NCBI RefSeq assembly: GCF_000468015.1
Contig: NZ_KI260449.1
Span: forward strand, 1-64,000
DNA: 64,000 nt
Reading direction: 5' to 3'
Origin: Ruminococcus callidus ATCC 27760
GTDB lineage: Bacteria; Bacillota; Clostridia; Oscillospirales; Ruminococcaceae
Part shown: piece after piece, positions 1 to 64,000 of the stretch
Layout: the number at the start of each line of letters is the position of its first letter
How positions within the stretch are numbered: the first letter of the stretch is position 1
The notes under the pieces: model-generated
Databases searched by the model: none
Seen by the model: the letters and a program-made list of their open reading frames with translations, nothing else
Told to the model about the DNA's origin: nothing
Translations under genes and position numbers: made by a program

Positions 1-116
1 AGCGAGGTGGCTCAGTTTTTTATTGACAAAGGCACTATAAATATTTGAATCTGTTTCAGATACCCTTTAAAATAGAAATATAGAATACTTTAGAGCAGAA
101 ACAGAGGATTTCCATT

Positions 117-470
117 ATGAAGAACAAAACCAACGTCGCCGCTGCTGTCGGAGAACGAATCCGTCAGTTCCGCACCCGGCAGCACCTTAGTCAGGAAGAA
201 CTGGCTTTTGCATCAGAAATTCACCCCGCTTATATCGGCAAGGTGGAACGCGGGGAAAAATGCCCCACGATTGAAACCGTTTCGAAGATTGCCAACGGGC
301 TGAAAGTGTCGATCCCGAAATTGCTGGACATTGATTCTAATACGGAAGTGGGGGAAGAAGACGCTTTTCATCGCATCAAGGTTGCTATGAATGGGCTGTC
401 GCCGGAACAAATGGTCAAAATTGCACAAATCGTGGAGGAAATCACCGATTTTACACAGGAACCGTCTTGA
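117..470 (+). CDS. XRE-family transcriptional regulator
   Basis: This is a 117-residue protein with an N-terminal Cro/CI-type helix-turn-helix at about residues 11-70. The recognisable core runs from ERIRQFRTRQHLSQEELA through YIGKVERGEKCPTIETV. The C-terminal third is acidic and has no domain I know. A GAGG site at 104-107 lies 9 bases before the ATG. The gene stands alone and is followed by an intrinsic terminator. A DNA-binding repressor role follows from the family; its target is unknown. It appears to be chromosomal, lying upstream of the tRNA and the mobile element. Confidence 0.85.
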   Translation: MKNKTNVAAAVGERIRQFRTRQHLSQEELAFASEIHPAYIGKVERGEKCPTIETVSKIANGLKVSIPKLLDIDSNTEVGEEDAFHRIKVAMNGLSPEQMVKIAQIVEEITDFTQEPS

Positions 471-492
471 TTCATCTGCAGGCAAACGAAAA

Positions 493-526
493 GCAGGGCA
501 GTGTTTTTGCCCTGTTTTTTTGTTTT
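493..526 (+). terminator. Intrinsic terminator after the XRE gene
   Basis: The stem CAGGGCA / TGCCCTG (494-500 and 508-514) is followed by a run of T. It lies 23 bases after the stop codon of the XRE gene. Confidence 0.85.
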
Positions 527-627
527 TTCGGCAGAATTTTGATAGTTCTATTTTATTTGAAAAACTAAAGTGGCATAATATTAGCATCAAATGAAACAAA
601 ACTGTTTTACAATCTATGGAATTACTC

Positions 628-656
628 TTGACATTTATTTTAAGACAGTTTATAAT
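628..656 (+). promoter_or_regulatory. Sigma-A promoter of the leucine-rich-repeat gene
   Basis: TTGACA (628-633) and TATAAT (651-656) are separated by 17 bases. Both boxes are perfect consensus and lie 42 bases upstream of the LRR gene. Confidence 0.85.
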
Positions 657-697
657 TGATGTGATACCGTCGTTTTATACAGAAAGGAAAAATGCAA

Positions 698-1707
698 ATG
701 AGCAGTAACAATGACTTTGAAATTGAAAATGGTGTACTGGTAAAGTATACTGGTGCAGGCGGAGATGTTGTGATTCCGGACGGGGTGACTAGTATTGGTG
801 ATTGGGCGTTTTCGAGGTGTGAAGGTCTGACTAGTGTCACAATGCCGGATAGTGTGACTAGTATTGAGGATCATGCGTTTTGTGAGTGTACAAGCCTGAC
901 AAGTATTGTAATTCCGAACGGCGTGACCACTATTGGAGATTATATGTTTCATAGTTGTAAAAGTTTGACCAGCGTTACGATTCCTGACAGTGTGACTAGT
1001 ATTGGAAGTGTGTATTTGTTGATTGCATAAGTTTGACCAATATCACAATTCCAAATCATGTGACTAGCATTGGAGATTGGACGTTTTATAAATGTACTAA
1101 TCTAATCAGTATCGCAATTCCAGATGGTGTGACTAGTATTGGAAGTGGTGTATGGAATAGCTGCGAAAGGCTGACTAGTGTTAAGATTCCCGACAGTTTG
1201 AACAGTATTGGAAATTGGGCATTCGCCTGTTGTAAAAGTTTGACCAGCATTATGATTCCGAAGCGTGTAATCAATATTGTAGAAGCGGCGTTTTGGGGGT
1301 GTGAAAGTCTGACCAATATTAAAATTGCGATTTCTGATGAAAAGTTCCTGATTGTTGGCTATTATATTGAAGTGGAAAAAGATATTGTTGCGGTGAAAGA
1401 AATGCTGCGAACCGGAAAAATGGACACAGAGGTGAAAATGCCGCTGTGTATGAAATTTCAGATGGCTGTAGAAATGATCGACTTGCACGACAACGCAGAA
1501 GCTAAGGCGTATGTGAAAAAGATGCTTACCAAGGGCGTGAAGATGCTGATTGACAACGGTAATTTGCAGCTGATTCAGGTGCTTCTGGGAAAGACGGATT
1601 TTGTTACGAAGAAAAACGTGGACAAGTATATTCAGTATGCTATTGACAAGAAACAGCAGGAGATTTATTTGGACTTGATTCGCTATAAGAATGCGATCAT
1701 GGCATAA
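698..1707 (+). pseudogene. BspA-type leucine-rich-repeat protein, frameshifted
   Basis: Two reading frames together encode one protein made of about nine 23-residue LRR_5 (BspA/TpLRR) repeats. The repeats have the pattern VTSIGxxAFxxCxxLTSVxIP. A C-terminal helical tail of about 120 residues follows. The first frame ends at 1030. The second resumes the repeat register with [12 protein letters not shown] from about 1022. The repeat consensus is restored if one base is missing just after GGAAG (1004-1008), so a one-base deletion (or assembly error) is the simplest reading. There is no signal peptide. ATG 698 is preferred to 692 because AAAGGA (683-688) is then 9 bases away. Such proteins often bind ligands or surfaces; the function here is unknown. 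Confidence 0.75.
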
Positions 1708-1966
1708 CAATAATTTGGAAAAACGACGAAATTATGCGTGTGATTTGGGCGTGTTGGCATAGGATTCTGCCGCAGAGCGTTGGTTTTTATGCGGATACGC
1801 CTGAATTTTGCTTTTGCAGGAGCAATGGTAATTTGAAAGATACAACTTTTTCGATTGCGTTTTGGGCTTATATAATTGCTGAATTGCACTTTACAAGTTG
1901 ATTGCACCTTATATTTATAAATTTGATGCTGTTGAACTTTTTTATTTTTTGAAATCGGAAAAATGG
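1708..1966. other. Intergenic stretch between the LRR gene and the tRNA promoter
   Basis: I see no convincing gene here. Only short unsupported reading frames without ribosome binding sites occur. The region is AT-rich and ends at the tRNA promoter. Confidence 0.5.
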
Positions 1967-1995
1967 TTGACATGCGACGCAAAATGTGGTATACT
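1967..1995 (+). promoter_or_regulatory. Promoter of the initiator tRNA gene
   Basis: TTGACA (1967-1972) and TATACT (1990-1995) are 17 bases apart, 37 bases upstream of the mature tRNA 5' end. Confidence 0.85.
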
Positions 1996-2032
1996 AATTA
2001 AGTCGGTACGAGAGGTACGGACGAAAGTATAT

Positions 2033-2109
<77 letters not shown>

Positions 2110-2115
2110 AATGGA

Positions 2116-2187
2116 AAAGAACATTCAAGCAAGTGAAACAGCTGGAGGTGCAAGTTTAGCTGTTGATTTGCCTGAATGTTCTTTTTG
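2116..2187 (+). terminator. Terminator downstream of tRNA-fMet
   Basis: AAGAACATTCAAGCAA pairs with TTGCCTGAATGTTCTT across a loop of about 35 bases, followed by T5. It is placed to end the tRNA transcript. Confidence 0.8.
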
Positions 2188-2189
2188 AA

Positions 2190-3122
2190 ATCAATCAGTC
2201 GAAAGACTGTGTATCATAAAAAATGGTGTAAAGCGTCTGAATAGAACGCTTCATATACCACCGAACGGCAACATCCTCACTACTTTGCAGCGGCTGAGTC
2301 CAAACCAATTCGTTTGATGATAACGGTTTGAACGAATGCACAGAAAGTACCGTCAGCAAAAATTGCTGATATAAGATGTTCAATTGTTTGGGATTGCTTA
2401 AAAAAAGAGCAAGCCTGCCAGAATGGTACTCTGGACAGGCTCGCAAAAATCTATTCAAAGCATCGCATTTTGAGTGACAGGTCAGCCACTTACAAAACGG
2501 ATACATGAACAGCATTCTCACAAGTCAGTACAGAATACGGGTTAGGTCTTCTGTCTGGCGTAAGGGTATAGTTGCGTTGACGCACAACTATACCCTGTGG
2601 GGGTGCTCTTTTGTTTATCATTGTATCACATTTCAGTTATGATGTCAAGCAAAACTTTGTGATATTTGAGAATATTAGGCACATTTTTTAGAAAAAGCGT
2701 TGATATTGCTCCTTTTCTGTCCCAAAATGACGGAGAATCAGCAATTTTCTCGGATTTTATCCGTTCTTTTACTTTTTCTGCAAAATGATCGACAGGTATC
2801 TGATGCGATAAAGATGCCGCTGCCGCACAGATTATGGACTCTGGATTTTTTCTGGAGTCCATTTTCTTTTTTTCTATATCTTTTTGAAAGAGTCATTCTT
2901 ATTTGAGAATGGCTCTTTTTTGTTTTGTGCTATATCTACAATCCTAAAAAATTCTTTTTGTGTATTTCTACAATTTTTGAGATTTTCTGAAAAAAGTACC
3001 GATAACTTGCTTGTTGGATTCGGTATATATAGTGAGGGTGCATTTTTGACAAACAGCCTTTTTATCAGGAAATCTTCTTTTCCCTGAAACAGCTCATATT
3101 GTTGTGTGCTCTATCTGCATTT
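2190..3122. other. Gene-poor junction region with tandem hairpins
   Basis: No reading frame here is convincing. The minus-strand frames at 2195-2521 and 2626-2862 have no ribosome binding site and no family I recognise. The region does hold several hairpins. One at 2564-2595 has arms GGGTATAGTTG / CAACTATACCC. One at 2833-2862 has arms GGACTC / GAGTCC followed by a T-rich tract. One at 2886-2923 has arms AAAGAGTCATTCT / AGAATGGCTCTTT and a T run, and is a clear plus-strand intrinsic terminator. The region looks like an insulated boundary between the chromosome and the ICE mobilisation genes. Confidence 0.5.
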
Positions 3123-3345
3123 TTGTTGTCACGCAACAATTTGCTTGCTGGGCAGAGAGTATCCTTTTTAGCGGATTGGTTCCCTAATCTTAACGGGCAG
3201 AGCCCGTGGGTGGCTGGAACACCCGTAGGGCGTTCCCCAGAGTAGCAAGCAAGCTATTTGTGCCACAAATAGCGATTTTCTTCGAAAATCATGCTTGTTA
3301 AGGGATACCCCTAAAACCCCATTTTTGCATTTTTCGCACTTCGTG
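3123..3345 (+). other. Putative ICE origin of transfer (oriT)
   Basis: A run of inverted repeats stands immediately upstream of mobC. They are TTGTTG/CAACAA (3123-3139), GCTATTTGTG/CACAAATAGC (3253-3273) and GATTTTC/GAAAATC (3274-3290). They are followed by the core GCTTGTTAAGGGATACCCC and TAAAACCCC (3293-3320). The same core, GCTTGTCAGGGG...CCCCTAAGACCCC, occurs beside the related relaxase of IME-A at 32340-32370. That independent recurrence next to a homologous relaxase is the main support. The nick position is not established. Confidence 0.6.
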
Positions 3346-3424
3346 AAAAATAGAATATCACAGCTTTTATTCCAAAAGCCCAAAACCAAAAACACCTTGT
3401 TTGAAAGAAAGGAGGTAATGTATC

Positions 3425-3784
3425 ATGTCGGATTTTTCTGGAAATCGAACAGTTTGCATTAAGTGCCGTGTTACGCAAGAAGAATATGCATACATCATGC
3501 AGAAATTGCAATGTTCGGGTTGCTCTACGATGTCTGATTATCTTCGCAAAATGGCAATTACGGGAATGATCATTCGTTATGATTCGGCTTTGCTGAAAGA
3601 CTTGCAGCAAAGTTTACAGCGTATCGGGAACAATGTAAACCAAATTGCAATTCGAGTGAATCAAAGTGGAATTCTGTACAAGGAGGATTTTGTGGAATTG
3701 CAAGAAAGGTATGAGGAAATATGGCGGTCACTAAAATCCATTCAATCCGTTCTACGCTGTCAAAAGCAATTGCCTACATCATGA
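3425..3784 (+). CDS. mobC: MobC-like relaxosome accessory protein
   Basis: This 119-residue protein starts with a ribbon-helix-helix-like segment (IKCRVTQEEYAYIMQKL, then STMSDYLRKMAI). It ends with the MobC-type helix LQRIGNNVNQIAIRVN. MobC proteins bind oriT and help the relaxase open the nick site. The start is preceded by an excellent AAGGAGG. Its last 64 bases overlap the relaxase gene in another frame, so the two are translationally coupled. It lies just downstream of the putative oriT. Confidence 0.88.
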   Translation: MSDFSGNRTVCIKCRVTQEEYAYIMQKLQCSGCSTMSDYLRKMAITGMIIRYDSALLKDLQQSLQRIGNNVNQIAIRVNQSGILYKEDFVELQERYEEIWRSLKSIQSVLRCQKQLPTS

Positions 3785-5106
3785 AACCTGAAAAAACTGA
3801 ACAAGGCAGATTGATTGAAACATTTTGCTGTGCACCATTTCAGGCAAATTTAATTGCAGAAGATTTTATGGAAACCAGAAGCATGGGAACTGGTCGAGGA
3901 GATGTGCTTGCCAAGCATATGATACAATCTTTTTTGCCCGATGAAATCACACCAGATGAAGCAATGGAAATTGGCAGAAAACTTGTAAAAAGCTTTTTGC
4001 ATGATGATTATCAATATGTGCTTGCAACGCACATTGATAAAGATCACATTCATAATCATATTATCTTTTGCAATACCAATATGGAAACCTTTCGAAGCTT
4101 CGAATATCAAGAGAATCGAGGTGGGCACGAAAAGGAAAGATTGCAGGAAATCAGTGATGCTTTGTGCAGAGAATATGGTTTGAATGTAATTGAAAATCCG
4201 AAACAAGGAAAAGGTAAGAGTCATTATGAATGGGACATGGCTCGACAGAACCGTTCATGGAAAGCAAAACTAAAAGATAAGATTGATGCTGCAATCATGA
4301 ACTGCACTGGTTTCGATGATTTCCTTTATCAGCTAAAGCAACAAGATGTGAATGTAGTTTATCGTCCGGAGAATGTGATTTCTTTGAAATATCGCTTAGA
4401 GGGCATGAAGCGATTTTGTCGTTCTCGAACACTGGGCTGGTATTATGAAGAAAAACAAATTCGAAAGCGAATTGACAATTATCAGTTACTGCGAACCGGA
4501 CGAACAACGTCCACGCAGAAGACTCGTTTGTATGATACTTCTGCGGAGAAGTTTCAACAGGCAAAGGGATTGTCAAGATGGGCTGAAATTCAGAATATAA
4601 AAGAGGCTTCTAAGATTCTGAATTACCTCACAGAAAAAGGAATTGCAACTCAAGAAGAATTAGAACAACGGTCTATTTTGACATATGGGCAGCGTGTGCA
4701 GTTAGTAGGAGATCTGAACAAGCTGCAACGTCAGATTGAAACTGTGACAGATACAATAAAGCTTGTGAAGAAATACAAAAAGTACAAGCCGTTTTATGAT
4801 GCGTATCAGAGTGCTACATTCCGAAAAAAGTATGAAAAGGAGCACAAGCAAGAGCTGCAACAGTTTTCAGATGCTAAATCGGCTCTTTTGGAACGATTCC
4901 CAGACCGGAAGATTCCAAGTTTGGAACGGCTTTCACAGGAGCGAGAGAAGCTGATAGAACAGAGAAATGTTCAAAATGGAGTATTTCGTCAGGTAGTAGC
5001 CGAGTTAAAAGAATTGGATTATGCACGTACTACTATTGAGGAATATCTTCACAGTCAGCAGCAAGTGCAGGAGAATCAGCAGAAGAAAGATGATGAATTG
5101 TATTAA
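3721..5106 (+). CDS. mobA: ICE relaxase (MOBP-type, MobA/VirD2 family)
   Basis: This 461-residue mobilisation nuclease nicks oriT and pilots the transferred strand. The N-terminal relaxase domain (about residues 1-200) contains the three-histidine metal site: H104, then H109-x-H111-x-H113 within HIDKDHIHNHIIF. Y19 in AIAYIMKP is a candidate catalytic tyrosine. The rest is charged and helical, with a coiled-coil-like tail. It overlaps mobC by 64 bases and follows GAGGAAAT as ribosome binding site. It is a clear homologue of the IME-A relaxase at 30311-31723: same start residues and same spacing of Y19 and the histidines. Confidence 0.93.
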   Translation: MAVTKIHSIRSTLSKAIAYIMKPEKTEQGRLIETFCCAPFQANLIAEDFMETRSMGTGRGDVLAKHMIQSFLPDEITPDEAMEIGRKLVKSFLHDDYQYVLATHIDKDHIHNHIIFCNTNMETFRSFEYQENRGGHEKERLQEISDALCREYGLNVIENPKQGKGKSHYEWDMARQNRSWKAKLKDKIDAAIMNCTGFDDFLYQLKQQDVNVVYRPENVISLKYRLEGMKRFCRSRTLGWYYEEKQIRKRIDNYQLLRTGRTTSTQKTRLYDTSAEKFQQAKGLSRWAEIQNIKEASKILNYLTEKGIATQEELEQRSILTYGQRVQLVGDLNKLQRQIETVTDTIKLVKKYKKYKPFYDAYQSATFRKKYEKEHKQELQQFSDAKSALLERFPDRKIPSLERLSQEREKLIEQRNVQNGVFRQVVAELKELDYARTTIEEYLHSQQQVQENQQKKDDELY

Positions 5107-5126
5107 AGAGGGGTTGGAGAAAGTTT

Positions 5127-5399
5127 ATGCGGTATCGGGATTATTGCAATATCACATTCGAACAGATCGAGTTGATGAAATGTACAATTTCTTTTAATGG
5201 AACCCGTTTGCGTGGGTGGAAGTACAAGTCTTTTCAGATTCATCAAAATTGCATCTGTAGAGATGAAAGTAATGTAGTTGCTTTACAGGAACTTTTGTAT
5301 CTGGGATTGATGACAGCAAACGACACCCAACAGTATTCATTAACAGAGGATGGGATCCAGTTGTTGAGTTGGGTAACTGAAGTTGAAATTTATGAGTAG
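5127..5399 (+). CDS. Hypothetical 90-residue protein
   Basis: I do not recognise this protein. Residues 50-85 (VVALQELLYLGLMTANDTQQYSLTED) look like a small winged-helix segment, in which case it could bind nucleic acid. It sits 20 bases after the relaxase and 16 bases before ssb, with a GGTTGGAG site upstream, so it is probably in the mobilisation operon. Confidence 0.65.
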   Translation: MRYRDYCNITFEQIELMKCTISFNGTRLRGWKYKSFQIHQNCICRDESNVVALQELLYLGLMTANDTQQYSLTEDGIQLLSWVTEVEIYE

Positions 5400-5415
5400 A
5401 AAGGTATGATTGTAA

Positions 5416-5859
5416 ATGCTAAATCATGTTGTGTTAATGGGACGTTTGACCGCTGATCCGGAACTGCATATGATCGATGCGGAAACGCAGAAATGTGTTT
5501 GTAATGTAGTAATCGCCTGCGAACGAAAAAAGAAAGAACAGGTTGACTTTATCCGCTGTGTAGCATGGAACAATAGGGCGAAGTTTTTGTGGGAGTGGTT
5601 CAGAAAGGGCAGTATGATTGCACTGGAAGGAATGCTTCAGACAAGATCATATGAAAAAGACGGAAAGCGATGCTTTACGATGGAAGTGCTGGCGGAAAAT
5701 ATCTATTTTACAGGAGAAAAATCAAAGCAGTACATGAAAGAAACAGAGTATTCTGCAATACAGGATACGGCAGAACACCCAGAGGAAAATGGTTGGAGTT
5801 CAGATCTTGATTTATCCGAGTTTGAAGAAATTCTTTCAGACGAAGAAGTTCCGTTTTAG
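5416..5859 (+). CDS. ssb: Single-stranded DNA-binding protein
   Basis: This 147-residue OB-fold protein starts with MLNHVVLMGRLTADPEL. It contains the DFIRCVAWNNRAKFL strand-helix and the GSMIALEGMLQTRSYE segment typical of bacterial SSB. The C-terminus is acidic and ends EEVPF, matching the partner-recruiting tip (DDDIPF type). It would coat the single strand produced during conjugative transfer or element replication. It lies in the mobilisation operon. Confidence 0.93.
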   Translation: MLNHVVLMGRLTADPELHMIDAETQKCVCNVVIACERKKKEQVDFIRCVAWNNRAKFLWEWFRKGSMIALEGMLQTRSYEKDGKRCFTMEVLAENIYFTGEKSKQYMKETEYSAIQDTAEHPEENGWSSDLDLSEFEEILSDEEVPF

Positions 5860-5889
5860 TAGAAACTGATTTTTACATGAGGTGAGAAA

Positions 5890-6243
5890 ATGGGATTGTT
5901 ACGCCAATTGGCACATCGACTTTTATCGGAAGAGCGTGATTCGGAATTCGGATACTTTGATTATGTTGCAGCACAAAAAAGAGTAGAACAGATGTCTATG
6001 GTTAATGAGGATATTCAAAGTTTGGAAGATATGATTACGGATATGCAGATGTATCGTCGAGGAAATCGTGAGGGTGTGCTGACATTGCAATGGTTTGATT
6101 GTAATGGTGAAGAAAAAGAGTTGGAATTATGGTTAGATGGAGATTTTTCCGAGAACACTACTTGCGGCGAATTGATTCAATTTTTAATGCATGAGCGAAC
6201 CCGTCAAAGAATTCTCCTTCGGAGACTTTTGAAAAGCGGCTAA
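5890..6243 (+). CDS. Hypothetical 117-residue protein
   Basis: I recognise no family. The protein is acidic and helical, with a predicted coiled segment around residues 33-55 and a conserved-looking GVLTLQWFDCNGEEKELELWL strand pair. It has an AGGTGAG ribosome binding site and follows ssb by 30 bases. It is the last gene before the repeat cluster upstream of the parA block. Confidence 0.6.
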   Translation: MGLLRQLAHRLLSEERDSEFGYFDYVAAQKRVEQMSMVNEDIQSLEDMITDMQMYRRGNREGVLTLQWFDCNGEEKELELWLDGDFSENTTCGELIQFLMHERTRQRILLRRLLKSG

Positions 6244-6252
6244 ATCGGACTG

Positions 6253-6383
6253 TTCGTCACACAAACGGGGAGAAAAAAACGTTTGCGTGACGAATGAAAA
6301 GGCTTCTGGAATGATTTCGTGACGAACTGAAACAGATGTATCCGTGACGAACGCAATCGTTTTTAGAATGTTTGCGTGATGCA
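6253..6383. repeat. CGTGACGAA repeat cluster upstream of the parA operon
   Basis: The nonamer CGTGACGAA occurs at 6286-6294, 6318-6326 and 6343-6351. A diverged copy (CGTGATGCA) is at 6375-6383. An inverted copy sits in TTCGTCACACAAACG (6253-6267). That inverted copy and CGTTTGCGTGACGAA (6280-6294) form a 15-base inverted repeat with one mismatch. There is no T run, so this is not a terminator. The position directly upstream of a par-type gene block suggests a centromere (parS-like) or operator array. Confidence 0.65.
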
Positions 6384-6406
6384 ACGGAAACAGAAAGGAG
6401 TTTGCA

Positions 6407-6670
6407 ATGTTAGAATTAAAACGCTGTAAAATTTGCGGCAAAGAGATCGGAAATGTCTATGATACAGATTATTTTGCGTTGATTTCAAAGCAGTACTGTT
6501 CAGAGTGTAAAAAACTGACTGATCGTCAAAATAGTCGGATTCGTTCGAAAAGGTATCGTGACAAAAAACGGCGTGAGTTGGAGCAAGCCAAGAAGACAGC
6601 TGAAAACTTGCAGGATGAAGTAACAGAGCTGCGAATGCAGATTCAAATGCTTCGGAACATGGTGAACTAA
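6407..6670 (+). CDS. Zn-ribbon plus basic coiled-coil protein
   Basis: This 87-residue protein has two CxxC pairs (CKIC at 6-9 and CSEC at about 34-37). They suggest a treble-clef or zinc ribbon. A strongly basic stretch (RSKRYRDKKRRELEQAKK) follows, and then a coiled coil with heptad leucines ending LRMQIQMLRNMVN. The layout resembles a small DNA-binding adaptor. It lies between the CGTGACGAA repeats and parA with a clear AAAGGAG site, so it may be the repeat-binding partner of ParA. That role is inferred. Confidence 0.7.
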   Translation: MLELKRCKICGKEIGNVYDTDYFALISKQYCSECKKLTDRQNSRIRSKRYRDKKRRELEQAKKTAENLQDEVTELRMQIQMLRNMVN

Positions 6671-6685
6671 AAGGAGTGTGTATTT

Positions 6686-7486
6686 ATGGGAAAGATAATT
6701 GCGATTTGTAATCAGAAGGGCGGCGTAGGAAAAACAACTACGACGTTTAACCTTGCGGCAGCATTGGCAGCCAAAAAGAAAGAGGTACTGTTGATAGACT
6801 TAGATCCACAGGCAAATTTGACAGCTTATCTTGGATTTGAAATTGGCGATGTGATGATTACAGATTTGATTCTTGAAGTAATCGAACAAAGTATGGTGAC
6901 GCCTCTACAGGTGAAGCAAGGCATCTATTGCAATGTGAAATATCACATCGACTATATTCCTTCTGATATAAATCTTGCAAGTGCTGAAATGAGAATGATA
7001 CCGGCTTTTGCACGAGAAAGCGTCTTAAAGCGTATTCTTTTGCCGGAGGTGGTAGAGAAGTACGATTATGTGTTGGTGGATTGTCTTCCCTCTTTGGGGA
7101 TTCTTCTTATCAATGCATTGGTTGCAGCTGATGAAATGATTGTTCCTGTGCAGTCACAAAAATTTGCAATGGACGGATTGCGTTCTCTTATGAACCTCTA
7201 TCAGCAAATTCGCTCTATGGTAAATCCTACGCTGCGTATGAGAGGGATTTTGCCGACGATGGTAAATGACCGGACAACGATCAGTCGAGAAGTTATGTGG
7301 CAAATGGGACAGCAATACGAGGATGTATTGTTTCATACTGTTATTCACAACAGCGTGGAAGCTGCAAAAGCGGCAGCTGCTGGAAACATGATTGCTGTAC
7401 GTACAAAGTTGGGAGCAGAATATGCTGCTCTTGCAGAGGAGATCATACAGTATGATGACTTACAGGGAATTAGGGGGGGCAGATGA
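6686..7486 (+). CDS. parA: ParA-family partition ATPase
   Basis: This 266-residue MinD/ParA-type protein has the deviant Walker A motif KGGVGKTT (11-18). The [11 protein letters not shown] motif follows, and then [14 protein letters not shown] as the Walker B region. ParA ATPases position plasmids or ICE intermediates by forming gradients on the nucleoid. It has an AAGGAG site. Its stop overlaps the next start by four bases (ATGA). A ParB-like gene lies five genes downstream in the same orientation. Confidence 0.95.
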
Positions 7487-7875
7487 TGAAACAAATCAGA
7501 ATTAAGACTTATGACGAAAAGAAGAATGGCGAGAAATGGTATCTAAAAGATAGCAACAATGATTTGGCATTTGGATTTCTTCGGACATCTGCCTTTTCAG
7601 AAACAGACGAAGATTGTTTTCAGAGATGCTTTTTGCGAAATAGCTATGAAAATGAGATACGGATTTTTGTCCAGCAGCTTGTAGAGGGCATTCATATGGA
7701 ATTGGATAAAGAAGGCATGATCAGTGCGTATACTTTTGAATGCGAACAAGATTTTGATACCAAACGGCTGTTGTGGGCTTGTATGGATTTATTGATAAAA
7801 GCAGATCTCACAATCAGTGAAATCAAAAAGGAGAGAATGAAATTGCTGCACAGGATAGCACTATCAGAGATTTGA
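7483..7875 (+). CDS. Hypothetical 130-residue protein
   Basis: I recognise no domain. It is a mixed alpha/beta acidic protein that overlaps parA by four bases, which implies translational coupling and perhaps a role in partition. It is followed by a 19-base gap to the next gene. Confidence 0.65.
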
Positions 7876-7894
7876 TTTATAGGTAGGAGAAAAC

Positions 7895-8809
7895 ATGGAA
7901 TTTACGAAGGAATACATCAACAAGAATGGACAAAATGAGAATCTAGTCAGAAAATTGAAGTCGATTCAGTTGTATTTGGATGGAGATCTTCCTGAATGGA
8001 AACAGTTGATTGCAATAGGCGGTTTCATAATCGATGTAATTCGAGAATTGAAATGGGCAGAGCAGCCTTTATTCAGCAAAATGGGGGAGATCGATAAAGA
8101 ACCCGTTATGACTTATAGCGAAATTTACAATGAGATTTTATATGCAGTAAATCAGCATCTGCTGGTTCCACTCGCAGATGAATTGAATTTGATTTGGCAT
8201 GAATGGAATGAGGGGGAAACAAAAAAATATCAGGATATTCAAAACATTGAAGAAATGGATCGTTTTCTTTTTACTGTCATAGAAAAAATGTATCCGGGAA
8301 TAGAGCAGTGGATGAGATATTACTATCTTCATGAAGATGAGAATGTAGAAAAGGCTGCATTAAACTTACAAAGGCATAGTGGAAAAAATGTGCTTGGAAA
8401 CCGTATTCGTAAAATTCGCCAAATGCAAGGCTTGACACAAGCTGAATTAGGTGTGGCGATTGAATTTGGTGAAAATACTGCCGGTGTGCGAGTGGCACAG
8501 TATGAACAGGGAGCCAGAAATCCCAATATGCAATTGAAAAAGAAACTTGCAAGTGTTTTGCAGGTCTCATTACAAGCTTTTTGTGTTTCAGATATAGCCG
8601 ACACCATGCAGCTGCTGTTTGCATTGGAAGACATTCATGGGATAAAGATTAAAAAGGAAGATGAGAAGTTTCTTTTGCAGTTTGAAGATAATGAACTACA
8701 GAGTTTATTGAAATTGTGGTGGGAAAAGCAGGAAGAAATTCGATTTCATAAGATTACAAGAAATATGTACGACTTTTGGAGATACCGATTTTCAGAGAAT
8801 GAGGAGTGA
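7895..8809 (+). CDS. XRE-type DNA-binding protein with long N-terminal domain
   Basis: This 304-residue protein is unusual in having its helix-turn-helix in the middle. Residues about 168-232 read GNRIRKIRQMQGLTQAELGVA, then RVAQYEQGARNPNMQLKKKL. The N-terminal 165 residues are helical and unassigned. The C-terminal 70 are acidic and helical. A GGTAGGAG site precedes it. It overlaps the downstream XRE gene region, so the two regulators are probably co-expressed and may control the ICE operon. Confidence 0.75.
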   Translation: MEFTKEYINKNGQNENLVRKLKSIQLYLDGDLPEWKQLIAIGGFIIDVIRELKWAEQPLFSKMGEIDKEPVMTYSEIYNEILYAVNQHLLVPLADELNLIWHEWNEGETKKYQDIQNIEEMDRFLFTVIEKMYPGIEQWMRYYYLHEDENVEKAALNLQRHSGKNVLGNRIRKIRQMQGLTQAELGVAIEFGENTAGVRVAQYEQGARNPNMQLKKKLASVLQVSLQAFCVSDIADTMQLLFALEDIHGIKIKKEDEKFLLQFEDNELQSLLKLWWEKQEEIRFHKITRNMYDFWRYRFSENEE

Positions 8810-8814
8810 GATTT

Positions 8815-9504
8815 GTGGATTATAATGCGTTCAAAACACGCTGCAAAGAAAAAGGATATTCACCCAGTTCCCTAGTTGCAGATCTGGGATTGAGTAAAAG
8901 TAATGTGACCAACTGGAAACATGGTGGGAATCCGAGTTATGCAGTGCTCATTCAAATTTCTCAAAAGCTTGAGTGTACGGTTGGATTCCTTTTGGGAGAA
9001 GAACATAGTGATAATGGTGTAGGTGCTGTGGTAAGTCAGGAGTTGTGGGGAAATGAGTTGACTTCAGCAAGAACTATTTCCTTAGAAGTAGGCAACCCTT
9101 TAAAGGATGAATATCTGAATGAGATAGCCATATTCGCCAATTGTAGCATTCTTTTCCTTTGTGGATATGAGAAAAAGTTTGTTGAAAGGCAATCATGTAG
9201 AACAACTGCAAATATAAGTGAACGTGGTTGGGATAAGCTGCTTGCGATCTTTGATAATGTAAATAATAATCCGATTATCGCTAATATGCAGATGCAGCTT
9301 AGCAGAATTGTTTTACATAACTTAGGAATTTGTTCTGGCGAGCAAATTCCCGATGAGTTTCTATGCTGCAAGGCTGATTTTATATTAAGCGATAAGAAAC
9401 ATAAAGATGCACTTAGAGATTATCCATTCAATTTTTCTGATTTGCTTGTTCTTGGTGACATTTATGAGAAAAGCGTTAGATTTATGATTTCTGGTATGGA
9501 ATAA
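8815..9504 (+). CDS. XRE-family regulator
   Basis: The N-terminal Cro/CI fold (FKTRCKEKGYSPSSLVADLG, then SNVTNWKHGGNPSYAVLIQIS) is followed by about 150 residues with no known domain. I prefer the GTG at 8815 to the GTG at 8806, because GAGGAG (8801-8806) then lies 8 bases upstream. Using 8806 would bury the ribosome binding site. The gene is one of two adjacent regulators. Confidence 0.75.
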   Translation: MDYNAFKTRCKEKGYSPSSLVADLGLSKSNVTNWKHGGNPSYAVLIQISQKLECTVGFLLGEEHSDNGVGAVVSQELWGNELTSARTISLEVGNPLKDEYLNEIAIFANCSILFLCGYEKKFVERQSCRTTANISERGWDKLLAIFDNVNNNPIIANMQMQLSRIVLHNLGICSGEQIPDEFLCCKADFILSDKKHKDALRDYPFNFSDLLVLGDIYEKSVRFMISGME

Positions 9505-9557
9505 AAGCCACAGAACGCAAGATGTCATCAAAAGAAACTATTACAAGGAGAAAGAAT

Positions 9558-9908
9558 ATGAGATTTGACGATTTGAAAAAAATGCTTCGTTGTATGTCTG
9601 CTTTTCATCAGAATCCAGAAGTATCAGAAGAACAGCGATATGCAAAGGCACTAGAGCAAATGTTATTCGTGATGCAAAACGTGCAAGATGCGGCTTTTCG
9701 AGGTGGTAATGGTATTGATTTAGAACGTTTTGACTATGTTGATGTGAAAGACTGGCTGCTTTGTGATTGGATGGAGCAATTTCCGAATACAAGTGAATCT
9801 TTATGGAAAGAGATCAACACTTGCGATTATGCTATTTGGGGATTTGATTCTGCGGATTCTTATTGGAATTGCATAGAGGGAGGCGTGGATAATGACAGCT
9901 GCGTTTGA
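9558..9908 (+). CDS. Hypothetical 116-residue protein
   Basis: This small acidic protein has no recognised domain. ATG 9558 is chosen over an upstream in-frame start at 9522 because AAGGAG (9545-9550) lies 7 bases before it. It overlaps the ParB-like gene by 17 bases, suggesting coupling. Confidence 0.65.
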   Translation: MRFDDLKKMLRCMSAFHQNPEVSEEQRYAKALEQMLFVMQNVQDAAFRGGNGIDLERFDYVDVKDWLLCDWMEQFPNTSESLWKEINTCDYAIWGFDSADSYWNCIEGGVDNDSCV

Positions 9909-10857
9909 TTTGCAAACGATGCTTGGAACTTTTGAAGAAGGAAGTGAAAATAAGATTCAACAGATTCCCGTTGAAAACTTGATTCCCTATCACAATCATA
10001 AATTCCAACTTTATACCGGAGAACGAAAGGAGGATATGGAGGAAAGCATTCGTCAAAACGGGATTTTAACTCCGCTAATCGTACAGCCGTTGTCAACATC
10101 AGTACAGAAATATGAGATATTGATCGGGCATAATCGTTGGAATTGTGCGAAAAGCATTGGAAAAGCTACAGTTCCGGCAATTGTGAAGACAGGACTGACG
10201 GCGGAAGAAGCTGAGATGTATGTGATTGAGAGCAACATCATACAGCGTGGTTTCAATAATCTGAAAGTCAGTGAGCAAGCTGCTGTAATTGCACAACGGC
10301 ATCATGAAATGTTTTCCCAAGGGAAGCGAAATGATATTATTAAAGAGCTGAAAATTCTAAACGGTGAGTCTGTCGCAACTTTTGACGCATTGCGTCAAAA
10401 GTCAAATGAAGGGGTCGATACGGCAAAGAACATTGCATCTGACTACGGACTTTGCAGAACATTCGTTGTACAACTAATCAGAATCAGTAAGTTGAATGAT
10501 GATCTAAAAGAATGGATCGATAATAAAGTGCTTGCCGTTAGAAGTGGTGTAGAACTTTCTTTCTTGTCAGAAGAAGAACAGCGTATTGTTTTTGAACAAG
10601 CGAAGGATTTCAAAATTGATATGAAGATTGCAAAACAACTTCGGAACGCAGCAGGAACACTCACAAAAGAGAAAATACATGAGATCGTAAGCGGTATGTC
10701 TGATGCTCCCAAACGAAAAGCCGTGCGTGTCTCTTATAAGACCTATAGCCGGTATTTTCCGGAGGGAACAGCAACAGAGGAAATCGAAGATGTGATTTCT
10801 AAGGCACTGGCTTTCTTTTTTTCGACAAACATCGACGAAAGCAAACAAAGAGTTTAA
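9892..10857 (+). CDS. parB: ParB-like DNA-binding protein
   Basis: This 321-residue protein has an N-terminal ParB/sulfiredoxin-like domain. The motifs are IPVENLIPYHNHKFQLY, ESIRQNGILTPLIV, then the GHNRW box (GERR/GHRR equivalent) and ESNIIQRGFNNLKVSEQA. A helical DNA-binding middle follows (SDYGLCRTFVVQLIRISKL). In classic systems ParB binds parS, spreads, and stimulates ParA. The GHNRW box corresponds to the CTPase/clamp region of the family. It probably pairs with the ParA at 6686-7486. Confidence 0.88.
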   Translation: MTAAFDLQTMLGTFEEGSENKIQQIPVENLIPYHNHKFQLYTGERKEDMEESIRQNGILTPLIVQPLSTSVQKYEILIGHNRWNCAKSIGKATVPAIVKTGLTAEEAEMYVIESNIIQRGFNNLKVSEQAAVIAQRHHEMFSQGKRNDIIKELKILNGESVATFDALRQKSNEGVDTAKNIASDYGLCRTFVVQLIRISKLNDDLKEWIDNKVLAVRSGVELSFLSEEEQRIVFEQAKDFKIDMKIAKQLRNAAGTLTKEKIHEIVSGMSDAPKRKAVRVSYKTYSRYFPEGTATEEIEDVISKALAFFFSTNIDESKQRV

Positions 10858-10886
10858 TATTATTTTTGGAAACAAGCAGAATAGGA

Positions 10887-10915
10887 TTGAATTTTAATTG
10901 ATATTCTGGTATAAT
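10887..10915 (+). promoter_or_regulatory. Promoter of the surface-protein operon
   Basis: TTGAAT (10887-10892) and TATAAT (10910-10915) are 17 bases apart. TGG before the -10 box gives an extended -10 element. It lies 45 bases upstream of the start codon. Confidence 0.8.
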
Positions 10916-10959
10916 GCGAGTAGAAACAAGTAAATTGAAACAAAAAGGAGTAAAAGTAT

Positions 10960-11859
10960 ATGAAAATAAGAAAATGGGCTGTAATTTTCAGCAGTGTATG
11001 TGCAATCGCATCAATGCAGCTTACAGTAAATGCAGAAGCTGATCGGCAGGCGTTAAAGGTTGCTTTGTTGGAGTATAGTTGGGAAAACTTCACTTCTCCA
11101 TCTATGAAGCTGGGTGGTATTGAGAATTATCCAATGGTAGCATATCAATATTCTAAAATGGACGAATTTATGGAATATTATAATGATCACGGACCTTCAT
11201 ACAGTAACTCTTTGGACGATGTTGACATTACATCAGATAGAAAAATGGATGACTTTCATGAAGCTTGGCTGGATTGGTTGGAATATACCGGACCCTATGC
11301 CAGTGAAGATGCTGATGAGGAAAACGGTGTATGGGAACTGATACGGGATACCGGAACATACACATTTGTAGATGCTGGTGACACGTGGCAGCTTTGTGAT
11401 GCAGCCGGAAACATGACAGAAAGCTATGACAAATTGTATCAGTTTACATATTTGAATGAACCGTATGAAAATATGTCTCCGGAAGACTATGGCATCTACG
11501 ATGAAAACGAAGATATTATGATGTTGGACGGTGATTCAGAGGGAGAGGACAATCATGGACAGGAGAGTGCAGCAGATAGTTTTTCCAGTAGAACAGGATC
11601 TTCTAATGATACAGAAAAAAATAAAACATATCATGGTGATGATGATAATGCAACTGTAGATCATATAAATCCAAGTGGTGATGGATATTATAGTGAAGAT
11701 AATCTTTCTGAAAATACTACTGATGCAACAACAGAGCCGGCAGAGGAAACAACTGCAAACGGCACATCTATGCGTTTTGTTGTAGCAGCTGTAGCTGTTA
11801 TTGTTGGCGGAGCTGGTGGTGCTGCATTCTACTATTGGAAAAATAAGAAAAAATCGTAA
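10960..11859 (+). CDS. Secreted protein with C-terminal membrane anchor
   Basis: The 299-residue protein has a signal peptide (residues 1-27, cleavage likely after VNAEA). It has a long acidic extracellular part, a Ser/Thr/Asp-rich linker (about 190-265) and one C-terminal transmembrane helix (VVAAVAVIVGGAGGAAFYY), followed by a short positive tail (KNKKKS). It has no LPxTG sorting signal. An AAAGGAG site precedes the ATG. The layout parallels the DUF4366 protein of the same ICE (44181-44954). A role in mating-pair contact or surface exclusion is possible but not shown. Confidence 0.75.
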   Translation: MKIRKWAVIFSSVCAIASMQLTVNAEADRQALKVALLEYSWENFTSPSMKLGGIENYPMVAYQYSKMDEFMEYYNDHGPSYSNSLDDVDITSDRKMDDFHEAWLDWLEYTGPYASEDADEENGVWELIRDTGTYTFVDAGDTWQLCDAAGNMTESYDKLYQFTYLNEPYENMSPEDYGIYDENEDIMMLDGDSEGEDNHGQESAADSFSSRTGSSNDTEKNKTYHGDDDNATVDHINPSGDGYYSEDNLSENTTDATTEPAEETTANGTSMRFVVAAVAVIVGGAGGAAFYYWKNKKKS

Positions 11860-11877
11860 AGTATAGGAGCAGTGAAA

Positions 11878-12219
11878 ATGAAGTTAGACGATATGCAGCG
11901 TGTTTCGCAAATGACTGGTTGGGACGTGAGCACTCTATCAAAACTGTCTGAAGAATGTCATGTAGAATTGGTGTTTGCATTGGAATTTAAGGAGTATCAC
12001 CGATTGCACAAAATCATTGAGAATGGCTACAACTCCTATTTGTTGGGGTGTGTGTCTAATCTGACAGGTATTCCAAAAGACGAGCTGAAACGGTGTGGAG
12101 AGGCTTGTATAGAGCAACTGATCGGAGCATATGAGTTTGCAAGTGATTTGCCGGAAACAACAGAAGAAATGCTACGGCAGGAATTGATGCGAATTATTGC
12201 AGAAAAACAGGAAGGATGA
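11878..12219 (+). CDS. Hypothetical 113-residue protein
   Basis: This is a helical, Cys-containing protein of unknown family. Two similar segments stand out, SQMTGWDVSTLSKLSEECHVELVFALEF and SNLTGIPKDELKRCGEACIEQLIGAYEF, which suggests an internal duplication of about 60 residues. ATG 11878 is chosen because AGGAG (11865-11869) is 8 bases away. The GTG at 11872 would be too close. Confidence 0.65.
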   Translation: MKLDDMQRVSQMTGWDVSTLSKLSEECHVELVFALEFKEYHRLHKIIENGYNSYLLGCVSNLTGIPKDELKRCGEACIEQLIGAYEFASDLPETTEEMLRQELMRIIAEKQEG

Positions 12220-12648
12220 TTGACAGTGGATTCTATAACGATGGTATATGATACAGAAACAGAACGGTATGTTCCCAAATGGCGTTTGGAAGAATATCCG
12301 GGGATAAATCGTGATTTTAAGTTACTGTACTACAGTCCGAAACGGAAACAATATCGAGAGCTGGACTTTGAGGGGAACTATGCTGCAAAACGGCTTGGCT
12401 TTTTAATGGACGAACGTCCAGAGCAGTTAGAACAAATGCTGAATGATGGAACATTATATCTGCATCTGATGAGGATTCAGCAAAAAGCAGTAAAAGTAGT
12501 ATGGGATCAAATAATTTTGTGGGAACAAACGGATTCAGAGTTTCTGTTGACAACAGCCAATGGAGATTTTTTGAAGAAAGCTGGATTGCTGGAAAATTTT
12601 AAGGCACGAGCAGAAGAACTGATGTATCCGGCTGTGATTTATGTTTGA
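12220..12648 (+). CDS. Hypothetical 142-residue protein
   Basis: I do not recognise this protein. It is acidic and mixed alpha/beta, starting with a YDTETERYVPKW strand. It appears to start at TTG 12220 or GTG 12226, directly after the upstream stop, with AGGAAGG just before. It is probably the last gene of the operon led by the surface protein. Confidence 0.55.
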   Translation: MTVDSITMVYDTETERYVPKWRLEEYPGINRDFKLLYYSPKRKQYRELDFEGNYAAKRLGFLMDERPEQLEQMLNDGTLYLHLMRIQQKAVKVVWDQIILWEQTDSEFLLTTANGDFLKKAGLLENFKARAEELMYPAVIYV

Positions 12649-12705
12649 GTAACACTTGACTTTTTCGTTTGAGATAAACTTTCAATTGAACTTTTAATAT
12701 AACTA

Positions 12706-12734
12706 TTGACAATTTCAAGGAAATCAAGTATAAT
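12706..12734 (+). promoter_or_regulatory. Promoter of the CHAT protease gene
   Basis: TTGACA (12706-12711) and TATAAT (12729-12734) are separated by exactly 17 bases, both perfect consensus. The start codon of the CHAT gene is more than 200 bases downstream. Confidence 0.85.
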
Positions 12735-12739
12735 GATAG

Positions 12740-12949
12740 TTAAACAGCAGTGTTTATATTGAGAAATTGCTTGGTTTATGATTGGAAGTAAATCCAATGC
12801 ACAGCTTGAAAATTTTTAGCCCTGTCTTTTCGATGGGGCTATTTTGATATAAAAAGCTTTAGTTTATATATAGAAAGGCACATTATGAGACATAAGGGCA
12901 TTTCAGAGCATTTTATCGGACAATATTGTATTAGAGGAGAATTTTATAA
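12740..12949 (+). promoter_or_regulatory. Long structured leader, possible attenuator, of the CHAT gene
   Basis: The roughly 200-base leader contains the hairpin ATTGGA/TCCAAT (12781-12798). A second hairpin, AGCCC/GGGGCT (12818-12840), is followed by ATTTTG and is a weak terminator. A small reading frame at 12886-12969 (27 codons, beginning MRHKGISEHF, with AGAAAGG upstream) ends inside the CHAT coding sequence. This layout resembles leader-peptide or attenuation control of inducible cargo genes. No ligand or signal can be named. Confidence 0.45.
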
Positions 12950-15028
12950 ATGTATCATCAAATAAATGATAAAATAAATTCTATTTATTTTTACTACATA
13001 ATCGTGTTTAAATCTACAAAAAATTCAGAAAATATCAGCCCTTTACAATTTAAATCTCAATACGATGTAATTGAGAACAATAGTATGCATATGCTGGATA
13101 AGGATTTGATAAATGTAATCCCAGCTATTAAGTATGCTTTACATTTGCCAAGATTTTGCTTTGATGTGATAGATTGTCCTGAAGAAATAATGCTTAAGTG
13201 GAATGGAAACTCCCATAATATATTATTAATTCCTGATAGTCAAATTGAAAAAATAGAACATTATTTTTGTTGTGTTCAATCATATCCAACGCTTTTTATT
13301 GTTGCAGATAATTGTGATTCTGATGCTATAAAGACATGTAAAAAATATAAGCCCACTCTTGAAACGTGCAAGGTAAGTGAATTGACAGACTCGCTTCTCA
13401 ATACTCATTGGAATATACTTAGTCAAATTGTTCAACAAATGGGAGAAGTAAGTTCAACACTTTCAATTCAGCATTCTTTTTTATCAGATAATATTTTTCC
13501 TGCTTTACCTTTATTATTTTATGCAAATCAGGTTGGTGGACATGATATAATTATAAAAGAGTTAATGAAACCAGATTGCCAGATTGAAAAAGTTTGTATT
13601 GAATGGACTTGCAAATACAGTATGATGCTTGATACTTGGTCGTACTTTATAAGTAACAATATAGATAGATCGACAATAACCGAAAAACAATACATAGAAG
13701 TATCTGAACGGAACAAAAAATTTAGCAGTAGCGTTATAGCCTCATTCCCTGGTCAATCTAAAGTCCTTAAAAAAAATCATATTTCAACAAATGGCTATTC
13801 ATCAGTAGATAACCAAATAATAAGCATTATGTGTGTACACAAGGCAATTGAAAAAAACGGCATATATATCAATCTTCCAATTATTCAAGATGACGCTTTT
13901 AGACTTTTGAATGAATTAGAATCTCATTGTATTGATAGTCGAAAATATAATAACAAGTATATTTGGAACACTATCATGAAAATAGGTATGATATTAAGCA
14001 AAAATTTGAATGATTATCAAATTTTTGCTTTGAAATATTCAAAAGATATTACCTTCTTTTCTGATTTTCCAATAGGGTTAGCTATTCTTCCTAATGATGA
14101 AGTGCCGTTGCTCTGCTATAAGAGTATTACATATAGACCTTTAACTCCATTAACACGTCAGCTTGAATTTGAATTACGTCCTAATAGAAGAATAATTTTA
14201 AAATCAAAAATCACAATTGCATTTGCACAATGTATTAATGACAATGATGAAATATATGGGCATTCTGAGTATGTATACAATTTCTTAAAAAGCCACTCTA
14301 ATTGCTTTACTGTTAATCATGCTAAAATAACAACTATCAAAGAAATGATTGAATTCATAAATCAAAACAAAGATGCTGATATTATGTATATCTCAGCTCA
14401 TGGTTGGTATCAAAAAGAACAAAACATAGCCGGAATTGAAATAGGCAAGGATTTTTGGATGGCAAATGATAATCTTGTTTTTCCTCCAGTAGTAATATTA
14501 AGTGCTTGTAATGTTAGTCCACGTGGAAGAGGTGCCGTATGTATTGCTGATTTACTGATTCAAAATGGTGCAGTAGCGGTACTTGGCACATTTATTCCTA
14601 TCAATGTTATACGAAATAACATTCTAATGGTTAGACTATTTACTTATATAATTGAAATTCTTGAAAAAAGGAGAAAAACTCAAAATTTATCTCAGCTATG
14701 GAACTTTATTGTTTTTTCAAATGCGATTCATGAAATAATGAAGCAATCCAAAGGTCTTGAAAAATGGATGTATGAAAAAATCGCACCTAACAAAACGAGG
14801 TTGCATGAATTTGAATTAGAGAGATGTGTAGGTAAACTAAGACCGAATCATATTTATTCGGATACAATATCTATAATAAAGGAAATGTTAGATGATAATG
14901 GATTATCGGGAAAATACGATAGTATCTTAAATAGTAAGGATTTCTTTCCAGAGTCCTTCTTCTATCAATGGATTGGTTCTCCAGATTCGATAATAATAGA
15001 TAATGGTGAACAAGGGATTAAATTATAG
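12950..15028 (+). CDS. CHAT-domain cysteine protease, putative defence effector
   Basis: This 692-residue protein has a C-terminal CHAT (caspase-HetF-associated) peptidase domain at about residues 430-630. The catalytic dyad is visible: H484 in MYISAHGW and C520 in VVILSACNVS. The typical GAVAVLGTF strand comes after. The N-terminal 430 residues match no domain I know; no TPR, transmembrane or nucleotide-binding motif is visible. CHAT peptidases are clan CD cysteine proteases, and several serve in phage defence by cleaving a partner. No partner gene is adjacent. It is much more AT-rich than its neighbours, with its own promoter, leader and terminator, so it looks like a horizontally acquired single-gene cargo. 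Start: ATG 12950, with AGAGGAG upstream. Confidence 0.8.
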   Translation: MYHQINDKINSIYFYYIIVFKSTKNSENISPLQFKSQYDVIENNSMHMLDKDLINVIPAIKYALHLPRFCFDVIDCPEEIMLKWNGNSHNILLIPDSQIEKIEHYFCCVQSYPTLFIVADNCDSDAIKTCKKYKPTLETCKVSELTDSLLNTHWNILSQIVQQMGEVSSTLSIQHSFLSDNIFPALPLLFYANQVGGHDIIIKELMKPDCQIEKVCIEWTCKYSMMLDTWSYFISNNIDRSTITEKQYIEVSERNKKFSSSVIASFPGQSKVLKKNHISTNGYSSVDNQIISIMCVHKAIEKNGIYINLPIIQDDAFRLLNELESHCIDSRKYNNKYIWNTIMKIGMILSKNLNDYQIFALKYSKDITFFSDFPIGLAILPNDEVPLLCYKSITYRPLTPLTRQLEFELRPNRRIILKSKITIAFAQCINDNDEIYGHSEYVYNFLKSHSNCFTVNHAKITTIKEMIEFINQNKDADIMYISAHGWYQKEQNIAGIEIGKDFWMANDNLVFPPVVILSACNVSPRGRGAVCIADLLIQNGAVAVLGTFIPINVIRNNILMVRLFTYIIEILEKRRKTQNLSQLWNFIVFSNAIHEIMKQSKGLEKWMYEKIAPNKTRLHEFELERCVGKLRPNHIYSDTISIIKEMLDDNGLSGKYDSILNSKDFFPESFFYQWIGSPDSIIIDNGEQGIKL

Positions 15029-15030
15029 TA

Positions 15031-15077
15031 AACAGGCAGGTGCTTCATACATTAAGGAAGCACCTGCCTGTTTTTTG
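15031..15077 (+). terminator. Terminator of the CHAT gene
   Basis: The perfect stem AACAGGCAGGTGCTTC / GAAGCACCTGCCTGTT is followed by a T run, three bases after the stop codon. Confidence 0.92.
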
Positions 15078-15206
15078 TAATTCGTTTCTAGGCTTTAATA
15101 ATATCGATTGGAACAATACTGCTATATCAGTGTCATGTTTTGAAATTGCTTTTTTATGCTTGAATTCTTTCATTTTACAAAAATTATGTGTTTTTTGATC
15201 GGATGA

Positions 15207-15878
15207 TTATAGCGACGGTTTTCTCTTTTTATCCTGAGTGTGAGATTTATCTGATTCTTTTTGCTGCACAGCAGACTGAACTTGTTTTCTCTGCTTGCTA
15301 GAAAATGTAAAAGAAGATGGCTTTGAAGGCTGTTCATGTTGCTCTTGATGAGAGAGCAATTTCTTCTCCAGAACAGCTTCAAGCTTTTTGAAATCACAGC
15401 AACGTTTAGTAAGATTACGGGATTTCTCCGGCGTTTGAGTAACAAGAACATACAGCTTAGTTGCTTTTTTTGTGATAGATTCTATATTATTGTTACACCA
15501 GTCAAGTTGATTGTTCAACAGCTCTTTATAAGCTCGTTCTTTAGGAGAATCTCTTCTGTCAGGTCTGATGTCTAATATCCGAATTACTTCTTTTGAAACC
15601 GGAATCATGTTATTAAGATTGAGTGCTCCAATAATTTTGTTATCTGAATCTAAGATTTTTGAAAAATCCAGATCATTTTTCATTTTGCTATGTTTGGGCT
15701 TAGGCGAAGTTAGAGGAATACAATACTTATGTTGATCCATTACTATTATTATTCCTACAAATGGGCGATTCTCTTTGTGCTGTTGAGGTGACACAGACAT
15801 TACCTTATCATCGGCTTTAGCAAGATCACGAACATATTTCATGTCTAATTGATATAGATGTAATCGTTCTTTTTTCAT
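15207..15878 (-). CDS. toxN: Type III toxin, ToxN/AbiQ family endoribonuclease
   Basis: This 223-residue protein carries the family signatures: an N-terminal LYQLDMKYVRDL strand, ENRPFVGIIIVM, and HKYCIPLTSPKPKHSKMK, then DFSKI. The LTSPK segment corresponds to the catalytic Thr-Ser-Pro-Lys region. The last 55 residues are a charged, Ser/Lys-rich extension beyond the usual length of about 170. The toxin cuts RNA and is held inactive by repeats of its own antitoxin RNA. In characterised systems phage infection releases it and aborts the infection. The gene lies directly downstream of the repeats, terminator and promoter on the same strand, which is the standard type III order. A GGAGAAAAA site precedes ATG 15878. 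Confidence 0.92.
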   Translation of the reverse strand: MKKERLHLYQLDMKYVRDLAKADDKVMSVSPQQHKENRPFVGIIIVMDQHKYCIPLTSPKPKHSKMKNDLDFSKILDSDNKIIGALNLNNMIPVSKEVIRILDIRPDRRDSPKERAYKELLNNQLDWCNNNIESITKKATKLYVLVTQTPEKSRNLTKRCCDFKKLEAVLEKKLLSHQEQHEQPSKPSSFTFSSKQRKQVQSAVQQKESDKSHTQDKKRKPSL

Positions 15879-15901
15879 TTTTTCTCCTTTTTTATTCTAA
15901 C

Positions 15902-15930
15902 AAAAAGGCTGCGATAGAAATACCGCAGCC
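15902..15930 (-). terminator. Terminator between antitoxin RNA and toxN
   Basis: The stem GGCTGCG / CGCAGCC (arms within 15907-15930) is followed on the minus strand by T5. In type III systems this partial terminator sets the excess of antitoxin RNA over toxin mRNA. Confidence 0.85.
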
Positions 15931-15942
15931 TTGCTTTTAAAA

Positions 15943-16010
15943 AGTCCCACTCACAGTAGGGTCCACTGCTTTTAAAACTCCCACTCATAGTAGGGTCCAC
16001 TGCTTTTTAC
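15943..16010 (-). ncRNA. toxI: Type III antitoxin RNA (ToxI/antiQ), two repeats
   Basis: Two tandem copies, read on the minus strand, have a 34-base period and the core AGCAGTGGACCCTACT, then GAGTGGGA. The copies differ at only a few positions. The repeats lie between a minus-strand consensus promoter and the terminator ahead of toxN, as in ToxIN and AbiQ loci. Each repeat would be cut out by the toxin and fold as a pseudoknot inhibitor. Confidence 0.88.
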
Positions 16011-16058
16011 AAAGGCAAAACGCCTTCATACGATAAGTCAATGCTTATCTCCATCTTT

Positions 16059-16087
16059 ATTATACCCAAAGAAATATCATTTGTCAA
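16059..16087 (-). promoter_or_regulatory. Promoter of the toxI-toxN locus
   Basis: On the minus strand, TTGACA (16087-16082) and TATAAT (16064-16059) are separated by 17 bases, about 50 bases upstream of the first repeat. Confidence 0.88.
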
Positions 16088-16375
16088 GACCTTTTTTGAT
16101 AAAGCAATTATTTTCGATTTGGAAAACATTTACATTATGCATTCTAGGGATTGGACAGGCGTAAACATGTGTTTTTTTGATATTTTTGTCATTGTTTTAA
16201 TGTGATTAGTGATTATGTTCTTTACATGGATGCTGTTTTATTTCACTGCATAATTTGCAAATTATTTTTATTGTTCTAAAACATGATTAACAATATGTAG
16301 TTGCGAATAGTGTATAATATATTTATTGGTTCGGATGATGTACGAACTACTAAACATAATATGGGGGCATGAATT
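16088..16375. other. Intergenic region between the toxI promoter and the next plus-strand gene
   Basis: The stretch is AT-rich. It contains a plausible plus-strand -10 box, TATAAT, at 16313-16318 with no good -35. I see no gene. Confidence 0.45.
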
Positions 16376-16669
16376 ATGATTAATTACACATTAATTCGTT
16401 CCAAAAAAGATATTGTTTTTCCGATGGTTGTCCGTTTGGCTATCTCGTTAGTTTCTCGTCGGATTTCTAAATTACCTGAAACGTCAAATATTTCTGACCT
16501 GAACAGAAAAATTGAAATCTGTGCAGAACGTTGTATTTTGTTTTCTGCACGCTGTGCGTTTGAAACGTCATTGGCTTATTTCAATATGTCCATGTTCGAT
16601 GCATCGAACCGCAAATACCGCTGTGCTGTCCGTTATCTGGTTTCCGTGGATGGGGGTGTAGTTTTATGA
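16376..16669 (+). CDS. Hypothetical 97-residue protein
   Basis: I recognise no family. It is basic and helical with several cysteines. GGGGGCATGAATT precedes the ATG. It overlaps the next gene by four bases (ATGA), so the two form a small operon between the two antitoxin RNA loci. Confidence 0.5.
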   Translation: MINYTLIRSKKDIVFPMVVRLAISLVSRRISKLPETSNISDLNRKIEICAERCILFSARCAFETSLAYFNMSMFDASNRKYRCAVRYLVSVDGGVVL

Positions 16670-17010
16670 CATACTGGGAAAAGCCGCAGAAAACCACGTT
16701 ATCAATGCGTTTGACAACGGATGAAAAACGTGCAATTCAGGATGCCGCAGCTGCAGCAGGGGAAACGGTTTCGGATTTTATCCGGTTATGCTGTCAGGTT
16801 GTTCCGTCCTGTTACATTGCGAAATGTGACGTTCTGGAAACTGGGGAAAAGGTTACTATTTATTTTTCTCCGGATACCGTTCCTCGTGTCGGTGATCGTG
16901 TTACAGTTTTTTCGGATGTAATCGGGGGGAAATGTCCCGGCGTTGTGAAATCTGTTACGCCGCAGTGGGAAACCGCAGAAACATTGCGTCAGCGGTACGA
17001 AATTGAATAA
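16666..17010 (+). CDS. Ribbon-helix-helix-like small protein
   Basis: Residues 10-45 of this 114-residue protein resemble a CopG/MobC-type ribbon-helix-helix (LSMRLTTDEKRAIQDAA, then ETVSDFIRLCC). The rest is a beta-rich segment of unknown kind. It may bind DNA. It is translationally coupled to the 97-residue gene and points towards the orphan antitoxin RNA, sharing its bidirectional terminator. Confidence 0.6.
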   Translation: MTYWEKPQKTTLSMRLTTDEKRAIQDAAAAAGETVSDFIRLCCQVVPSCYIAKCDVLETGEKVTIYFSPDTVPRVGDRVTVFSDVIGGKCPGVVKSVTPQWETAETLRQRYEIE

Positions 17011-17048
17011 CTGATGGTTAGTGAACTTTCTACTTGACTATATAAATA

Positions 17049-17080
17049 AAAAAGACTGCGGATATATCCGCAGCCTTTTT
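17049..17080. terminator. Bidirectional terminator between RHH gene and orphan antitoxin RNA
   Basis: The stem CTGCGGAT/ATCCGCAG (17056-17072) has A6 on its left and T5 on its right. It can end the plus-strand operon and the minus-strand antitoxin RNA. Confidence 0.8.
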
Positions 17081-17082
17081 AA

Positions 17083-17192
17083 TTGTTTCCACTTACGGTA
17101 GGACTCACCGCTTTTATTGATTCCACTCATACAGTAGGACTCACTGCTCTTATCGGTTCCACTCACAGTAGGACTCACTGCTTTTTACAAAG
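17083..17192 (-). ncRNA. Orphan type III antitoxin RNA, three repeats
   Basis: Read on the minus strand, three tandem copies of AGCAGTGAGTCCTACTGT, then GAGTGGAA, occur with periods of 36 and 34 bases. They show the same layout as the toxI repeats at 15943-16010: promoter, AAGGC leader hairpin, repeats, terminator. The core differs (GAGTCC for GGACCC). No toxN gene lies downstream; the next minus-strand space is occupied by convergent plus-strand genes. It is therefore a complete antitoxin RNA unit without a cognate toxin. Confidence 0.8.
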
Positions 17193-17233
17193 GCGTGATG
17201 CCTTCATATGATAAATAAAAACTTATCTTTATT

Positions 17234-17262
17234 ATTATACCTAAAGTCATGTCATTTGTCAA
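17234..17262 (-). promoter_or_regulatory. Promoter of the orphan antitoxin RNA
   Basis: On the minus strand, TTGACA (17262-17257) and TATAAT (17239-17234) are separated by 17 bases, as in the toxI locus. A perfect promoter suggests the RNA is expressed. Confidence 0.85.
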
Positions 17263-17301
17263 GAACTTTTTGAAAAAATCGATTGAGCAATGCTGTAATT
17301 A

Positions 17302-20300
17302 TTATTCCAGAGATTCCGCCTTTTTCTTTCCTTCTGCTTTTTCCAAAGTGGATTTTGAAATTGTTCTTGCATTTTTCTTTAATTTTGCCATTTCAAAATA
17401 AAATGTTCGTTGTGGTTTATTTCCGCTTTTTGCAGCTTCCATTGCTTCTTGATTCAAATCATCTCGAAGTGTGGTTAAACGTTCCGACTTTTCTCGAAGA
17501 ATATCTCCAGATGCAAACGGTTCAGCAAGAATTTTTTCAGCTTCTTTGGCATCTAAATTCAATTGGTTTAGAGCGTTTTGAGTTGCTGCAATTTTTTGAT
17601 CTAATGAAAATAACAGGCTTTCCAGATGCTTTAGATTAGTTGGGAAAGAAACGGAAAAATTTGTTGTGTATGGCTTTGAACCTTGCAATGTTGCCTGTAG
17701 GCAATTCTGATCTGGTGCAAATCGTATTGTGATTGGAAAGCCGTGTAATTCGCCGATTGGCAAAGGTTTGTTAGATTCGCCGATCAGCTTGCAGCACACG
17801 CTTTCTAATGCTTTTCCAGCTTCGGTGCGATCTGTATACGTTGTTCCATCCAGTGTTATTTTAAATGCTGGCAGATGTGTACTTTCATCAATCGGAAGAC
17901 TTTTGCAATGCTCCAGATCTTTTTTCATAGCATCTATGCTGAATTCAAGCCGCTGCTTTGCTTGAGGGTAGCGTTGAAGTTTATCTTGCATATCATAGTG
18001 TACATTTTGATACTCAGACTGCATGGACTTTAATTCTTTGACTTCGGATTCAAGCACCATAAGTTCCTTGATCCGTTCGTCACCAGTGCATAGAGCCTTG
18101 ATTTCACTGTAGGACAATGCTTGTTGGTCAACATCTTCGCAAGTACGAGCTGGTGTTTTAGAGGTGATAATCTGGCTGATAAATCGTTGTTTTGCCTCCA
18201 ACGTCTGATAACTATAGGCATCGAATGTTCCCTTGGTAACATAGCGGTATAGGTGTACTTGTTTGTTGATATTTCCTTGCCGAACCATTCTTCCACGACG
18301 TTGCTCCAGATCAGCTGGTCGCCATGGTATATCAAGATCATGAAGTGCAACAAGGCGATCTTGTACATTTGTACCAGTTCCCATTTTGGCGGTACTACCA
18401 ATCAACACTCGTACATCGCCGCATCGAACCTTTTCAAAAAGTTCTGCTTTTGCTTTTTCCGTTGGTGCATCGTGAATAAAAGCAATTTCCTTTTCTGGAA
18501 TTCCTCTTTCCATAAGCTTTTTCTTAATGTCATCATAGATGCAGAAATCACCGCTTTCTTCTAAGGAATCAGATATAATTTCTTCTTCATCAGATTGGGA
18601 TTTTGCTGTTTTTGCTGGCTTTCCTCTTGGAACACCTAAATCACAAAAAATGATTTGGGTAAGCTTGTCTGGTGCGGTTTCTTGGTGAATACGGTATACA
18701 TTATCTATGCACTGATTTAATTTTGTTTGAGGATTATCCTCAAAATCAGGGTTAATCAAACGGGGGTCTAAACCAACTTTTCTTCCATCGCCGGTAATGC
18801 GAAGCATATTATCTACTTCCGGATCCACAGCTCCACCTTGTATATCATCAGCTCTGTCAGCCAACTCTGTAACAAGTTTTTGCTGAAGTTCTGTAGGCTC
18901 TACATTGACAATGTGCATTTCACACTCTGGAACATTTAAGTGCAGCATATCCGCTGTTTTTACATCGGCACACTGTTTAAACATACTAGTAAGTTCAGGC
19001 ATATTTGCATAGCTTGCGATTCTGGTACGCTGCTTGAATTTATTTCCTGCCGGAGCAAGTTCCCAATCGGTTTTTTGCTTGCCGAAAGTCGAAACCCAGC
19101 TATCAAAATGATGTAGTCCTTTTTCCTGCAAAAAATCATACTGGAGATAACGCATCATTGTATGCAGTTCAGTGACAGAGTTTGATACAGGTGTGCCAGT
19201 TGCAAAAACAATGCCTCTGCCGCCTGTTTTTTCATCCATGTACCGACACTTTTGAAAAAGATCTAATGCTTTTTGAGATGCAGAATTTGATATACCAGCA
19301 ACATTTTGAAGTTTTGTCGCACAGAATAAATTCTTAAATTCGTGGGCTTCATCGACGAAAATGCGGTCTACGCCCAGCTGTTCAAATGGAATAACATCAT
19401 CTTGTTTTTTTACTTTTAGCGTTTCAATTTGTTTTTGCAATGATTTTCTGGTGCGTTCCATAGCTTTTACTTGAAAACTATCACCATTTTCATGTTTCAG
19501 TTGTTCTATGCTGGAGAGAATATCCTGAATTTGTTCTTCAAGTTGTCTTTCTTGGCGTTCTTGAGAAAGGGGAATATGTTTCAGTTGAGAGTGTCCTATT
19601 ATAACTGCATCAAAATTTCCAGAGGCAATTCTTGCAAAAAGTTCTTGTCGATTCTTTTTCTCAAAATCTTTTTTGGTGGTTACGAGAATATTGGCATTGG
19701 GATAAAGCTTTAGGAAGTCGTCGCCGATTTGTCCTGTTAAATGATTTGGAACTACAAAGAGTGATTTGTTACATAAGCCCAGTCGTTTGGATTCCATTGC
19801 CGTTGCAATCATTTCAAAGGTTTTTCCAGCACCGACGCTGTGTGCAAAAAGTGTATTTCCGCCGTAAATTGCATGGGCAATTGCATTTTTTTGATGTCCG
19901 TGTAACTGAATGCCAGCATTCATGCCCGGAAATGTTAAGTGAGAACCGTCATATTCTCTCGGTCGTATTGCATTAAATTTGCGATTGTAGGTGTCTACTA
20001 GATCTGCACGTCGTTGTGGATCTTGAAAAATCCATGATTCAAAGGATTCTTCTATTTTTTGTGCTTTTCGTTGTGCTGCTCTTGTGGCATCTAAATCTAA
20101 AACGCTTTTCTTTTCTTCTCCGTATCCCACAGACTTGTAGACCTTTGTCTCACGGAGATTTAAGAGATTTTCCATGATCTCATAAGCATTTTTACTGGAT
20201 GTACCGTAAGTTTGTGTAGCACTTACGGAACGGTCAGACCCTTTATTGGAAATGTGCCATTGATTTTCGGCAAATTCTATTGCAATGGATTTCTTTCCAA

Positions 20301-21970
20301 ATAGTTTTCTCATCCACGAATCTCTCTCAGATGCCTGAAGCGATTGCGGCGTATGCAGTGTTTCGTACAGAAATTGCTGATAATATTTGGGATCCACCCA
20401 TGTAGCACCGATTTTTACATCAATATCGCCTGCTTTTAGGGGCTCAGGCATTACTTCTTGCAATGCAGAAATGTTTGCTTCAAAGAGTGGATTGTTTTTT
20501 GCGGCTTCTATTGCATTATCTAACTTTTTTCGAATATCACCAGATAAATATTCAGATGCTTCTTGATAGATGATCTTCTCATCGTCAGAGCATTCTGGAA
20601 CAGGATAAATGCTTTTTGCTAACGTCAGTGCTGATACAATATCTTCCTTGGGAATGTCAGTCAGCTTTTGCATATAATCAAAGTCAACACACGCTTTTTC
20701 AGCCATTGATAATGCAAGAGCTTCTTGCGGTGTATCAACGTGTTCAATTGGTTTGGGCGGCTGAATGGTGCGTTTTGTAAAGAGATCTGATTTTGCAATA
20801 AGCTTTTCTTTTTCAAATTTGCTCTCTAGTGCACAAACTAAGGGAAAGGAAACATCATCTGAAAGTTGTGATGTGTTATAGGAACTGTGAAGTAAGCCAA
20901 AGCTTTCATAGAACGTGTCATAAGACTGATTTAATTTGCCCTGTAATGCCGTTAGAACCGTGTCAGAGCAATTTTCTTCTTGTGCCTGCAAAATTCCTCT
21001 TGTAACATCTCGAAGCGTGAGAAAGGCTTCCATACGTTTCTTTTTGGAAGGAGAGTCATTTCCATTCCAGCGAATCGTCTGATTTGGCTTTTTGTAGTAG
21101 ATTTCTCCGCTTTTGTCATCTGCAAAAAAGCTATAATTTCGAAGAACGGATGGGATTTCGATAGCAGCACCGTCTGCTGATTTTGCATATACTTCTTTTG
21201 TTCTTGTATCCGAAATTGCGGTTGACAATTGTGATACAGCCTGTGAGATCTGTTCTTTTAGATCAACACCATCTTCAGCTATAACCATGGTTCCGCTGCC
21301 ATATAGCTTATTTCCTTCTACAACAGTTCCAAGCACCATGTTAGGATTTTCGGCAAAATATCGATTGATTGGCAGTCCTTCATCCATTTCGCCAATAGAA
21401 ATCCAAATTTCTTTTTCTGGATCGGGAACTTTATGCTCGTTTTTCTGCAAAAAGATAATATCGGTTGTGACTTCTGTGCCTGCATTGCTTTTAAATGCAC
21501 CATTTTTGCCACCCGGTAAGCGAATTGCTCCAATAAAGTCTGCTTTTTCCGCTAATGCCTTTCTGGTGGATTCATCACGTTTATCCAGCGTTCCAGCTGA
21601 TGTTACAAATGCCACAATACCGCCGTCTTTTACTTTGTCCAGTGTTTCGGAAAAGAAATAGTCATGCAGCTTTGTTGTACCATGTTTGTCATCTTTGAAA
21701 CTCAACTCTCCAAAGGGGACATTTCCCACAGCAACATCAAAGCATCCATTTTGAAAATTGTTTTTTTCAAATCCTTGTATTGCAATGTCAGCATCGGGGT
21801 AAAGTTTCTGGGCGATTCTGCCGGATATGCTGTCGATCTCGACACCATAAAGCCGAGAATTTTTTTGCATTTCTTCCGGCATACGTCCGAAGAAGTTTCC
21901 GACACCCATTGCTGGTTCCAATACATTTCCGCCTTGAAAACCGAAATTTTCAAGTGCTTCATAGATGCCA
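17302..21970 (-). pseudogene. Methylase-helicase polyvalent protein, C-terminal part (split by IME-A)
   Basis: This is the larger fragment of a split gene; its first part is at 36561-39305. It opens inside an adenine-methylase-like fold: LEPAMGVGNFFG (SAM-binding) and AVGNVPFGEL (NPPF-like). A large superfamily II helicase follows, with GAGKTFEM (about 725 residues in), DEAHEFKNLF (about 885) and a C-terminal GRMVRQGN box (about 1240). The last 200 residues are coiled. Joined to the first part it gives about 2,471 residues in frame. Such proteins in Clostridia ICEs are thought to process or protect transferred DNA. The open frame extends to a TTG at 22023 inside IME-A without a clear ribosome binding site, so independent expression is doubtful. 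Confidence 0.88.
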
Positions 21971-22070
21971 TCAATTACGATAGAGCAAACAAATGGATAT
22001 AAAGTCCAAATCAGCTTTATCAACTTACAGAAAATTGCTGATATAGCAATAAATGAAAGGACTTATATCT

Positions 22071-22301
22071 ATGATCGATGCACTTTACAACTACCGCCAG
22101 GGCGATATTCACTCCACTGAGTTTTCGGACGATTTCAACAAGCTCTGCATACCGTTTGAAGATTCGCTGAGTGAGGAGCAGATTGACGTGTTTCACAAGA
22201 TACTTGACTGTGTGAGTGAAACCGCCGCCGCTGAAATGCGAGCTGCCTACAAGGTCGGCTTCAAGGACGGTGCAACTATGATGCAGGAGATTCAGGACTG
22301 A
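22071..22301 (+). CDS. Hypothetical 76-residue element protein
   Basis: This small acidic helical protein starts MIDALYNYRQGDIHSTEFSD. I recognise no characterised family. ATG 22071 is chosen because AAAGGA (22056-22061) is 9 bases upstream; the ATG at 22053 has no site. A hairpin terminator follows. It probably belongs to the IME-A backbone. Confidence 0.65.
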   Translation: MIDALYNYRQGDIHSTEFSDDFNKLCIPFEDSLSEEQIDVFHKILDCVSETAAAEMRAAYKVGFKDGATMMQEIQD

Positions 22302-22318
22302 TACAATCACTGCATAAG

Positions 22319-22372
22319 GAAAGGGCTATGTCCTCCGTGACCGTGTGCGGAAGGCATAGCCCTGATTTTTCT
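22319..22372 (+). terminator. Terminator after the 76-residue gene
   Basis: The arms AGGGCTATG / CATAGCCCT enclose a loop of about 24 bases and are followed by a T-rich tract. Confidence 0.75.
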
Positions 22373-22386
22373 TTTCAGATGCCTAT

Positions 22387-22520
22387 TCAGTTTTCGTCTA
22401 CAAGGTTCACTATCTTCGTGCCCTGTTTCTCAGCGTATTGTATCGTGCGGTATGCTCCGCCGCTTTTGTGCTGGATACAGCATACCACATACCACAAAGT
22501 CTGTTCGGTCAAAAGAAAAG
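22387..22520 (-). pseudogene. Remnant of a SLOG/DUF1273-like gene
   Basis: On the minus strand a fragment reads through QHKSGGAYRTIQYAEKQG, then TKIVNL, and stops. This matches the C-terminal GGAxxTxxYAxxxG pattern of SLOG-superfamily (YoqJ/DUF1273-like) nucleotide-binding proteins. Upstream, DRTDFVVC continues the expected fold but in another frame, so the fragment is both truncated and frameshifted. It is probably decayed cargo. Confidence 0.45.
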
Positions 22521-22603
22521 AAATAAGGCGGTTCTTTGGAGTCGCCTTATTATTACGCTATATCAAGAAAATTTCCAATAGGCAGCTTTTTTTAAAATAG
22601 GGG

Positions 22604-22632
22604 TTGACAAAAAGCAGCGTGAGTGGTATAAT
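22604..22632 (+). promoter_or_regulatory. Promoter of the XRE-methyltransferase operon
   Basis: TTGACA (22604-22609) and TATAAT (22627-22632) are separated by 17 bases, with TGG giving an extended -10. It lies 22 bases upstream of the XRE start. Confidence 0.88.
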
Positions 22633-22653
22633 AAATAAGTTGAGGTGAAATGT

Positions 22654-23013
22654 ATGGCTGGAGTCGGAGATGTTATAAAAACAAACAGGGAATTATGTGG
22701 GTATTCCCGAAAAAAACTTGCTGAGTTGAGCAATATCAGCGACAGTGAGTTAATGAAAATTGAAAATGGCGATAGAAAGAATCCAAGTTGGAAAAATCTC
22801 TGCGAAATAGCCAAAGCCCTCGATATTAGCCCTATTGAATTTATGATTGAAACAGGTTATATTACGCAAAACGACTTAAATCCAGCCTATATGCTCAAAA
22901 GAGTGGATAAGTTGGAAAAGGACGATTTGCGTGATCTTCAGCTTTTTATAGATTTCCTCATTTCAAGGAAAAAAACACGATTGGAAGGATCAGGTGAGAA
23001 CAATGGTTTATAG
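22654..23013 (+). CDS. XRE regulator of the R-M locus
   Basis: This protein of about 119 residues has an N-terminal Cro/CI helix-turn-helix (GDVIKTNRELCGYSRKKLAE, then ENGDRKNPSWKNLCEIAKAL). A short charged tail follows. ATG 22654 is preferred to GTG 22645 because TGAGGTG (22641-22647) then sits 6 bases upstream. It overlaps the methyltransferase gene. Small XRE proteins in this position are commonly controller proteins that delay restriction relative to methylation; that role is inferred. Confidence 0.82.
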   Translation: MAGVGDVIKTNRELCGYSRKKLAELSNISDSELMKIENGDRKNPSWKNLCEIAKALDISPIEFMIETGYITQNDLNPAYMLKRVDKLEKDDLRDLQLFIDFLISRKKTRLEGSGENNGL

Positions 23014-24055
23014 GTTAGGAGAACTGTTCTGCGGTCCAGGCGGTATTGCTTGGGGTGCGACTAATGCAGACATTGGTGATCCTGAGTATCGCATTGTTCA
23101 TCAATGGGCAAATGACTATGATGCTGATACCTGCAAAACATATCGTCATAATATTTGTCCTAATGCACCTGAAACAGTTTACCACGAAGATATACGCAAG
23201 TTCGATATGTCCCAGCTTGCCCCTATTGATGCTCTCGCTTTCGGTTTTCCCTGCAATGATTATAGTGTAGTTGGTGAGCAGAAGGGTATGAATGGTGTCT
23301 ATGGGCCGCTTTATTCGTATGGAGTAAAGGCACTCAAACAATTCAAGCCTATTTGGTTTTTGGCTGAAAATGTTGGCGGTCTGAAAAACGCTAATGACGG
23401 AAAGGCGTTTACTAAGATAATAGCAGAGCTTAAAGGGGCAGGCTACACAGTTGTTCCGCATTTATACAAATTTGAGGAATATGGTATCCCGCAAGCCCGT
23501 CATCGTATAATCATCGTAGGAATACGAAACGATATAGATGTTGTCTATCGTGTTCCGTCCTCTGCTCCGTATGCTAATGTGGATAATTCTTGCAGGACAG
23601 CTATCGAAGTTCCCCCTATCCCCGAAGATGCTTTCAATAACGAAAGAACTAAGCAGTCTCCGCAAGTGGTTGAACGCCTTACGCATATACTACCAGGACA
23701 AAATGCTTTTACTGCTAATTTGCCTGAACATTTAAGATTAAATATAACAGGTGCAAAAATCAGCCAGATATACAAAAGACTTGATCCCGATAAGCCGTCA
23801 TATACTGTAACAGGCAGCGGAGGCGGTGGTACACATATCTACCATTGGGATGAACCAAGAGCGTTGACAAACAGAGAACGTGCAAGGCTTCAGACATTTC
23901 CTGATGAATATGAATTTATAGGAAGTAAAGAGGGCGTTAGAAAACAGATTGGTATGGCTGTTCCATGCAGAGGTGCAAAAATCATTTTTGAAGCAATACT
24001 ACGGAGCTTTGCAGGTGTACCTTACGATTATATTGAACCTAATATTGAAGAATAA
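23003..24055 (+). CDS. DNA (cytosine-5-)-methyltransferase
   Basis: This Dcm-family enzyme of about 350 residues carries the ordered motifs. Motif I is GELFCGPGGIAWG. Motif IV is GFPCNDYS (catalytic Cys about residue 84). Motif VI is ENVGG, motif VIII is QARHRIIIVG, and the C-terminal LTNRERARLQTFPDEY and GMAVPCRGAK complete the fold. It methylates C5 of cytosine and would protect self DNA from the nucleases of the convergent operon. The presence of Vsr in the locus fits an m5C specificity. The start is ATG 23003 or GTG 22994. It is co-transcribed with the XRE gene and ends at a shared bidirectional terminator. Confidence 0.95.
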   Translation: MVYRLGELFCGPGGIAWGATNADIGDPEYRIVHQWANDYDADTCKTYRHNICPNAPETVYHEDIRKFDMSQLAPIDALAFGFPCNDYSVVGEQKGMNGVYGPLYSYGVKALKQFKPIWFLAENVGGLKNANDGKAFTKIIAELKGAGYTVVPHLYKFEEYGIPQARHRIIIVGIRNDIDVVYRVPSSAPYANVDNSCRTAIEVPPIPEDAFNNERTKQSPQVVERLTHILPGQNAFTANLPEHLRLNITGAKISQIYKRLDPDKPSYTVTGSGGGGTHIYHWDEPRALTNRERARLQTFPDEYEFIGSKEGVRKQIGMAVPCRGAKIIFEAILRSFAGVPYDYIEPNIEE

Positions 24056-24058
24056 ACT

Positions 24059-24094
24059 AATGGCTGTGTTCTAAAAAGCAAGAACACAGCCATT
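24059..24094. terminator. Bidirectional terminator between methyltransferase and nuclease operon
   Basis: AATGGCTGTGTTCT pairs perfectly with AGAACACAGCCATT. A/T-rich flanks lie on both sides, between two convergent operons. Confidence 0.9.
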
Positions 24095-24097
24095 TTC

Positions 24098-24499
24098 TTA
24101 TATTATTTCAAGATAAACCTCGGTTGGACTTGTAAAAGTAACCTTCACTTTACTGCCAGCAGATGCTCCGGCATAAGCGAACCAAGCGCCTAATCTTTTG
24201 AGATCGCCTTTAATGTCAAAATTCTTTGCATACGGATCACCAGCTTCAGTGTTTCCCTGAGCTAATAATAATTCTTCATTGATAAACCCATCGCTGGACG
24301 TTGCTATAAACTCATTATATCCAAGTCCAGTAAACGAGTTTTTTGAATTGTATATTTTATATGCAACAGCATAATTTCTGGGGATTGCAATATATCCTTC
24401 TCCTTGAATAGGTGCTCTGTTAGTAGGATTTCTGTATGTTCCCCATGCTACTTGTGAAGGTGTGAGAGAAACAATAAATGAATCACCAGTCTTAGGCAT
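24098..24499 (-). CDS. Unknown 133-residue protein at the end of the R-M operon
   Basis: I do not recognise the family. It is beta-rich (SFIVSLTPSQVAWGTYRNP, GEGYIAIPRNYAVAYKIY, then KVKVTFTSPTEVYLEII) and lacks an obvious nuclease motif. The fold pattern could fit a small DNA-recognition barrel such as the B3-like domain of PLD restriction enzymes, but that is a guess. It has a strong AGGAGG site and is the last gene of the five-gene nuclease operon. Confidence 0.7.
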   Translation of the reverse strand: MPKTGDSFIVSLTPSQVAWGTYRNPTNRAPIQGEGYIAIPRNYAVAYKIYNSKNSFTGLGYNEFIATSSDGFINEELLLAQGNTEAGDPYAKNFDIKGDLKRLGAWFAYAGASAGSKVKVTFTSPTEVYLEII

Positions 24500-24519
24500 A
24501 ATATATTCCTCCTAAATCA

Positions 24520-24933
24520 TTAGTTTATTATTTTTTCGTATAATGCTCTTAGATTATCGTCAGCTGATTTCTTTTTCAGCTGGCATTCCCAAATCGTAAG
24601 CACTCGCCAGCCTTGTGCTTCAAGCTGTTCTGTATTGCTCTTGTCACGTTCAACATTGCGGTTAATTTTCTTAGTCCAGTATTCAATATTGCTTGACGGC
24701 ATAACGAACCGTCCACAATCATGCTTATGCCAAAAACAACCGTTTACAAATATAATCGTCTTATATTTTCTTAGCACAATATCAGGCTTGCCAGGGAGAG
24801 TGCGAACATTTTTCCTATATCGTAAGCCTTTAGAGAACAGGTACTTTCGTACAATCTCCTCCGGCTTAGAATTGGTGCTTCTGATATGTGACATATTCAT
24901 ACTGCGGACTTCTTTTGAATGGTTATCCGGCAT
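24520..24933 (-). CDS. vsr: Very short patch repair (Vsr) endonuclease
   Basis: This 137-residue protein has the complete Vsr pattern: RSMNMSHIRSTNSKPEEIVR, then LPGKPDIVLRKYKTIIFVNGC (motif with catalytic Asp), FWHKHDCGRFVMP and the C-terminal RVLTIWECQL. Vsr nicks 5' of the T in T:G mismatches that arise by deamination of 5-methylcytosine. It fits the m5C methyltransferase of this locus. Its ATG overlaps the preceding stop (TGATG). Confidence 0.95.
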   Translation of the reverse strand: MPDNHSKEVRSMNMSHIRSTNSKPEEIVRKYLFSKGLRYRKNVRTLPGKPDIVLRKYKTIIFVNGCFWHKHDCGRFVMPSSNIEYWTKKINRNVERDKSNTEQLEAQGWRVLTIWECQLKKKSADDNLRALYEKIIN

Positions 24934-25907
24934 CAGCTATCACCTAAAGCCTTTTTGGGAGAAAAGTCCATATAGTAAAGCTCCTCGTCTATTTTGGCGA
25001 ATACAACGTCGGTACGTCCGTAACGCTCTAAATCCTGTTTCGTAACAGGGTGTCCGTTCGGCAAATTGAGCCTGTTTCTGAAATACTCACCTAAGAGCGA
25101 ATTGTTCATTGGTGTTGTCAATGCTTTATTGTTTTGTTGTTCAGCTCTAAGAATAAGCTGATGCCCGTCATCTGTCAACACTGTGAAGTGGCGGTCTGTC
25201 GGAAAGAAGTCCTGCCGTGCAATCTGTATTGGTATGCGGATATACGCTTCATTACGATTTCGTTTATCACGCTGTCCCCAATTCAAACCTGATGTTCCTG
25301 CAACTATGCCTTTATTGGTAAGCAAAGAAAGTGAAACGCTTTTAACCGTCCCACAGGATATACTGCCTATCAATTCAGCTTCATTGTCAAGAATAGGGTG
25401 GTTATTGCGAATGATAATCATATCATCAATTTCAGAATGATTGCAGTAACATGATCTGCTTTCGGCTTCTTGGTAATAATCATACGCTTCACTTGGCGAA
25501 CATTCCTGCATAATCTCACGCCTTGACGAAATAAAGGCATTCTGAGTAAAGTCTGCTGATCCCACAAAGGCAAGTTCAGGGTGTTCGCCTTTAAGCCAAA
25601 TATACAGATTTGAATGCTCAGGTGGATTATCTGATATATAATTACAGCTAAAAGACCTGACGCTCTTAGATGTATAAGTATTATGCAGTGAAAGAAATCC
25701 ATTGTGTGCTGGAATACTAATACCATCATAAGCGGTCATTCCGACAATCACCGATATATCAATAGGTGCAGTTTTTCTTTCCTGAAGCTGTTTCATATAC
25801 CATGATGACATATTTGGGGTAGCATAACTGCTCAATATCAGAAGTTTGTCCGCTCTGCAAGCGATAGGATCGAACAAGATCGGTTTTGTTATATCTCCTG
25901 TTATCAT
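24933..25907 (-). CDS. PLD/NgoFVII-family protein with degenerate active site
   Basis: This 324-residue protein has an N-terminal phospholipase-D-like domain and a C-terminal part resembling the B3-like DNA-binding domain of NgoFVII/BfiI-type enzymes. The expected HxK motif reads H98-S99-N100 (EHSNLYIW), so the lysine is replaced. The GSxN motif reads GSAD (116-119). The following Glu (E131) is retained. As read, the catalytic apparatus is incomplete, while the paralogue at 27775-28935 is intact. It may be a specificity or structural partner. It is coupled to Z1 upstream and Vsr downstream. Confidence 0.8.
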   Translation of the reverse strand: MITGDITKPILFDPIACRADKLLILSSYATPNMSSWYMKQLQERKTAPIDISVIVGMTAYDGISIPAHNGFLSLHNTYTSKSVRSFSCNYISDNPPEHSNLYIWLKGEHPELAFVGSADFTQNAFISSRREIMQECSPSEAYDYYQEAESRSCYCNHSEIDDMIIIRNNHPILDNEAELIGSISCGTVKSVSLSLLTNKGIVAGTSGLNWGQRDKRNRNEAYIRIPIQIARQDFFPTDRHFTVLTDDGHQLILRAEQQNNKALTTPMNNSLLGEYFRNRLNLPNGHPVTKQDLERYGRTDVVFAKIDEELYYMDFSPKKALGDS

Positions 25908-25908
25908 A

Positions 25909-27771
25909 TTATTCTCCCTGTGTATCTTCTTCTAACACATCATAATACATCGTTCCATGTGGGAGCTTGATATTCGGTATCCAAAGCTTTTTGCCTTTCC
26001 AGCCTTTATTGCCCGTAACCTGATACATGGTCAAGACAGGCTTATCAGTAAACTGTCCGCCTAACTTCCAATCGTTCGGAGAAATCAAAGCGCCAGTACC
26101 CTGAGCGACATCTCTTTCACGCCTTACGATCAGAATACCTTGCCCCGCAGGAGTATCTGCGAGCATAGTATCCAGCACAGACATAAATGCAGAGAGCTTA
26201 AAATCGGGGCTTGGAATGATGTGCGACAGCACTTCCTTGATAAATCGCAGACTCACCTGATAATAAAGCTCTGTGTTGTCAAAGGCTTTCAGAAGCTCGG
26301 AAATGCTTTCAATGGTATCATTATCAGGATAGAACGGATAGTAGTTTGTTCCGCCAGATATAATCTCAACGTGTTTATTGTCAAGCACATTCTTTCGGGT
26401 AGGATTAAGACCTTCGGGATAGTAAATCTTAACATCATCTATGCCGCGCTCGATCTGAGCAATGATAGAATTGTTCGTAGAGTTTATATCAGAGAACAGT
26501 TTATAAAGATGCTCGTCAATATAAATCATCATCATGCCCGGATCACGGTCATATCCAAACATTCTGCTGTGCTGCCACATTGTATCTGCCTGCGGTTTCT
26601 TGCTTGTTCTTGTATAGTAGATAGTCTGCAATCCAGGGAATGTAACACCTCTGCCGAGTGTGTTTCCTCCGATAACGATATTGCTCCCCTGAGCATAAGC
26701 AGAGCTGTCAACCTCGTTAGTGCCGTTCATTATGTAAACATTGATTTCATCGTTCATAACAAGGCTTTCGGCTTTGCTGAATATAACATCATAAGATAAC
26801 TTAGCGGATTTCTGAGGATTGAGCGATGCACTATGCTTTATAATTTCCGCCTTAAACTCAGCATTGTTGGCTTTGCACCATTCAAGCACTTTCTTTACAT
26901 CTTTAGCATAGGTGTTGTGTGCTGACTGCCTTACACTTGGGTGAATAAGACCATTGCAGACCTTTCCGCCAGATGCAAGCACCTGTGCAGATACTGTAAT
27001 ATGACGTAAAACCGCTTCTTTAGTATCTTCCTTGACAGTTTCAAGAAATGTTATGCAATCAGGCTTCTGCGAGGACGGGAAGAAGAAATCACCGCCCAAA
27101 TAGGCACTTCCAGGCTGAAAATAATAGGTGAAGTATGGGTGCCAGCCTGATGCCATTGTTTGAAGCAGGATAGCCTGCGGTGTACCTGTAACTTGAAGAT
27201 ACAGGCTACTTGTTGCTCCATTCTTAATAGAATTGAGATACTTGTTGATAGAAGAAAACTGATTGCCTTTGCGGTTAATAAAGGTATTTAGAGATGCGGC
27301 ATCAGCCTCATCATCAATAATAAAAAGCGGATTGCCTTTCATAAATCCCGTAGTATTGAAGATGTTAGCCCATTTTCTCAATACTCTGGAGTTCTTTTTC
27401 AGAATAATGATTGCAGGCTGTATCAGGCTGTTTTCAACGAATAATCCTGTATCATCTTCTCCGCAGATACAAAAGCCCTCCAAATCGGATTTTACACGCT
27501 CCAATGTCTGCGCCTGTAAAACAACGTTATCTGTTGTAAGTATTAGAAACGCAGGAAAACCTAAATCAGCGGCTTTGCATAAGATACCAAACATCTGTCC
27601 TGTCTTGCCTGATTGAACATTTCCGAACAGAAGTCCGATCTCATGACTTGTAAACGAAAAGGTGCTGATATAGCTCTTTCCAATATCTTCTGCGGTTTTG
27701 GAGATGGATTCTGCGAGCTTCTCATTACCTCTCGCTATGATTTTGTTCAGATAGGTTTTAAGATACTGCAT
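25909..27771 (-). CDS. Z1-domain superfamily II ATPase
   Basis: This 620-residue protein is helicase-like. Its Walker A is FGNVQSGKT (49-57), its Walker B is FIIDDEADAAS (about 150-160), and VTGTPQA follows as motif III. GGNTLGRGVTFPGLQ and MWQHSRMFGYDR stand in place of motifs V and VI. The region after motif III matches the Z1 domain, which is found with endonucleases and methyltransferases in restriction loci. It probably couples ATP hydrolysis to DNA translocation or nuclease activation. It lies four bases after the active PLD nuclease and one base before its degenerate partner. Confidence 0.9.
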   Translation of the reverse strand: MQYLKTYLNKIIARGNEKLAESISKTAEDIGKSYISTFSFTSHEIGLLFGNVQSGKTGQMFGILCKAADLGFPAFLILTTDNVVLQAQTLERVKSDLEGFCICGEDDTGLFVENSLIQPAIIILKKNSRVLRKWANIFNTTGFMKGNPLFIIDDEADAASLNTFINRKGNQFSSINKYLNSIKNGATSSLYLQVTGTPQAILLQTMASGWHPYFTYYFQPGSAYLGGDFFFPSSQKPDCITFLETVKEDTKEAVLRHITVSAQVLASGGKVCNGLIHPSVRQSAHNTYAKDVKKVLEWCKANNAEFKAEIIKHSASLNPQKSAKLSYDVIFSKAESLVMNDEINVYIMNGTNEVDSSAYAQGSNIVIGGNTLGRGVTFPGLQTIYYTRTSKKPQADTMWQHSRMFGYDRDPGMMMIYIDEHLYKLFSDINSTNNSIIAQIERGIDDVKIYYPEGLNPTRKNVLDNKHVEIISGGTNYYPFYPDNDTIESISELLKAFDNTELYYQVSLRFIKEVLSHIIPSPDFKLSAFMSVLDTMLADTPAGQGILIVRRERDVAQGTGALISPNDWKLGGQFTDKPVLTMYQVTGNKGWKGKKLWIPNIKLPHGTMYYDVLEEDTQGE

Positions 27772-27774
27772 ATA

Positions 27775-28935
27775 TTATTCCTCGTCTTTGGAAGAAATGA
27801 ACTCGACAATCCATACGTCAAGCTCATTTCCGTCCTCGTCTGCTGCTTTCTTATTTGTCTTTGTAAATGTAAGGCTGTCACACCCATAAGCTTCAAGCAT
27901 TTCTTTCGTTATCATGCCTATTCTGTCCGTATCCTTTTGTGTATCGTGTACGGGTGTTACCAATCCTGCGGCAGCAATTCTGCCTTTGAGCCAATATCCT
28001 AAGATATGCTCACTTCCTACTGCGTTAAGCTGTTTGTTGTTATCACTGGTAGTATGCGCCTTGAACATAAAGCCGTCATCGGTAACGATAAAGAATGGCT
28101 CGTTTCTCTTTGGGTATCCAGGCAGGGTGTAAACACTGCTCGGAACAGTTATCTGAAATTCATACCAGTTTCTTGATTTAGGTCTTTTCGGATTTCTTGT
28201 GTCAAGAGAATAGCAGACATTGATATTGGATTGAGTATAGTGCTTTTTATCGTCCATAAATCTCTCGGAAAATGCAGGGACTTTCAAAGGAAGCGTAAAT
28301 GTCAGATTGGTTTTATGTTTACTATAAAGCTCTATATCATTCTTCGGAAGCTCCTCAACGGTATCAATGCCAGTAAGAGATACATTCTGTTCTCTGATAA
28401 GCGGCATATCATCAACATCGGCAATATTGATAGAGCAGATAGGAGCTTTTATACGTTCCACAATATCTGCAAGCTCCTGTGTTTCAGAGATGTCCTCAGT
28501 GAGAGAGCACAGCTCATACTGACGGCGGTTATTAGCTTCAAGTTTGAGAACGCCTAAATTTGCAGAGCCGATAACAGCGGAAATAGGTGCATTATTCTTA
28601 TAGAAGCAGTACACCTTGCCGTGATATTTCAGCGAGCGCACGATGCGTATTTCACCAATGCCCATATCCTGCCACTTCTTATTAAGCCTAACGGCAGTAT
28701 GATATGTCTTTTCAGGCATACCCTCAATATAGTACATTCCAATGACAAGAACAATCTGCTTGATCTTGTTTTCACAAATTAACCTATCCAGCTCTTCAAG
28801 CGATGCAAGAGAGACATATCCGACTGCAATATCAACTCTGTCCGATTTGGCTATCTGCTGTTTGATGCTTTCATCTATGGTTTCCTGATTATCCTGTATT
28901 CCTAACGGAAGCATATTAGAATATAATACTTTCAT
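27775..28935 (-). CDS. PLD-family restriction endonuclease (NgoFVII-like)
   Basis: This 386-residue protein is the first gene of the nuclease operon. The N-terminal PLD nuclease domain is intact: H105-x-K107 in KYHGKVYCF, GSAN (123-126) and E141 in RRQYELCSL. The C-terminal half (from about 225) has the beta-rich pattern RNWYEFQITVPSSVY, then EPFFIVTDDGFMFKAH, of the NgoFVII DNA-binding domain. Enzymes of this family cut DNA without metal and act as dimers. Promoter at 28995-29023; a GGGGGA site precedes the ATG. Confidence 0.88.
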   Translation of the reverse strand: MKVLYSNMLPLGIQDNQETIDESIKQQIAKSDRVDIAVGYVSLASLEELDRLICENKIKQIVLVIGMYYIEGMPEKTYHTAVRLNKKWQDMGIGEIRIVRSLKYHGKVYCFYKNNAPISAVIGSANLGVLKLEANNRRQYELCSLTEDISETQELADIVERIKAPICSINIADVDDMPLIREQNVSLTGIDTVEELPKNDIELYSKHKTNLTFTLPLKVPAFSERFMDDKKHYTQSNINVCYSLDTRNPKRPKSRNWYEFQITVPSSVYTLPGYPKRNEPFFIVTDDGFMFKAHTTSDNNKQLNAVGSEHILGYWLKGRIAAAGLVTPVHDTQKDTDRIGMITKEMLEAYGCDSLTFTKTNKKAADEDGNELDVWIVEFISSKDEE

Positions 28936-28994
28936 AAAAATCCCCCAGTTTCATTTTCACAAATAGCAGTTTGAAAAAGGATTATACATTATTT

Positions 28995-29023
28995 ATTATA
29001 ACACAAATACACCATTATTTCAA
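28995..29023 (-). promoter_or_regulatory. Promoter of the nuclease operon
   Basis: On the minus strand, TTGAAA (29023-29018) and TATAAT (29000-28995) are separated by 17 bases, 60 bases upstream of the first nuclease gene. Confidence 0.8.
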
Positions 29024-29354
29024 GGGATTGGAGCTTCTTTTTTCGGCTATTTGTTATTATTTTAGTGATAATGGAATATTTTTTAATTGCTAATAGGTCT
29101 TAGTCTACTGGCACACTCATTTTACGTTCCGCATAAGTTGATATTATGATTATGGCGCGCACCGAAATCAGTGGATACCCTAATGGAACTGAATAACAGA
29201 CAAGCCCCGAGATTTGCAGTACAAGCATTTCTCAGGGCTGTTCTTTTCAGACGGTATTCTTTTCCGCTCCGCAGGCTCGGACGGCTGTGAGGGGCATTTC
29301 TGTTCGCCAGAGGGCATAGCAAGAGCGAGCTGCCGAAACAACTCGCCCTGCTGA
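29024..29354. other. Intergenic region between R-M cargo and mobilisation backbone
   Basis: No convincing gene is present. Short minus-strand frames overlap the next gene out of register. A hairpin AGCCCCGAGA / TCTCAGGGCT at 29204-29238 could end transcription of the minus-strand gene at 29355-29567. The left half is AT-rich like the cargo and the right half GC-richer like the backbone, so the cargo boundary lies near 29100. Confidence 0.45.
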
Positions 29355-29567
29355 TTATTCGTCCTCGTCACTGCATTCGTCAAGCCCGTGAAGTAGCTGA
29401 ATGTAAACGCACTCTGCTCGGTCACGCTCCTCGCCCTCGGCGGTCATCATCGTTTCAAGGAAATATGCCTTTGCCTGTTCGTAGTCCGTCCAGACCTCAC
29501 GCTTACCATTGTAGACAGTAGTGACCTTGCGTGATCTCGGCATAGCCAATTCGGGTATCTTTAACAT
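29355..29567 (-). CDS. Hypothetical 70-residue element protein
   Basis: The protein starts MLKIPELAMPRSRKVTTVYN and is acidic towards the end. I recognise no characterised family. ATG 29567 is chosen because GGAGGG lies 7 bases upstream; a longer in-frame start at 29612 has no site. It lies downstream of the resolvase gene in the same direction. Confidence 0.65.
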   Translation of the reverse strand: MLKIPELAMPRSRKVTTVYNGKREVWTDYEQAKAYFLETMMTAEGEERDRAECVYIQLLHGLDECSDEDE

Positions 29568-29701
29568 AGCTGTATCCCTCCTGTGTTTTATTGTAGATAC
29601 ATTATATCCCATGACAAGACAGGAGTCCAGCCCTGCGGAGTAATTGTAATAATAATTGTGCAGGGCGCAGCAATATTATAAAAATCCTCGGTGCAATATG
29701 C

Positions 29702-30295
29702 TCATGCAGAAACAGGCTCGGTTATCCCGTTTTCCGCTTCATACTCCCTGACACGGCGGTAAAATGTATTAGCCGACAAGCCCATTCTCCGCATAAAGTC
29801 CCTGCCTGTGATGCTCTTTGACTTCCATTCCCCATAGAGCTGCCCGAACCTCGTCCAGTCGATCTCAATCGGCTTTCTGCCTGTGTACTTGCCCTGAGTC
29901 TTAGCGATTTCGATGCCCTCACGCTGTCGCTGTTTGAGCTGTTCTCTTTCAAGCTGAGAGAGTGCAGCGAACACGGTCAACATGAATTTGCCTGCAGGAG
30001 TATCGGTGTCGATATTCTCCTTATGGCTGATGAGGGTAACACCTTTTTCGGTGAGGGTGTCGATGATGTTCAGTAAGTCTTTCGTGGAGCACCCCAAACG
30101 GCTGATGCTCTCAATGTATAGGGTGTCACCCTCACGCACATAGTCAAGCATTGCCCTGAGCTGAGGGCGGTCTTTGTTAGCTCCCGAAATCTTCTCGGAG
30201 AAGATGCGGTCAACCTGATAGTCGCACATGATCTCCTGCTGTCTTGCTGTCTCCTGATGTTCCGTGGAAACACGGATATAACCTATTCTACTCAT
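29702..30295 (-). CDS. Small serine recombinase (resolvase/invertase)
   Basis: This 197-residue protein starts MSRIGYIRVSTEHQETARQQ (catalytic Ser10). ISGANKDRPQLRAML and LYIESISRLG follow, then a C-terminal Hin-like helix-turn-helix (SITGRDFMRRMGLSANTFYRR). The usual SRLxRST box reads SRLGCSTKDL, with a Cys at the arginine position. Activity may be altered, or the neighbouring conserved residues may compensate. Resolvases of this type resolve multimers or cointegrates. It lies 16 bases downstream of the relaxase gene. Confidence 0.9.
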   Translation of the reverse strand: MSRIGYIRVSTEHQETARQQEIMCDYQVDRIFSEKISGANKDRPQLRAMLDYVREGDTLYIESISRLGCSTKDLLNIIDTLTEKGVTLISHKENIDTDTPAGKFMLTVFAALSQLEREQLKQRQREGIEIAKTQGKYTGRKPIEIDWTRFGQLYGEWKSKSITGRDFMRRMGLSANTFYRRVREYEAENGITEPVSA

Positions 30296-30310
30296 AAATT
30301 CAACCTTTCT

Positions 30311-31723
30311 TTATTCAAGCTGACCTTTCTTTCTCTTGGCAGCCTGTTCGTTCTGCATATATCGGGCAAGCGTTCTCTGACTGTCACGCTTCTGCTGTGC
30401 AAGCCTTGAAAGCCTGTCCGCTTCTTTCTTTAGGGCTTTACGCTCTGCGCTCATCTTGGCATAATCCTCACGGGCTTTCTTCAGCTCGTCCTGCAAGTCT
30501 TTGATTTTGGGAATGATACCGTCGGGAAACAGTTCTTTCAGCTTTTTACGGCACTCATGATACTGGTCGAGTTCGTAACGGCAGTTCTCTCCGTATTTTT
30601 TCTTCGATTTGCCCTCCAGATAAGTATAATTCTTGTAGTAGACCTTGTACTTGCGGTATTCCTCGATAGCCGGAATTTGCTTCTCTAATTCGTGGATTCG
30701 GTCGCTCAATTCAAACTGCGGTGTTGACATGACCATAAATTCAGCAAACGCCCTATGAGCTGCACTCTCCAATTCTTCAAGGGTGGAGTTGCTCGCCGTC
30801 ATTTCATTCAGTGCCTTGCTCGCCACCTTCATATTCTCACGGTCTGCCCAATTCGTCAAGCCCTGAGACTGCTGAAATTTATCGGCTGTGGTGCGGATAA
30901 TTCTCGCTGTTGGGCTGTGCGACATTTGATACTTGTAACTCTCGATACGCCTTCTGATCTGCTGGCTCTCGTAGAAGTAACCCAGCGTTTTGGCTCTTGT
31001 GAACTTCGCCCTCGGATTACGCTCTTTCTGCTCCGAAAGCATGAATTTCAGGTCTATTTTGTGGTCGGGATTGTAGTCAACAAGTATTCCAAAATCGGCA
31101 CATTTCGCAAGGAAATCTTCAAAATCCTCGCTGACTTTGATAACTTCGTCAATGGCTCTTTTAAGCTGTTCCTTCCACGAAAGATTCTGCTTATCAAGCT
31201 CCCACTCCCAATGGCTCTTGCCCTTTGAAAAATGCGGGTTTTCGATGATAGAAAGTCCGTGTTTTCTGCATAGTTCGTCCGAAATCGTGCGGAGTTTGCT
31301 CCACGCTCGGTCGGGTATCTTTCCCTGATTATGCTCGGTTTCAAAAGTGTGTCCTGTATAGAAGTTCACATTGTTCACGATTATGTGGTTGTGGATATGT
31401 TCATGGTCGCAATGGACGGCTAAAACATACTGATACTCGTCATTGAAAAGAGCCTTGCAAAGTTCCTGCCCGATAAGCAAAGCACGTTCGGGAGTGACCT
31501 CGCTGGGTGCGAACGATTGTATTATATGCTGGCACTCGCTTCGGCTTCGCCCTGTGCCGACTGACTGCCTGATGTTCCTAAACTGTTCTGATGCTCCAGA
31601 TGGAGAAGATACGCACAAGTTGCTAACAACATATTTGCCGTCTGCGGTTTTGTCTGGGTTGCAGATATAATCAATTGCACCGTATGTTCCCGTGTGGATC
31701 GTATGGATACGAGTAACCGCCAA
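30311..31723 (-). CDS. mobA: IME-A relaxase (MOBP-type)
   Basis: The 470-residue relaxase matches the ICE relaxase closely. It starts MAVTRIHTIH. Y19 is in AIDYICNP. The metal site is H104 with H109-x-H111-x-H113 in HCDHEHIHNHIIV. RTLGYF-type and coiled-coil C-terminal parts are also similar. The start codon is TTG, preceded by AGAGGAAAT exactly as in the ICE copy, where it is ATG. It overlaps mobC by 202 bases. It nicks the IME oriT at about 32340-32370 so the element can use a co-resident conjugation system. Confidence 0.92.
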   Translation of the reverse strand: MAVTRIHTIHTGTYGAIDYICNPDKTADGKYVVSNLCVSSPSGASEQFRNIRQSVGTGRSRSECQHIIQSFAPSEVTPERALLIGQELCKALFNDEYQYVLAVHCDHEHIHNHIIVNNVNFYTGHTFETEHNQGKIPDRAWSKLRTISDELCRKHGLSIIENPHFSKGKSHWEWELDKQNLSWKEQLKRAIDEVIKVSEDFEDFLAKCADFGILVDYNPDHKIDLKFMLSEQKERNPRAKFTRAKTLGYFYESQQIRRRIESYKYQMSHSPTARIIRTTADKFQQSQGLTNWADRENMKVASKALNEMTASNSTLEELESAAHRAFAEFMVMSTPQFELSDRIHELEKQIPAIEEYRKYKVYYKNYTYLEGKSKKKYGENCRYELDQYHECRKKLKELFPDGIIPKIKDLQDELKKAREDYAKMSAERKALKKEADRLSRLAQQKRDSQRTLARYMQNEQAAKRKKGQLE

Positions 31724-32274
31724 ATTTCCTCTAACCTCTCTTTCATATCGGCAATATCTTCGTCATAGAGCTTGCCGCCTTTATTGACACGGTGGGCTAC
31801 CTGATTGAACGAATTGGAGATAGACGATATGTACCGTGCTATCTGCTTTATGTCCTCGGTATCTTCCTCAACATTCATCACGGTCAATGCAGAATAACGG
31901 CAAAAATCGCCCCTGCTTCTGAACGATGTTTCAGCATATCGGCGGTTGATCGCTTCAAGCTCCATATCGTTCACTCGAAATGTAATGAGGTGCTTGCGTA
32001 CTTCACTTGGCTCGGTGTCCTGCGGTGGAGATTCGCCCTCGGTGGTTTCGGGCGGTTCTGTGAAGTCAACCTCTCCCGATTCTGAGACTTCCAACATTGG
32101 AACAGGCTCAGCAGCGGTGTCCTCGGCGGTATCCGTTTCGGGATTTTCGGACAGCATATCCGCCCGCATTTCGTCCGCATAAGTGTGGGCAAGTTCTTCC
32201 GCAAGTTCCTCGACCTGCTTATGCTTAAACAGCTTTGCAAGGAACCCCTTTTCGGGCTTTTTGAATATTGACAT
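31522..32274 (-). CDS. mobC: MobC-like relaxosome protein with acidic N-terminus
   Basis: This protein of about 250 residues starts MSIFKKPEKGFLAKLF. A Glu/Thr/Pro-rich linker follows, and then the MobC core (HLITFRVNDMELEAINRRY, SFRSRGDFCRYSAL, ISSISNSFNQVAHRVNKGG). The last 65 residues are encoded in an alternative frame of the relaxase gene. ATG 32274 is chosen because GCGAGGAC lies just upstream. The longer open frame to 32394 runs through the oriT hairpins and is unlikely to be translated. Confidence 0.85.
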   Translation of the reverse strand: MSIFKKPEKGFLAKLFKHKQVEELAEELAHTYADEMRADMLSENPETDTAEDTAAEPVPMLEVSESGEVDFTEPPETTEGESPPQDTEPSEVRKHLITFRVNDMELEAINRRYAETSFRSRGDFCRYSALTVMNVEEDTEDIKQIARYISSISNSFNQVAHRVNKGGKLYDEDIADMKERLEEIWRLLVSIRSTREHTVQLIISATQTKPQTANMLLATCAYLLHLEHQNSLGTSGSQSAQGEAEASASI

Positions 32275-32316
32275 TGTGTTGTCCTCGCTTTCTCGGCGGT
32301 TCTGCCGCCGTTCTTC

Positions 32317-32495
32317 GATTGCTCCTGCAATCGCTTTCAGGGGTCTTAGGGGAATTTTCCCCTGACAAGCCGTATAAAGTTTACGATTTTCCATAATCGT
32401 AATACTTTATACCGTGCTTGTGCTAATTCATCGGGCGTTTCACGCCCTAGCTTGTATTTTGCCGTTCTACGGCTCATTTTCACGCTTCTGCGTGA
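32317..32495 (-). other. Putative IME-A origin of transfer
   Basis: The minus strand contains GCTTGTCAGGGG...CCCCTAAGACCCC (32370-32340). It aligns with the ICE core at 3293-3320. It is flanked by CGATTGC/GCAATCG (32317-32334) and ACGATT/AATCGT (about 32382-32400). Three compact hairpins stand upstream in a row: GGGCGT/ACGCCC (32433-32447), GCCG/CGGC (32461-32473) and TCACGC/GCGTGA (32480-32495). The position immediately upstream of mobC-mobA is as expected. Confidence 0.6.
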
Positions 32496-32768
32496 TTTGG
32501 AGCTATGCGACTTTCTCTCTGTATCGGTTACGGTTCTGCATACATTTTACTGGGCTTCGGCGCAGTTGTTATGCTGGTCGGGCGGCAGTCCTATGAAAAT
32601 CCCCCTCTACTATTACTACCGAGAAATTTGCGTTTTTGGTAATGGTTTTCGCAAAAGTTTACACTTTGTTCATGGCGATTCTCCCTATCGCATAAATTCA
32701 ACAGCGGATTTTTATATGATATGCGAACAGAATATGATTCGTCGCTACGGTTTCAGGTGTGTCGGCAG
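32496..32768. other. Divergent intergenic region right of oriT
   Basis: No gene is supported here. The stretch links the minus-strand mobilisation operon to the plus-strand recombination genes and ends at a plus-strand promoter. Confidence 0.45.
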
Positions 32769-32797
32769 TTGCTTTTTCAAGCTCGATGTGGTATAAT
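32769..32797 (+). promoter_or_regulatory. Promoter of the 32865 gene
   Basis: TTGCTT (32769-32774) and TATAAT (32792-32797) are separated by 17 bases, with TGG extending the -10 box. Confidence 0.78.
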
Positions 32798-32864
32798 TTG
32801 TGGGTAAGAGACAGTCCTCGGCATTATCATAGTAATCGGGAAATATCTCTTGGAGGTGGTGCTT

Positions 32865-33380
32865 ATGTTTAAGACAATAAAGATTGAAAGTAACCTTGAA
32901 TTGCCATACAACCTGATTGATATTCGAGATGGAGAAAAGCGGTTCATGTTTTCATTCAAGTGTTTCGATGATAATCAATCAGAGTATTCAATACAGGCAG
33001 GCGGAGTAACCGGAAAATTTGAAGTTACATATAAGTGCAGTGGAATAGACAGCAAATTTGAATGTGATATTACAATAGGAAATCTGTATTATTTTTATAT
33101 CGAACTGGAAAACGTATATGAATGTCTTCCGGGTATTGAGCCTGTTGCAGTTTTGAAGAACTATGGTGAAACATTAAACCGTACAAACATGACTTTTACA
33201 TTCGATAAATTAGGGCATTGTAATGTTAGTGGCTGTTTTAAGAATGCGTCTGACGGATATAACAGCGGAATTATTTTTGAGCTTCAGATAGATATGTCCT
33301 ACATATATGACATACTCACTTCCTTGGAGAGATTTTTTGATGAATTGAAACGGATTCAGGGGCATAGTAAATTTTATTAA
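32865..33380 (+). CDS. Unknown 171-residue protein, WapI-immunity-like pattern
   Basis: This is a beta-rich acidic protein. The strand pattern (FTFDKLGHCNVSGCF and the final IFELQIDMSYIYDILTSLERF) loosely recalls WapI-type immunity proteins, a weak similarity judged by eye. ATG 32865 follows GGAGGTGG. It has its own promoter and terminator in the IME-A backbone, so it is a single-gene unit. Confidence 0.65.
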   Translation: MFKTIKIESNLELPYNLIDIRDGEKRFMFSFKCFDDNQSEYSIQAGGVTGKFEVTYKCSGIDSKFECDITIGNLYYFYIELENVYECLPGIEPVAVLKNYGETLNRTNMTFTFDKLGHCNVSGCFKNASDGYNSGIIFELQIDMSYIYDILTSLERFFDELKRIQGHSKFY

Positions 33381-33398
33381 ACCGCATACGAATACACA

Positions 33399-33445
33399 TA
33401 CAAGCTGTGAAGCATTTCATTTACGCTCCGCAGCTTTTTTATTTT
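33399..33445 (+). terminator. Terminator after the 171-residue gene
   Basis: AAGCTGTGAAGC and GCTCCGCAGCTT form a stem with one internal mismatch, followed by a T-rich tract. Confidence 0.78.
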
Positions 33446-33595
33446 TTCCCCAGTGAAAATACCGAACGGAAAAATCTAATGGCGCACCCAACTTCATGCG
33501 CACTGCGAATAGACTTTTTATACGGAAGTGCGCTATAATTTTAGTATGGGGCTGAGTGATCGGCTCGACTAAAATTTCAGAATGGTGGTGATGAT

Positions 33596-33946
33596 ATGGC
33601 TACAACTTCGACTGCTGACAAGCTGACGAAACTTGAAAAGAAGATTGCAAAGCGACAGGCAACTATCGCTAAGGAGCAGAAACAGCTCGACAAGGATATG
33701 GAGGAGTATAACAAACTCTATCTTTTGGCTCTTGCCGACAAGTTCAAGTTGAAAGGTAAAGACCTGTTCTCCGCTATCGAGCGTGAGCATGAACAGCTTG
33801 AAAAGCTCCGTTACGGCGGTATGTCTGATTCGGATATTGACGGTCTGACAGATAATGCTCCTGCGGAGAAGGGCAAGGCTAATCCTTACGAGGATTCTCC
33901 CCGTACTCTGTTTGATGTAGATTATCAGAAAGAGAGCGATGAATGA
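33596..33946 (+). CDS. Coiled-coil protein, DUF4315-like
   Basis: This 116-residue protein has an N-terminal coiled coil (LTKLEKKIAKRQATIAKEQ, then KQLDKDMEEYNKLYLLALA) and an acidic tail. The arrangement resembles DUF4315 proteins of conjugative elements. A GGTGGTGAT site precedes it. A promoter (TATAAT at 33534-33539 with a weak -35) lies upstream. It overlaps the next gene by four bases. Confidence 0.7.
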   Translation: MATTSTADKLTKLEKKIAKRQATIAKEQKQLDKDMEEYNKLYLLALADKFKLKGKDLFSAIEREHEQLEKLRYGGMSDSDIDGLTDNAPAEKGKANPYEDSPRTLFDVDYQKESDE

Positions 33947-34404
33947 GCGAATACATTTTCTTTGTCGGTGACGATTATAAGTGCAGTAATAAAGAATATG
34001 TTGCACTGCCTACGGATAAGGGACAGCAGATAACAGTCGCACTTACTGCAAGCGGAGTTCCGTTCAAAGGCAGCTTCGATAAGAAAAGTTTCGTCTTTGA
34101 TTATGACAGCGAATACAAGGAGTCCGTTGATGAGATCATCGAAAACTACACCTCGGACAAGTATGCAGATATTCGCCGTGATGTAGAGGAACATCGCAGG
34201 GATAAAGACTATCTGTTCTTCATTCCTGCGGTGGCAAAGCTCCTGCGTATGACAGAGGGTACGCTCCGTAACAGACCTCATGACATTCAGCTTGCCGTCT
34301 GCAAGCGGTATGCGGATTACTGGGGCTGTGATACTTATACGATGTTGCGTGAGCTGAAAGATGTTCTTTCGCTGACAACAAAACCTGAACCTAACATAAA
34401 ATGA
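33943..34404 (+). CDS. Hypothetical 153-residue element protein
   Basis: It starts MSEYIFFVGDDYKCSNKEYV and is acidic and mixed alpha/beta. It has no domain I can name. It is coupled to the coiled-coil gene by an ATGA overlap, and lies upstream of the TnpX-type recombinase in the arrangement common in Tn4451-like elements. Confidence 0.68.
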   Translation: MSEYIFFVGDDYKCSNKEYVALPTDKGQQITVALTASGVPFKGSFDKKSFVFDYDSEYKESVDEIIENYTSDKYADIRRDVEEHRRDKDYLFFIPAVAKLLRMTEGTLRNRPHDIQLAVCKRYADYWGCDTYTMLRELKDVLSLTTKPEPNIK

Positions 34405-34446
34405 TAGCTGTGTACGGGGCGGCATTTGCCGTTCCGCACGGCTGTC
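34403..34446 (+). terminator. Long hairpin after the 153-residue gene
   Basis: The outer arms GATAGCTGTG / CACGGCTGTC (with G-U pairs) enclose GGGGCGGCA / TGCCGTTCC. There is no strong T run, so termination is only likely. Confidence 0.5.
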
Positions 34447-34542
34447 ATCACAAGACAACAAACACCAAAGAGGGGCAGATAAAGAAAGCGATCCCCTCGC
34501 TCTATAAGCGTAGAGAAAGAGAAGCTAAAGGAGTAACAAGCT

Positions 34543-34788
34543 ATGAATAATAACGATACTGCCGTAGACAAAGAGAAGGCAGTAAACGGCAAAACTATGC
34601 AGGCAATGAACGAGCAGTATAAAAACTGCAAAACCGAAAGACGTGAGTACCAGATCGGCAAAGGGAGATGTGTTATCGTCCGGCACTACTGCGGTGATAA
34701 AGACCTCAGTGAAGTGCTGTATCGCAACGCTTTTGAAAGGGCGTTTTCTGAAGTTATGACGATAAACCGCACGCCTCAGACAACCTGA
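34543..34788 (+). CDS. TnpW-like small protein
   Basis: This 81-residue protein has the core ERREYQIGKGRCVIVRHYCG, then DKDLSEVLYRNAFERA. It fits the short basic-to-acidic protein usually found just before TnpX-type recombinases (annotated TnpW or unknown). Its role is not established. A GGAG site is upstream and the recombinase promoter lies directly after. Confidence 0.6.
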   Translation: MNNNDTAVDKEKAVNGKTMQAMNEQYKNCKTERREYQIGKGRCVIVRHYCGDKDLSEVLYRNAFERAFSEVMTINRTPQTT

Positions 34789-34807
34789 AAAAATTTTCCA
34801 TAAGTAC

Positions 34808-34836
34808 TTGCTTTTTTCGGCATTGCGCGCTATACT
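34808..34836 (+). promoter_or_regulatory. Promoter of the IME-A large serine recombinase
   Basis: TTGCTT (34808-34813) and TATACT (34831-34836) are separated by 17 bases, 48 bases upstream of the start codon. Confidence 0.72.
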
Positions 34837-34883
34837 ATTAACTGTAATGTTGATTAAAGCTGCTTTGGAGGAAAGGAGTAGTA

Positions 34884-36512
34884 ATGATACCAAAGCAGAC
34901 CGAATACAAGGTGGGAATGTATCTCCGCCTTTCAAACGAGGACGAGAGAGCCGGAGAATCGCTCTCTATTGAGAATCAGCGTAAGATTCTCAGCAATTAC
35001 ATTAGTGAACAGGGCTGGACGCTCTATGATGAGTACGTCGATGACGGAATTTCAGGCACTACGTTTGACAGACCGGGTGTGCAGAGAATGCTCGATGATG
35101 CCAAGAACGGCAGGATCAATCTGATACTTTGCAAGGATTTAAGCCGTTTCGGGCGTAATTATATTCAGGTAGGTCAATACACGGACTACATATTCCCGAT
35201 GTACAATATCCGTTTTATCGCACTGACCGATAATGTTGATACAGCTAATTCGGAAAGCACGGGAATGGATATGATGCCTATAATGAATGTCTTTAATGAA
35301 TGGCACGCCGCCAATACTTCCAAAAAGCTGAGAGCTGTTATCAACTCAAATGCAAAAGCCGGAAAGTATCGCACAACATACTGTGCCTACGGATATTTCA
35401 AAGGAGATGATGAGAAAAACACCCCTGTTATTGATCCGCAGACTGCACCTGTTGTACGTCGTATCTTTGAGATGAGGGCAGAGGGAAAGAAGCCTAAGCA
35501 GATCGCTGATGCACTTAATGCAGAACAGATACCGACACCTATGGACTATCTGTATCAGCGTGAAAACAAGGTAAATCCCCATGTATCGGTGCATCTCTGG
35601 AGTTCTTCGATAGTACTTCGTATACTCGGCAATCCGATTTATATCGGTACGCTTGCACTGATGAAAACAACTACTGTGAGCTACAAGAATCACAAGAGGA
35701 TACGCAAGGATTCATCTGAATGGCTTATGCGTGAAAACAATCATGAGCCTATCATTCCTATGGAACTGTGGGAAAAAGTCCGTGAAATAGAGGCATCGGT
35801 GAGCCGTGGCAAGCGAGACAAGATCGGTGAGTTAGCTCCGCTTTCAGGACTTCTGTACTGCGATAGCTGTGGGAGCAAGATGCGTCAGGTCGGTTCAGCC
35901 AACCGTAAGTATATGGCTTATATGTGCGGTTATCATAATCGTTTCGGCAAGGGCTGCTGTACTACTCATTATATCCGCCGTCCGCTGATCGAACAGTATC
36001 TCCTTATGGATATTCAGGATATGATCGAGAAAGCCGCTGACGAGGAAAAGGCTAAGGAAGAATTCCTGAAACGCAAGCACGGTGTCCTTGATGCTCAGAA
36101 CAGTTCCGATAAAAAGCGTATGCAGAAAGCTACAAGCCGTATTGCAGAGCTTGACAACCTGATTCAGACCGTCTATGAAGATAAGGTCATCGGTAAGATT
36201 CCCGAAGAAGTATGTATCAGCCTGCTTGAAAAGTATCAGGCTGAAAAGAAGTCATTGCAGGCTGAATGTGCTGAATGCAAGAAACGCTCCGAAATGCAGA
36301 AGCAGGACGAAAAGGACGTTGACGAATTTATTGCCCGTCTGAAAAGCTATGCAGGAGCGACTGAGCTTACACGCCAGATGTGCCTTGACCTTATCGAATA
36401 TGTGACCGTAGATGATCTCAACAAGGACGATAAGAGCCGTCCGAGAGAAATCCATGTCTATTACAAGCTCATCGACAAAGAACTTGCCGACAAGCATAAT
36501 GCCCTGATGTGA
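34884..36512 (+). CDS. tnpX: Large serine recombinase (TnpX family) of IME-A
   Basis: The 542-residue integrase-excisionase has an N-terminal resolvase domain (catalytic S17 in MYLRLSNED, then CKDLSRFGRNYIQVGQY). The recombinase domain lies at about 165-290. A zinc ribbon (YCDSCGSKMRQVG, then CGYHNRFGKGCC) and a coiled coil (about 385-470) follow. Large serine recombinases of the TnpX/TndX type cut at a GA dinucleotide, which is exactly what the element ends show. AAAGGAG precedes ATG 34884. It lies 48 bases from the right end of IME-A. Confidence 0.95.
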   Translation: MIPKQTEYKVGMYLRLSNEDERAGESLSIENQRKILSNYISEQGWTLYDEYVDDGISGTTFDRPGVQRMLDDAKNGRINLILCKDLSRFGRNYIQVGQYTDYIFPMYNIRFIALTDNVDTANSESTGMDMMPIMNVFNEWHAANTSKKLRAVINSNAKAGKYRTTYCAYGYFKGDDEKNTPVIDPQTAPVVRRIFEMRAEGKKPKQIADALNAEQIPTPMDYLYQRENKVNPHVSVHLWSSSIVLRILGNPIYIGTLALMKTTTVSYKNHKRIRKDSSEWLMRENNHEPIIPMELWEKVREIEASVSRGKRDKIGELAPLSGLLYCDSCGSKMRQVGSANRKYMAYMCGYHNRFGKGCCTTHYIRRPLIEQYLLMDIQDMIEKAADEEKAKEEFLKRKHGVLDAQNSSDKKRMQKATSRIAELDNLIQTVYEDKVIGKIPEEVCISLLEKYQAEKKSLQAECAECKKRSEMQKQDEKDVDEFIARLKSYAGATELTRQMCLDLIEYVTVDDLNKDDKSRPREIHVYYKLIDKELADKHNALM

Positions 36513-36560
36513 TTATCAGGGCAAATATTTGAAACCACTTTTATATCCATTTTGTCGTTC

Positions 36561-39305
36561 TATAACCACAGGAGAAGTATAAAATGCGTCCAAAACAGAA
36601 GCATTCGCTTGTCTGTATTCCTGATGCGTAAGTAATTCCTTTAGCTGTGAATACTCTGTACTCCAAGATTCATTATTCTTATCAAAAGCTTGCGGAATTC
36701 CACCCCAACCGACGTATTTTGAAAGGATTTCTTTTTCTGCATCTGTCGCAGAACGATTTTCTTGCTCCAGAGTTTTTAAGGTTTTCACGGCAGTGATATT
36801 GTTCTTGAATTTTGATTTTAAGCCGCCTTCGCCAAGTGATTCATTAGTGATAGTGAAATTTTTCTCTTTTTCAGGCGATGAAGCTACTTCTGATTCTTGT
36901 GAATGGCTAGCTGTATCCTTTTCAATGGAATCTGTGCTTTTTTCTATAGGCGGAGGCGTACTTTCTATAGAGGAATCCGGTGTAATTTCATCTGGAACAG
37001 GAATATTAGGTTCGGCTTGAATGGTATGTTCCGAAGCCTTTTGCGGAGTACGGTTTAGATAGAAATCGTGGTCAAATTCCTTGACAACAGTAAATAAATC
37101 TGCTATACTAATAGTGGAGTCATTTAGGACTGAACGAGCTAGCTGTTTATCAGTGAACTCTAGGAGCCTAAGTGGCTCTATTTTTATATCCTGAACATTA
37201 TACATTCTTTTCAATGTATCTTTTTGCCCATCTGCAAATTCTTCTATGGTTAATTTGGCAAGATAGGGCTGATCATCTATTTTGCAAACAGCGTATAGCT
37301 TGTGCATAAAGGCTGTGTTGTTTGCTTTATTTTTATTGTTTTTTTCTGAAATAGTGCTGTCAAGGAAAATGCTTTCTTCAACAAGTTTGGGAAGTTGGTA
37401 AAGCATATCATACACAGCATTATCATGATGTTGGTGTCCGTATTTTACGGAATCTTCTAATCCATTACGGCTAACTTGAATTGTCCAGCCGGTATCTGTA
37501 TTGGTAAAAGAACCTCGTTCGATATTTCTGCTTTTTATATCGGCACGGACACTTTGAAAATCTGCATCGTGGCTAGGAATTGAAAGAATTGGTATTTGTG
37601 TTGCTTCCTGATCTCTCCATTCTCCTTGTTCCAATCGATAAAAAGGGGATTTTTCAGCCAATTCTTTTTGAAATCGCTCTTTCCATGTTGGAATTGCAGT
37701 AAGTTCGTCTTCGGTAAGATTCAAAATACTTTTTCGAGGTTCTAGTGTGCGAAGTACATCGAAATCTTCCTGTGTGACAGACGATGGTTCTTTTTCAGCA
37801 GTAGGTTTTGGTTCTGCTTTTTGTGGTTCGGTCTGAATCACAGTTGTTTTATTGGAAACAGCATGTTCAATTGCTTCTGAAACTGGATGCAATCTCCCGA
37901 AAAAGATACGACTGCTTAGTAATTTTTCATTGCCGTATGCAGAACGGAAACCATGTGATTTTTCAAAAGCAGAAGAAATTACGTTATTTGTAATATGATT
38001 CTTTTCTACAAATTTTTCAAGGCGATCCAAAAACAGAGCCTGTTGTTCAGTTTGTGCAAATCGTTCTTTGATTTCATCAAATGCTTTAGTAAGCGAATTT
38101 TTTTCCCGTTCCTGTGAGTGACTGTCAGTTTCAGGTTGATGTGAATCCAAAAAAGATTGTATTTTTTGCATATCATAGGTCTGATATACTTGTATGAAGT
38201 CATTGATCGTTTCTGCTGAATAAGTGTTATCGATTTTTTTCAATAATTCATGAGGAATGCCGATTTGAATGGCAGCGATTAGAGCATTCTTTTGTTCTGG
38301 CTGAAAGGGATTGTTCCCAATGATGCTGTTTAGGGTGATTTCTGCGTCAAATTGAGATTTCTGTTGTTGTAATTTCTGCAATACTGGATTGTCCGCAGAA
38401 ATTTGTTCTGTAATGGACTGTTTGTGATACTCTTGAAAAAGGTCACAAATCATTTGTAATTGTTGATTGCTGTAATTGGGATTGAGATATGCTGTATAAT
38501 CTAATGTTAATTTTCCTGCTGCTTCCTGTGTGGCAAGAAAAACAGAAAAGGGTTCTAAAAATGCATCTTGTTGTTCTGTAAATCCAAGTTCTTTTAAACC
38601 TTTATGAAATTCAGAACGAAATTTTGCTTGTACTAAAGCTTGATAGAAGATACCGGTATCTTTTTGAGAAATGGAAAAAATGCAATGATCTTTTTCCGCA
38701 CGTGCTGAGAATGAAATATCTGTTTGTTTTAGATAGGGGAGGATCTCGTCAAATGTTTGCTGCGGTAAATTGGAAAGGGAGATGTCAACAGTTTCTAATG
38801 CAGCAGCATCGTGATACTGTGCAGCTCTTTTTTCTGAAATATCATGATAGAGACGAAGAACCTTTTCTTGATCCTGATCCTGTACAGTGAGGGTAGCTCT
38901 ATTTTGATTGTAGATTCTCCCTGAAAAAGAAATACCTTGTTCTTCTAATTGCTTGGCAACTTGAAGAACAAGGTCTGTGTTACCTCGAATATAACTCTTT
39001 TGAGATAATTCTTGATACTTGGTGTTTCCAATAATGTTAAAAGCCGGTGGTGCATAATGTCTTGATTTTGGAAACCAATGAATTTGAGAAGCTGTTTTTT
39101 TGCCAATCAATTTTTGAATATCGTGAGAATCATTATAGTTAATGACCATTTTCACTTTGCCGTTTTTCTCGGCTGCATAATAGTTTAATTGATATTGTTC
39201 CAGCTGCTGTTGTAAAATACGAAAGGCAGCTTCGTCCATTAAAAGCGTAGCTTTTCGAATACTTGGCGTTGCTGCATTCCAGATTTGATTGCCGTAGTAT
39301 TTCAT
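36561..39305 (-). pseudogene. Methylase-helicase polyvalent protein, N-terminal part (split by IME-A)
   Basis: This is the first 915 codons of the gene continued at 17302-21970. The reading frame runs on into IME-A and stops at 36516, giving a 929-residue truncated protein. It holds three copies of a small alpha/beta module (about residues 24-68, 108-156 and 182-226, pattern ISFSGRxxxxxxLTVxxxD). A proline/serine-rich linker follows. The entry to the methylase is recognisable (KYVGWGGIPQAFD, then LDAFYTSPVVI), where the insertion cuts. It may be translated as a truncated product but lacks the SAM-binding loop and the helicase. Confidence 0.88.
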
Positions 39306-39332
39306 CGTTTCTCCTTTTCTCTTATAATTCCA

Positions 39333-41069
39333 TTACTTTTTCAGTTCATCTCTCTGCTTTTCAGGGGGACTGGACGGAGTATCATGAACCTTTGCTGCTA
39401 AAGCTTTCATGCTGTTTCTGGAAAAAGAAAATTCTGCTTTTTGAGGTTTCTCAAACTCCGGTTCTGGTTTTTCATTGTTGAGGATTCCATCGATCATATT
39501 TGCATTGGTTTCTGTCAATTCTTCTACAGAACGAAGGTGGCTTTGAGAAACACTACTTGCAGTTGCAGCTGTTTTTCCGAGAGGCATTTCCTGTGAATGT
39601 TCATGCTTTCTGTAATCAGAATCCGCTTCTTTCGCAGCAACAGCAGGAGACGTTTTATCTTTTTCTTGATGCTCTTGCAAATCACGGTTTGTTTCATAAT
39701 TGGGATTGATAATGTAAGTAAGCGTTTCTTGTAAAGTAGAGGGATCGGAAAAGTAATTAGCAGTATATGTGTCTTTTAACATTGCCTGAATATCCAATGG
39801 TTTGCTTTCCACCTCAGACACAGACATATTTAGAAGATCTGCAATTTCAGGGATAAGAGACGGATCGGGCTTTTCTATGGGTACAGAAAGAGCTATTTCA
39901 GGCAGAAGATCAGCATTATCTACGCATATTTTTTCTGCAAATACAGGCATATTTATTTTACCAGTCTCCGCAGCTTCTCTTAATTGCTGTTCAGTTCCTG
40001 AAATAACATGGTCAATGGTAGTGCCGGATTGTTTGGTATAGGGCAATGTCACACTGTGAAATTTGTCCAGCTTTGCAGTGATTTTTTGTTTTCGCTCTTT
40101 TAGAGTATTGATTTTTTGATGGATTTTCAATTTATCAGCCGCACTGTCTGTTGCCATGTATTTTTGAGACAGTAGAGAGATCTTCTGCTGACAAGAATCT
40201 AATTTATAGGACAATCGCTGTATTGTGGTTTGATGTAGCCCATCCATTGCTTGCGAAAAGGCTTGTCGTCTATCAGCATTGTCAGAGATACCGAAACTCT
40301 TGATAATTTGGTTAATACAACGGCATCTGTCAAGTTTACATTGGGTAATGTCGCTTTTCCTGTCGATCTTCTCAATCTTTTTAGATTGCTCTTGTATTTT
40401 GGTTTGTAGTTTCGGAATTCGATTTTCTTGAATTTTTATGATCTTTTGTTCGTTGCGATGAATCGCAGCTTCTGCCATAGTTTTGATGCCGGGAACTTTC
40501 GCATTTTGAAATAAACTGTGGAGCATCTGATTGGTATCAATAAGTCGTTGTACCTTATCTGAAAATCTATCGATTTTGCCTTGATTGGTTTGAATTTTAT
40601 TCTCTAATGCAGTCCTTTTTTCGGAAAGTGCGTCTAATTTTTCAGTGTGTTGGATTGCTTTTGCTTGTAAGATCGGGAGAAGTTGTTCAGGTTGTGGTTG
40701 CCCTGAAAATACGCTTGATTCGGTGTATTCTGCCTTGTCTTGACTTTGCTGCACTTTTGCAGCCTGTTCTTCCAATTCTTTTTGACGTTCCAAAGCCCTT
40801 TTTAATTGTTGCTGCAAGTCATCTAATTCTTGCTGGGCTTTTGAAGTATCGTTTTCATGCGGACGTGCAGCTCCAGAAAGAGCATTTTGTACAATGTCCC
40901 AGTCCTTTTGGGAAAAATGTAATGTCAATCGAGAATCATCATATCTTCCCGAAAAAGGCACTTGCTTTTGCGTCAATTCAGAAATAATGTCAGCGGCTTT
41001 GTCTGTATCGACAGTGACAAATTGACGATTTTCGATTTTTTTATAGTCGATATTGCCGACAGTAGTCAT
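39333..41069 (-). CDS. Coiled-coil ICE protein sharing a module with the helicase
   Basis: This 578-residue protein starts with an alpha/beta module (residues 17-64: VDTDKAADIISELTQKQVPF, SGRYDDSRLTLHFSQKD). The module matches those in the N-terminal part of the downstream methylase-helicase. A long coiled coil (about 75-340) and a low-complexity C-terminus follow. No enzymatic motif is seen. AGGAG precedes the ATG, and it is 27 bases upstream of the helicase gene, so the two proteins probably act together on the transfer intermediate. Structural or scaffold role inferred. Confidence 0.7.
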   Translation of the reverse strand: MTTVGNIDYKKIENRQFVTVDTDKAADIISELTQKQVPFSGRYDDSRLTLHFSQKDWDIVQNALSGAARPHENDTSKAQQELDDLQQQLKRALERQKELEEQAAKVQQSQDKAEYTESSVFSGQPQPEQLLPILQAKAIQHTEKLDALSEKRTALENKIQTNQGKIDRFSDKVQRLIDTNQMLHSLFQNAKVPGIKTMAEAAIHRNEQKIIKIQENRIPKLQTKIQEQSKKIEKIDRKSDITQCKLDRCRCINQIIKSFGISDNADRRQAFSQAMDGLHQTTIQRLSYKLDSCQQKISLLSQKYMATDSAADKLKIHQKINTLKERKQKITAKLDKFHSVTLPYTKQSGTTIDHVISGTEQQLREAAETGKINMPVFAEKICVDNADLLPEIALSVPIEKPDPSLIPEIADLLNMSVSEVESKPLDIQAMLKDTYTANYFSDPSTLQETLTYIINPNYETNRDLQEHQEKDKTSPAVAAKEADSDYRKHEHSQEMPLGKTAATASSVSQSHLRSVEELTETNANMIDGILNNEKPEPEFEKPQKAEFSFSRNSMKALAAKVHDTPSSPPEKQRDELKK

Positions 41070-41084
41070 ATGTCGCTCCTTTCA

Positions 41085-41924
41085 TCAATAGCTAATGGGA
41101 TTGCCGTAGTTGATTTTTTGTATAGATCGAATGTTATCAAAGTCAAGACCATTCCAAGAAAAGCAGCCGTAGTTTCCGGTAAAAGCAACACAATTTGGAA
41201 GTTGTCCGTTGCCATGAATAAATTCTATAACACATTTTCCTGTACCACCAAAATGATGATAGGGAACATCCCCCTTGCTATCGCAAATTTTAACGGTAAA
41301 TTGAATCCCATTTTCCAGAGTGATCAGAAATCTGTCGTTGCAATATCCGTATTTTGTGCCCATTGCAACACAGTAATCTCCGTATTCATCACGCATAATT
41401 CCAGTGTCTGTAATCGGGTCAGGAATACATCCCCGTATTGCAGACCAAGAAGGATTCCTAGTTAATCCAGCAGCATTTTCGTATGCAAAGCAATTTGTCC
41501 AACCATCTTCATACGGGAAATTTTCAATCACTTCTACTTGTTCCGTTTTGGCATATGCACAAGTGGATTGCATTTCCGATGTTTCTCCTTCTTTAGCAAT
41601 TGGAATCACATCAATTGAATAGGAAGTCCCTTCCCGTAATCCAGTAATATAGCAGAGAGAATTCGATTTAAAAACAAAGCACATATTATCAACGTATGCG
41701 ATGTCAGAATCTAAAATGGTACAGGTAACCGTATAATCACGGTTCTGCTCTGCTGTCCATGTCACTTTTAAGCATGAAACGGAAACTGGAGAAACTTGCA
41801 AATCAGAAACGCAATGAATGGACGTGTCTGGATGTGGCTGTATTGTCACTGGTTCTGTAGATGGTGAAACAGATGAAGTGACGAGAAGTGCGGAAATGTA
41901 AGTGCCTACAAATTTTTCAAACAT
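41085..41924 (-). CDS. Secreted protein with fibronectin type III-like domain
   Basis: This protein of about 280 residues has a short hydrophobic N-terminus (MFEKFVGTYISALLVTSS). An Fn3-like domain follows (about 35-130: SPVSVSCLKVTWTAEQNRDY, ending CYITGLREGTSYSIDVIP). The C-terminal Cys-rich domain contains YGDYCVAMGTKYG, which recalls double-psi barrel (3D/RlpA-like) cell-wall proteins. That last point is tentative. ATG 41924 is preferred because the longer frame overlaps the topoisomerase. Extracellular; perhaps helps the mating apparatus cross the wall. Confidence 0.65.
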   Translation of the reverse strand: MFEKFVGTYISALLVTSSVSPSTEPVTIQPHPDTSIHCVSDLQVSPVSVSCLKVTWTAEQNRDYTVTCTILDSDIAYVDNMCFVFKSNSLCYITGLREGTSYSIDVIPIAKEGETSEMQSTCAYAKTEQVEVIENFPYEDGWTNCFAYENAAGLTRNPSWSAIRGCIPDPITDTGIMRDEYGDYCVAMGTKYGYCNDRFLITLENGIQFTVKICDSKGDVPYHHFGGTGKCVIEFIHGNGQLPNCVAFTGNYGCFSWNGLDFDNIRSIQKINYGNPISY

Positions 41925-41928
41925 AGAA

Positions 41929-44010
41929 TTACTTCTTTCGTGGAGGAAATTCAAAACCGGTGGTTTTGTCATCTTTTAAGATGAGATAGGCATCAAATTC
42001 GTTGCCGGCTTTGCTTTTAAATCCTTTGATTAGATCGGTTTTCCCTTTTTCAAGTAATTTTTTTGTTTGTGTTGCAGAAATGATTTTGTTGCAGATGGAC
42101 TTCCATATGATAAATCCGCATTTTTCTTTATCATTCTCACAAGAAAAAGACTTTTTCCATTCGACAACATTCTTTCCGCACTTTGGACATTTTCCAATCA
42201 CTGTTCGCTGTGTCTGAAAAGCAGCATTTTCAGCTTTTTCGTTGTATTTTCCAGAAATGTCACTTACAAATGAGATGATTTCATGCATAAAATCATCTGG
42301 ATTGCATTGACCACGTTCTATTTCTTGCAGCTGAGTTTCCCAGTCTGCGGTCAGCTGTGCGGATTTTACCTCATCTGGAACGACTGCGATTAAACTAATG
42401 CCCTTTGCAGTTGGGAAGATCTGTTTCTTCTTTCGCTCAATGTATGCTCGTTTTACCAGCGTTTCCAAAATTGCAGCACGAGTGGCAGGAGTGCCAAGTC
42501 CTTTTTTCTCTACATCAGCATTTTCATCATAATTATGATTTCCTGCGGTTTCCATTGCTTTTAGCAGTGTATCTTCTGTATATGGCTTTGGAGGACTGGT
42601 ATAATGCTCTATAACAGAAGAAGTTACATTTTCAAATACCTGTCCTTTTTCGAGAGGCGGCAGTGTTTTTTCATCTCCAGATTTTACAGTGTCCTCATTG
42701 CTTTTCAGCATTTCTTTTATTGCAATTTCAAAGGCTTTCCAGCCAGCATTTAAAATTGCTTTGCCGGTTGCAGAAAAATTGTGGTTTTCACAGATAACTG
42801 AAACTTTAGTTGCTTCATACCGATGTGGATCAGCTGTTGCAAGAATCAATTTTGCTGCAATCAGGTTGAGAATATTTCTTTCGCCATCAGGAAGATCTGC
42901 TAATTTTTTATGTGCAATTTCTGCTGTTGGAATAATTGCATGGTGATCTGAGACTTTAGAATTATTGATGCAGCGTTTTACATTTGGTTCTGGAATAGAT
43001 AATCCCTGACAGCATGATATGGTATTGCAAATCGTTTGTATCAGATCAGCTGCGGTTTGTTCCATATCTTCCGTTAGATACTGGCTATCGGTTCGAGGGT
43101 AGGTAACCAACTTCTGTTCATATAAAGACTGCGTATAGTCTAAGGCTTGTTGTGCTGTATAGCCGTACTGACGATTTGCTTCACGTTGCAACGTGGTTAG
43201 ATCGTAAAGTTTCGGCGGATTTACAGTTTTGATTTCTTTTTTGATTTCTGAAATTGTAGCTGTTTTTCCACTGCAAGATTCTGCAATGTTTTTTGCTGAT
43301 TCTTCTTCGTCAATTCGTTCTGACGATGCAACAAATGTGCCGCAGTCCAACTCTACAGTAAAGAATTTCTGTTTAACGAAATGTTTTACATCGTAGTCAC
43401 GTTGTACGATCATAGCAAGCGTAGGCGTTTGTACTCGCCCAATCGAAAGCAATGTTCCATAACGGCAAGTAAAAAGACGTGTGCTATTTAATCCAACAAG
43501 CCAGTCTGCCTTTGCCCGACAAAGTCCAGCTGCATATAAGTTGTCATAGTCACTGTCAGGACGAAGATTTGAAAATCCCTCACGGATTGCTTTATCCTCC
43601 ATTGAAGAAATCCAAAGGCGTTTACAAGGTTTTGTGCAGCCGATTTTTTCATAAACATAGCGGAAAATGCATTCACCTTCTCGTCCGGCATCTGTAGCAC
43701 AAATGATTTCATCTACACGAGAATCCTGCATGAGTTCCTGAATTACTTGAAACTGTTGTTTTGTTGTTGAGGAAACAACAAATTTCCAGTGTTCAGGAAG
43801 AATCGGGAGCGTTGAAAAACTCCATTCTGAAATTTTAGTACCGTATTTGGAATCGTACTTATCTGGGCTTGCAAGTTGTACCAGATGACCAATGCACCAT
43901 GTAACAATATACCCGTTTCCTTCCAAATAGCCATCTTTCTTTTCAGTTGCTCCTATTACAGAAGCGACTGATCGTCCTACACTGGGCTTTTCTGCAATCA
44001 CCAGCTGCAT
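41929..44010 (-). CDS. topB: DNA topoisomerase III (type IA)
   Basis: This enzyme of about 693 residues starts MQLVIAEKPSVGRSVA (Toprim, with ATDAGREGE at 105-113). It has SIGRVQTPTLAM (189-200) and the active-site tyrosine Y304 in LVTYPRTDSQ. It ends in a zinc-ribbon-like segment (CPKCGKNVV, then CENDKEKCGF). It relaxes and decatenates single-stranded regions; ICEs of this type carry their own copy, presumably for processing transfer intermediates. ATG 44010 is chosen because AAGGAGG lies just upstream. Confidence 0.96.
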   Translation of the reverse strand: MQLVIAEKPSVGRSVASVIGATEKKDGYLEGNGYIVTWCIGHLVQLASPDKYDSKYGTKISEWSFSTLPILPEHWKFVVSSTTKQQFQVIQELMQDSRVDEIICATDAGREGECIFRYVYEKIGCTKPCKRLWISSMEDKAIREGFSNLRPDSDYDNLYAAGLCRAKADWLVGLNSTRLFTCRYGTLLSIGRVQTPTLAMIVQRDYDVKHFVKQKFFTVELDCGTFVASSERIDEEESAKNIAESCSGKTATISEIKKEIKTVNPPKLYDLTTLQREANRQYGYTAQQALDYTQSLYEQKLVTYPRTDSQYLTEDMEQTAADLIQTICNTISCCQGLSIPEPNVKRCINNSKVSDHHAIIPTAEIAHKKLADLPDGERNILNLIAAKLILATADPHRYEATKVSVICENHNFSATGKAILNAGWKAFEIAIKEMLKSNEDTVKSGDEKTLPPLEKGQVFENVTSSVIEHYTSPPKPYTEDTLLKAMETAGNHNYDENADVEKKGLGTPATRAAILETLVKRAYIERKKKQIFPTAKGISLIAVVPDEVKSAQLTADWETQLQEIERGQCNPDDFMHEIISFVSDISGKYNEKAENAAFQTQRTVIGKCPKCGKNVVEWKKSFSCENDKEKCGFIIWKSICNKIISATQTKKLLEKGKTDLIKGFKSKAGNEFDAYLILKDDKTTGFEFPPRKK

Positions 44011-44024
44011 AGCAATTCCTCCTT

Positions 44025-44177
44025 TCACGCTTTTTTCTGATTGCGGCTGTTCTGAAATCGTGCTTCATTGATGTATACAGGATATTTCTGGGCATCAATT
44101 TCTCCCTTGATGGAGAGAGCAAAGAGTACACCCATTACTGCAACTGCAATCATTCCACCTACAATAACTTTTTTCAT
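44025..44177 (-). CDS. Small single-pass membrane protein (50 residues)
   Basis: The frame reads MKKVIVGGMIAVAVMGVLFA, then a short soluble tail ending NSRNQKKA. It has one transmembrane helix or an uncleaved signal. It starts four bases after the DUF4366 stop and ends 15 bases before topB, so it is an operon member. Its position in the module is consistent with the small unnamed proteins found next to topB in related ICEs. Confidence 0.7.
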   Translation of the reverse strand: MKKVIVGGMIAVAVMGVLFALSIKGEIDAQKYPVYINEARFQNSRNQKKA

Positions 44178-44180
44178 AGC

Positions 44181-44954
44181 TTATTCGTCACCATCCTCAT
44201 CTTCATCGTACTCATCAAAGTCCAGATCATCATTTGGAACGGTAGACTTTTTCTTTTTGAACTTAAAGAAGAAAATTGCAGCACCAGCACCGATAACAAC
44301 TACCACGCAAAGAATAATCATCATATTTTTGTTTCCTGATTTCGAACTTGACGAAGCAGCAGCGGTGGAAGTAGTTGTTTCTACTGCATTTTCGGATTCA
44401 TCAATAGAAGATGTGGTTTTGCCAAATGCAGTGCCGTTCTGTTTTTCGTAGTCCTCTACCGAATTATCTGAATTATTTCCATCGTTCAGCAGAGTATATA
44501 AATCATAATCATCTACCTTGTTCAGAAAATAAACAACATTTTCACCGCCGTTTTCCTTTGCAGCGGTATAGTCGATCAAGATGTAGAATACATTTCCATT
44601 TTTTGTGGTTACAGAGATAAACTGCATCTCATCAGAATCATAGATAATCTTCTGATTCTCGATCAGTGATGCATTTCCTTCGGTATCATAGTAGGGATCA
44701 TTTTCATAATCAATCTGAGACGAATCAGAGTTGCCATCTGCATTTCCGGTTGCTGTGTTGGAGTCAAGAATTTCTCCCAGAATTTGATCCGCAGATTCTT
44801 GTGCTGCATCGGTATTGCTGCTTTCTTCTTGTCCCATCATGCTTTCATCAGTTTGTGCAGGAATATCCTCATTTACCGCAGAAGCAGAAATGCTCATGGG
44901 AAAAGGCAATGCCATTGTCAGTGCAGCAAGTGCTGCAATCCATTTTCTTTTCAT
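44181..44954 (-). CDS. DUF4366 (CD1107-family) ICE membrane protein
   Basis: This 257-residue protein has a signal peptide (residues 1-27), an acidic Ser/Asp-rich spacer and a conserved domain (about 85-165: [20 protein letters not shown], then [17 protein letters not shown]). A transmembrane helix ([18 protein letters not shown]) and an acidic cytoplasmic tail follow. This is the DUF4366/CD1107 family, found only in the Clostridia conjugation module. It overlaps the DUF4315 gene by four bases. It is probably part of the cell-envelope portion of the transfer apparatus. Confidence 0.88.
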
Positions 44955-45280
44955 TCGAAATTCCTCTCTTTCTCATTTTGGGTTGTGCTTGTTTCTTTCA
45001 TAGCGGTTGTTTCTGTATTTGATTCCGATGTAATCATTTCTGCAATTTCTGATGCTGTTATGCCGGATTCACGCAACTTCTTTCCCAGTTCCAGATCATC
45101 ACAAACAACTTCTAAGGATAATCCACCCTTTCGAATCATATTAAAAATTTCAGTGCTTTCAATGTCTTGAATCTGCTTCTGAATAGCTCGTTTATCAATT
45201 GCATCTTTTTTCATGCGTTCTTCCAGCTCATTCAGTTTTTGATGCAGCCGCTTCAATTTCCTTTTTGTAGTTTCTTTCAT
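44951..45280 (-). CDS. DUF4315 coiled-coil protein
   Basis: The 109-residue protein has an N-terminal coiled coil ([20 protein letters not shown]) and the [20 protein letters not shown] motif of DUF4315. ATG 45280 is chosen because GGAAAGG is just upstream. It lies between the M23 protein and DUF4366, the usual place. Confidence 0.82.
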
Positions 45281-45299
45281 ATCAAATTGCCTTTCCGTT

Positions 45300-48200
45300 T
45301 TAATAATTGATAAGGAGTCTTGGGTCAGCCATTTCATAGCTGTTCCAGTCATAGCTAATGTATACTTGAACGTGAACATAGTCGTAGACTGCTTTTTCAT
45401 TTTTGGTAGTAAAGCAGTTTCGGTCGCTGGTAGAAGTACCTATTTTTTCTCCGGCACTTACAATGTCTCCATTATTCAATCCACTTTTTAGTTTGACATT
45501 GCTGTATAGGATTTTTACCTTTCGCTCTTTATCATACCACAGGTCTACCTTTTTAGAAGAAATAATGGTAAGAGAATGTGTATCGGGATCATAATCTGTA
45601 ATTTTTCCGGATACCATGGCGTATACGCTGCTTCCGGAATTGCGAATAATATCTAATCCGTTATGCTGATTGATAGAGCAGTGTTCCTGATTCCAACCGT
45701 GCATATCATATCCATAGCCATTGTAAATCCAATTGCCGCTACTTAAATCAACAATACCACCATCTACAGGGGATGGAAATGTTTGATGATTGCCCAATAG
45801 ATTGGTAGTAGAACCAGTACTACCGGAGCCACAAAGAAGTTCATAATAAGCAATTCGATCTGCGGCATCTGATTGCTCGCTTAGAATTTTTCTGATTGCT
45901 TCGTCAAATGTGTAATTTTGATGCACTGTATAGTACAGTGTGCAATTTTTTACCCACTCGTATTTTTGATAATAGGTACAGAAACCATATCCCAAAAAGC
46001 CACCAGCTTCTGCATTCACTTTTGCCCAAGAATTATAGGCGTAATGACGATTCCAGTCATCTGTAATTAGATTCTTATTTTCCATAGCACTTTTATAGCC
46101 CAAATAGCCAGAAAAACCATTTTTGATAGACACATCTGTACTGTTATTTAATTTGAAGAAGGCAACGTCATAGGGAGCAACAGTAGGACAAAAGGCAGGA
46201 TCAGATGTTTTTTTGCTGCTGGGAATCCAATAGGTTGATCTTTCAAATGTATAGAAGCGTCCATATCCACCGGTATAAGCGTAATCATACTGAAATGCGT
46301 TTGTATCTTGTGTGTAGAATGAAGGCAATTCATTTCCGGAAGGATCAATCACATTGTAGCGTTGATCTTGTAAGTACCAGCCGGTTGCTTTGTATTTTTT
46401 TCTGGCATTTAGAATTTCACCATTTTCGGCATTGTAATAAATGCGGTTTGATTTTACTTTTGCAAAGTCTTTTAAGTCATTTGGAATAGCTTTGAAATCG
46501 ATGTAAGGATAGCCATTTTCGGTTCCACTTCCAGTCACATAATGGAATTTCCAATCGTATGTATATGTACCTAGTTCACTCCAGCTGGATGCGTTATCGT
46601 ACCGGTAATCAAAAGTGTACTCCAACTCAAATAGCTTTTTTATAATTTTGTAAGTGTCGGAGTCATATTCCCAGTAAGGTACATCAAAATCTTCTTCGTT
46701 ATCTTTTGCTTTCTCTGATGCGTCAAAGTCATAATAATAAGCACAGAGAAAACTCCACAACTGATTGGGATTGAAATCATATGCCGGAGTGTCAGGAAAT
46801 ACAGCGGATTGTCCAAAGATGAATTCAGTAGGAGTGTCATCATAATTCTCTGTGATTTCCAAAGAAACACCCAGTTGATTTAATCCTATTTTCCATAGAG
46901 ATTCATTTCCAACAGCAAGCACCTTTTTATTCATGTTATTTGCAAAATTGGTGTATACCATTTCTGATTTGGAGAGAGAATCGTCCAAAGCGGCGTATGT
47001 ACCCATAATAAAGCCGGAATTTGCAAAGACACCAAAAATCAGTACAAGAATAACCAGAAAGATGAGACCACCGAATAAAACAGGTAAAGCAGGAATCATA
47101 AATTTTTTGGCGGCTTCTTCAATTCCCTTATGGAATCCACGACGAAAACGTTCTTTTAAACTACTTTTCTTTTTTGTTCTTTTCTTGTGGTTCGCTTTCT
47201 TTTTTCTTTGCTGCTGTTTGCTGCTGGATTGCTTTAATTTGCTTTCCTGCTGCTTTAACTTGACTTGCGTTTGACTGGATTTTTTCTGTAGGGATTTTTG
47301 CTTTTTCTGTGCTTTTTTTGTCTTTTGGGCGGGTGATTTTTGAAAGCGTCTTGCCGTGCGAACACCGGCATCTGCTAATCGCATAAAATCATTGTCAGCA
47401 TCTGCACTGACAGCTTTTTGCCAGCTGCTAGATTTGGCACGGGCTCCAGCATAGCTAATCGGCATAAAAATAAGCGGCTTAGGCTTGCTGAATTTTACGA
47501 TCTTCTTTTGCAGGAAATAAGCCTTGGTTTCTTTTTTCTGAATCCTGTAAGTAGTACGCTTGAATTTCTGATACTTCTTTTTCTCAAAACGATAGACTTG
47601 TTTTCGCCTTTTTAATGCAGTTTTTTGAAGCGGCGTGACTTTGCCATTCTTTTTGGATATGCGGAAATCTTTTTTCCGGCTGATAAATTCAGCTTTCTTT
47701 TCTATTTGGCGATGAACACTCTTTTGTAAGCCTTGATTTGTTTTTTCCGCAAGCAGCATTGTATGCTGCTTTTTCTGTACAAGTCGTTGACGTTCTTGCC
47801 TTAGAGTAACTTTTTGCCGCTGAAATCGCTGGAATCCAACAACTGCATCCTTTACAATTTTGCCGCTGGCAAGAAGACCGTGATTTGAATCATCTATATT
47901 GGAAACGTCACGTTGATATTTATAAGCGATTTTACGCTTGACTTCACGCCAGCCAATATCTTTGATTGTTAAGGCTGTGGTTTCAGCGGCTAATGCAGTA
48001 TTTATTCCTGCTTTTGCAGTTAATTTTACATCTGCCCACGCACCTTGTGCAGCTGCCTTTGCAACAATAGCTTTCTTTGTCTTTGGTTGTTGAGATTGCA
48101 GATGTTTAGTCAGAGATGGAATATCACCGGAAATGCGGTGACGGAATGAGACTGCTTTATGTATCACACCACGACTTTTTTGCAATTGCGGAACATCTGT

Positions 48201-49187
48201 ACGCACAAAGTGCATTTTAGTGTGAAATCCACCATTTTGATCTTGTGTTCGTTTCAATTGCAATTGCCAATGTCGATTATCAGCATGACCAGCATCAAAA
48301 CGTCGTATAAAAGCGTTTTCTACAGCTAATGCTGTATGTCCTGTAAATCGAAGTGCTTTTTTTGCAGTTTGAAAAGCAACTGAATTTGGCAGTATCGTTG
48401 GCGTATCACCAGTGATACGGTGACGCATAGAGTTAATGCGATGTAATACACCGTGATATTCACCGACTGTAGGATTTTCTATACGAACAAACTTCGCCTG
48501 TGTATGAAATTTTCCGCTGCTGTCTGCATTGCGTTGAAATTGCAGATGCCAATGTCGGTTATCAGCGTATTCTGGTCTAGTACGTCGCAGTACAGCATTT
48601 TCAGCTGCCAGAACGGTGTGTCCTGTAAACTTCATGGCATTCTTTGCAGCAGATACAGCAGCACTATCGGAGAAGATCTTAGGAGTATCTCCGGTGATAC
48701 GATGCTGCAAGGAAGCTGCACGATGGAATAAGCCATGTGTGTTTCCGAGGTTTTCATTTTCTTTTCGGACGAAATGAACTTGTGTATGCTGATTTCCAGT
48801 AGAATCTTGCATACGTTGAAATTGTAAATGCCAATGCCGATTATCTGCATGAGCTGGGTCTTTTCGACGAATCACAGCATTTTCCGCTGCTAGAACAGTA
48901 TGTCCTGTAAATTTCATGACATTCTTTGCAGCAGATGTAACGGTATTGTCAGGGAAAATCTTAGGAACATCTCCGGTGATGCGATGCTGCATAGAAGCTG
49001 CACGATGAAAAACGCCGTGATATTTCCCGATTTCTTGATTTTGCTGGCGTGTAATTTGTACACCTGTTTTTAGCTTTCCGGAATCGTCCACTTGTTGAGA
49101 AAAATGAACATGGACGTGCTTTTTTTCCTGTAACTGAAAATCTCTCCCAGATTGAAAGCCTACTTGCCTACGTTTGTGCATTCTCAT
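45300..49187 (-). CDS. CD1108-like conjugation protein with M23 peptidase domain
   Basis: This is a 1,295-residue protein. Residues 1-360 are four tandem 94-residue repeats. Residues 450-690 are extremely basic and coiled. A transmembrane helix follows at about 705-725 (LPVLFGGLIFLVILVLIFGVF). The rest is extracellular. The C-terminus (about 1120-1295) is an M23-type peptidase with HNGLDI as the first metal motif. The second motif, normally HxH, reads HVQ (DYVHVQVY), so metal binding may be impaired. A middle segment with Cys and Trp residues may be a lysozyme-like remnant. Role: local wall opening or scaffold for the mating channel. Stands between virB4 and DUF4315. Confidence 0.85.
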   Translation of the reverse strand: MRMHKRRQVGFQSGRDFQLQEKKHVHVHFSQQVDDSGKLKTGVQITRQQNQEIGKYHGVFHRAASMQHRITGDVPKIFPDNTVTSAAKNVMKFTGHTVLAAENAVIRRKDPAHADNRHWHLQFQRMQDSTGNQHTQVHFVRKENENLGNTHGLFHRAASLQHRITGDTPKIFSDSAAVSAAKNAMKFTGHTVLAAENAVLRRTRPEYADNRHWHLQFQRNADSSGKFHTQAKFVRIENPTVGEYHGVLHRINSMRHRITGDTPTILPNSVAFQTAKKALRFTGHTALAVENAFIRRFDAGHADNRHWQLQLKRTQDQNGGFHTKMHFVRTDVPQLQKSRGVIHKAVSFRHRISGDIPSLTKHLQSQQPKTKKAIVAKAAAQGAWADVKLTAKAGINTALAAETTALTIKDIGWREVKRKIAYKYQRDVSNIDDSNHGLLASGKIVKDAVVGFQRFQRQKVTLRQERQRLVQKKQHTMLLAEKTNQGLQKSVHRQIEKKAEFISRKKDFRISKKNGKVTPLQKTALKRRKQVYRFEKKKYQKFKRTTYRIQKKETKAYFLQKKIVKFSKPKPLIFMPISYAGARAKSSSWQKAVSADADNDFMRLADAGVRTARRFQKSPAQKTKKAQKKQKSLQKKSSQTQVKLKQQESKLKQSSSKQQQRKKKANHKKRTKKKSSLKERFRRGFHKGIEEAAKKFMIPALPVLFGGLIFLVILVLIFGVFANSGFIMGTYAALDDSLSKSEMVYTNFANNMNKKVLAVGNESLWKIGLNQLGVSLEITENYDDTPTEFIFGQSAVFPDTPAYDFNPNQLWSFLCAYYYDFDASEKAKDNEEDFDVPYWEYDSDTYKIIKKLFELEYTFDYRYDNASSWSELGTYTYDWKFHYVTGSGTENGYPYIDFKAIPNDLKDFAKVKSNRIYYNAENGEILNARKKYKATGWYLQDQRYNVIDPSGNELPSFYTQDTNAFQYDYAYTGGYGRFYTFERSTYWIPSSKKTSDPAFCPTVAPYDVAFFKLNNSTDVSIKNGFSGYLGYKSAMENKNLITDDWNRHYAYNSWAKVNAEAGGFLGYGFCTYYQKYEWVKNCTLYYTVHQNYTFDEAIRKILSEQSDAADRIAYYELLCGSGSTGSTTNLLGNHQTFPSPVDGGIVDLSSGNWIYNGYGYDMHGWNQEHCSINQHNGLDIIRNSGSSVYAMVSGKITDYDPDTHSLTIISSKKVDLWYDKERKVKILYSNVKLKSGLNNGDIVSAGEKIGTSTSDRNCFTTKNEKAVYDYVHVQVYISYDWNSYEMADPRLLINY
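48107..49187 (-). repeat. Four tandem 282-bp repeats in the CD1108-like gene
   Basis: The motif HRITGD (HRISGD in the fourth copy) recurs at residues 68, 162, 256 and 350, an exact period of 94 residues (282 bp). Each copy also has FTGHTxLAxENAxxRR and ADNRHWxLQxxR. Copies 1-3 are very similar at DNA level (for example CCGGTGATGCGATGCTG against CCGGTGATACGATGCTG on the plus strand). The first copy lacks a normal start, being replaced by the protein N-terminus. Confidence 0.9.
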
Positions 49188-49216
49188 TTTTTCACCACCT
49201 TTGACACTAGATTGAA

Positions 49217-51685
49217 TTATGAAACTTTGTTTGCAAGATCGGCTGGATCTGTTGTCATAAGCTGATACATCTTTGTATCTCTTGGGAATCTGTCTACGAA
49301 GGGTAAGATTGTATCCCCAAAGAAAATAAGTCCCTGTCCACGTCCGGCATTTGTAACGTATTTTAACTGCTGGTCAGAGATATGGAGCTTTTCTGCAAGA
49401 ATATCTCTGTCGCCGGCAGCTTGATTCAGCATATAAATGAAGTCACTGTTATCGAAAATATTTTCAATTTCCTGTGATTGCAGCAAGTCCTTGATATTCT
49501 GTGTAATGCCTGTAGGGATACCGCCCCATTTTCGGAAACGTTTCCACATTTCTACAGAATATTTTGCAGTTTGTTCTTCTTTCAAGAGCAAGTGGAATTC
49601 GTCGATGTAATATCGAGTTGATTTGTTTCCACGGTTCAAGGAAACTCTGTTCCATACTTGATCTTGTACAATCAGCATACCGACTTTTCTTAGCTGATTG
49701 CCGAGCTGCTTAATGTCAAAACAAATGATGCGGTTATTTAAGTCCACAGTTGTACGGTGGTTAAACACGTTTTGTGATCCCGTAACGTACATCTCTAGCG
49801 AATTTGCAACACGCTTTGCAATATCTCCGCCATTTTCACGCAGTTCTTTGAGAAGATCTTCTAAGATCGGCATGGTTTCCTTAGAAGGATTATGAGAAAG
49901 AAAGTGGTTATAGATATTTCTCACACATTGATCGACAATAGAACGTTCTTCTGCGGTTAGTCCATATTTGCCGCCAACAATCAATTCCATAAGAGAAATC
50001 AAAAAGTCGGATTTTACTGCAATTGGATTTTCGTCGTCTTCTTCATTGTCCCAGACAATATCCATAGGATTGATGTGCTGTTGAGAACTTGTAGAAATTT
50101 TAATCAGCTGTCCGTCAAGAGCTTGTACCAGAGGGTAATATTCAGCTTCTGGGTCACAGATGATAATGTCGTCTGTTGTTTTTAGGAATGTATCTAAAAT
50201 CTCACGTTTTACAGAAAAAGACTTACCAGAACCCGGTGTTCCAAGAATCAATCCATTTGGATTTTTCAGTAATTTTCGATTTCCCATAATCATATTCTGC
50301 GAAAGTGAATTTAAGCCATAATATGAAGCGTCAGTACCTTGAAACAATTCTTGTGTTGTGAATGGAACAAATACAGCAATAGCCGAAGTTGTCAATACAC
50401 GATTCACTTTGACATTGTTATAGCCCAACGGCAAACTGGAGCAAAGACCTTGTTCTTGCTCATAGTCCAGTGAAAACAATTTGCAGCTGTTTTTCTGTGT
50501 AATTCGTTTTAGCAAATCCTGTTGAAGTTTCATTTTCTTTTTGGATTCTGCATATGCCCGAATGGTTAAAGTGATGTGGAACAGACGTTCATTCTTGCTA
50601 TTTAAGTCGTCCAGCATTTTTTCCAGCTGATCGATATAAAGCTTAACAGACGGCGGCAGGATATTCGGATCATATCCAGATTGCGTTGCTTTTTTCTGTT
50701 CGTCAATTTTCATCTTTTCCACGTCGGAAAGCTTGCCTTTGATAAATTTCAATGCTGCAATTTGATCGTAAGGCTCTACATGGAGATTGACGCATATCAG
50801 ATCGTCATTGGAAAGATAGTCATATAAAACCTCATCAGACAGTTCTCCGGCAAGCAAGTTGATAGAATAAACTGAACCAAATCCATTTTCTCCGATTTCA
50901 AAATTTGATTTTACAAACCTAAGACTGGTAGGTGCAATAAAATCCTTGGTAGATGCACCAGACTTAATTCGATATTTCCAATCGAAAAGGAAGGGGTCAT
51001 CTGAAAACGGATTCAATGAACGGTAGAGCACTTCTAATCGTTCTTTGCCATCTAAAATTGTACTTGCAACGCCCATAGAACGCAGAATGTTTTGTACCTC
51101 TGCTGCGATGCTGTCCAATTTCAAACGAGCATTGTGCAGCGAGCTAGCTTCTACTGTAAATGTCAAAAACTTTCGAAGCACACGACCATTTGAACCGGAA
51201 ATCAATTGGCTTTTCAACATAGCGGAGTATTCTTGCCGAATATCGTTGAAGTCATCGGTTTGTTCCGGAATTTCCAACATTTTCAGAAGTTCATCGACAT
51301 CAGTGTTTTGATTTTCAAATGTCAATTGGAATTTTACAGTGTTGTCGAAGTAATTTAAGAGATCACAATACTTGGAGAAGATAAAATTCTTTTCGTCAAA
51401 AGTAGCAAGTCGATAATTGATGTCAAAAAACTGTATGGTTTTTGAGTAAGTGGAATTTGTTATCTGGCAAGTACCGTCCTGAAACATTTCCAGATAAGGA
51501 ATTGTCTTTTGTGTACTGCTTTTCTTGCTGCTTTTCAATTTTGCCATTCTGGCTTCTATTGCTTTTCTCTCTTGTTTTGTCAACGGCGTTGCCGGAACGG
51601 CTTTATGCGTTGGTACTTTGGAGTTCTTTTTCTGCTTTTTGTTTTTTTGCACGGTGATTGCCTCCCTTTCTTTTTGGAATTTCAT
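49217..51685 (-). CDS. virB4: VirB4-family conjugation ATPase
   Basis: This 822-residue protein has the VirB4/TraE N-terminal domain. Its P-loop ATPase core shows Walker A LGTPGSGKSF (about 480-490), IIICDPEAEYYPLV, Walker B YYIDEFHLLL (about 690) and GITQNIKDLL. It powers assembly and substrate transfer in the type IV secretion channel. The first 70 residues are very basic. Its start overlaps the prgI end by 83 bases in the reading given. An internal start at residue 7 or later is possible. Confidence 0.95.
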   Translation of the reverse strand: MKFQKEREAITVQKNKKQKKNSKVPTHKAVPATPLTKQERKAIEARMAKLKSSKKSSTQKTIPYLEMFQDGTCQITNSTYSKTIQFFDINYRLATFDEKNFIFSKYCDLLNYFDNTVKFQLTFENQNTDVDELLKMLEIPEQTDDFNDIRQEYSAMLKSQLISGSNGRVLRKFLTFTVEASSLHNARLKLDSIAAEVQNILRSMGVASTILDGKERLEVLYRSLNPFSDDPFLFDWKYRIKSGASTKDFIAPTSLRFVKSNFEIGENGFGSVYSINLLAGELSDEVLYDYLSNDDLICVNLHVEPYDQIAALKFIKGKLSDVEKMKIDEQKKATQSGYDPNILPPSVKLYIDQLEKMLDDLNSKNERLFHITLTIRAYAESKKKMKLQQDLLKRITQKNSCKLFSLDYEQEQGLCSSLPLGYNNVKVNRVLTTSAIAVFVPFTTQELFQGTDASYYGLNSLSQNMIMGNRKLLKNPNGLILGTPGSGKSFSVKREILDTFLKTTDDIIICDPEAEYYPLVQALDGQLIKISTSSQQHINPMDIVWDNEEDDENPIAVKSDFLISLMELIVGGKYGLTAEERSIVDQCVRNIYNHFLSHNPSKETMPILEDLLKELRENGGDIAKRVANSLEMYVTGSQNVFNHRTTVDLNNRIICFDIKQLGNQLRKVGMLIVQDQVWNRVSLNRGNKSTRYYIDEFHLLLKEEQTAKYSVEMWKRFRKWGGIPTGITQNIKDLLQSQEIENIFDNSDFIYMLNQAAGDRDILAEKLHISDQQLKYVTNAGRGQGLIFFGDTILPFVDRFPRDTKMYQLMTTDPADLANKVS

Positions 51686-52052
51686 ACGTGTTATATCGCA
51701 AAACTGTGCGTAAGTGCTGATATTCTATTGCATCTTTGATTTGTTGGTAAACATTTTCAGATTGATAGGTTCGTTTTCTGGGGCTGCGAAAGAAGTCAAG
51801 CGTCAATTTCACTTGCTGTTCCAGATGCAGTCCGTTTTTGCTGTATAGTCCACAGAAAATAGCAGGTGAGGCAAGAATGCCGCCAGTAACAATACCGCCG
51901 CCCAACCCTATAAATGATCGCACAAGAAAAAAAGCAGGAATTCCGATTGCAAAGCCAATTCCAAAGCAAATAGATTGTCGTTTTGTAAGTCCGGCAATGA
52001 ACTTTTGCTTGATTTCAGATAAGTCTTTGGGAATGGGAACATATTGTGCCAA
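51603..52052 (-). CDS. PrgI-family membrane protein (VirB3-like)
   Basis: This protein of about 149 residues starts MAQYVPIPKDLSEIKQKFIA. Two transmembrane helices lie at about 28-66, and a positively charged C-terminus follows. The start codon is TTG at 52052, because AAGGAGGTGA lies seven bases upstream and no ATG fits. PrgI proteins are VirB3 equivalents that partner VirB4 in the inner membrane. The gene lies directly upstream of virB4, as expected. Confidence 0.88.
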   Translation of the reverse strand: MAQYVPIPKDLSEIKQKFIAGLTKRQSICFGIGFAIGIPAFFLVRSFIGLGGGIVTGGILASPAIFCGLYSKNGLHLEQQVKLTLDFFRSPRKRTYQSENVYQQIKDAIEYQHLRTVLRYNTYEIPKRKGGNHRAKKQKAEKELQSTNA

Positions 52053-52112
52053 GTTGTCACCTCCTTTTTGCACATCACTTTCTCTACAGTCACAGTAGGG
52101 AAAAGATAAAAG

Positions 52113-53033
52113 TTAATGAGCGTTAAAAATAGATTTGGATATTGCACCAGACCGCAGAATGGTAAAGATCAAAGCGAGGGTATACCCCAATAAGATTGCC
52201 ATCTGCATGATTGCAGAGCCTCCGGAAGATAACTTTGCAAGGGCATTCGTAAACATTGTGGAGAATATCCCTAAGGCAAGGATAATGAATAAGCCCTGAA
52301 AAGCCAGTGCAACAAGTCCTCGAAACCAGTTCTTTCCTACTTCTGACCATTGTCCTCCCATCATCGTAGCCATTGGGAGAGGGGAAATTCCGAGGTACAT
52401 AAAAATTTCTATCATACGTGATGCTAGTACAACTACAATGACTGCAAGCATAACAAAGACGCCTACTAAGATAATCAGCGACAATAACAGTAGGACAATG
52501 AGCATTCCGATACCGTAATCAGATGCAACTGAGATATTGCCGCTAAAAGCATTTGTGCCGAGTAGTGTTGTCATAGCTGTTGCGGTCGCTTTTGTACCAA
52601 ATGCAAAAAAGCCGGAGGCGATATAGTATGTGTTAGAGATTAAAAGCACTCCACAAACTACTTTCAATATCCAGCGAACAAAAATGCTGTCATCTATGTC
52701 CTTGAAGTTATTGTTGCTCATGACCATTTGCATTAAGTCATTTATGACGACAATTGCAAATACCATGCCAGCAACAGGTACTACTGCATCATTACAAACC
52801 TTTTCAATTGTTGTCCAGATAGCAGTTGCACCAGTGCTTCCGCCGCCCGTAAAGGTTGCAGGATGAACACTAAGAAATTGCTGAAACATTCCGCCAATGC
52901 CATCTGCTTTACTGGTATCCAATCCGCCTTGGAGCAGCTCGAATGTTGTTTTCAATGTTTGTGTGACAGCATCGTTTAGAAAGTCCTTGACAGCACTTTC
53001 AATGCCATCCACAAAATCAGAAACAACGCCCAT
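52113..53033 (-). CDS. VirB6/TrbL-like polytopic membrane protein
   Basis: This 306-residue protein has an amphipathic N-terminus and at least six hydrophobic segments, among them VVPVAGMVFAIVVINDLM, WILKVVCGVLLISNTYYIA, GMLIVLLLLSLIILVGVFV and GLVALAFQGLFIILALGIF. It matches the VirB6-type channel protein of Clostridia ICEs. AAGGAGG precedes the ATG. It is followed by prgI and virB4. Confidence 0.88.
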   Translation of the reverse strand: MGVVSDFVDGIESAVKDFLNDAVTQTLKTTFELLQGGLDTSKADGIGGMFQQFLSVHPATFTGGGSTGATAIWTTIEKVCNDAVVPVAGMVFAIVVINDLMQMVMSNNNFKDIDDSIFVRWILKVVCGVLLISNTYYIASGFFAFGTKATATAMTTLLGTNAFSGNISVASDYGIGMLIVLLLLSLIILVGVFVMLAVIVVVLASRMIEIFMYLGISPLPMATMMGGQWSEVGKNWFRGLVALAFQGLFIILALGIFSTMFTNALAKLSSGGSAIMQMAILLGYTLALIFTILRSGAISKSIFNAH

Positions 53034-53070
53034 GAAATCCCTCCTTTTTTGAATAATTTTTCATAATGCC

Positions 53071-53112
53071 AAAAAAGGAACAGAGGACATTATTTTCATG
53101 CTCTGTTCCTCC
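53071..53112 (-). terminator. Terminator between maff2 and the VirB6-like gene
   Basis: On the minus strand AGGAACAGAG / CTCTGTTCCT is followed by T6. It lies inside the conjugation operon, so it would reduce downstream transcription relative to maff2. Confidence 0.82.
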
Positions 53113-53139
53113 TTTGAGTGATTTACCATCACAGTAAAA

Positions 53140-53232
53140 TTAACCGGTGGTAATGTTCATCATGCCGACCAGAACCGGAATCATGACAATGCCCAGCAGA
53201 ATCAATGCCAAACCAGCCATGAGCTGTTTTAT
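53140..53232 (-). pseudogene. maff2-type membrane protein, 3' part (split by IME-B)
   Basis: The minus strand reads IKQLMAGLALILLGIVMIP, then VLVGMMNITTG and a stop. This is the second transmembrane helix of a Maff2-family protein, whose first part lies at 63891-64000. The frame joins across the shared KQxMA segment. In intact ICEs maff2 sits exactly here, just before the VirB6-like gene. It is a small two-helix, pilin-like component. The fragment has no good start of its own. Confidence 0.82.
53215..53232. repeat. Left attachment block of IME-B
   Basis: AGCCATGAGCTGTTTTAT encodes the KQLMA junction of maff2 on the minus strand and matches the right block at 16 of 18 bases. Confidence 0.75.
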
Positions 53233-53325
53233 CCCCAATTAGGTGTAAAACTCTGCTCGATGGCGGGCGGCGGCGTACAAAAAATCTATATGGTGTTGTT
53301 AAGAGAACCGTCCCGGCGGGACAGG

Positions 53326-54996
53326 TCAGGCAGTGACCTGTTCCACCTCCGGGATGGGTTTGAGATTAAAATGAATTTCGATAGAAATGTGTCTTGTTTT
53401 ATCTTCGTCAATGCGCTCATGCACGACGATTTCTTTGATTAAGCGGTTGAGGGTGGCTGCGTCCAGCTCTGTGATGTTGGCGTATTCCTGAATGGCTTCC
53501 ACCCATTGTTTTGCGTCATTGGCAAGCTGGACTTCATCGGACAGCCGCTTTCTGCCCTCGGACACTTTTGCTTTAAGCTCCGTCTGCTCGGTCTGTGTCT
53601 TTTCCAGCATGGTGTTGAAATTCTGCTCACTGATACGCCCTGCAATCATATCCTCATAAAGCCGCATGACCATTTTGTCCAGAACCTCAATCCGTTCCTC
53701 GTCCCTTGTAAGGGAGCGTTCCATTGCTTCCCGCTGTTCCCGCTGCTCGGCTTCACAGGTATTGGTCAGGCGGTCAGCAACCGCTTCCCCGTCCATCAGG
53801 GCAGCTCTGGCACATTCCCGGATTTTCCGCAGCACATGGCTGTAAAGGGTGTCATAGTCAATCCGGTGCTGGGTGCAGTGGTTCTTTCCAAAGGCATTGT
53901 AGGTCTTGCAGGAATAAATCTGCTGGGGATGTTTTGCGTTTGTGTAGCGTACCGTCAGCGACTTCCCACACTCGCCGCATTTTAACAGTCCGGCAAACAG
54001 GCTGATTTCATTGGTCTGCCCCGGACGCTGGCGGGATTTCAGCTTGTTCTGCACAATGTCAAAGCTCATGCGATCAATCAGCGGTTCATGCTGCCCCTCC
54101 ACCACAATCCAGTCCTCCGGCTTCTTTTCCCCAATCGTGCCGATTTTGAAACGGTAGTCCTTTTTCTGGGAAGCAATCGCCCCGGTGTAGACGGGATTCA
54201 TCAAAAGGTCTTTGATAACGGAGAAGTCCCACATATACCGCCCGTTTTCCGGGTCTTTCTTTTCCCATTTGGTGCGGGTATTGCGAAGCCCCCGTTCCCG
54301 GTTCCACCATGTGGGGCAGGGGATTTTTTCTTCCTCCAGCCGTCTGCGGATATAGTTCGGACCATGACCGTTCAGGGCATATCCGAAAATCAGCCGCACA
54401 ATCGGGGCGGTTTCCTCGTCAATGAGCAGATGGTTTTTGTCCTCCGGGTCTTTCCGATATCCAAACGGGGCAAGACACCCGGTAAACTGTCCTTTCTGCG
54501 CTTTCAGAAGATAAGAGGAATGGACTTTCTTGGAAATATCCTTGCTGTACATCTCGTTCAGGATATTCTTGAACGGGGCAATATCGTTGTTATCACGCAG
54601 GGTGTCGATACCGTCATTCATGGCGATATAGCGGACACCGTTCCTTGGGAAAAAGTCCTCAATCAAATGCCCGGTTTGCAGATAGTTACGCCCCAGTCGG
54701 CTGAGGTCTTTCGTGATGACAAGGTTGATTTGCCTGCGCTCAATGGCTCTCAACATTCTCTGTAAATCAGGACGCTCCATGTTAAGACCTGTGAAGCCAT
54801 CGTCCTGATAGACTGCCACAACCTCCCATCCCTGCTTTTCGCAGTATTTTTCCAGCATATCACGCTGGTTTGCGATACTGGCACTTTCGCCTTGCAGGTC
54901 ATCGTCCTTTGACAGCCTGCAATAGACCGCTGCACGATAGCCCCCGGCAAGTGCCTTTCCGATTGTTCTGTATTCCATTTCGTTCATCATAGCCAT
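53326..54996 (-). CDS. Large serine recombinase of IME-B
   Basis: This 556-residue protein starts with a short extension and then AAVYCRLSKDDDLQGESASI (catalytic S29). ITKDLSRLGRNYLQTGHLIE and a recombinase domain (about 185-310) follow. The zinc ribbon reads KCGECGKSLTVRY...CKTYNAFGKNHC. A coiled coil occupies about 420-490. It integrates and excises the element at the maff2 site. It follows directly on a 65-residue gene and ends 94 bases from the left end of the element. Confidence 0.94.
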   Translation of the reverse strand: MAMMNEMEYRTIGKALAGGYRAAVYCRLSKDDDLQGESASIANQRDMLEKYCEKQGWEVVAVYQDDGFTGLNMERPDLQRMLRAIERRQINLVITKDLSRLGRNYLQTGHLIEDFFPRNGVRYIAMNDGIDTLRDNNDIAPFKNILNEMYSKDISKKVHSSYLLKAQKGQFTGCLAPFGYRKDPEDKNHLLIDEETAPIVRLIFGYALNGHGPNYIRRRLEEEKIPCPTWWNRERGLRNTRTKWEKKDPENGRYMWDFSVIKDLLMNPVYTGAIASQKKDYRFKIGTIGEKKPEDWIVVEGQHEPLIDRMSFDIVQNKLKSRQRPGQTNEISLFAGLLKCGECGKSLTVRYTNAKHPQQIYSCKTYNAFGKNHCTQHRIDYDTLYSHVLRKIRECARAALMDGEAVADRLTNTCEAEQREQREAMERSLTRDEERIEVLDKMVMRLYEDMIAGRISEQNFNTMLEKTQTEQTELKAKVSEGRKRLSDEVQLANDAKQWVEAIQEYANITELDAATLNRLIKEIVVHERIDEDKTRHISIEIHFNLKPIPEVEQVTA

Positions 54997-55194
54997 TTAC
55001 CCACACAATCCAGACGGTATCTGGCTCTTTTGAACCTCATCTTCATTATAGCTTATATCTTTCTTTTTAGCAAGATATTCTTTTGTATTTGTCTTTCCGT
55101 ATTTCTGGGAAATCAGGCTGACGAACACATCAGTGGCGTCCAGTTCCCCGTCAAACACCGTTGTAACATGAATCTCTGTTTTGTTTTTTGCCAT
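54997..55194 (-). CDS. Small protein upstream of the recombinase
   Basis: This 65-residue protein starts MAKNKTEIHVTTVFDGELDA and contains DVFVSLISQKYGKTN. I recognise no characterised family, but small genes of this kind regularly precede large serine recombinases. Its stop abuts the recombinase start, so they are coupled. A possible recombination directionality factor; unproven. Confidence 0.68.
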   Translation of the reverse strand: MAKNKTEIHVTTVFDGELDATDVFVSLISQKYGKTNTKEYLAKKKDISYNEDEVQKSQIPSGLCG

Positions 55195-55238
55195 AGGCAG
55201 TTATCCTCCATACATGAAAATAGCCAGACAGAGGGTGT

Positions 55239-55519
55239 CGGCAACGAAGTCCGGCAACGGGCTTCAAAAGACCTTGCAAACAATCTCAATCTGGCGATGG
55301 TTACTATTTATACTTTTCTTTTATTTTTCTGTTGTTTTGGTTGTTATAAGGGAGAAAAGCCCGGAAATAAGGGGTTTTCCCCGGCAACCGGCTCGGCAAC
55401 GGGATAGCAACAGGGGGTGCAACGGGCGGTCATTTTCAGAATGGAAGCTCCATCTGTTCTGTGACCTCCACAAAACCATCCATCGTTTTTTCAGACGGGT
55501 TGCCGGAGTCCGTTGCCGG
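55239..55519. repeat. CGGCAAC repeat cluster with AT-rich centre
   Basis: CGGCAAC occurs at 55239-55245, 55252-55258, 55382-55388 and 55394-55400. It occurs inverted at about 55500-55506 and 55513-55519. A 45-base T-rich tract lies at about 55300-55345. The intergenic part separates the recombinase block from the primase/VapE block. It could be an iteron-type replication origin. The two inverted copies lie in the VapE coding end. Confidence 0.45.
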
Positions 55520-56773
55520 GTTTTCACGCTCCCAGCCCTTTTGTCTGCCATATTCGGAAAACATTCTTGGGTTCGGGAAGTACCGCCAGCCGGTAATGCA
55601 CTGGTTCATAATCTCGTTGATTTCCCGGATTTCCCATTGCTTCGGCTCGTCAAAGGTATGGTTCAAGGCTTCCTTGTAAAGCTGCTTGGAACAGACCATG
55701 CTCCCGGTGTACTTATCAAGATACGCCTGTATCATTCCGGCTTTGGTGTCCTCCGGCATAAAATCCCGCTGGTGTTCTTTGAGATACCGTTGCATGGTGG
55801 GGCTGAAAGCCAGCTTGAACCTGCCGCTTCGGTAAATCTCCATCGCTTCTGCCCACATCTGCTCGATATAGGCTCTGGAAGCAGCTTCGTCCTCCAAAAT
55901 GTGAACCTCGGCTTGCTCCGGGTACACCATGACGGGGATAAAGCGGCGGTTGCCGGAACGGTCAAGGGGCAGGAAGTCAAGGGCATTGGAAGTGCCGCCA
56001 AACACGCACTGACGGGGGCGGTCTGCCGGGTGGGTTTCATAGGGTATCTTGTAAACTTCTTTCTGCCGGCTTAAAAATGACTTGATTTCCTCAATGCTCT
56101 TGGCGTTGGCGGTTGCCATCATTTCCGACATTTCGATAATCCAGTGACCTTGCAGCTTGCGGTACACATTGTCATCGTCCAGCTTCCGCAAATCATCGGA
56201 GAACCACTCGTCCCGGACTGCCAGCAGACGGAAGAAGGTGGACTTGCCAGCCCCCTGACCGCCTACCAGACAGAGCATGATTTCAAACTTACACCCCGGC
56301 TGAAAGGCTCGTGAGATTGCACCCAGCAGGAACAGCTTCAACGCTTCATAGGTGTAATCGTCTGCGTCAGCCCCCAGAAAGTGCCGCAGACAGAAACGGA
56401 TTCGTTCTGTCCCGTCCCACACAAGGGCACTTAGGTAGTCCCGGATGGGATGGTACTTGTTTTCATTCGCCACAATCCCGATGGCGTTATCAATCTTTTT
56501 CTCATTGGTAAGCCCGTAGGTTTCTTCCAGATAGAGAAGCAGATACTTCATGTCCGTATCGGTCAGGGCTGTGCTTTCTCTGTGGAAGCCGATGGGCTTT
56601 ATGATGTCCTTGCGGTCAGTTAGGATGTTGTATGCGATAGCCCCGGAAAGCAGAGGGTCACGCTGGAATACGGTCAGGCAGTTCCGGATGCTCTGACGGA
56701 CACCGCCTTTCTCGGTGGTTTCCAGCCCCGCCTTGATTTCCTCAATGCTCTGGGGCGGCTGCATGGCGTTCAT
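55436..56773 (-). CDS. VapE-type P-loop ATPase/helicase
   Basis: This virulence-associated-E family protein of about 445 residues has Walker A LVGGQGAGKSTFFR (about 188-198 in the longest frame). HWIIEMSEM follows as Walker B, and then KIPYETHPADRPRQCVFGGTSN with the arginine-rich motif and SGNRRFIPV. Such proteins act as replicative helicases together with CHC2 primases in phage satellites and IMEs. The longest frame starts with TTG at 56830. ATG 56773 gives a shorter overlap with the primase gene, and neither has a clear ribosome binding site. Confidence 0.88.
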   Translation of the reverse strand: MNAMQPPQSIEEIKAGLETTEKGGVRQSIRNCLTVFQRDPLLSGAIAYNILTDRKDIIKPIGFHRESTALTDTDMKYLLLYLEETYGLTNEKKIDNAIGIVANENKYHPIRDYLSALVWDGTERIRFCLRHFLGADADDYTYEALKLFLLGAISRAFQPGCKFEIMLCLVGGQGAGKSTFFRLLAVRDEWFSDDLRKLDDDNVYRKLQGHWIIEMSEMMATANAKSIEEIKSFLSRQKEVYKIPYETHPADRPRQCVFGGTSNALDFLPLDRSGNRRFIPVMVYPEQAEVHILEDEAASRAYIEQMWAEAMEIYRSGRFKLAFSPTMQRYLKEHQRDFMPEDTKAGMIQAYLDKYTGSMVCSKQLYKEALNHTFDEPKQWEIREINEIMNQCITGWRYFPNPRMFSEYGRQKGWERENPATDSGNPSEKTMDGFVEVTEQMELPF

Positions 56774-57386
56774 GGTGTTTTTTAGTTCTTGCTGCGTCTG
56801 CGGCTGCAAGCTCTGCCATTCGCTGTTCAAGCTGTATCACATCCTTTCCGTAGTCCGTAATCAAAGCCGCTTTTTCCTCTGTCTCCCCGAACAGCAGCAC
56901 ATCCAGCAGATATTCCACATGGGCTTGCTTCTGTAAGGCTTCCACAAACCGGGGATGAAAGGCTTCCTCCGGGGAGTGCGGGGCGTAGTCCGTTCTCCAT
57001 GCCATAAGCAAGTGAAGATAATCGGTAAGAATACGGAAGCAACGGTTTTTTGCTTCCTGAAACTGTTCCTCCGGGGATTTCTGCCGGGGCTTGGGCTTTT
57101 TTGCCTTTCCCGGCGGCTTCCAATCCTCATAGGAAAGCCCGAAGTCCTGTGCCAGCTGTACGGCGGCTTCTTTCTTTCCCAGCCCATACAGGGCGGCGGC
57201 AAAATCAATCACATCCCCATCCGCACCGCAGCCGAAGCAGTGGTAACGCCGATCCAGCTTCATGCTTGGGGTTTTATCATGATGGAACGGGCAGCAAGCC
57301 ATCCCGTTCCGACCTACATGGATTCCATAATGCTCCGCAGCCTGTCTTGTTGTGACGGACTGCTTCACAGCTTCAAATACATTCAA
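56742..57386 (-). CDS. CHC2 zinc-finger primase-type protein
   Basis: This 214-residue protein starts MNVFEAVKQSVTTRQAAEHY. It carries the CHC2 zinc finger: C32-x2-H35 in CCPFHHDKTPS, and C50-x2-C53 in HCFGCGADGDVIDFAA. There is no Toprim catalytic domain; the rest is helical and Pro/Lys-rich. It probably supplies the DNA-binding part of the element primosome and works with VapE, whose gene it overlaps. Confidence 0.88.
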   Translation of the reverse strand: MNVFEAVKQSVTTRQAAEHYGIHVGRNGMACCPFHHDKTPSMKLDRRYHCFGCGADGDVIDFAAALYGLGKKEAAVQLAQDFGLSYEDWKPPGKAKKPKPRQKSPEEQFQEAKNRCFRILTDYLHLLMAWRTDYAPHSPEEAFHPRFVEALQKQAHVEYLLDVLLFGETEEKAALITDYGKDVIQLEQRMAELAAADAARTKKHHERHAAAPEH

Positions 57387-57451
57387 ATCTATCCCTCCTT
57401 GAAAATAAGAAAAGCACCTGACATTCTCTGATTGAAAATGGCAAGTGCCTG

Positions 57452-59032
57452 TTAAAGTTCCATATCCTGTTGTTTGTGTTTCGTCTGTGCCGGGACAGTT
57501 CTTTGTGCTTTTTTCTCGTCAGCCTTATCCTGCAAGACTTCTTTGATAGGCTGTTTCTTGGGCGGCTCTTTGCTTTCTTCTGTGCCGGGGGTGGCTTTCC
57601 GTACCCAGTAGCGAATGTCCCGCAGCTTCTTCAAATCCTCCTGTACCTCGGTCAGCGGTGTTTTCAGGGCTGCAATTTCTTCCAGAAGCGTTTCCTGCTC
57701 CTCTTGCAGCTCCTTTTGGGTACTGTCCTTATCGTCCGGGTGCTTGGCAAGGTAGGCGGCGGCTTTCGCATACCGGGCAACCTCCGGGTGTTCCTGTTTG
57801 AATTTCTCCTTTGTTTTCTTGAAAAATATCTTCTGGTACTTCTCATAGACAGGCTTACATTCCTTGCAGTCCGTCCGGCTGGCAAGAATCCCGTCAATCA
57901 CTTTGCTGCGGGCTTCCTTTGGCTTCATCTGATTGCGGTAATCTGCGGCTGATTTCCCGGAAGATTCCAGAAACGCTTCTAAGTCCTCCACAGTGGAAAG
58001 CCCCTTTTGCCGGAGATAGGACAGGGCTTCGCTGACTGCCTTTAAGTCCTGTGAAGTCCCCCGGTTCTGTCCAGCCCTCGTCCAGTCCTTCCGTTCTTCC
58101 TTTCGTATCTCCATGTACTTCATCAGCAGATTGGGAAGAAGTGTCGCTTCCTCCGCCGCTTTTTGTGCAAGCAGCTCTTTCCGTTTTTCTCCCAGCTCGG
58201 TAATCCAGCCTTTGAGGTTTTGGATAAGCTGCCGGATGGACTTCATCAGACTGTTGGCGGCTCTGATTTCCCGGTTCAGGTTTCCGATATTCGTCTGGAT
58301 ACCACGCTTTTCCATCTGCCGGACAGCAGCCCCCTCATGGACAGTGGGGACAATATCAAGCCCCTGTCTGGCATAGGAACGCAAGTCCACACGCTCCGGA
58401 CGGTCATTGGCTTCCAGATAGCGGTTCTGGATGACCTCCCATTCATGCCGCCAGATTTCGCAATACTTCTGGTCGTTCCAATCCACCGTATCCTCCTTGT
58501 GGCTTTTCCATCTGCCGGACGGAAGTTTTATCCGTTCCCCGTTTTCGTCAAGGTCATAAACCTTGCGGCTCTTGGGAAGCCATTTTCCATGTTCGTCCAT
58601 TGCCCTCATAGTGAGCATGACATGGGCGTGGGGATTGTGTCCCGGCGGATGGGGGTCATGGATTGCAAAATCAGCAATCATGCCTTTGGAAACAAACTGC
58701 TGCTCACAAAACTCCCGGACAAGGACAGCATACTGGTCGGGTGGTATCTCTCTTGGGATGGTAAGCACCCACCGCCTTGCAAGCTGGGAGTTCCATTGCT
58801 TTTCCACCGCTTCGGCGGCGTTCCATAAGGTATTGCGGTCTGCATACGACCGTGGGGCGTTTGCCGGGAGCAGAATTTCATTGTGGACAATACCACGCTT
58901 TTCCGGGTAGTGCTTCACTTGCTGGTCGTATTCACAGAACAGCTTTTCGCCGCTTTGGTAAGCAGCGGCGGCAACCGCAGACTGCCGCTGGCTGCGCTGA
59001 ACAATCGTGATTTCGTTGTGCGGACAGGGCAT
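57452..59032 (-). CDS. mobA: IME-B relaxase (MOBQ, MobA/MobL family)
   Basis: This 526-residue protein has the MobA/MobL N-terminus (MPCPHNEITIVQRSQRQSAV, AAAAYQSGEKL with candidate Y25) and the metal motif H132-x2-H135-x-H137 in GHNPHAHVMLTMR. The C-terminal half is a coiled coil with a KEEKFKQEHPEVARYAKA-like segment. It nicks the element oriT, probably the RSF1010-like site near 59950. It belongs to a different relaxase class from those of the ICE and IME-A, so IME-B was acquired independently. Confidence 0.93.
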   Translation of the reverse strand: MPCPHNEITIVQRSQRQSAVAAAAYQSGEKLFCEYDQQVKHYPEKRGIVHNEILLPANAPRSYADRNTLWNAAEAVEKQWNSQLARRWVLTIPREIPPDQYAVLVREFCEQQFVSKGMIADFAIHDPHPPGHNPHAHVMLTMRAMDEHGKWLPKSRKVYDLDENGERIKLPSGRWKSHKEDTVDWNDQKYCEIWRHEWEVIQNRYLEANDRPERVDLRSYARQGLDIVPTVHEGAAVRQMEKRGIQTNIGNLNREIRAANSLMKSIRQLIQNLKGWITELGEKRKELLAQKAAEEATLLPNLLMKYMEIRKEERKDWTRAGQNRGTSQDLKAVSEALSYLRQKGLSTVEDLEAFLESSGKSAADYRNQMKPKEARSKVIDGILASRTDCKECKPVYEKYQKIFFKKTKEKFKQEHPEVARYAKAAAYLAKHPDDKDSTQKELQEEQETLLEEIAALKTPLTEVQEDLKKLRDIRYWVRKATPGTEESKEPPKKQPIKEVLQDKADEKKAQRTVPAQTKHKQQDMEL

Positions 59033-59291
59033 TTCGTGTCACTCCTTTCTGTGATTGGCGGATGGGGTGGCGTTTTACCACCTCATTTTGGGCAGAAAAA
59101 AAGCAGGAGACCTTTTTCAGATTTCCTGCTCGGTGTGCCGCTGTGTGGGCGGCAGGTATTTAGTTGTAAAAGTTCGGGGCAAGTTGACCCGATGTGAAGC
59201 TGATAAACTGGAATTTTATTTATGCTTTCTCATATCTTTTTCTATTGACTTTTGATCCTACGCCCCACAAAAAAATAAATATACGCCCTAT
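59033..59291. other. Region upstream of the MOBQ relaxase
   Basis: Contains the promoter area of the relaxase and an imperfect GC-rich hairpin (GCCGCTGTGTGGGCGGC, 59140-59156). The part right of 59200 is AT-rich, like the adjacent 59292 gene. No further gene is seen. Confidence 0.4.
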
Positions 59292-59618
59292 CTATTCTAT
59301 ACGAACATTCACCAAACTCATTGTAAGTCCTTCGCCCGTTTCAACACTATACCATTTTCCCTTTTCAAGCTTAATCGTTTCACTTGCTCCAGAGGTAATA
59401 TAAGGAATAGCATAATTTACCCCAGTTTTTACATCAATAAAAATCACTTCTGTATCTTTCGGACTACTTACTTTTACAGTTCCTGTGATTGATTGTATCT
59501 GTTCATTGCCAGAGAGTGTAAATGTGTGTGCCTTTATATATCCTCTATAACTAATTCCTGCCACTAAAATTGCAAAAACAACCAAAATTCCAATAATAAT
59601 CTTTGTTTTCTTTTTCAT
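59292..59618 (-). CDS. Membrane-anchored extracellular small protein
   Basis: The 108-residue protein starts MKKKTKIIIGILVVFAILVA, a single N-terminal transmembrane anchor. A beta-rich domain follows (about 30-105, with GTVKVSSPKDTEVIFIDVKT and TIKLEKGKWYSVETG). It has no lipobox. ATG 59618 is chosen because GGTAGGTGATAGT is upstream. It is markedly AT-richer than both neighbours and separates the relaxase from its oriT, so it looks like a later insertion into the IME-B backbone. Function unknown. Confidence 0.68.
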   Translation of the reverse strand: MKKKTKIIIGILVVFAILVAGISYRGYIKAHTFTLSGNEQIQSITGTVKVSSPKDTEVIFIDVKTGVNYAIPYITSGASETIKLEKGKWYSVETGEGLTMSLVNVRIE

Positions 59619-59749
59619 ACTATCACCTACCAATCCCGATTTGTTGTCATCTTCATTATACTTCATTGGCTATCGAAAAGATAGCATATTTTATGAAACT
59701 TGTCGGCTGGGAACAGCTTGCAAGGCAAGGTGTCCCCAGATGGCAAGTC

Positions 59750-59975
59750 CACAAAAGGGTAGCTGGCGGCAGCCAGCGCAGGGGTGCAAAACGTCCAGTG
59801 GACGTTTGCCCTGCACCGACCGAAGCGGAGCGGAGACGGCGTAGCGTCCCCTGTATGATTTGGAGCAGACCATGACTGCGGAAAATCACAGCCCTCCGGC
59901 GAGGAGCCTTCGGAGAACGCAATGCACCAACCTCTGGGTGGTGTATAATTGCGCCCTTAGTAAACTAAGGGGGTT
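59750..59975. other. Putative IME-B origin of transfer (MOBQ type)
   Basis: TAATTGCGCCCT (59946-59957) closely matches the RSF1010/R1162-type nic region TAAGTGCGCCCT. It is followed by the inverted repeat CCCTTAG/CTAAGGG (59954-59971). To its left are hairpins AAACGTCC/GGACGTTT (59788-59806) and GCTGG/CCAGC (59762-59777). A MOBQ relaxase is encoded nearby. The right end overlaps the stop of the 98-residue gene. Confidence 0.62.
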
Positions 59976-60261
59976 CCGGCATCTCCCGTTCCAGCAGTTT
60001 TTTCAATAGTTCCTGCGTGTCCTGTCTGTGAAAAATGAGTTTCAACAACAGCATGACATCATCATCTGTCAGGCGTTCCGGCTCTTGCAGAAAACTTTCC
60101 AGCATACCGCCACGGGTACAGAGCCGGTGCGTCCGTTCCTTTCGGGTAAGCTGTTTCAACTGGTGCTGCAATGCCTTTTCATCATTGATGGCTTTCCGCA
60201 GTTTCTTTTCGCTTTTTTCCAACTCCCGATTGAGTTTTTCCAGCTTTGAGGTATCAGGCAA
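59965..60261 (-). CDS. DUF3847-like coiled-coil mobilisation protein
   Basis: This 98-residue protein is almost all helical (KLNRELEKSEKKLRKAINDE, then ALQHQLKQLTRKERTHRLCTRGGMLESFL). This pattern is known as DUF3847 in mobilizable elements and is likely a MobC-like accessory protein. Its position next to the nic site supports that. Its start overlaps the RepA_N-like gene by eight bases. Confidence 0.75.
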   Translation of the reverse strand: MPDTSKLEKLNRELEKSEKKLRKAINDEKALQHQLKQLTRKERTHRLCTRGGMLESFLQEPERLTDDDVMLLLKLIFHRQDTQELLKKLLEREMPEPP

Positions 60262-60595
60262 GGGCAGCGTCCTCCTTTCCCGGTATCAGCACATAAATCC
60301 GGTTTGGTTCTCCAATGCCCTGACGCACCCGCATGATAAGTCCGGCAGTTTCCAGTTCATTCAGAGAACGCTTGACCGTCATGGAGCTGCGGGACAGGAC
60401 TGCGGCAATGGCTGTGACAGGGAAGCAGACAAAGAGGATTCCGTTCTCGTCCTCCTGCCCTTTGGAGAGCATAGCGTCCAGCATCCGGCAGTACATGACC
60501 TTTGCGGTGCTGCTGACTGGAAATCCTGTCAACGCTCTGGGAAAAGGCATACAGGGCGGCAATGGTGTGTCTATCGTCATAAATTCAAAATTCAT
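60254..60595 (-). CDS. Replication initiator A (RepA_N-type) short protein
   Basis: This 113-residue winged-helix protein starts MNFEFMTIDTPLPPCMPFPR and continues SSTAKVMYCRMLDAMLSKG, then VTAIAAVLSRSSMTVKRSLNEL and IMRVRQGIGEPNRIYVL. It corresponds to the N-terminal DNA-binding domain of RepA_N initiators only; the usual C-terminal part is absent. It may start autonomous replication of the excised element or regulate it. Confidence 0.8.
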   Translation of the reverse strand: MNFEFMTIDTPLPPCMPFPRALTGFPVSSTAKVMYCRMLDAMLSKGQEDENGILFVCFPVTAIAAVLSRSSMTVKRSLNELETAGLIMRVRQGIGEPNRIYVLIPGKEDAALA

Positions 60596-60780
60596 TCTGT
60601 GTGTTCCTCCTTTTTCTTTGCTCGTTTGGATAAATAACAGGGGCAGTCAATCACAACCGCCCGGAAGCTCTGCTTGCACCCATGCTGGCATTTCCGGCAT
60701 AATTCGTTGTAAGTGACACGCCCCCGGTCATTGAGGTAAAAGGAAAGCTCATACTTCCTCTTTTTGCTCATTCTCGGCAT
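60592..60780 (-). CDS. Small Cys-rich protein
   Basis: This 62-residue protein has two Cys pairs (CRKCQHGCKQ and DCPCYLS) that suggest a zinc knuckle, and basic ends. It overlaps the RepA_N-like gene by four bases. The true start may be the Met at residue 4. Probably a nucleic-acid-binding accessory of the replication operon. Confidence 0.65.
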   Translation of the reverse strand: MPRMSKKRKYELSFYLNDRGRVTYNELCRKCQHGCKQSFRAVVIDCPCYLSKRAKKKEEHTE

Positions 60781-61207
60781 ATTGCGCTTCCTCCCGTTTT
60801 AGTGTATGGTTTCGGGGCGATTTTCGGTAAAATTACAGCCATAGAGCCGCTTAAAATCTCCCGAAGTATCAGCGATAGGGTAGACTGTCCCCCTATCAGA
60901 TTGTTGTGTTTCGGTATCATTTCGGTGTCAGTTCGCCAGTTCTCCCCGGTGTCGTTCCTCCCCTGAATCTCACAGCGGCGTATCGCTCCCTTTGGTACGC
61001 TCGTTTTGGTCAGGGTTCCTCCATATCCCTGCCAAAATTCATGGCGCTACATCGCCGGGGAAGCATATCCCACACAGGCTGGTCATTCGATTGGAATAAT
61101 CCATCGATGAACTACCTGTATCATAGAACATTTTTGTGCCCTGTGCCGTATGTCCACAAAGTAGGAATTAAGGGTAAAAATCAGAAATTTCCACGATTAC
61201 GGAAAGT
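60781..61207. other. Divergent intergenic region of IME-B
   Basis: There are about 430 bases between the minus-strand replication/mobilisation operon and the plus-strand regulator. No gene is convincing: the plus-strand frame at 60906-61211 has no ribosome binding site. The region must hold the operon promoter, but I see no strong match on the minus strand. Confidence 0.4.
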
Positions 61208-61217
61208 GTGATATAAT
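61208..61217 (+). promoter_or_regulatory. Extended -10 promoter of the 61264 regulator
   Basis: TGATATAAT (61209-61217) is a consensus extended -10 element. A -35 box is weak (TTTCCA at 61188-61193). It lies 46 bases upstream of the start codon. Confidence 0.6.
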
Positions 61218-61263
61218 CCAGATAAGCGGCAGCAATGAAACCGTTGGAAAGGAGCGTGTGCCC

Positions 61264-62070
61264 ATGAAAGGAGCAACAAGCATACAGGAACGCCTTTGGG
61301 AACTCCGCAAGGACAAAGGCTTAAATCTGGAAGAACTATCAAAACTAACGGGTATTTCTAAATCAGCCCTTGGCAGTTATGAAAAAGAAGATTTTAAGGA
61401 AATCAATCATGGCAACCTTATCACGCTGGCAGACTTCTATGGGGTTTCCGTCGATTATCTGCTGTGCCGGACAGAGAACAGGGAGCAGATCAACACGCCA
61501 CTGACGGAGCTGCATTTGAACGATGAAATGGTTGCACTTCTGAAAAGCGGTCGGATCAACAACCGTCTGCTCTGCGAACTTGCCACCCATAAGGACTTTA
61601 TCAAGTTTCTTGCGGACATTGAGATTTATGTGGATGGGATTGCCACCATGCAGATTCAAAACCTCAACACCCTTGTCGATACTGTCCGACATGAAATCAT
61701 AGAACGGTATCGCCCTGGCGAAGATGACCCACATTTGAAAGTGCTGCAAGCCGCCCATATCAGTGATGATGAATATTTCAGCCACATGGTTCTGGATGAC
61801 CTAAACCTGATTATCCGGGATATTCGGGAAACCCATAAAAAGGATAGTGAGAGTGCGCCCCAGACCACTGTTGCCAATGAACTGAAAGAAAATCTGGAAG
61901 CGGTCGAAAATTTCAAGGGCAGCCGTTTGGAAAAACTGGCAGTGCTTTACTGCAAGCAGCTCGGTATCAACTATAAAAATCTGTCAGATGAAGAATTTCG
62001 CTGGCTTATTCGGATTCTCCAAAAATCAAAGAAAACGGGAACGCCTATCAACCAGAGGAAAAAACGGTAA
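61264..62070 (+). CDS. XRE-family regulator of IME-B
   Basis: This protein of about 268 residues has an N-terminal helix-turn-helix (QERLWELRKDKGLNLEELSK, then SKSALGSYEKEDFKEINHGN). A long helical C-terminal region with no known domain follows. ATG 61264 is preferred to GTG 61258, because AAGGAG lies 9 bases upstream. It is transcribed divergently from the replication/mobilisation operon and may control it. Confidence 0.82.
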   Translation: MKGATSIQERLWELRKDKGLNLEELSKLTGISKSALGSYEKEDFKEINHGNLITLADFYGVSVDYLLCRTENREQINTPLTELHLNDEMVALLKSGRINNRLLCELATHKDFIKFLADIEIYVDGIATMQIQNLNTLVDTVRHEIIERYRPGEDDPHLKVLQAAHISDDEYFSHMVLDDLNLIIRDIRETHKKDSESAPQTTVANELKENLEAVENFKGSRLEKLAVLYCKQLGINYKNLSDEEFRWLIRILQKSKKTGTPINQRKKR

Positions 62071-62072
62071 AG

Positions 62073-62120
62073 GAAAACCGCTGTTGCATGGTTTGTTGGA
62101 TTCCATGTAGCAGCGGTTTG
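62073..62120. terminator. Hairpin between convergent XRE and DUF1835 genes
   Basis: AAACCGCTGTTGCATGG and CCATGTAGCAGCGGTTT form a stem with one mismatch between converging genes. There is no strong T run. Confidence 0.6.
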
Positions 62121-62131
62121 TGCTGTGGTTA

Positions 62132-63094
62132 TTACTTCATTCGTTTTCTTAATATTCGGCGATAATTTGTTTCTCCCTTTGGTGCGTCCTGTATAATTTC
62201 CAACACACCATCTTCAAGCATTTTATCAATGCGATTGGAAATCCATACATCACTAATTCCAAGTTGATATTTTCCTAAAACATTACCTATGACAATAGCC
62301 ATTTTGAATTGCTCTGGCTGTTCCGCAATTTCACGAAGAATGAAACTATCATATATATCTTCTGAAACGCTTTGCAATTTACCATTTAACATTGCACGCA
62401 AAGGTGCATTTTCATTTTGAAGTTGATTCCATTTCATAGCACAAGCTGAAAGAAATACAGGATTAGCTTTCTCTTGTAGAGTTATATAGTTTCCCCATTC
62501 GCCAGGAGAGACCTCGCCCCATGCTATTTTGGATGTCATAGTATTTTCTTTTCCATATTCCCATGTAGGTAACTTAACCAAATAAATTGTTGTCTGGCAG
62601 TTTAAGGGTTGAAGTTGTTTCATAAGCCAATACATACCACAAAGCTCATCTGGATTATAGCTATACCAAATGCGAATTTCTTCCCCAGCTACATATCGTT
62701 CAATCACTGAGGTCAATGTAGTTTTAATTTTCTGTATTTTTTCTTCAACCTGATAATCTAAATCCTCTACAAAGCAGACAGACAGCATTTTCTTGAAAAC
62801 ATTTTTCCGCTGTTCGCCAATTCCATTATCAGAAATATCTCCCACACTAAGAGCCATATCAAAACAATAAACATCACAGCTCTTGCCTCCCAATGGAATA
62901 GCATTCTCCCAAGCAATGCGTTCTTGTTCCTGTGCTTGAAGCTGTGCTTTTTTCATTTCATCTGAAGATGGAACACTCCCGTCTTCATGCCTCATAAATA
63001 TTGAAACAGCACTTCCTCTATACTTTCCCTTGCCGTAAGTTTGGGCAATTTTCAAACTTCCACAGGCACTTTCACCAAATACAATTTCAATCAT
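62132..63094 (-). CDS. DUF1835/DUF3658-domain protein
   Basis: This 320-residue protein starts MIEIVFGESACGSLKIAQTY, the DUF1835 signature. CDVYCFDMALSVGDI and EEIRIWYSYNPDELCGMYWL follow, and then a DUF3658-like helical end with a winged-helix (NRIDKMLEDGVLEIIQ). The biochemical role of the family is not established. It is AT-richer than its neighbours and lies between TnpV and the XRE regulator, so it is likely cargo or a regulator. Confidence 0.85.
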   Translation of the reverse strand: MIEIVFGESACGSLKIAQTYGKGKYRGSAVSIFMRHEDGSVPSSDEMKKAQLQAQEQERIAWENAIPLGGKSCDVYCFDMALSVGDISDNGIGEQRKNVFKKMLSVCFVEDLDYQVEEKIQKIKTTLTSVIERYVAGEEIRIWYSYNPDELCGMYWLMKQLQPLNCQTTIYLVKLPTWEYGKENTMTSKIAWGEVSPGEWGNYITLQEKANPVFLSACAMKWNQLQNENAPLRAMLNGKLQSVSEDIYDSFILREIAEQPEQFKMAIVIGNVLGKYQLGISDVWISNRIDKMLEDGVLEIIQDAPKGETNYRRILRKRMK

Positions 63095-63123
63095 CTTATA
63101 TACCTCCGATTTAATTGCTCCCG

Positions 63124-63501
63124 TTATGAATAAATCATCTCATGCAAAACAATTTCTTCTGCCCGGTTATGAATGTTATTGCAACGCTGCACCCATTCCA
63201 TTTGGTGGGTACGCTTCAATTCCTCGGTTACGCCCTCGGCAGTTTTCATCTGCTCCATGATGGTGTCTAACCGTTCCTGTGCCTGTTCGTTCAGGTCTGC
63301 AAGATATGTCCACAATTCCCCGGTCAGTATCAATGTATTCAATCTGGCTGGGTGGACTTCCCTTAAATATTCCCGGTGCATCCGTCCGTACTTTCCGATA
63401 GGGCGGTGTTCCTCCGGCAGTTTCAAGTCCGGGATGTAATAATCTCCGACAAGGATATAATCAATTCCGTTTTCCGTTATTCTTGGTTTCAATTCGCTCA
63501 T
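63124..63501 (-). CDS. tnpV: TnpV-like transposon protein
   Basis: This 125-residue protein matches TnpV of the Tn4451 family: NGIDYILVGDYYIPDLKLPE, EHRPIGKYGRMHREYL and HPARLNTLILTGELWTYLAD. Its function is unknown; it is regularly carried by elements with large serine recombinases. It overlaps the upstream XRE gene by 41 bases. Confidence 0.88.
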   Translation of the reverse strand: MSELKPRITENGIDYILVGDYYIPDLKLPEEHRPIGKYGRMHREYLREVHPARLNTLILTGELWTYLADLNEQAQERLDTIMEQMKTAEGVTEELKRTHQMEWVQRCNNIHNRAEEIVLHEMIYS

Positions 63502-63733
63502 GTTCCTTACCTCCTGTGGAAGCAGGCTCGTCTGGTACTAACTCAATCACATCGGTAATCTCACAATTCAGCGTTTCGCAGATACGGGCTAATGTATCCA
63601 TGCTGATGTGCTTTCCCTCTTTGCTCATGTTGGCAATCATATTTGTTGTCATACCAGCGGCAAGCCTTAAATCCTCTTTTCTCATATCACGCTCTAACAG
63701 TGTGTGCCAGAGTGGCTTATAGCTGATGTGCAT
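63461..63733 (-). CDS. Small XRE regulator
   Basis: This 90-residue Cro/CI-type protein has YKPLWHTLLERDMRKEDLRL, then TTNMIANMSKEGKHISMDTL and CETLNCEITDVIELV. The tail is basic. It is the first gene of the rightmost minus-strand operon. It probably represses its own promoter through the palindrome at 63812-63825. GAAAGGCAGGAAAACA precedes the ATG. Confidence 0.88.
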   Translation of the reverse strand: MHISYKPLWHTLLERDMRKEDLRLAAGMTTNMIANMSKEGKHISMDTLARICETLNCEITDVIELVPDEPASTGGKEHERIETKNNGKRN

Positions 63734-63762
63734 ATTGTTTTCCTGCCTTTCTATCTATACCA

Positions 63763-63780
63763 CCGGGGCGGCTGCCCCGG
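63763..63780 (-). other. GC-rich hairpin in the 5' leader of the XRE-tnpV operon
   Basis: CCGGGGCGGCTGCCCCGG is a 7-base-pair stem in the leader between promoter and gene. It lacks a T run, so it is a stability or pausing element rather than a terminator. Confidence 0.6.
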
Positions 63781-63796
63781 CAGGAACTTTTCTCTT

Positions 63797-63825
63797 ATTA
63801 TAGCACCAATCTTGTGAAATCACAA
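63797..63825 (-). promoter_or_regulatory. Promoter with palindromic operator of the XRE-tnpV operon
   Basis: On the minus strand, TTGTGA (63825-63820) and TATAAT (63802-63797) are separated by 17 bases. The -35 box is one half of the perfect inverted repeat TTGTGA-TT-TCACAA (63812-63825), a typical place for an XRE repressor to block RNA polymerase. Confidence 0.72.
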
Positions 63826-63890
63826 TTTATTCTTGTAGCCTGCCGCTGATACCGTCTGGATTGTGCTTTTCCTTTCGTTTTTTGTTCCAA

Positions 63891-64000
63891 CTAATTAGCC
63901 ATGAACTGTTTCATACCCTGCGACTTTGCACCGGGGTTATCGTTACCATAGCCTTCGATCAGGTTTACAACGCCCCATACGCCCAGACCGGCACCAATCA
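63891..64000 (-). pseudogene. maff2-type membrane protein, 5' part (partial, split by IME-B)
   Basis: The minus strand, entering from beyond the window, reads IGAGLGVWGVVNLIEGYGND, then NPGAKSQGMKQFMA and stops two codons into the IME. This is the first helix and loop of a Maff2-family protein. The rest of the protein is at 53140-53232. The true start lies outside the window. Expression would give a product without the second helix. Confidence 0.85.
63897..63914. repeat. Right attachment block of IME-B
   Basis: AGCCATGAACTGTTTCAT matches the left block at 53215-53232 with two differences and encodes KQFMA of maff2 on the minus strand. Confidence 0.75.

What the first reader, a model, noticed from the sequence alone, without database searches (positions are those of the whole stretch)
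17083..17262. Orphan type III antitoxin RNA with promoter and terminator but no toxin
Three near-identical repeats (core AGCAGTGAGTCCTACT on the minus strand) stand between a perfect TTGACA-17-TATAAT promoter and a terminator. They copy the toxI layout found 1.1 kb away, but the position where toxN should be is filled by convergent genes. The core differs from the neighbouring toxI (GAGTCC for GGACCC), so it may neutralise a different toxin, for example one carried by a competing element or the host. An ICE-borne antidote of this kind would be an anti-addiction or anti-abortive-infection device.
Basis: partly seen in the sequence, partly recalled or inferred. Interest (0 to 1): 0.75.

Follow-up and report, generated by a model that had tools for sequence, protein, structure and literature searches.

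The report
Stand-alone RNA antidote without its toxin
A mobile DNA element in a gut bacterium carries a complete, apparently working gene for an RNA antidote whose matching toxin is absent from the genome but present in related species; the same kind of toxin-less antidote gene recurs in many gut bacteria, sometimes five in a row, as if cells and mobile elements collect antidotes against each other's poisons.

Summary
Window 17262-17049 (minus strand) is a full type III antitoxin (toxI-like) cassette: perfect TTGACA-17-TATAAT promoter, leader, three 34-36-nt pseudoknot repeats, terminator. No toxN follows. It is a paralogue of the complete toxIN operon at 16087-15207. The repeat core (GAGTCC, pseudoknot arm GGA) differs from the neighbour's (GGACCC, arm GGG). 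The same GAGTCC repeats occur in 37 GTDB loci: 22 are followed by toxN, 14 are orphan. The toxins of GAGTCC/GAGGCC arrays form one supported clade that excludes the window's own ToxN, and the window genome holds no toxin of that clade. Orphan cassettes recur: 11 of 18 sampled genomes with such arrays carry at least one, and 12 orphan-bearing genomes show no ToxN at all. They keep promoters (28 of 29 at 10/12 or better) while promoter spacers have diverged. One genome stacks five orphan cassettes of several core types in 1.4 kb. A related ICE (66% identical SNF2 protein) has a three-core orphan array at the same cargo site. Best reading: a retained stand-alone antidote against GAGTCC-clade ToxN of other elements (anti-addiction / anti-abortive infection). 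Function is inferred; no expression or neutralisation data exist here.

The parts
17234..17262 (-). orphan cassette promoter TTGACA-17-TATAAT
   Evidence: 12/12; 0.03 expected in the window
17185..17233 (-). leader with GATAAG..TTATC and GAAGGC..GCCTTT inverted repeats, shared with the toxI leader
   Evidence: alignment
17151..17184 (-). antitoxin unit 1: stem CAGU/ACUG, core GAGUCC, pseudoknot arm GGA
17115..17150 (-). antitoxin unit 2: same core, 2-nt insertion in the loop before the arm
17081..17114 (-). antitoxin unit 3: compensated stem CGGU/ACCG, core GAGUCC, arm GGA
17049..17080 (-). intrinsic terminator (14-pair stem, T-run)
16376..17010 (+). two small convergent ORFs (97 aa; 114 aa NikA-like RHH) where toxN would be expected
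16059..16087 (-). promoter of the complete toxIN operon, TTGACA-17-TATAAT
15942..16006 (-). toxI array of the complete operon, two units, core GGACCC, arm GGG
15905..15932 (-). toxI terminator
15207..15878 (-). ToxN endoribonuclease, 223 aa; the only ToxN found in this genome
   Evidence: (PF13958, 165.9 bits), (PDB 4ato E=2.4e-19; AbiQ)

Best explanation
The feature is a stand-alone type III antitoxin gene. Shown by sequence: one promoter, a leader, three pseudoknot units of the GAGTCC type, a terminator, no toxin. Inferred: it is transcribed constitutively. When a ToxN of the GAGTCC clade enters the cell, or is left without its own toxI (on a competing plasmid, ICE or prophage, or in a new host of this ICE), that ToxN cuts the transcript into 34-36-nt pseudoknots and is trapped in the usual inactive ToxN-RNA ring. 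The ICE and its host are thereby immune to killing or growth arrest by that toxin family (anti-addiction and/or escape from abortive infection). Inferred: such orphans arise when toxN is deleted from a toxIN operon, are kept by selection for the antidote, move as cassettes of a few hundred bases, and in some genomes accumulate into stacks with different specificities.
For: (1) Whole-cassette paralogy to a complete toxIN 1.1 kb away. (2) Identical GAGTCC units precede ToxN in 22 of 37 GTDB loci; toxins linked to GAGTCC/GAGGCC arrays form one supported clade (97/91) without the window's ToxN; own genome, 97.8% complete, has one ToxN only, linked to GGACCC. (3) Pseudoknot pair covaries: UA 12, CG 7, GC 3 at one position (those rows were pre-selected for pairing); in units not selected for pairing, 70 of 70 orphan units keep all three pseudoknot pairs against 49 after shuffling. 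(4) Promoters were not used to find the arrays, yet 28 of 29 orphans have one at 10/12 or better (17 perfect, 26 with 17-nt spacing); hexamers 94% alike, spacers 38%; random windows reach this in 28 of 400. (5) Recurrence: 14 orphan loci, stacks of three and five orphan cassettes with several cores, 12 orphan-bearing genomes without any ToxN hit. (6) A related ICE has an orphan array at the same cargo site after the SNF2 gene (66% identical), with AbiEii instead of toxIN following. (7) Literature: antitoxin RNAs supplied in trans suppress ToxN-mediated abortive infection (PMC3475682), and type III antitoxins are highly selective (PMC4627078).
Against: No transcript, processing or neutralisation evidence. 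The searches need intact units, so decayed orphans would be missed (the promoter test is free of this). Nearly all orphan genomes are MAGs. ToxN specificity between toxins 48-63% identical was not tested, and linked arrays do tolerate some core variation (GAGTCC with GAGGCC, GAATCC or GGGTCC). No GAGTCC-clade toxN was found on a mobile element known to enter this host.
Confidence: 0.62

Rival explanations
1. Simple decay relic: a former GAGTCC toxIN lost toxN by deletion or insertion, and the antitoxin gene has not yet decayed; it does nothing now.
For: Other orphans keep a 5' stump of toxN: L048, L060, L061 (tblastn), L164, and a few codons in L052 and L063. One genome carries a toxN with internal stops beside its arrays. 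Some orphan cassettes are near-identical between species and so may be young.
Against: Promoters of 28 of 29 orphans intact despite spacers at 38% identity; stacked orphan cassettes with no protein gene between them; orphan at the same ICE site in a relative whose backbone protein is 34% diverged; no toxN remnant at the window site.
Confidence: 0.22
2. Auxiliary antitoxin for the neighbouring ToxN: the second array raises antidote dosage for the GGACCC ToxN 1.1 kb away.
For: Same strand and near-identical promoter and leader; in G360 two orphan cassettes stand directly upstream of a toxIN; the neighbour's own array has only two units.
Against: Core and arm differ and track toxin clade; type III antitoxins are reported as highly selective (PMC4627078); 12 orphan-bearing genomes have no ToxN to buffer.
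Confidence: 0.12
3. A regulatory small RNA unrelated to toxin neutralisation that happens to reuse the fold.
For: No Rfam family matches the cassette at its gathering score, so no known function is assigned.
Against: Units are identical in type to those preceding toxN in 22 loci; the cassette layout is that of toxI.
Confidence: 0.04

Closest known systems
[quoted passage not shown] atrosepticum, B. thuringiensis, E. coli, AbiQ; PMC5086642, PMC8860590)
   Same: promoter, tandem 34-36-nt pseudoknot repeats, terminator; the neighbour also has ToxN (PF13958; PDB 4ato, 2xd0, 7d8o)
   Different: the toxin gene is missing; the cassette stands alone and its core matches another toxin clade
Pseudo-ToxI of phage PhiTE (PMC3475682)
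   Same: toxin-free ToxI-like repeats supplied in trans by a foreign element to block ToxN
   Different: wild-type PhiTE has 1.5 repeats with no complete antitoxin unit and must expand; here a complete three-unit cassette with its own promoter and terminator sits on an ICE; none of these units were confirmed in IMG/VR contigs
Orphan type II antitoxins / anti-addiction modules and orphan antitoxins in plasmid leading regions (PMC12548467, PMC11541004, PMC7354431)
   Same: antidote without toxin on a mobile element or chromosome, thought to counter other elements' toxins
   Different: those are protein antitoxins; here the antidote is an array of RNA pseudoknots, and stacks with several cores exist
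Phage-borne orphan antitoxin-like enzymes against DarTG1 (cited in PMC12548467)
   Same: stand-alone counter to a host toxin
   Different: an enzyme, phage-borne, mechanism unrelated

Membership tests
Type III (ToxIN) toxin-antitoxin locus | tandem repeats of about 34-36 nt that fold as H-type pseudoknots | tested here: met
   period 34, stem and pseudoknot pairs covary; all units can form the pseudoknot
Type III (ToxIN) toxin-antitoxin locus | single promoter upstream and terminator downstream of the array | tested here: met
   (consensus matches; function not tested)
Type III (ToxIN) toxin-antitoxin locus | ToxN-family toxin gene directly downstream | tested here: not met
   convergent ORFs follow; no toxN or remnant; the only ToxN in the genome belongs to the neighbouring operon
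Type III (ToxIN) toxin-antitoxin locus | antitoxin RNA is cut by and inhibits a ToxN | not testable with these tools
   needs co-expression or RNA-seq
Orphan (solitary) antitoxin | intact antitoxin gene with homology to antitoxins of complete systems, no partner in the genome | tested here: met
   22 GAGTCC arrays with ToxN elsewhere; no GAGTCC-clade ToxN in this genome (97.8% complete)
Anti-addiction module | neutralises the toxin of a competing element | not testable with these tools
   predicted from core/clade match only
Phage pseudo-ToxI | carried by a phage | tested here: not met
   on an ICE; no array confirmed in IMG/VR contigs and no significant phage hit

The most novel reading that the evidence does not exclude
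Gut Clostridia and their ICEs keep islands of stand-alone type III antitoxin RNA cassettes, each matched to a different ToxN clade, that are assembled cassette by cassette (and sometimes unit by unit within one array) as a heritable antidote repertoire against toxin-armed plasmids, ICEs and prophages; the window orphan is a one-cassette member of this class.
Probability: 0.42. Interest if true: 0.85.

Novelty: new variant of a known kind. Interest (0 to 1): 0.68.

Why it matters
Anti-addiction by solitary antitoxins is established as an idea for protein antitoxins; for RNA antitoxins the one worked example that came up in the literature searched is a phage. A recurrent class of bacterial and ICE-borne toxin-less toxI cassettes, with stacks of different cores, would show that type III systems drive an antidote arms race among mobile elements. 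Because each unit is about 34 nt with a readable pseudoknot code, specificity can be tested by simple co-expression. It also warns that counting type III systems by array or by toxin alone will mislead: many arrays have no toxin.

Tried and rejected
CRISPR-like or chance repeat: rejected, the units align with toxI units and covary. Rfam annotation: none at gathering score; weak hits are sRNAs of other kinds, mostly over the terminator, and look like chance. Phage or plasmid carriage: no convincing match in INPHARED or PLSDB; IMG/VR pattern scans gave 0, 2 and 6 contigs and none scored with the covariance model. Mixed cores as a hallmark of orphans: not supported, 5 of 30 orphan and 7 of 26 toxN-linked arrays hold more than one core; only the mix of GGA and GGG arms is confined to orphans (2 of 30 against 0 of 26), too few to weigh. 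Orphan presence as a fixed part of this ICE family: only the window and G002 have it near the SNF2 gene among the loci inspected. Leading-region location next to oriT: not claimed; the relaxase is at 3721-5103 and oriT was not mapped.

Full report
What is there. The minus strand of 17262-17049 carries TTGACA-17-TATAAT, a leader, three units of 34-36 nt with core GAGTCC, and a 14-pair terminator. Five perfect promoters of this kind occur in the window against 0.03 expected. At 16087-15207 on the same strand lies a complete toxIN operon: the same promoter and leader type, two units with core GGACCC, terminator, and a 223-aa ToxN (PF13958, E=1e-48; closest solved structure 4ato; PADLOC AbiQ). Promoter, leader, units and terminator of the two cassettes align. 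Two small plus-strand ORFs occupy the stretch between them. tblastn with 16 ToxN proteins finds only the true toxN in the 7 kb around.

Fold. Each unit has a stem CAGU/ACUG (CGGU/ACCG in unit 3) and a pseudoknot between the end of the core and the arm after AGU: UCC/GGA in the orphan, CCC/GGG in the neighbour. Across 22 dimers the first pseudoknot pair is UA 12, CG 7, GC 3 and one stem pair AU 13, GC 9 (those rows were pre-selected for pairing). In units collected without a pairing rule, 70 of 70 orphan units and 72 of 72 toxN-linked units with a readable arm keep all three pseudoknot pairs; shuffled arms give 49 and 55.

Which toxin it matches. One exact-pattern scan of GTDB genomes for the GAGTCC unit gave 37 loci in Oscillospiraceae, Lachnospiraceae and other gut bacteria. 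In 22 a ToxN follows, in 14 none does, and one lies at a contig end. In a tree of ToxN proteins all 19 linked to GAGTCC or GAGGCC arrays form one supported group (97/91) that excludes the window's own ToxN and the other GGACCC ToxNs; toxin identities to the window ToxN are about 48-63% for that group. The window genome (97.8% complete) has no second ToxN and no other GAGTCC array. So the orphan looks like an antidote whose natural toxins live in other genomes, some labelled Ruminococcus sp. from animal guts (L057, L064), as is the orphan-bearing relative G002 (L070). That the core decides specificity is inferred; type III antitoxins of the CptIN and ToxIN families are reported to be highly selective (PMC4627078), but no pair was tested at this degree of similarity.

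A recurrent class. A covariance model of two units searched over 397 genomes of the family and 391 of the class gave 18 genomes with strong matches. By my reading of the flanks 11 of them carry at least one array not followed by toxN, and one more is cut by a contig end. Twelve distinct orphan-bearing genomes show no ToxN hit anywhere. In G360 five complete cassettes stand in a row over about 1.4 kb, each with a perfect promoter and a terminator and with no protein gene between: GAACCC x3; GTACCC x3; a five-unit mosaic of AGTCCC, GGTCCC, GGTCCC and GGACCC-type units; GAGTCC x3; a variant GAACCC type. An integrase-like ORF follows (my reading of its sequence). In another contig of G360 two orphan cassettes stand directly upstream of a complete toxIN, the layout seen in the window. 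G237 has three orphan cassettes near a tRNA gene and no ToxN. G002, of the window's genus, has one array with three different cores (GGTCCC, GAGTCC, GAACTC) and no ToxN.

Same ICE site. The window is an ICE by its MobC, relaxase, TraG/VirB4-like, TrbL and topoisomerase genes. The G002 array lies after the same SNF2/methylase-type gene (66% identical over 1340 residues), in the same orientation and before the same ParB-side cluster, but is followed by an AbiEii gene rather than toxIN. The orphan is thus shared by two diverged members of the element while the complete systems beside it differ. More distant relatives of the SNF2 gene have no array within 1.5 kb.

Retention or decay. Arrays were found by their units, so intact units are partly a selection effect; promoters were not used in the search. 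Of 29 orphan arrays with enough upstream sequence, 28 have a promoter at 10 of 12 or better, 17 are perfect, 26 have 17-nt spacing; hexamers are 94% alike and spacers 38%; toxN-linked arrays score no better (22 of 26) and random windows reach 10/12 in 28 of 400. Against this, several orphans keep the first codons of toxN, so toxN deletion is one route of birth, and some cassettes are near-identical in different species with unrelated flanks (L066/L083, L058/L074), which suggests movement of the cassette and allows a young age for those copies.

Mechanism. Best reading: constitutive transcription; cleavage by an incoming ToxN of the GAGTCC clade; trapping of that ToxN as the inactive ring known for ToxIN; protection of the cell and of the resident ICE from post-segregational killing or abortive infection by toxIN on other elements. 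Shown: anatomy, core match, clade match, recurrence, promoter conservation. Inferred: transcription, processing, neutralisation, benefit. PhiTE shows that extra ToxI-like RNA in trans can defeat ToxIN (PMC3475682). Rivals are a not-yet-decayed relic and a dosage helper for the neighbouring ToxN.

Novelty. Seven full-text searches of the held library found the PhiTE case and protein orphan antitoxins but no description of toxin-less toxI cassettes in bacterial genomes or of stacks of them; the main 2012 survey of type III loci is not held, so this is not a proof of novelty. I rate it a new variant of a known kind.

Noticed in passing
L160:5024-5138 (+) and L059:1460-1576 (-): Rfam 'drum' RNA (RF02958) lies directly after an orphan toxI cassette with its own TTGACA-17-TATAAT promoter in two unrelated genomes; G156 holds four drum RNAs and no ToxN. 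Drum RNA may belong to the same kind of stand-alone RNA cassette.
   Followed up: partly
L152:7000-8400 (-): Five orphan toxI cassettes in a row with repeated terminator and upstream sequence, as if the cassette multiplied by tandem duplication and then changed its units.
   Followed up: partly
L048:7567-7790, L054:2022-2243 (-), L154:6452-6680: A second, longer unit type (core, then TATAAAATAA before the arm; ToxN-linked in L022) also occurs as orphan cassettes; in L154 one unit pairs CACUC/GAGUG where its neighbour pairs ACCC/GGG.
   Followed up: partly
window 12706-12845 (+): A perfect TTGACA-17-TATAAT promoter followed by a short non-coding stretch with a hairpin and T-rich tail, upstream of a CHAT-domain protein (12950-15028, PADLOC BovA-like); another possible RNA-plus-effector unit, no Rfam match.
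   Followed up: partly
window 22604-22632 (+): The spacer of a perfect promoter before an HTH gene reads AAAAGCAGCGTGAGTGG, like the two ends of a toxI unit joined.
   Followed up: no
window 22645-28935: Restriction-modification cluster (C5 methylase, Vsr, NgoFVII-type nuclease, second REase, helicase) on the same ICE.
   Followed up: no
L059 / L155 (G397 contig C6): A GAGTCC orphan, a drum RNA and a toxN with internal stop codons beside another array lie together: several stages of toxin loss in one locus.
   Followed up: no
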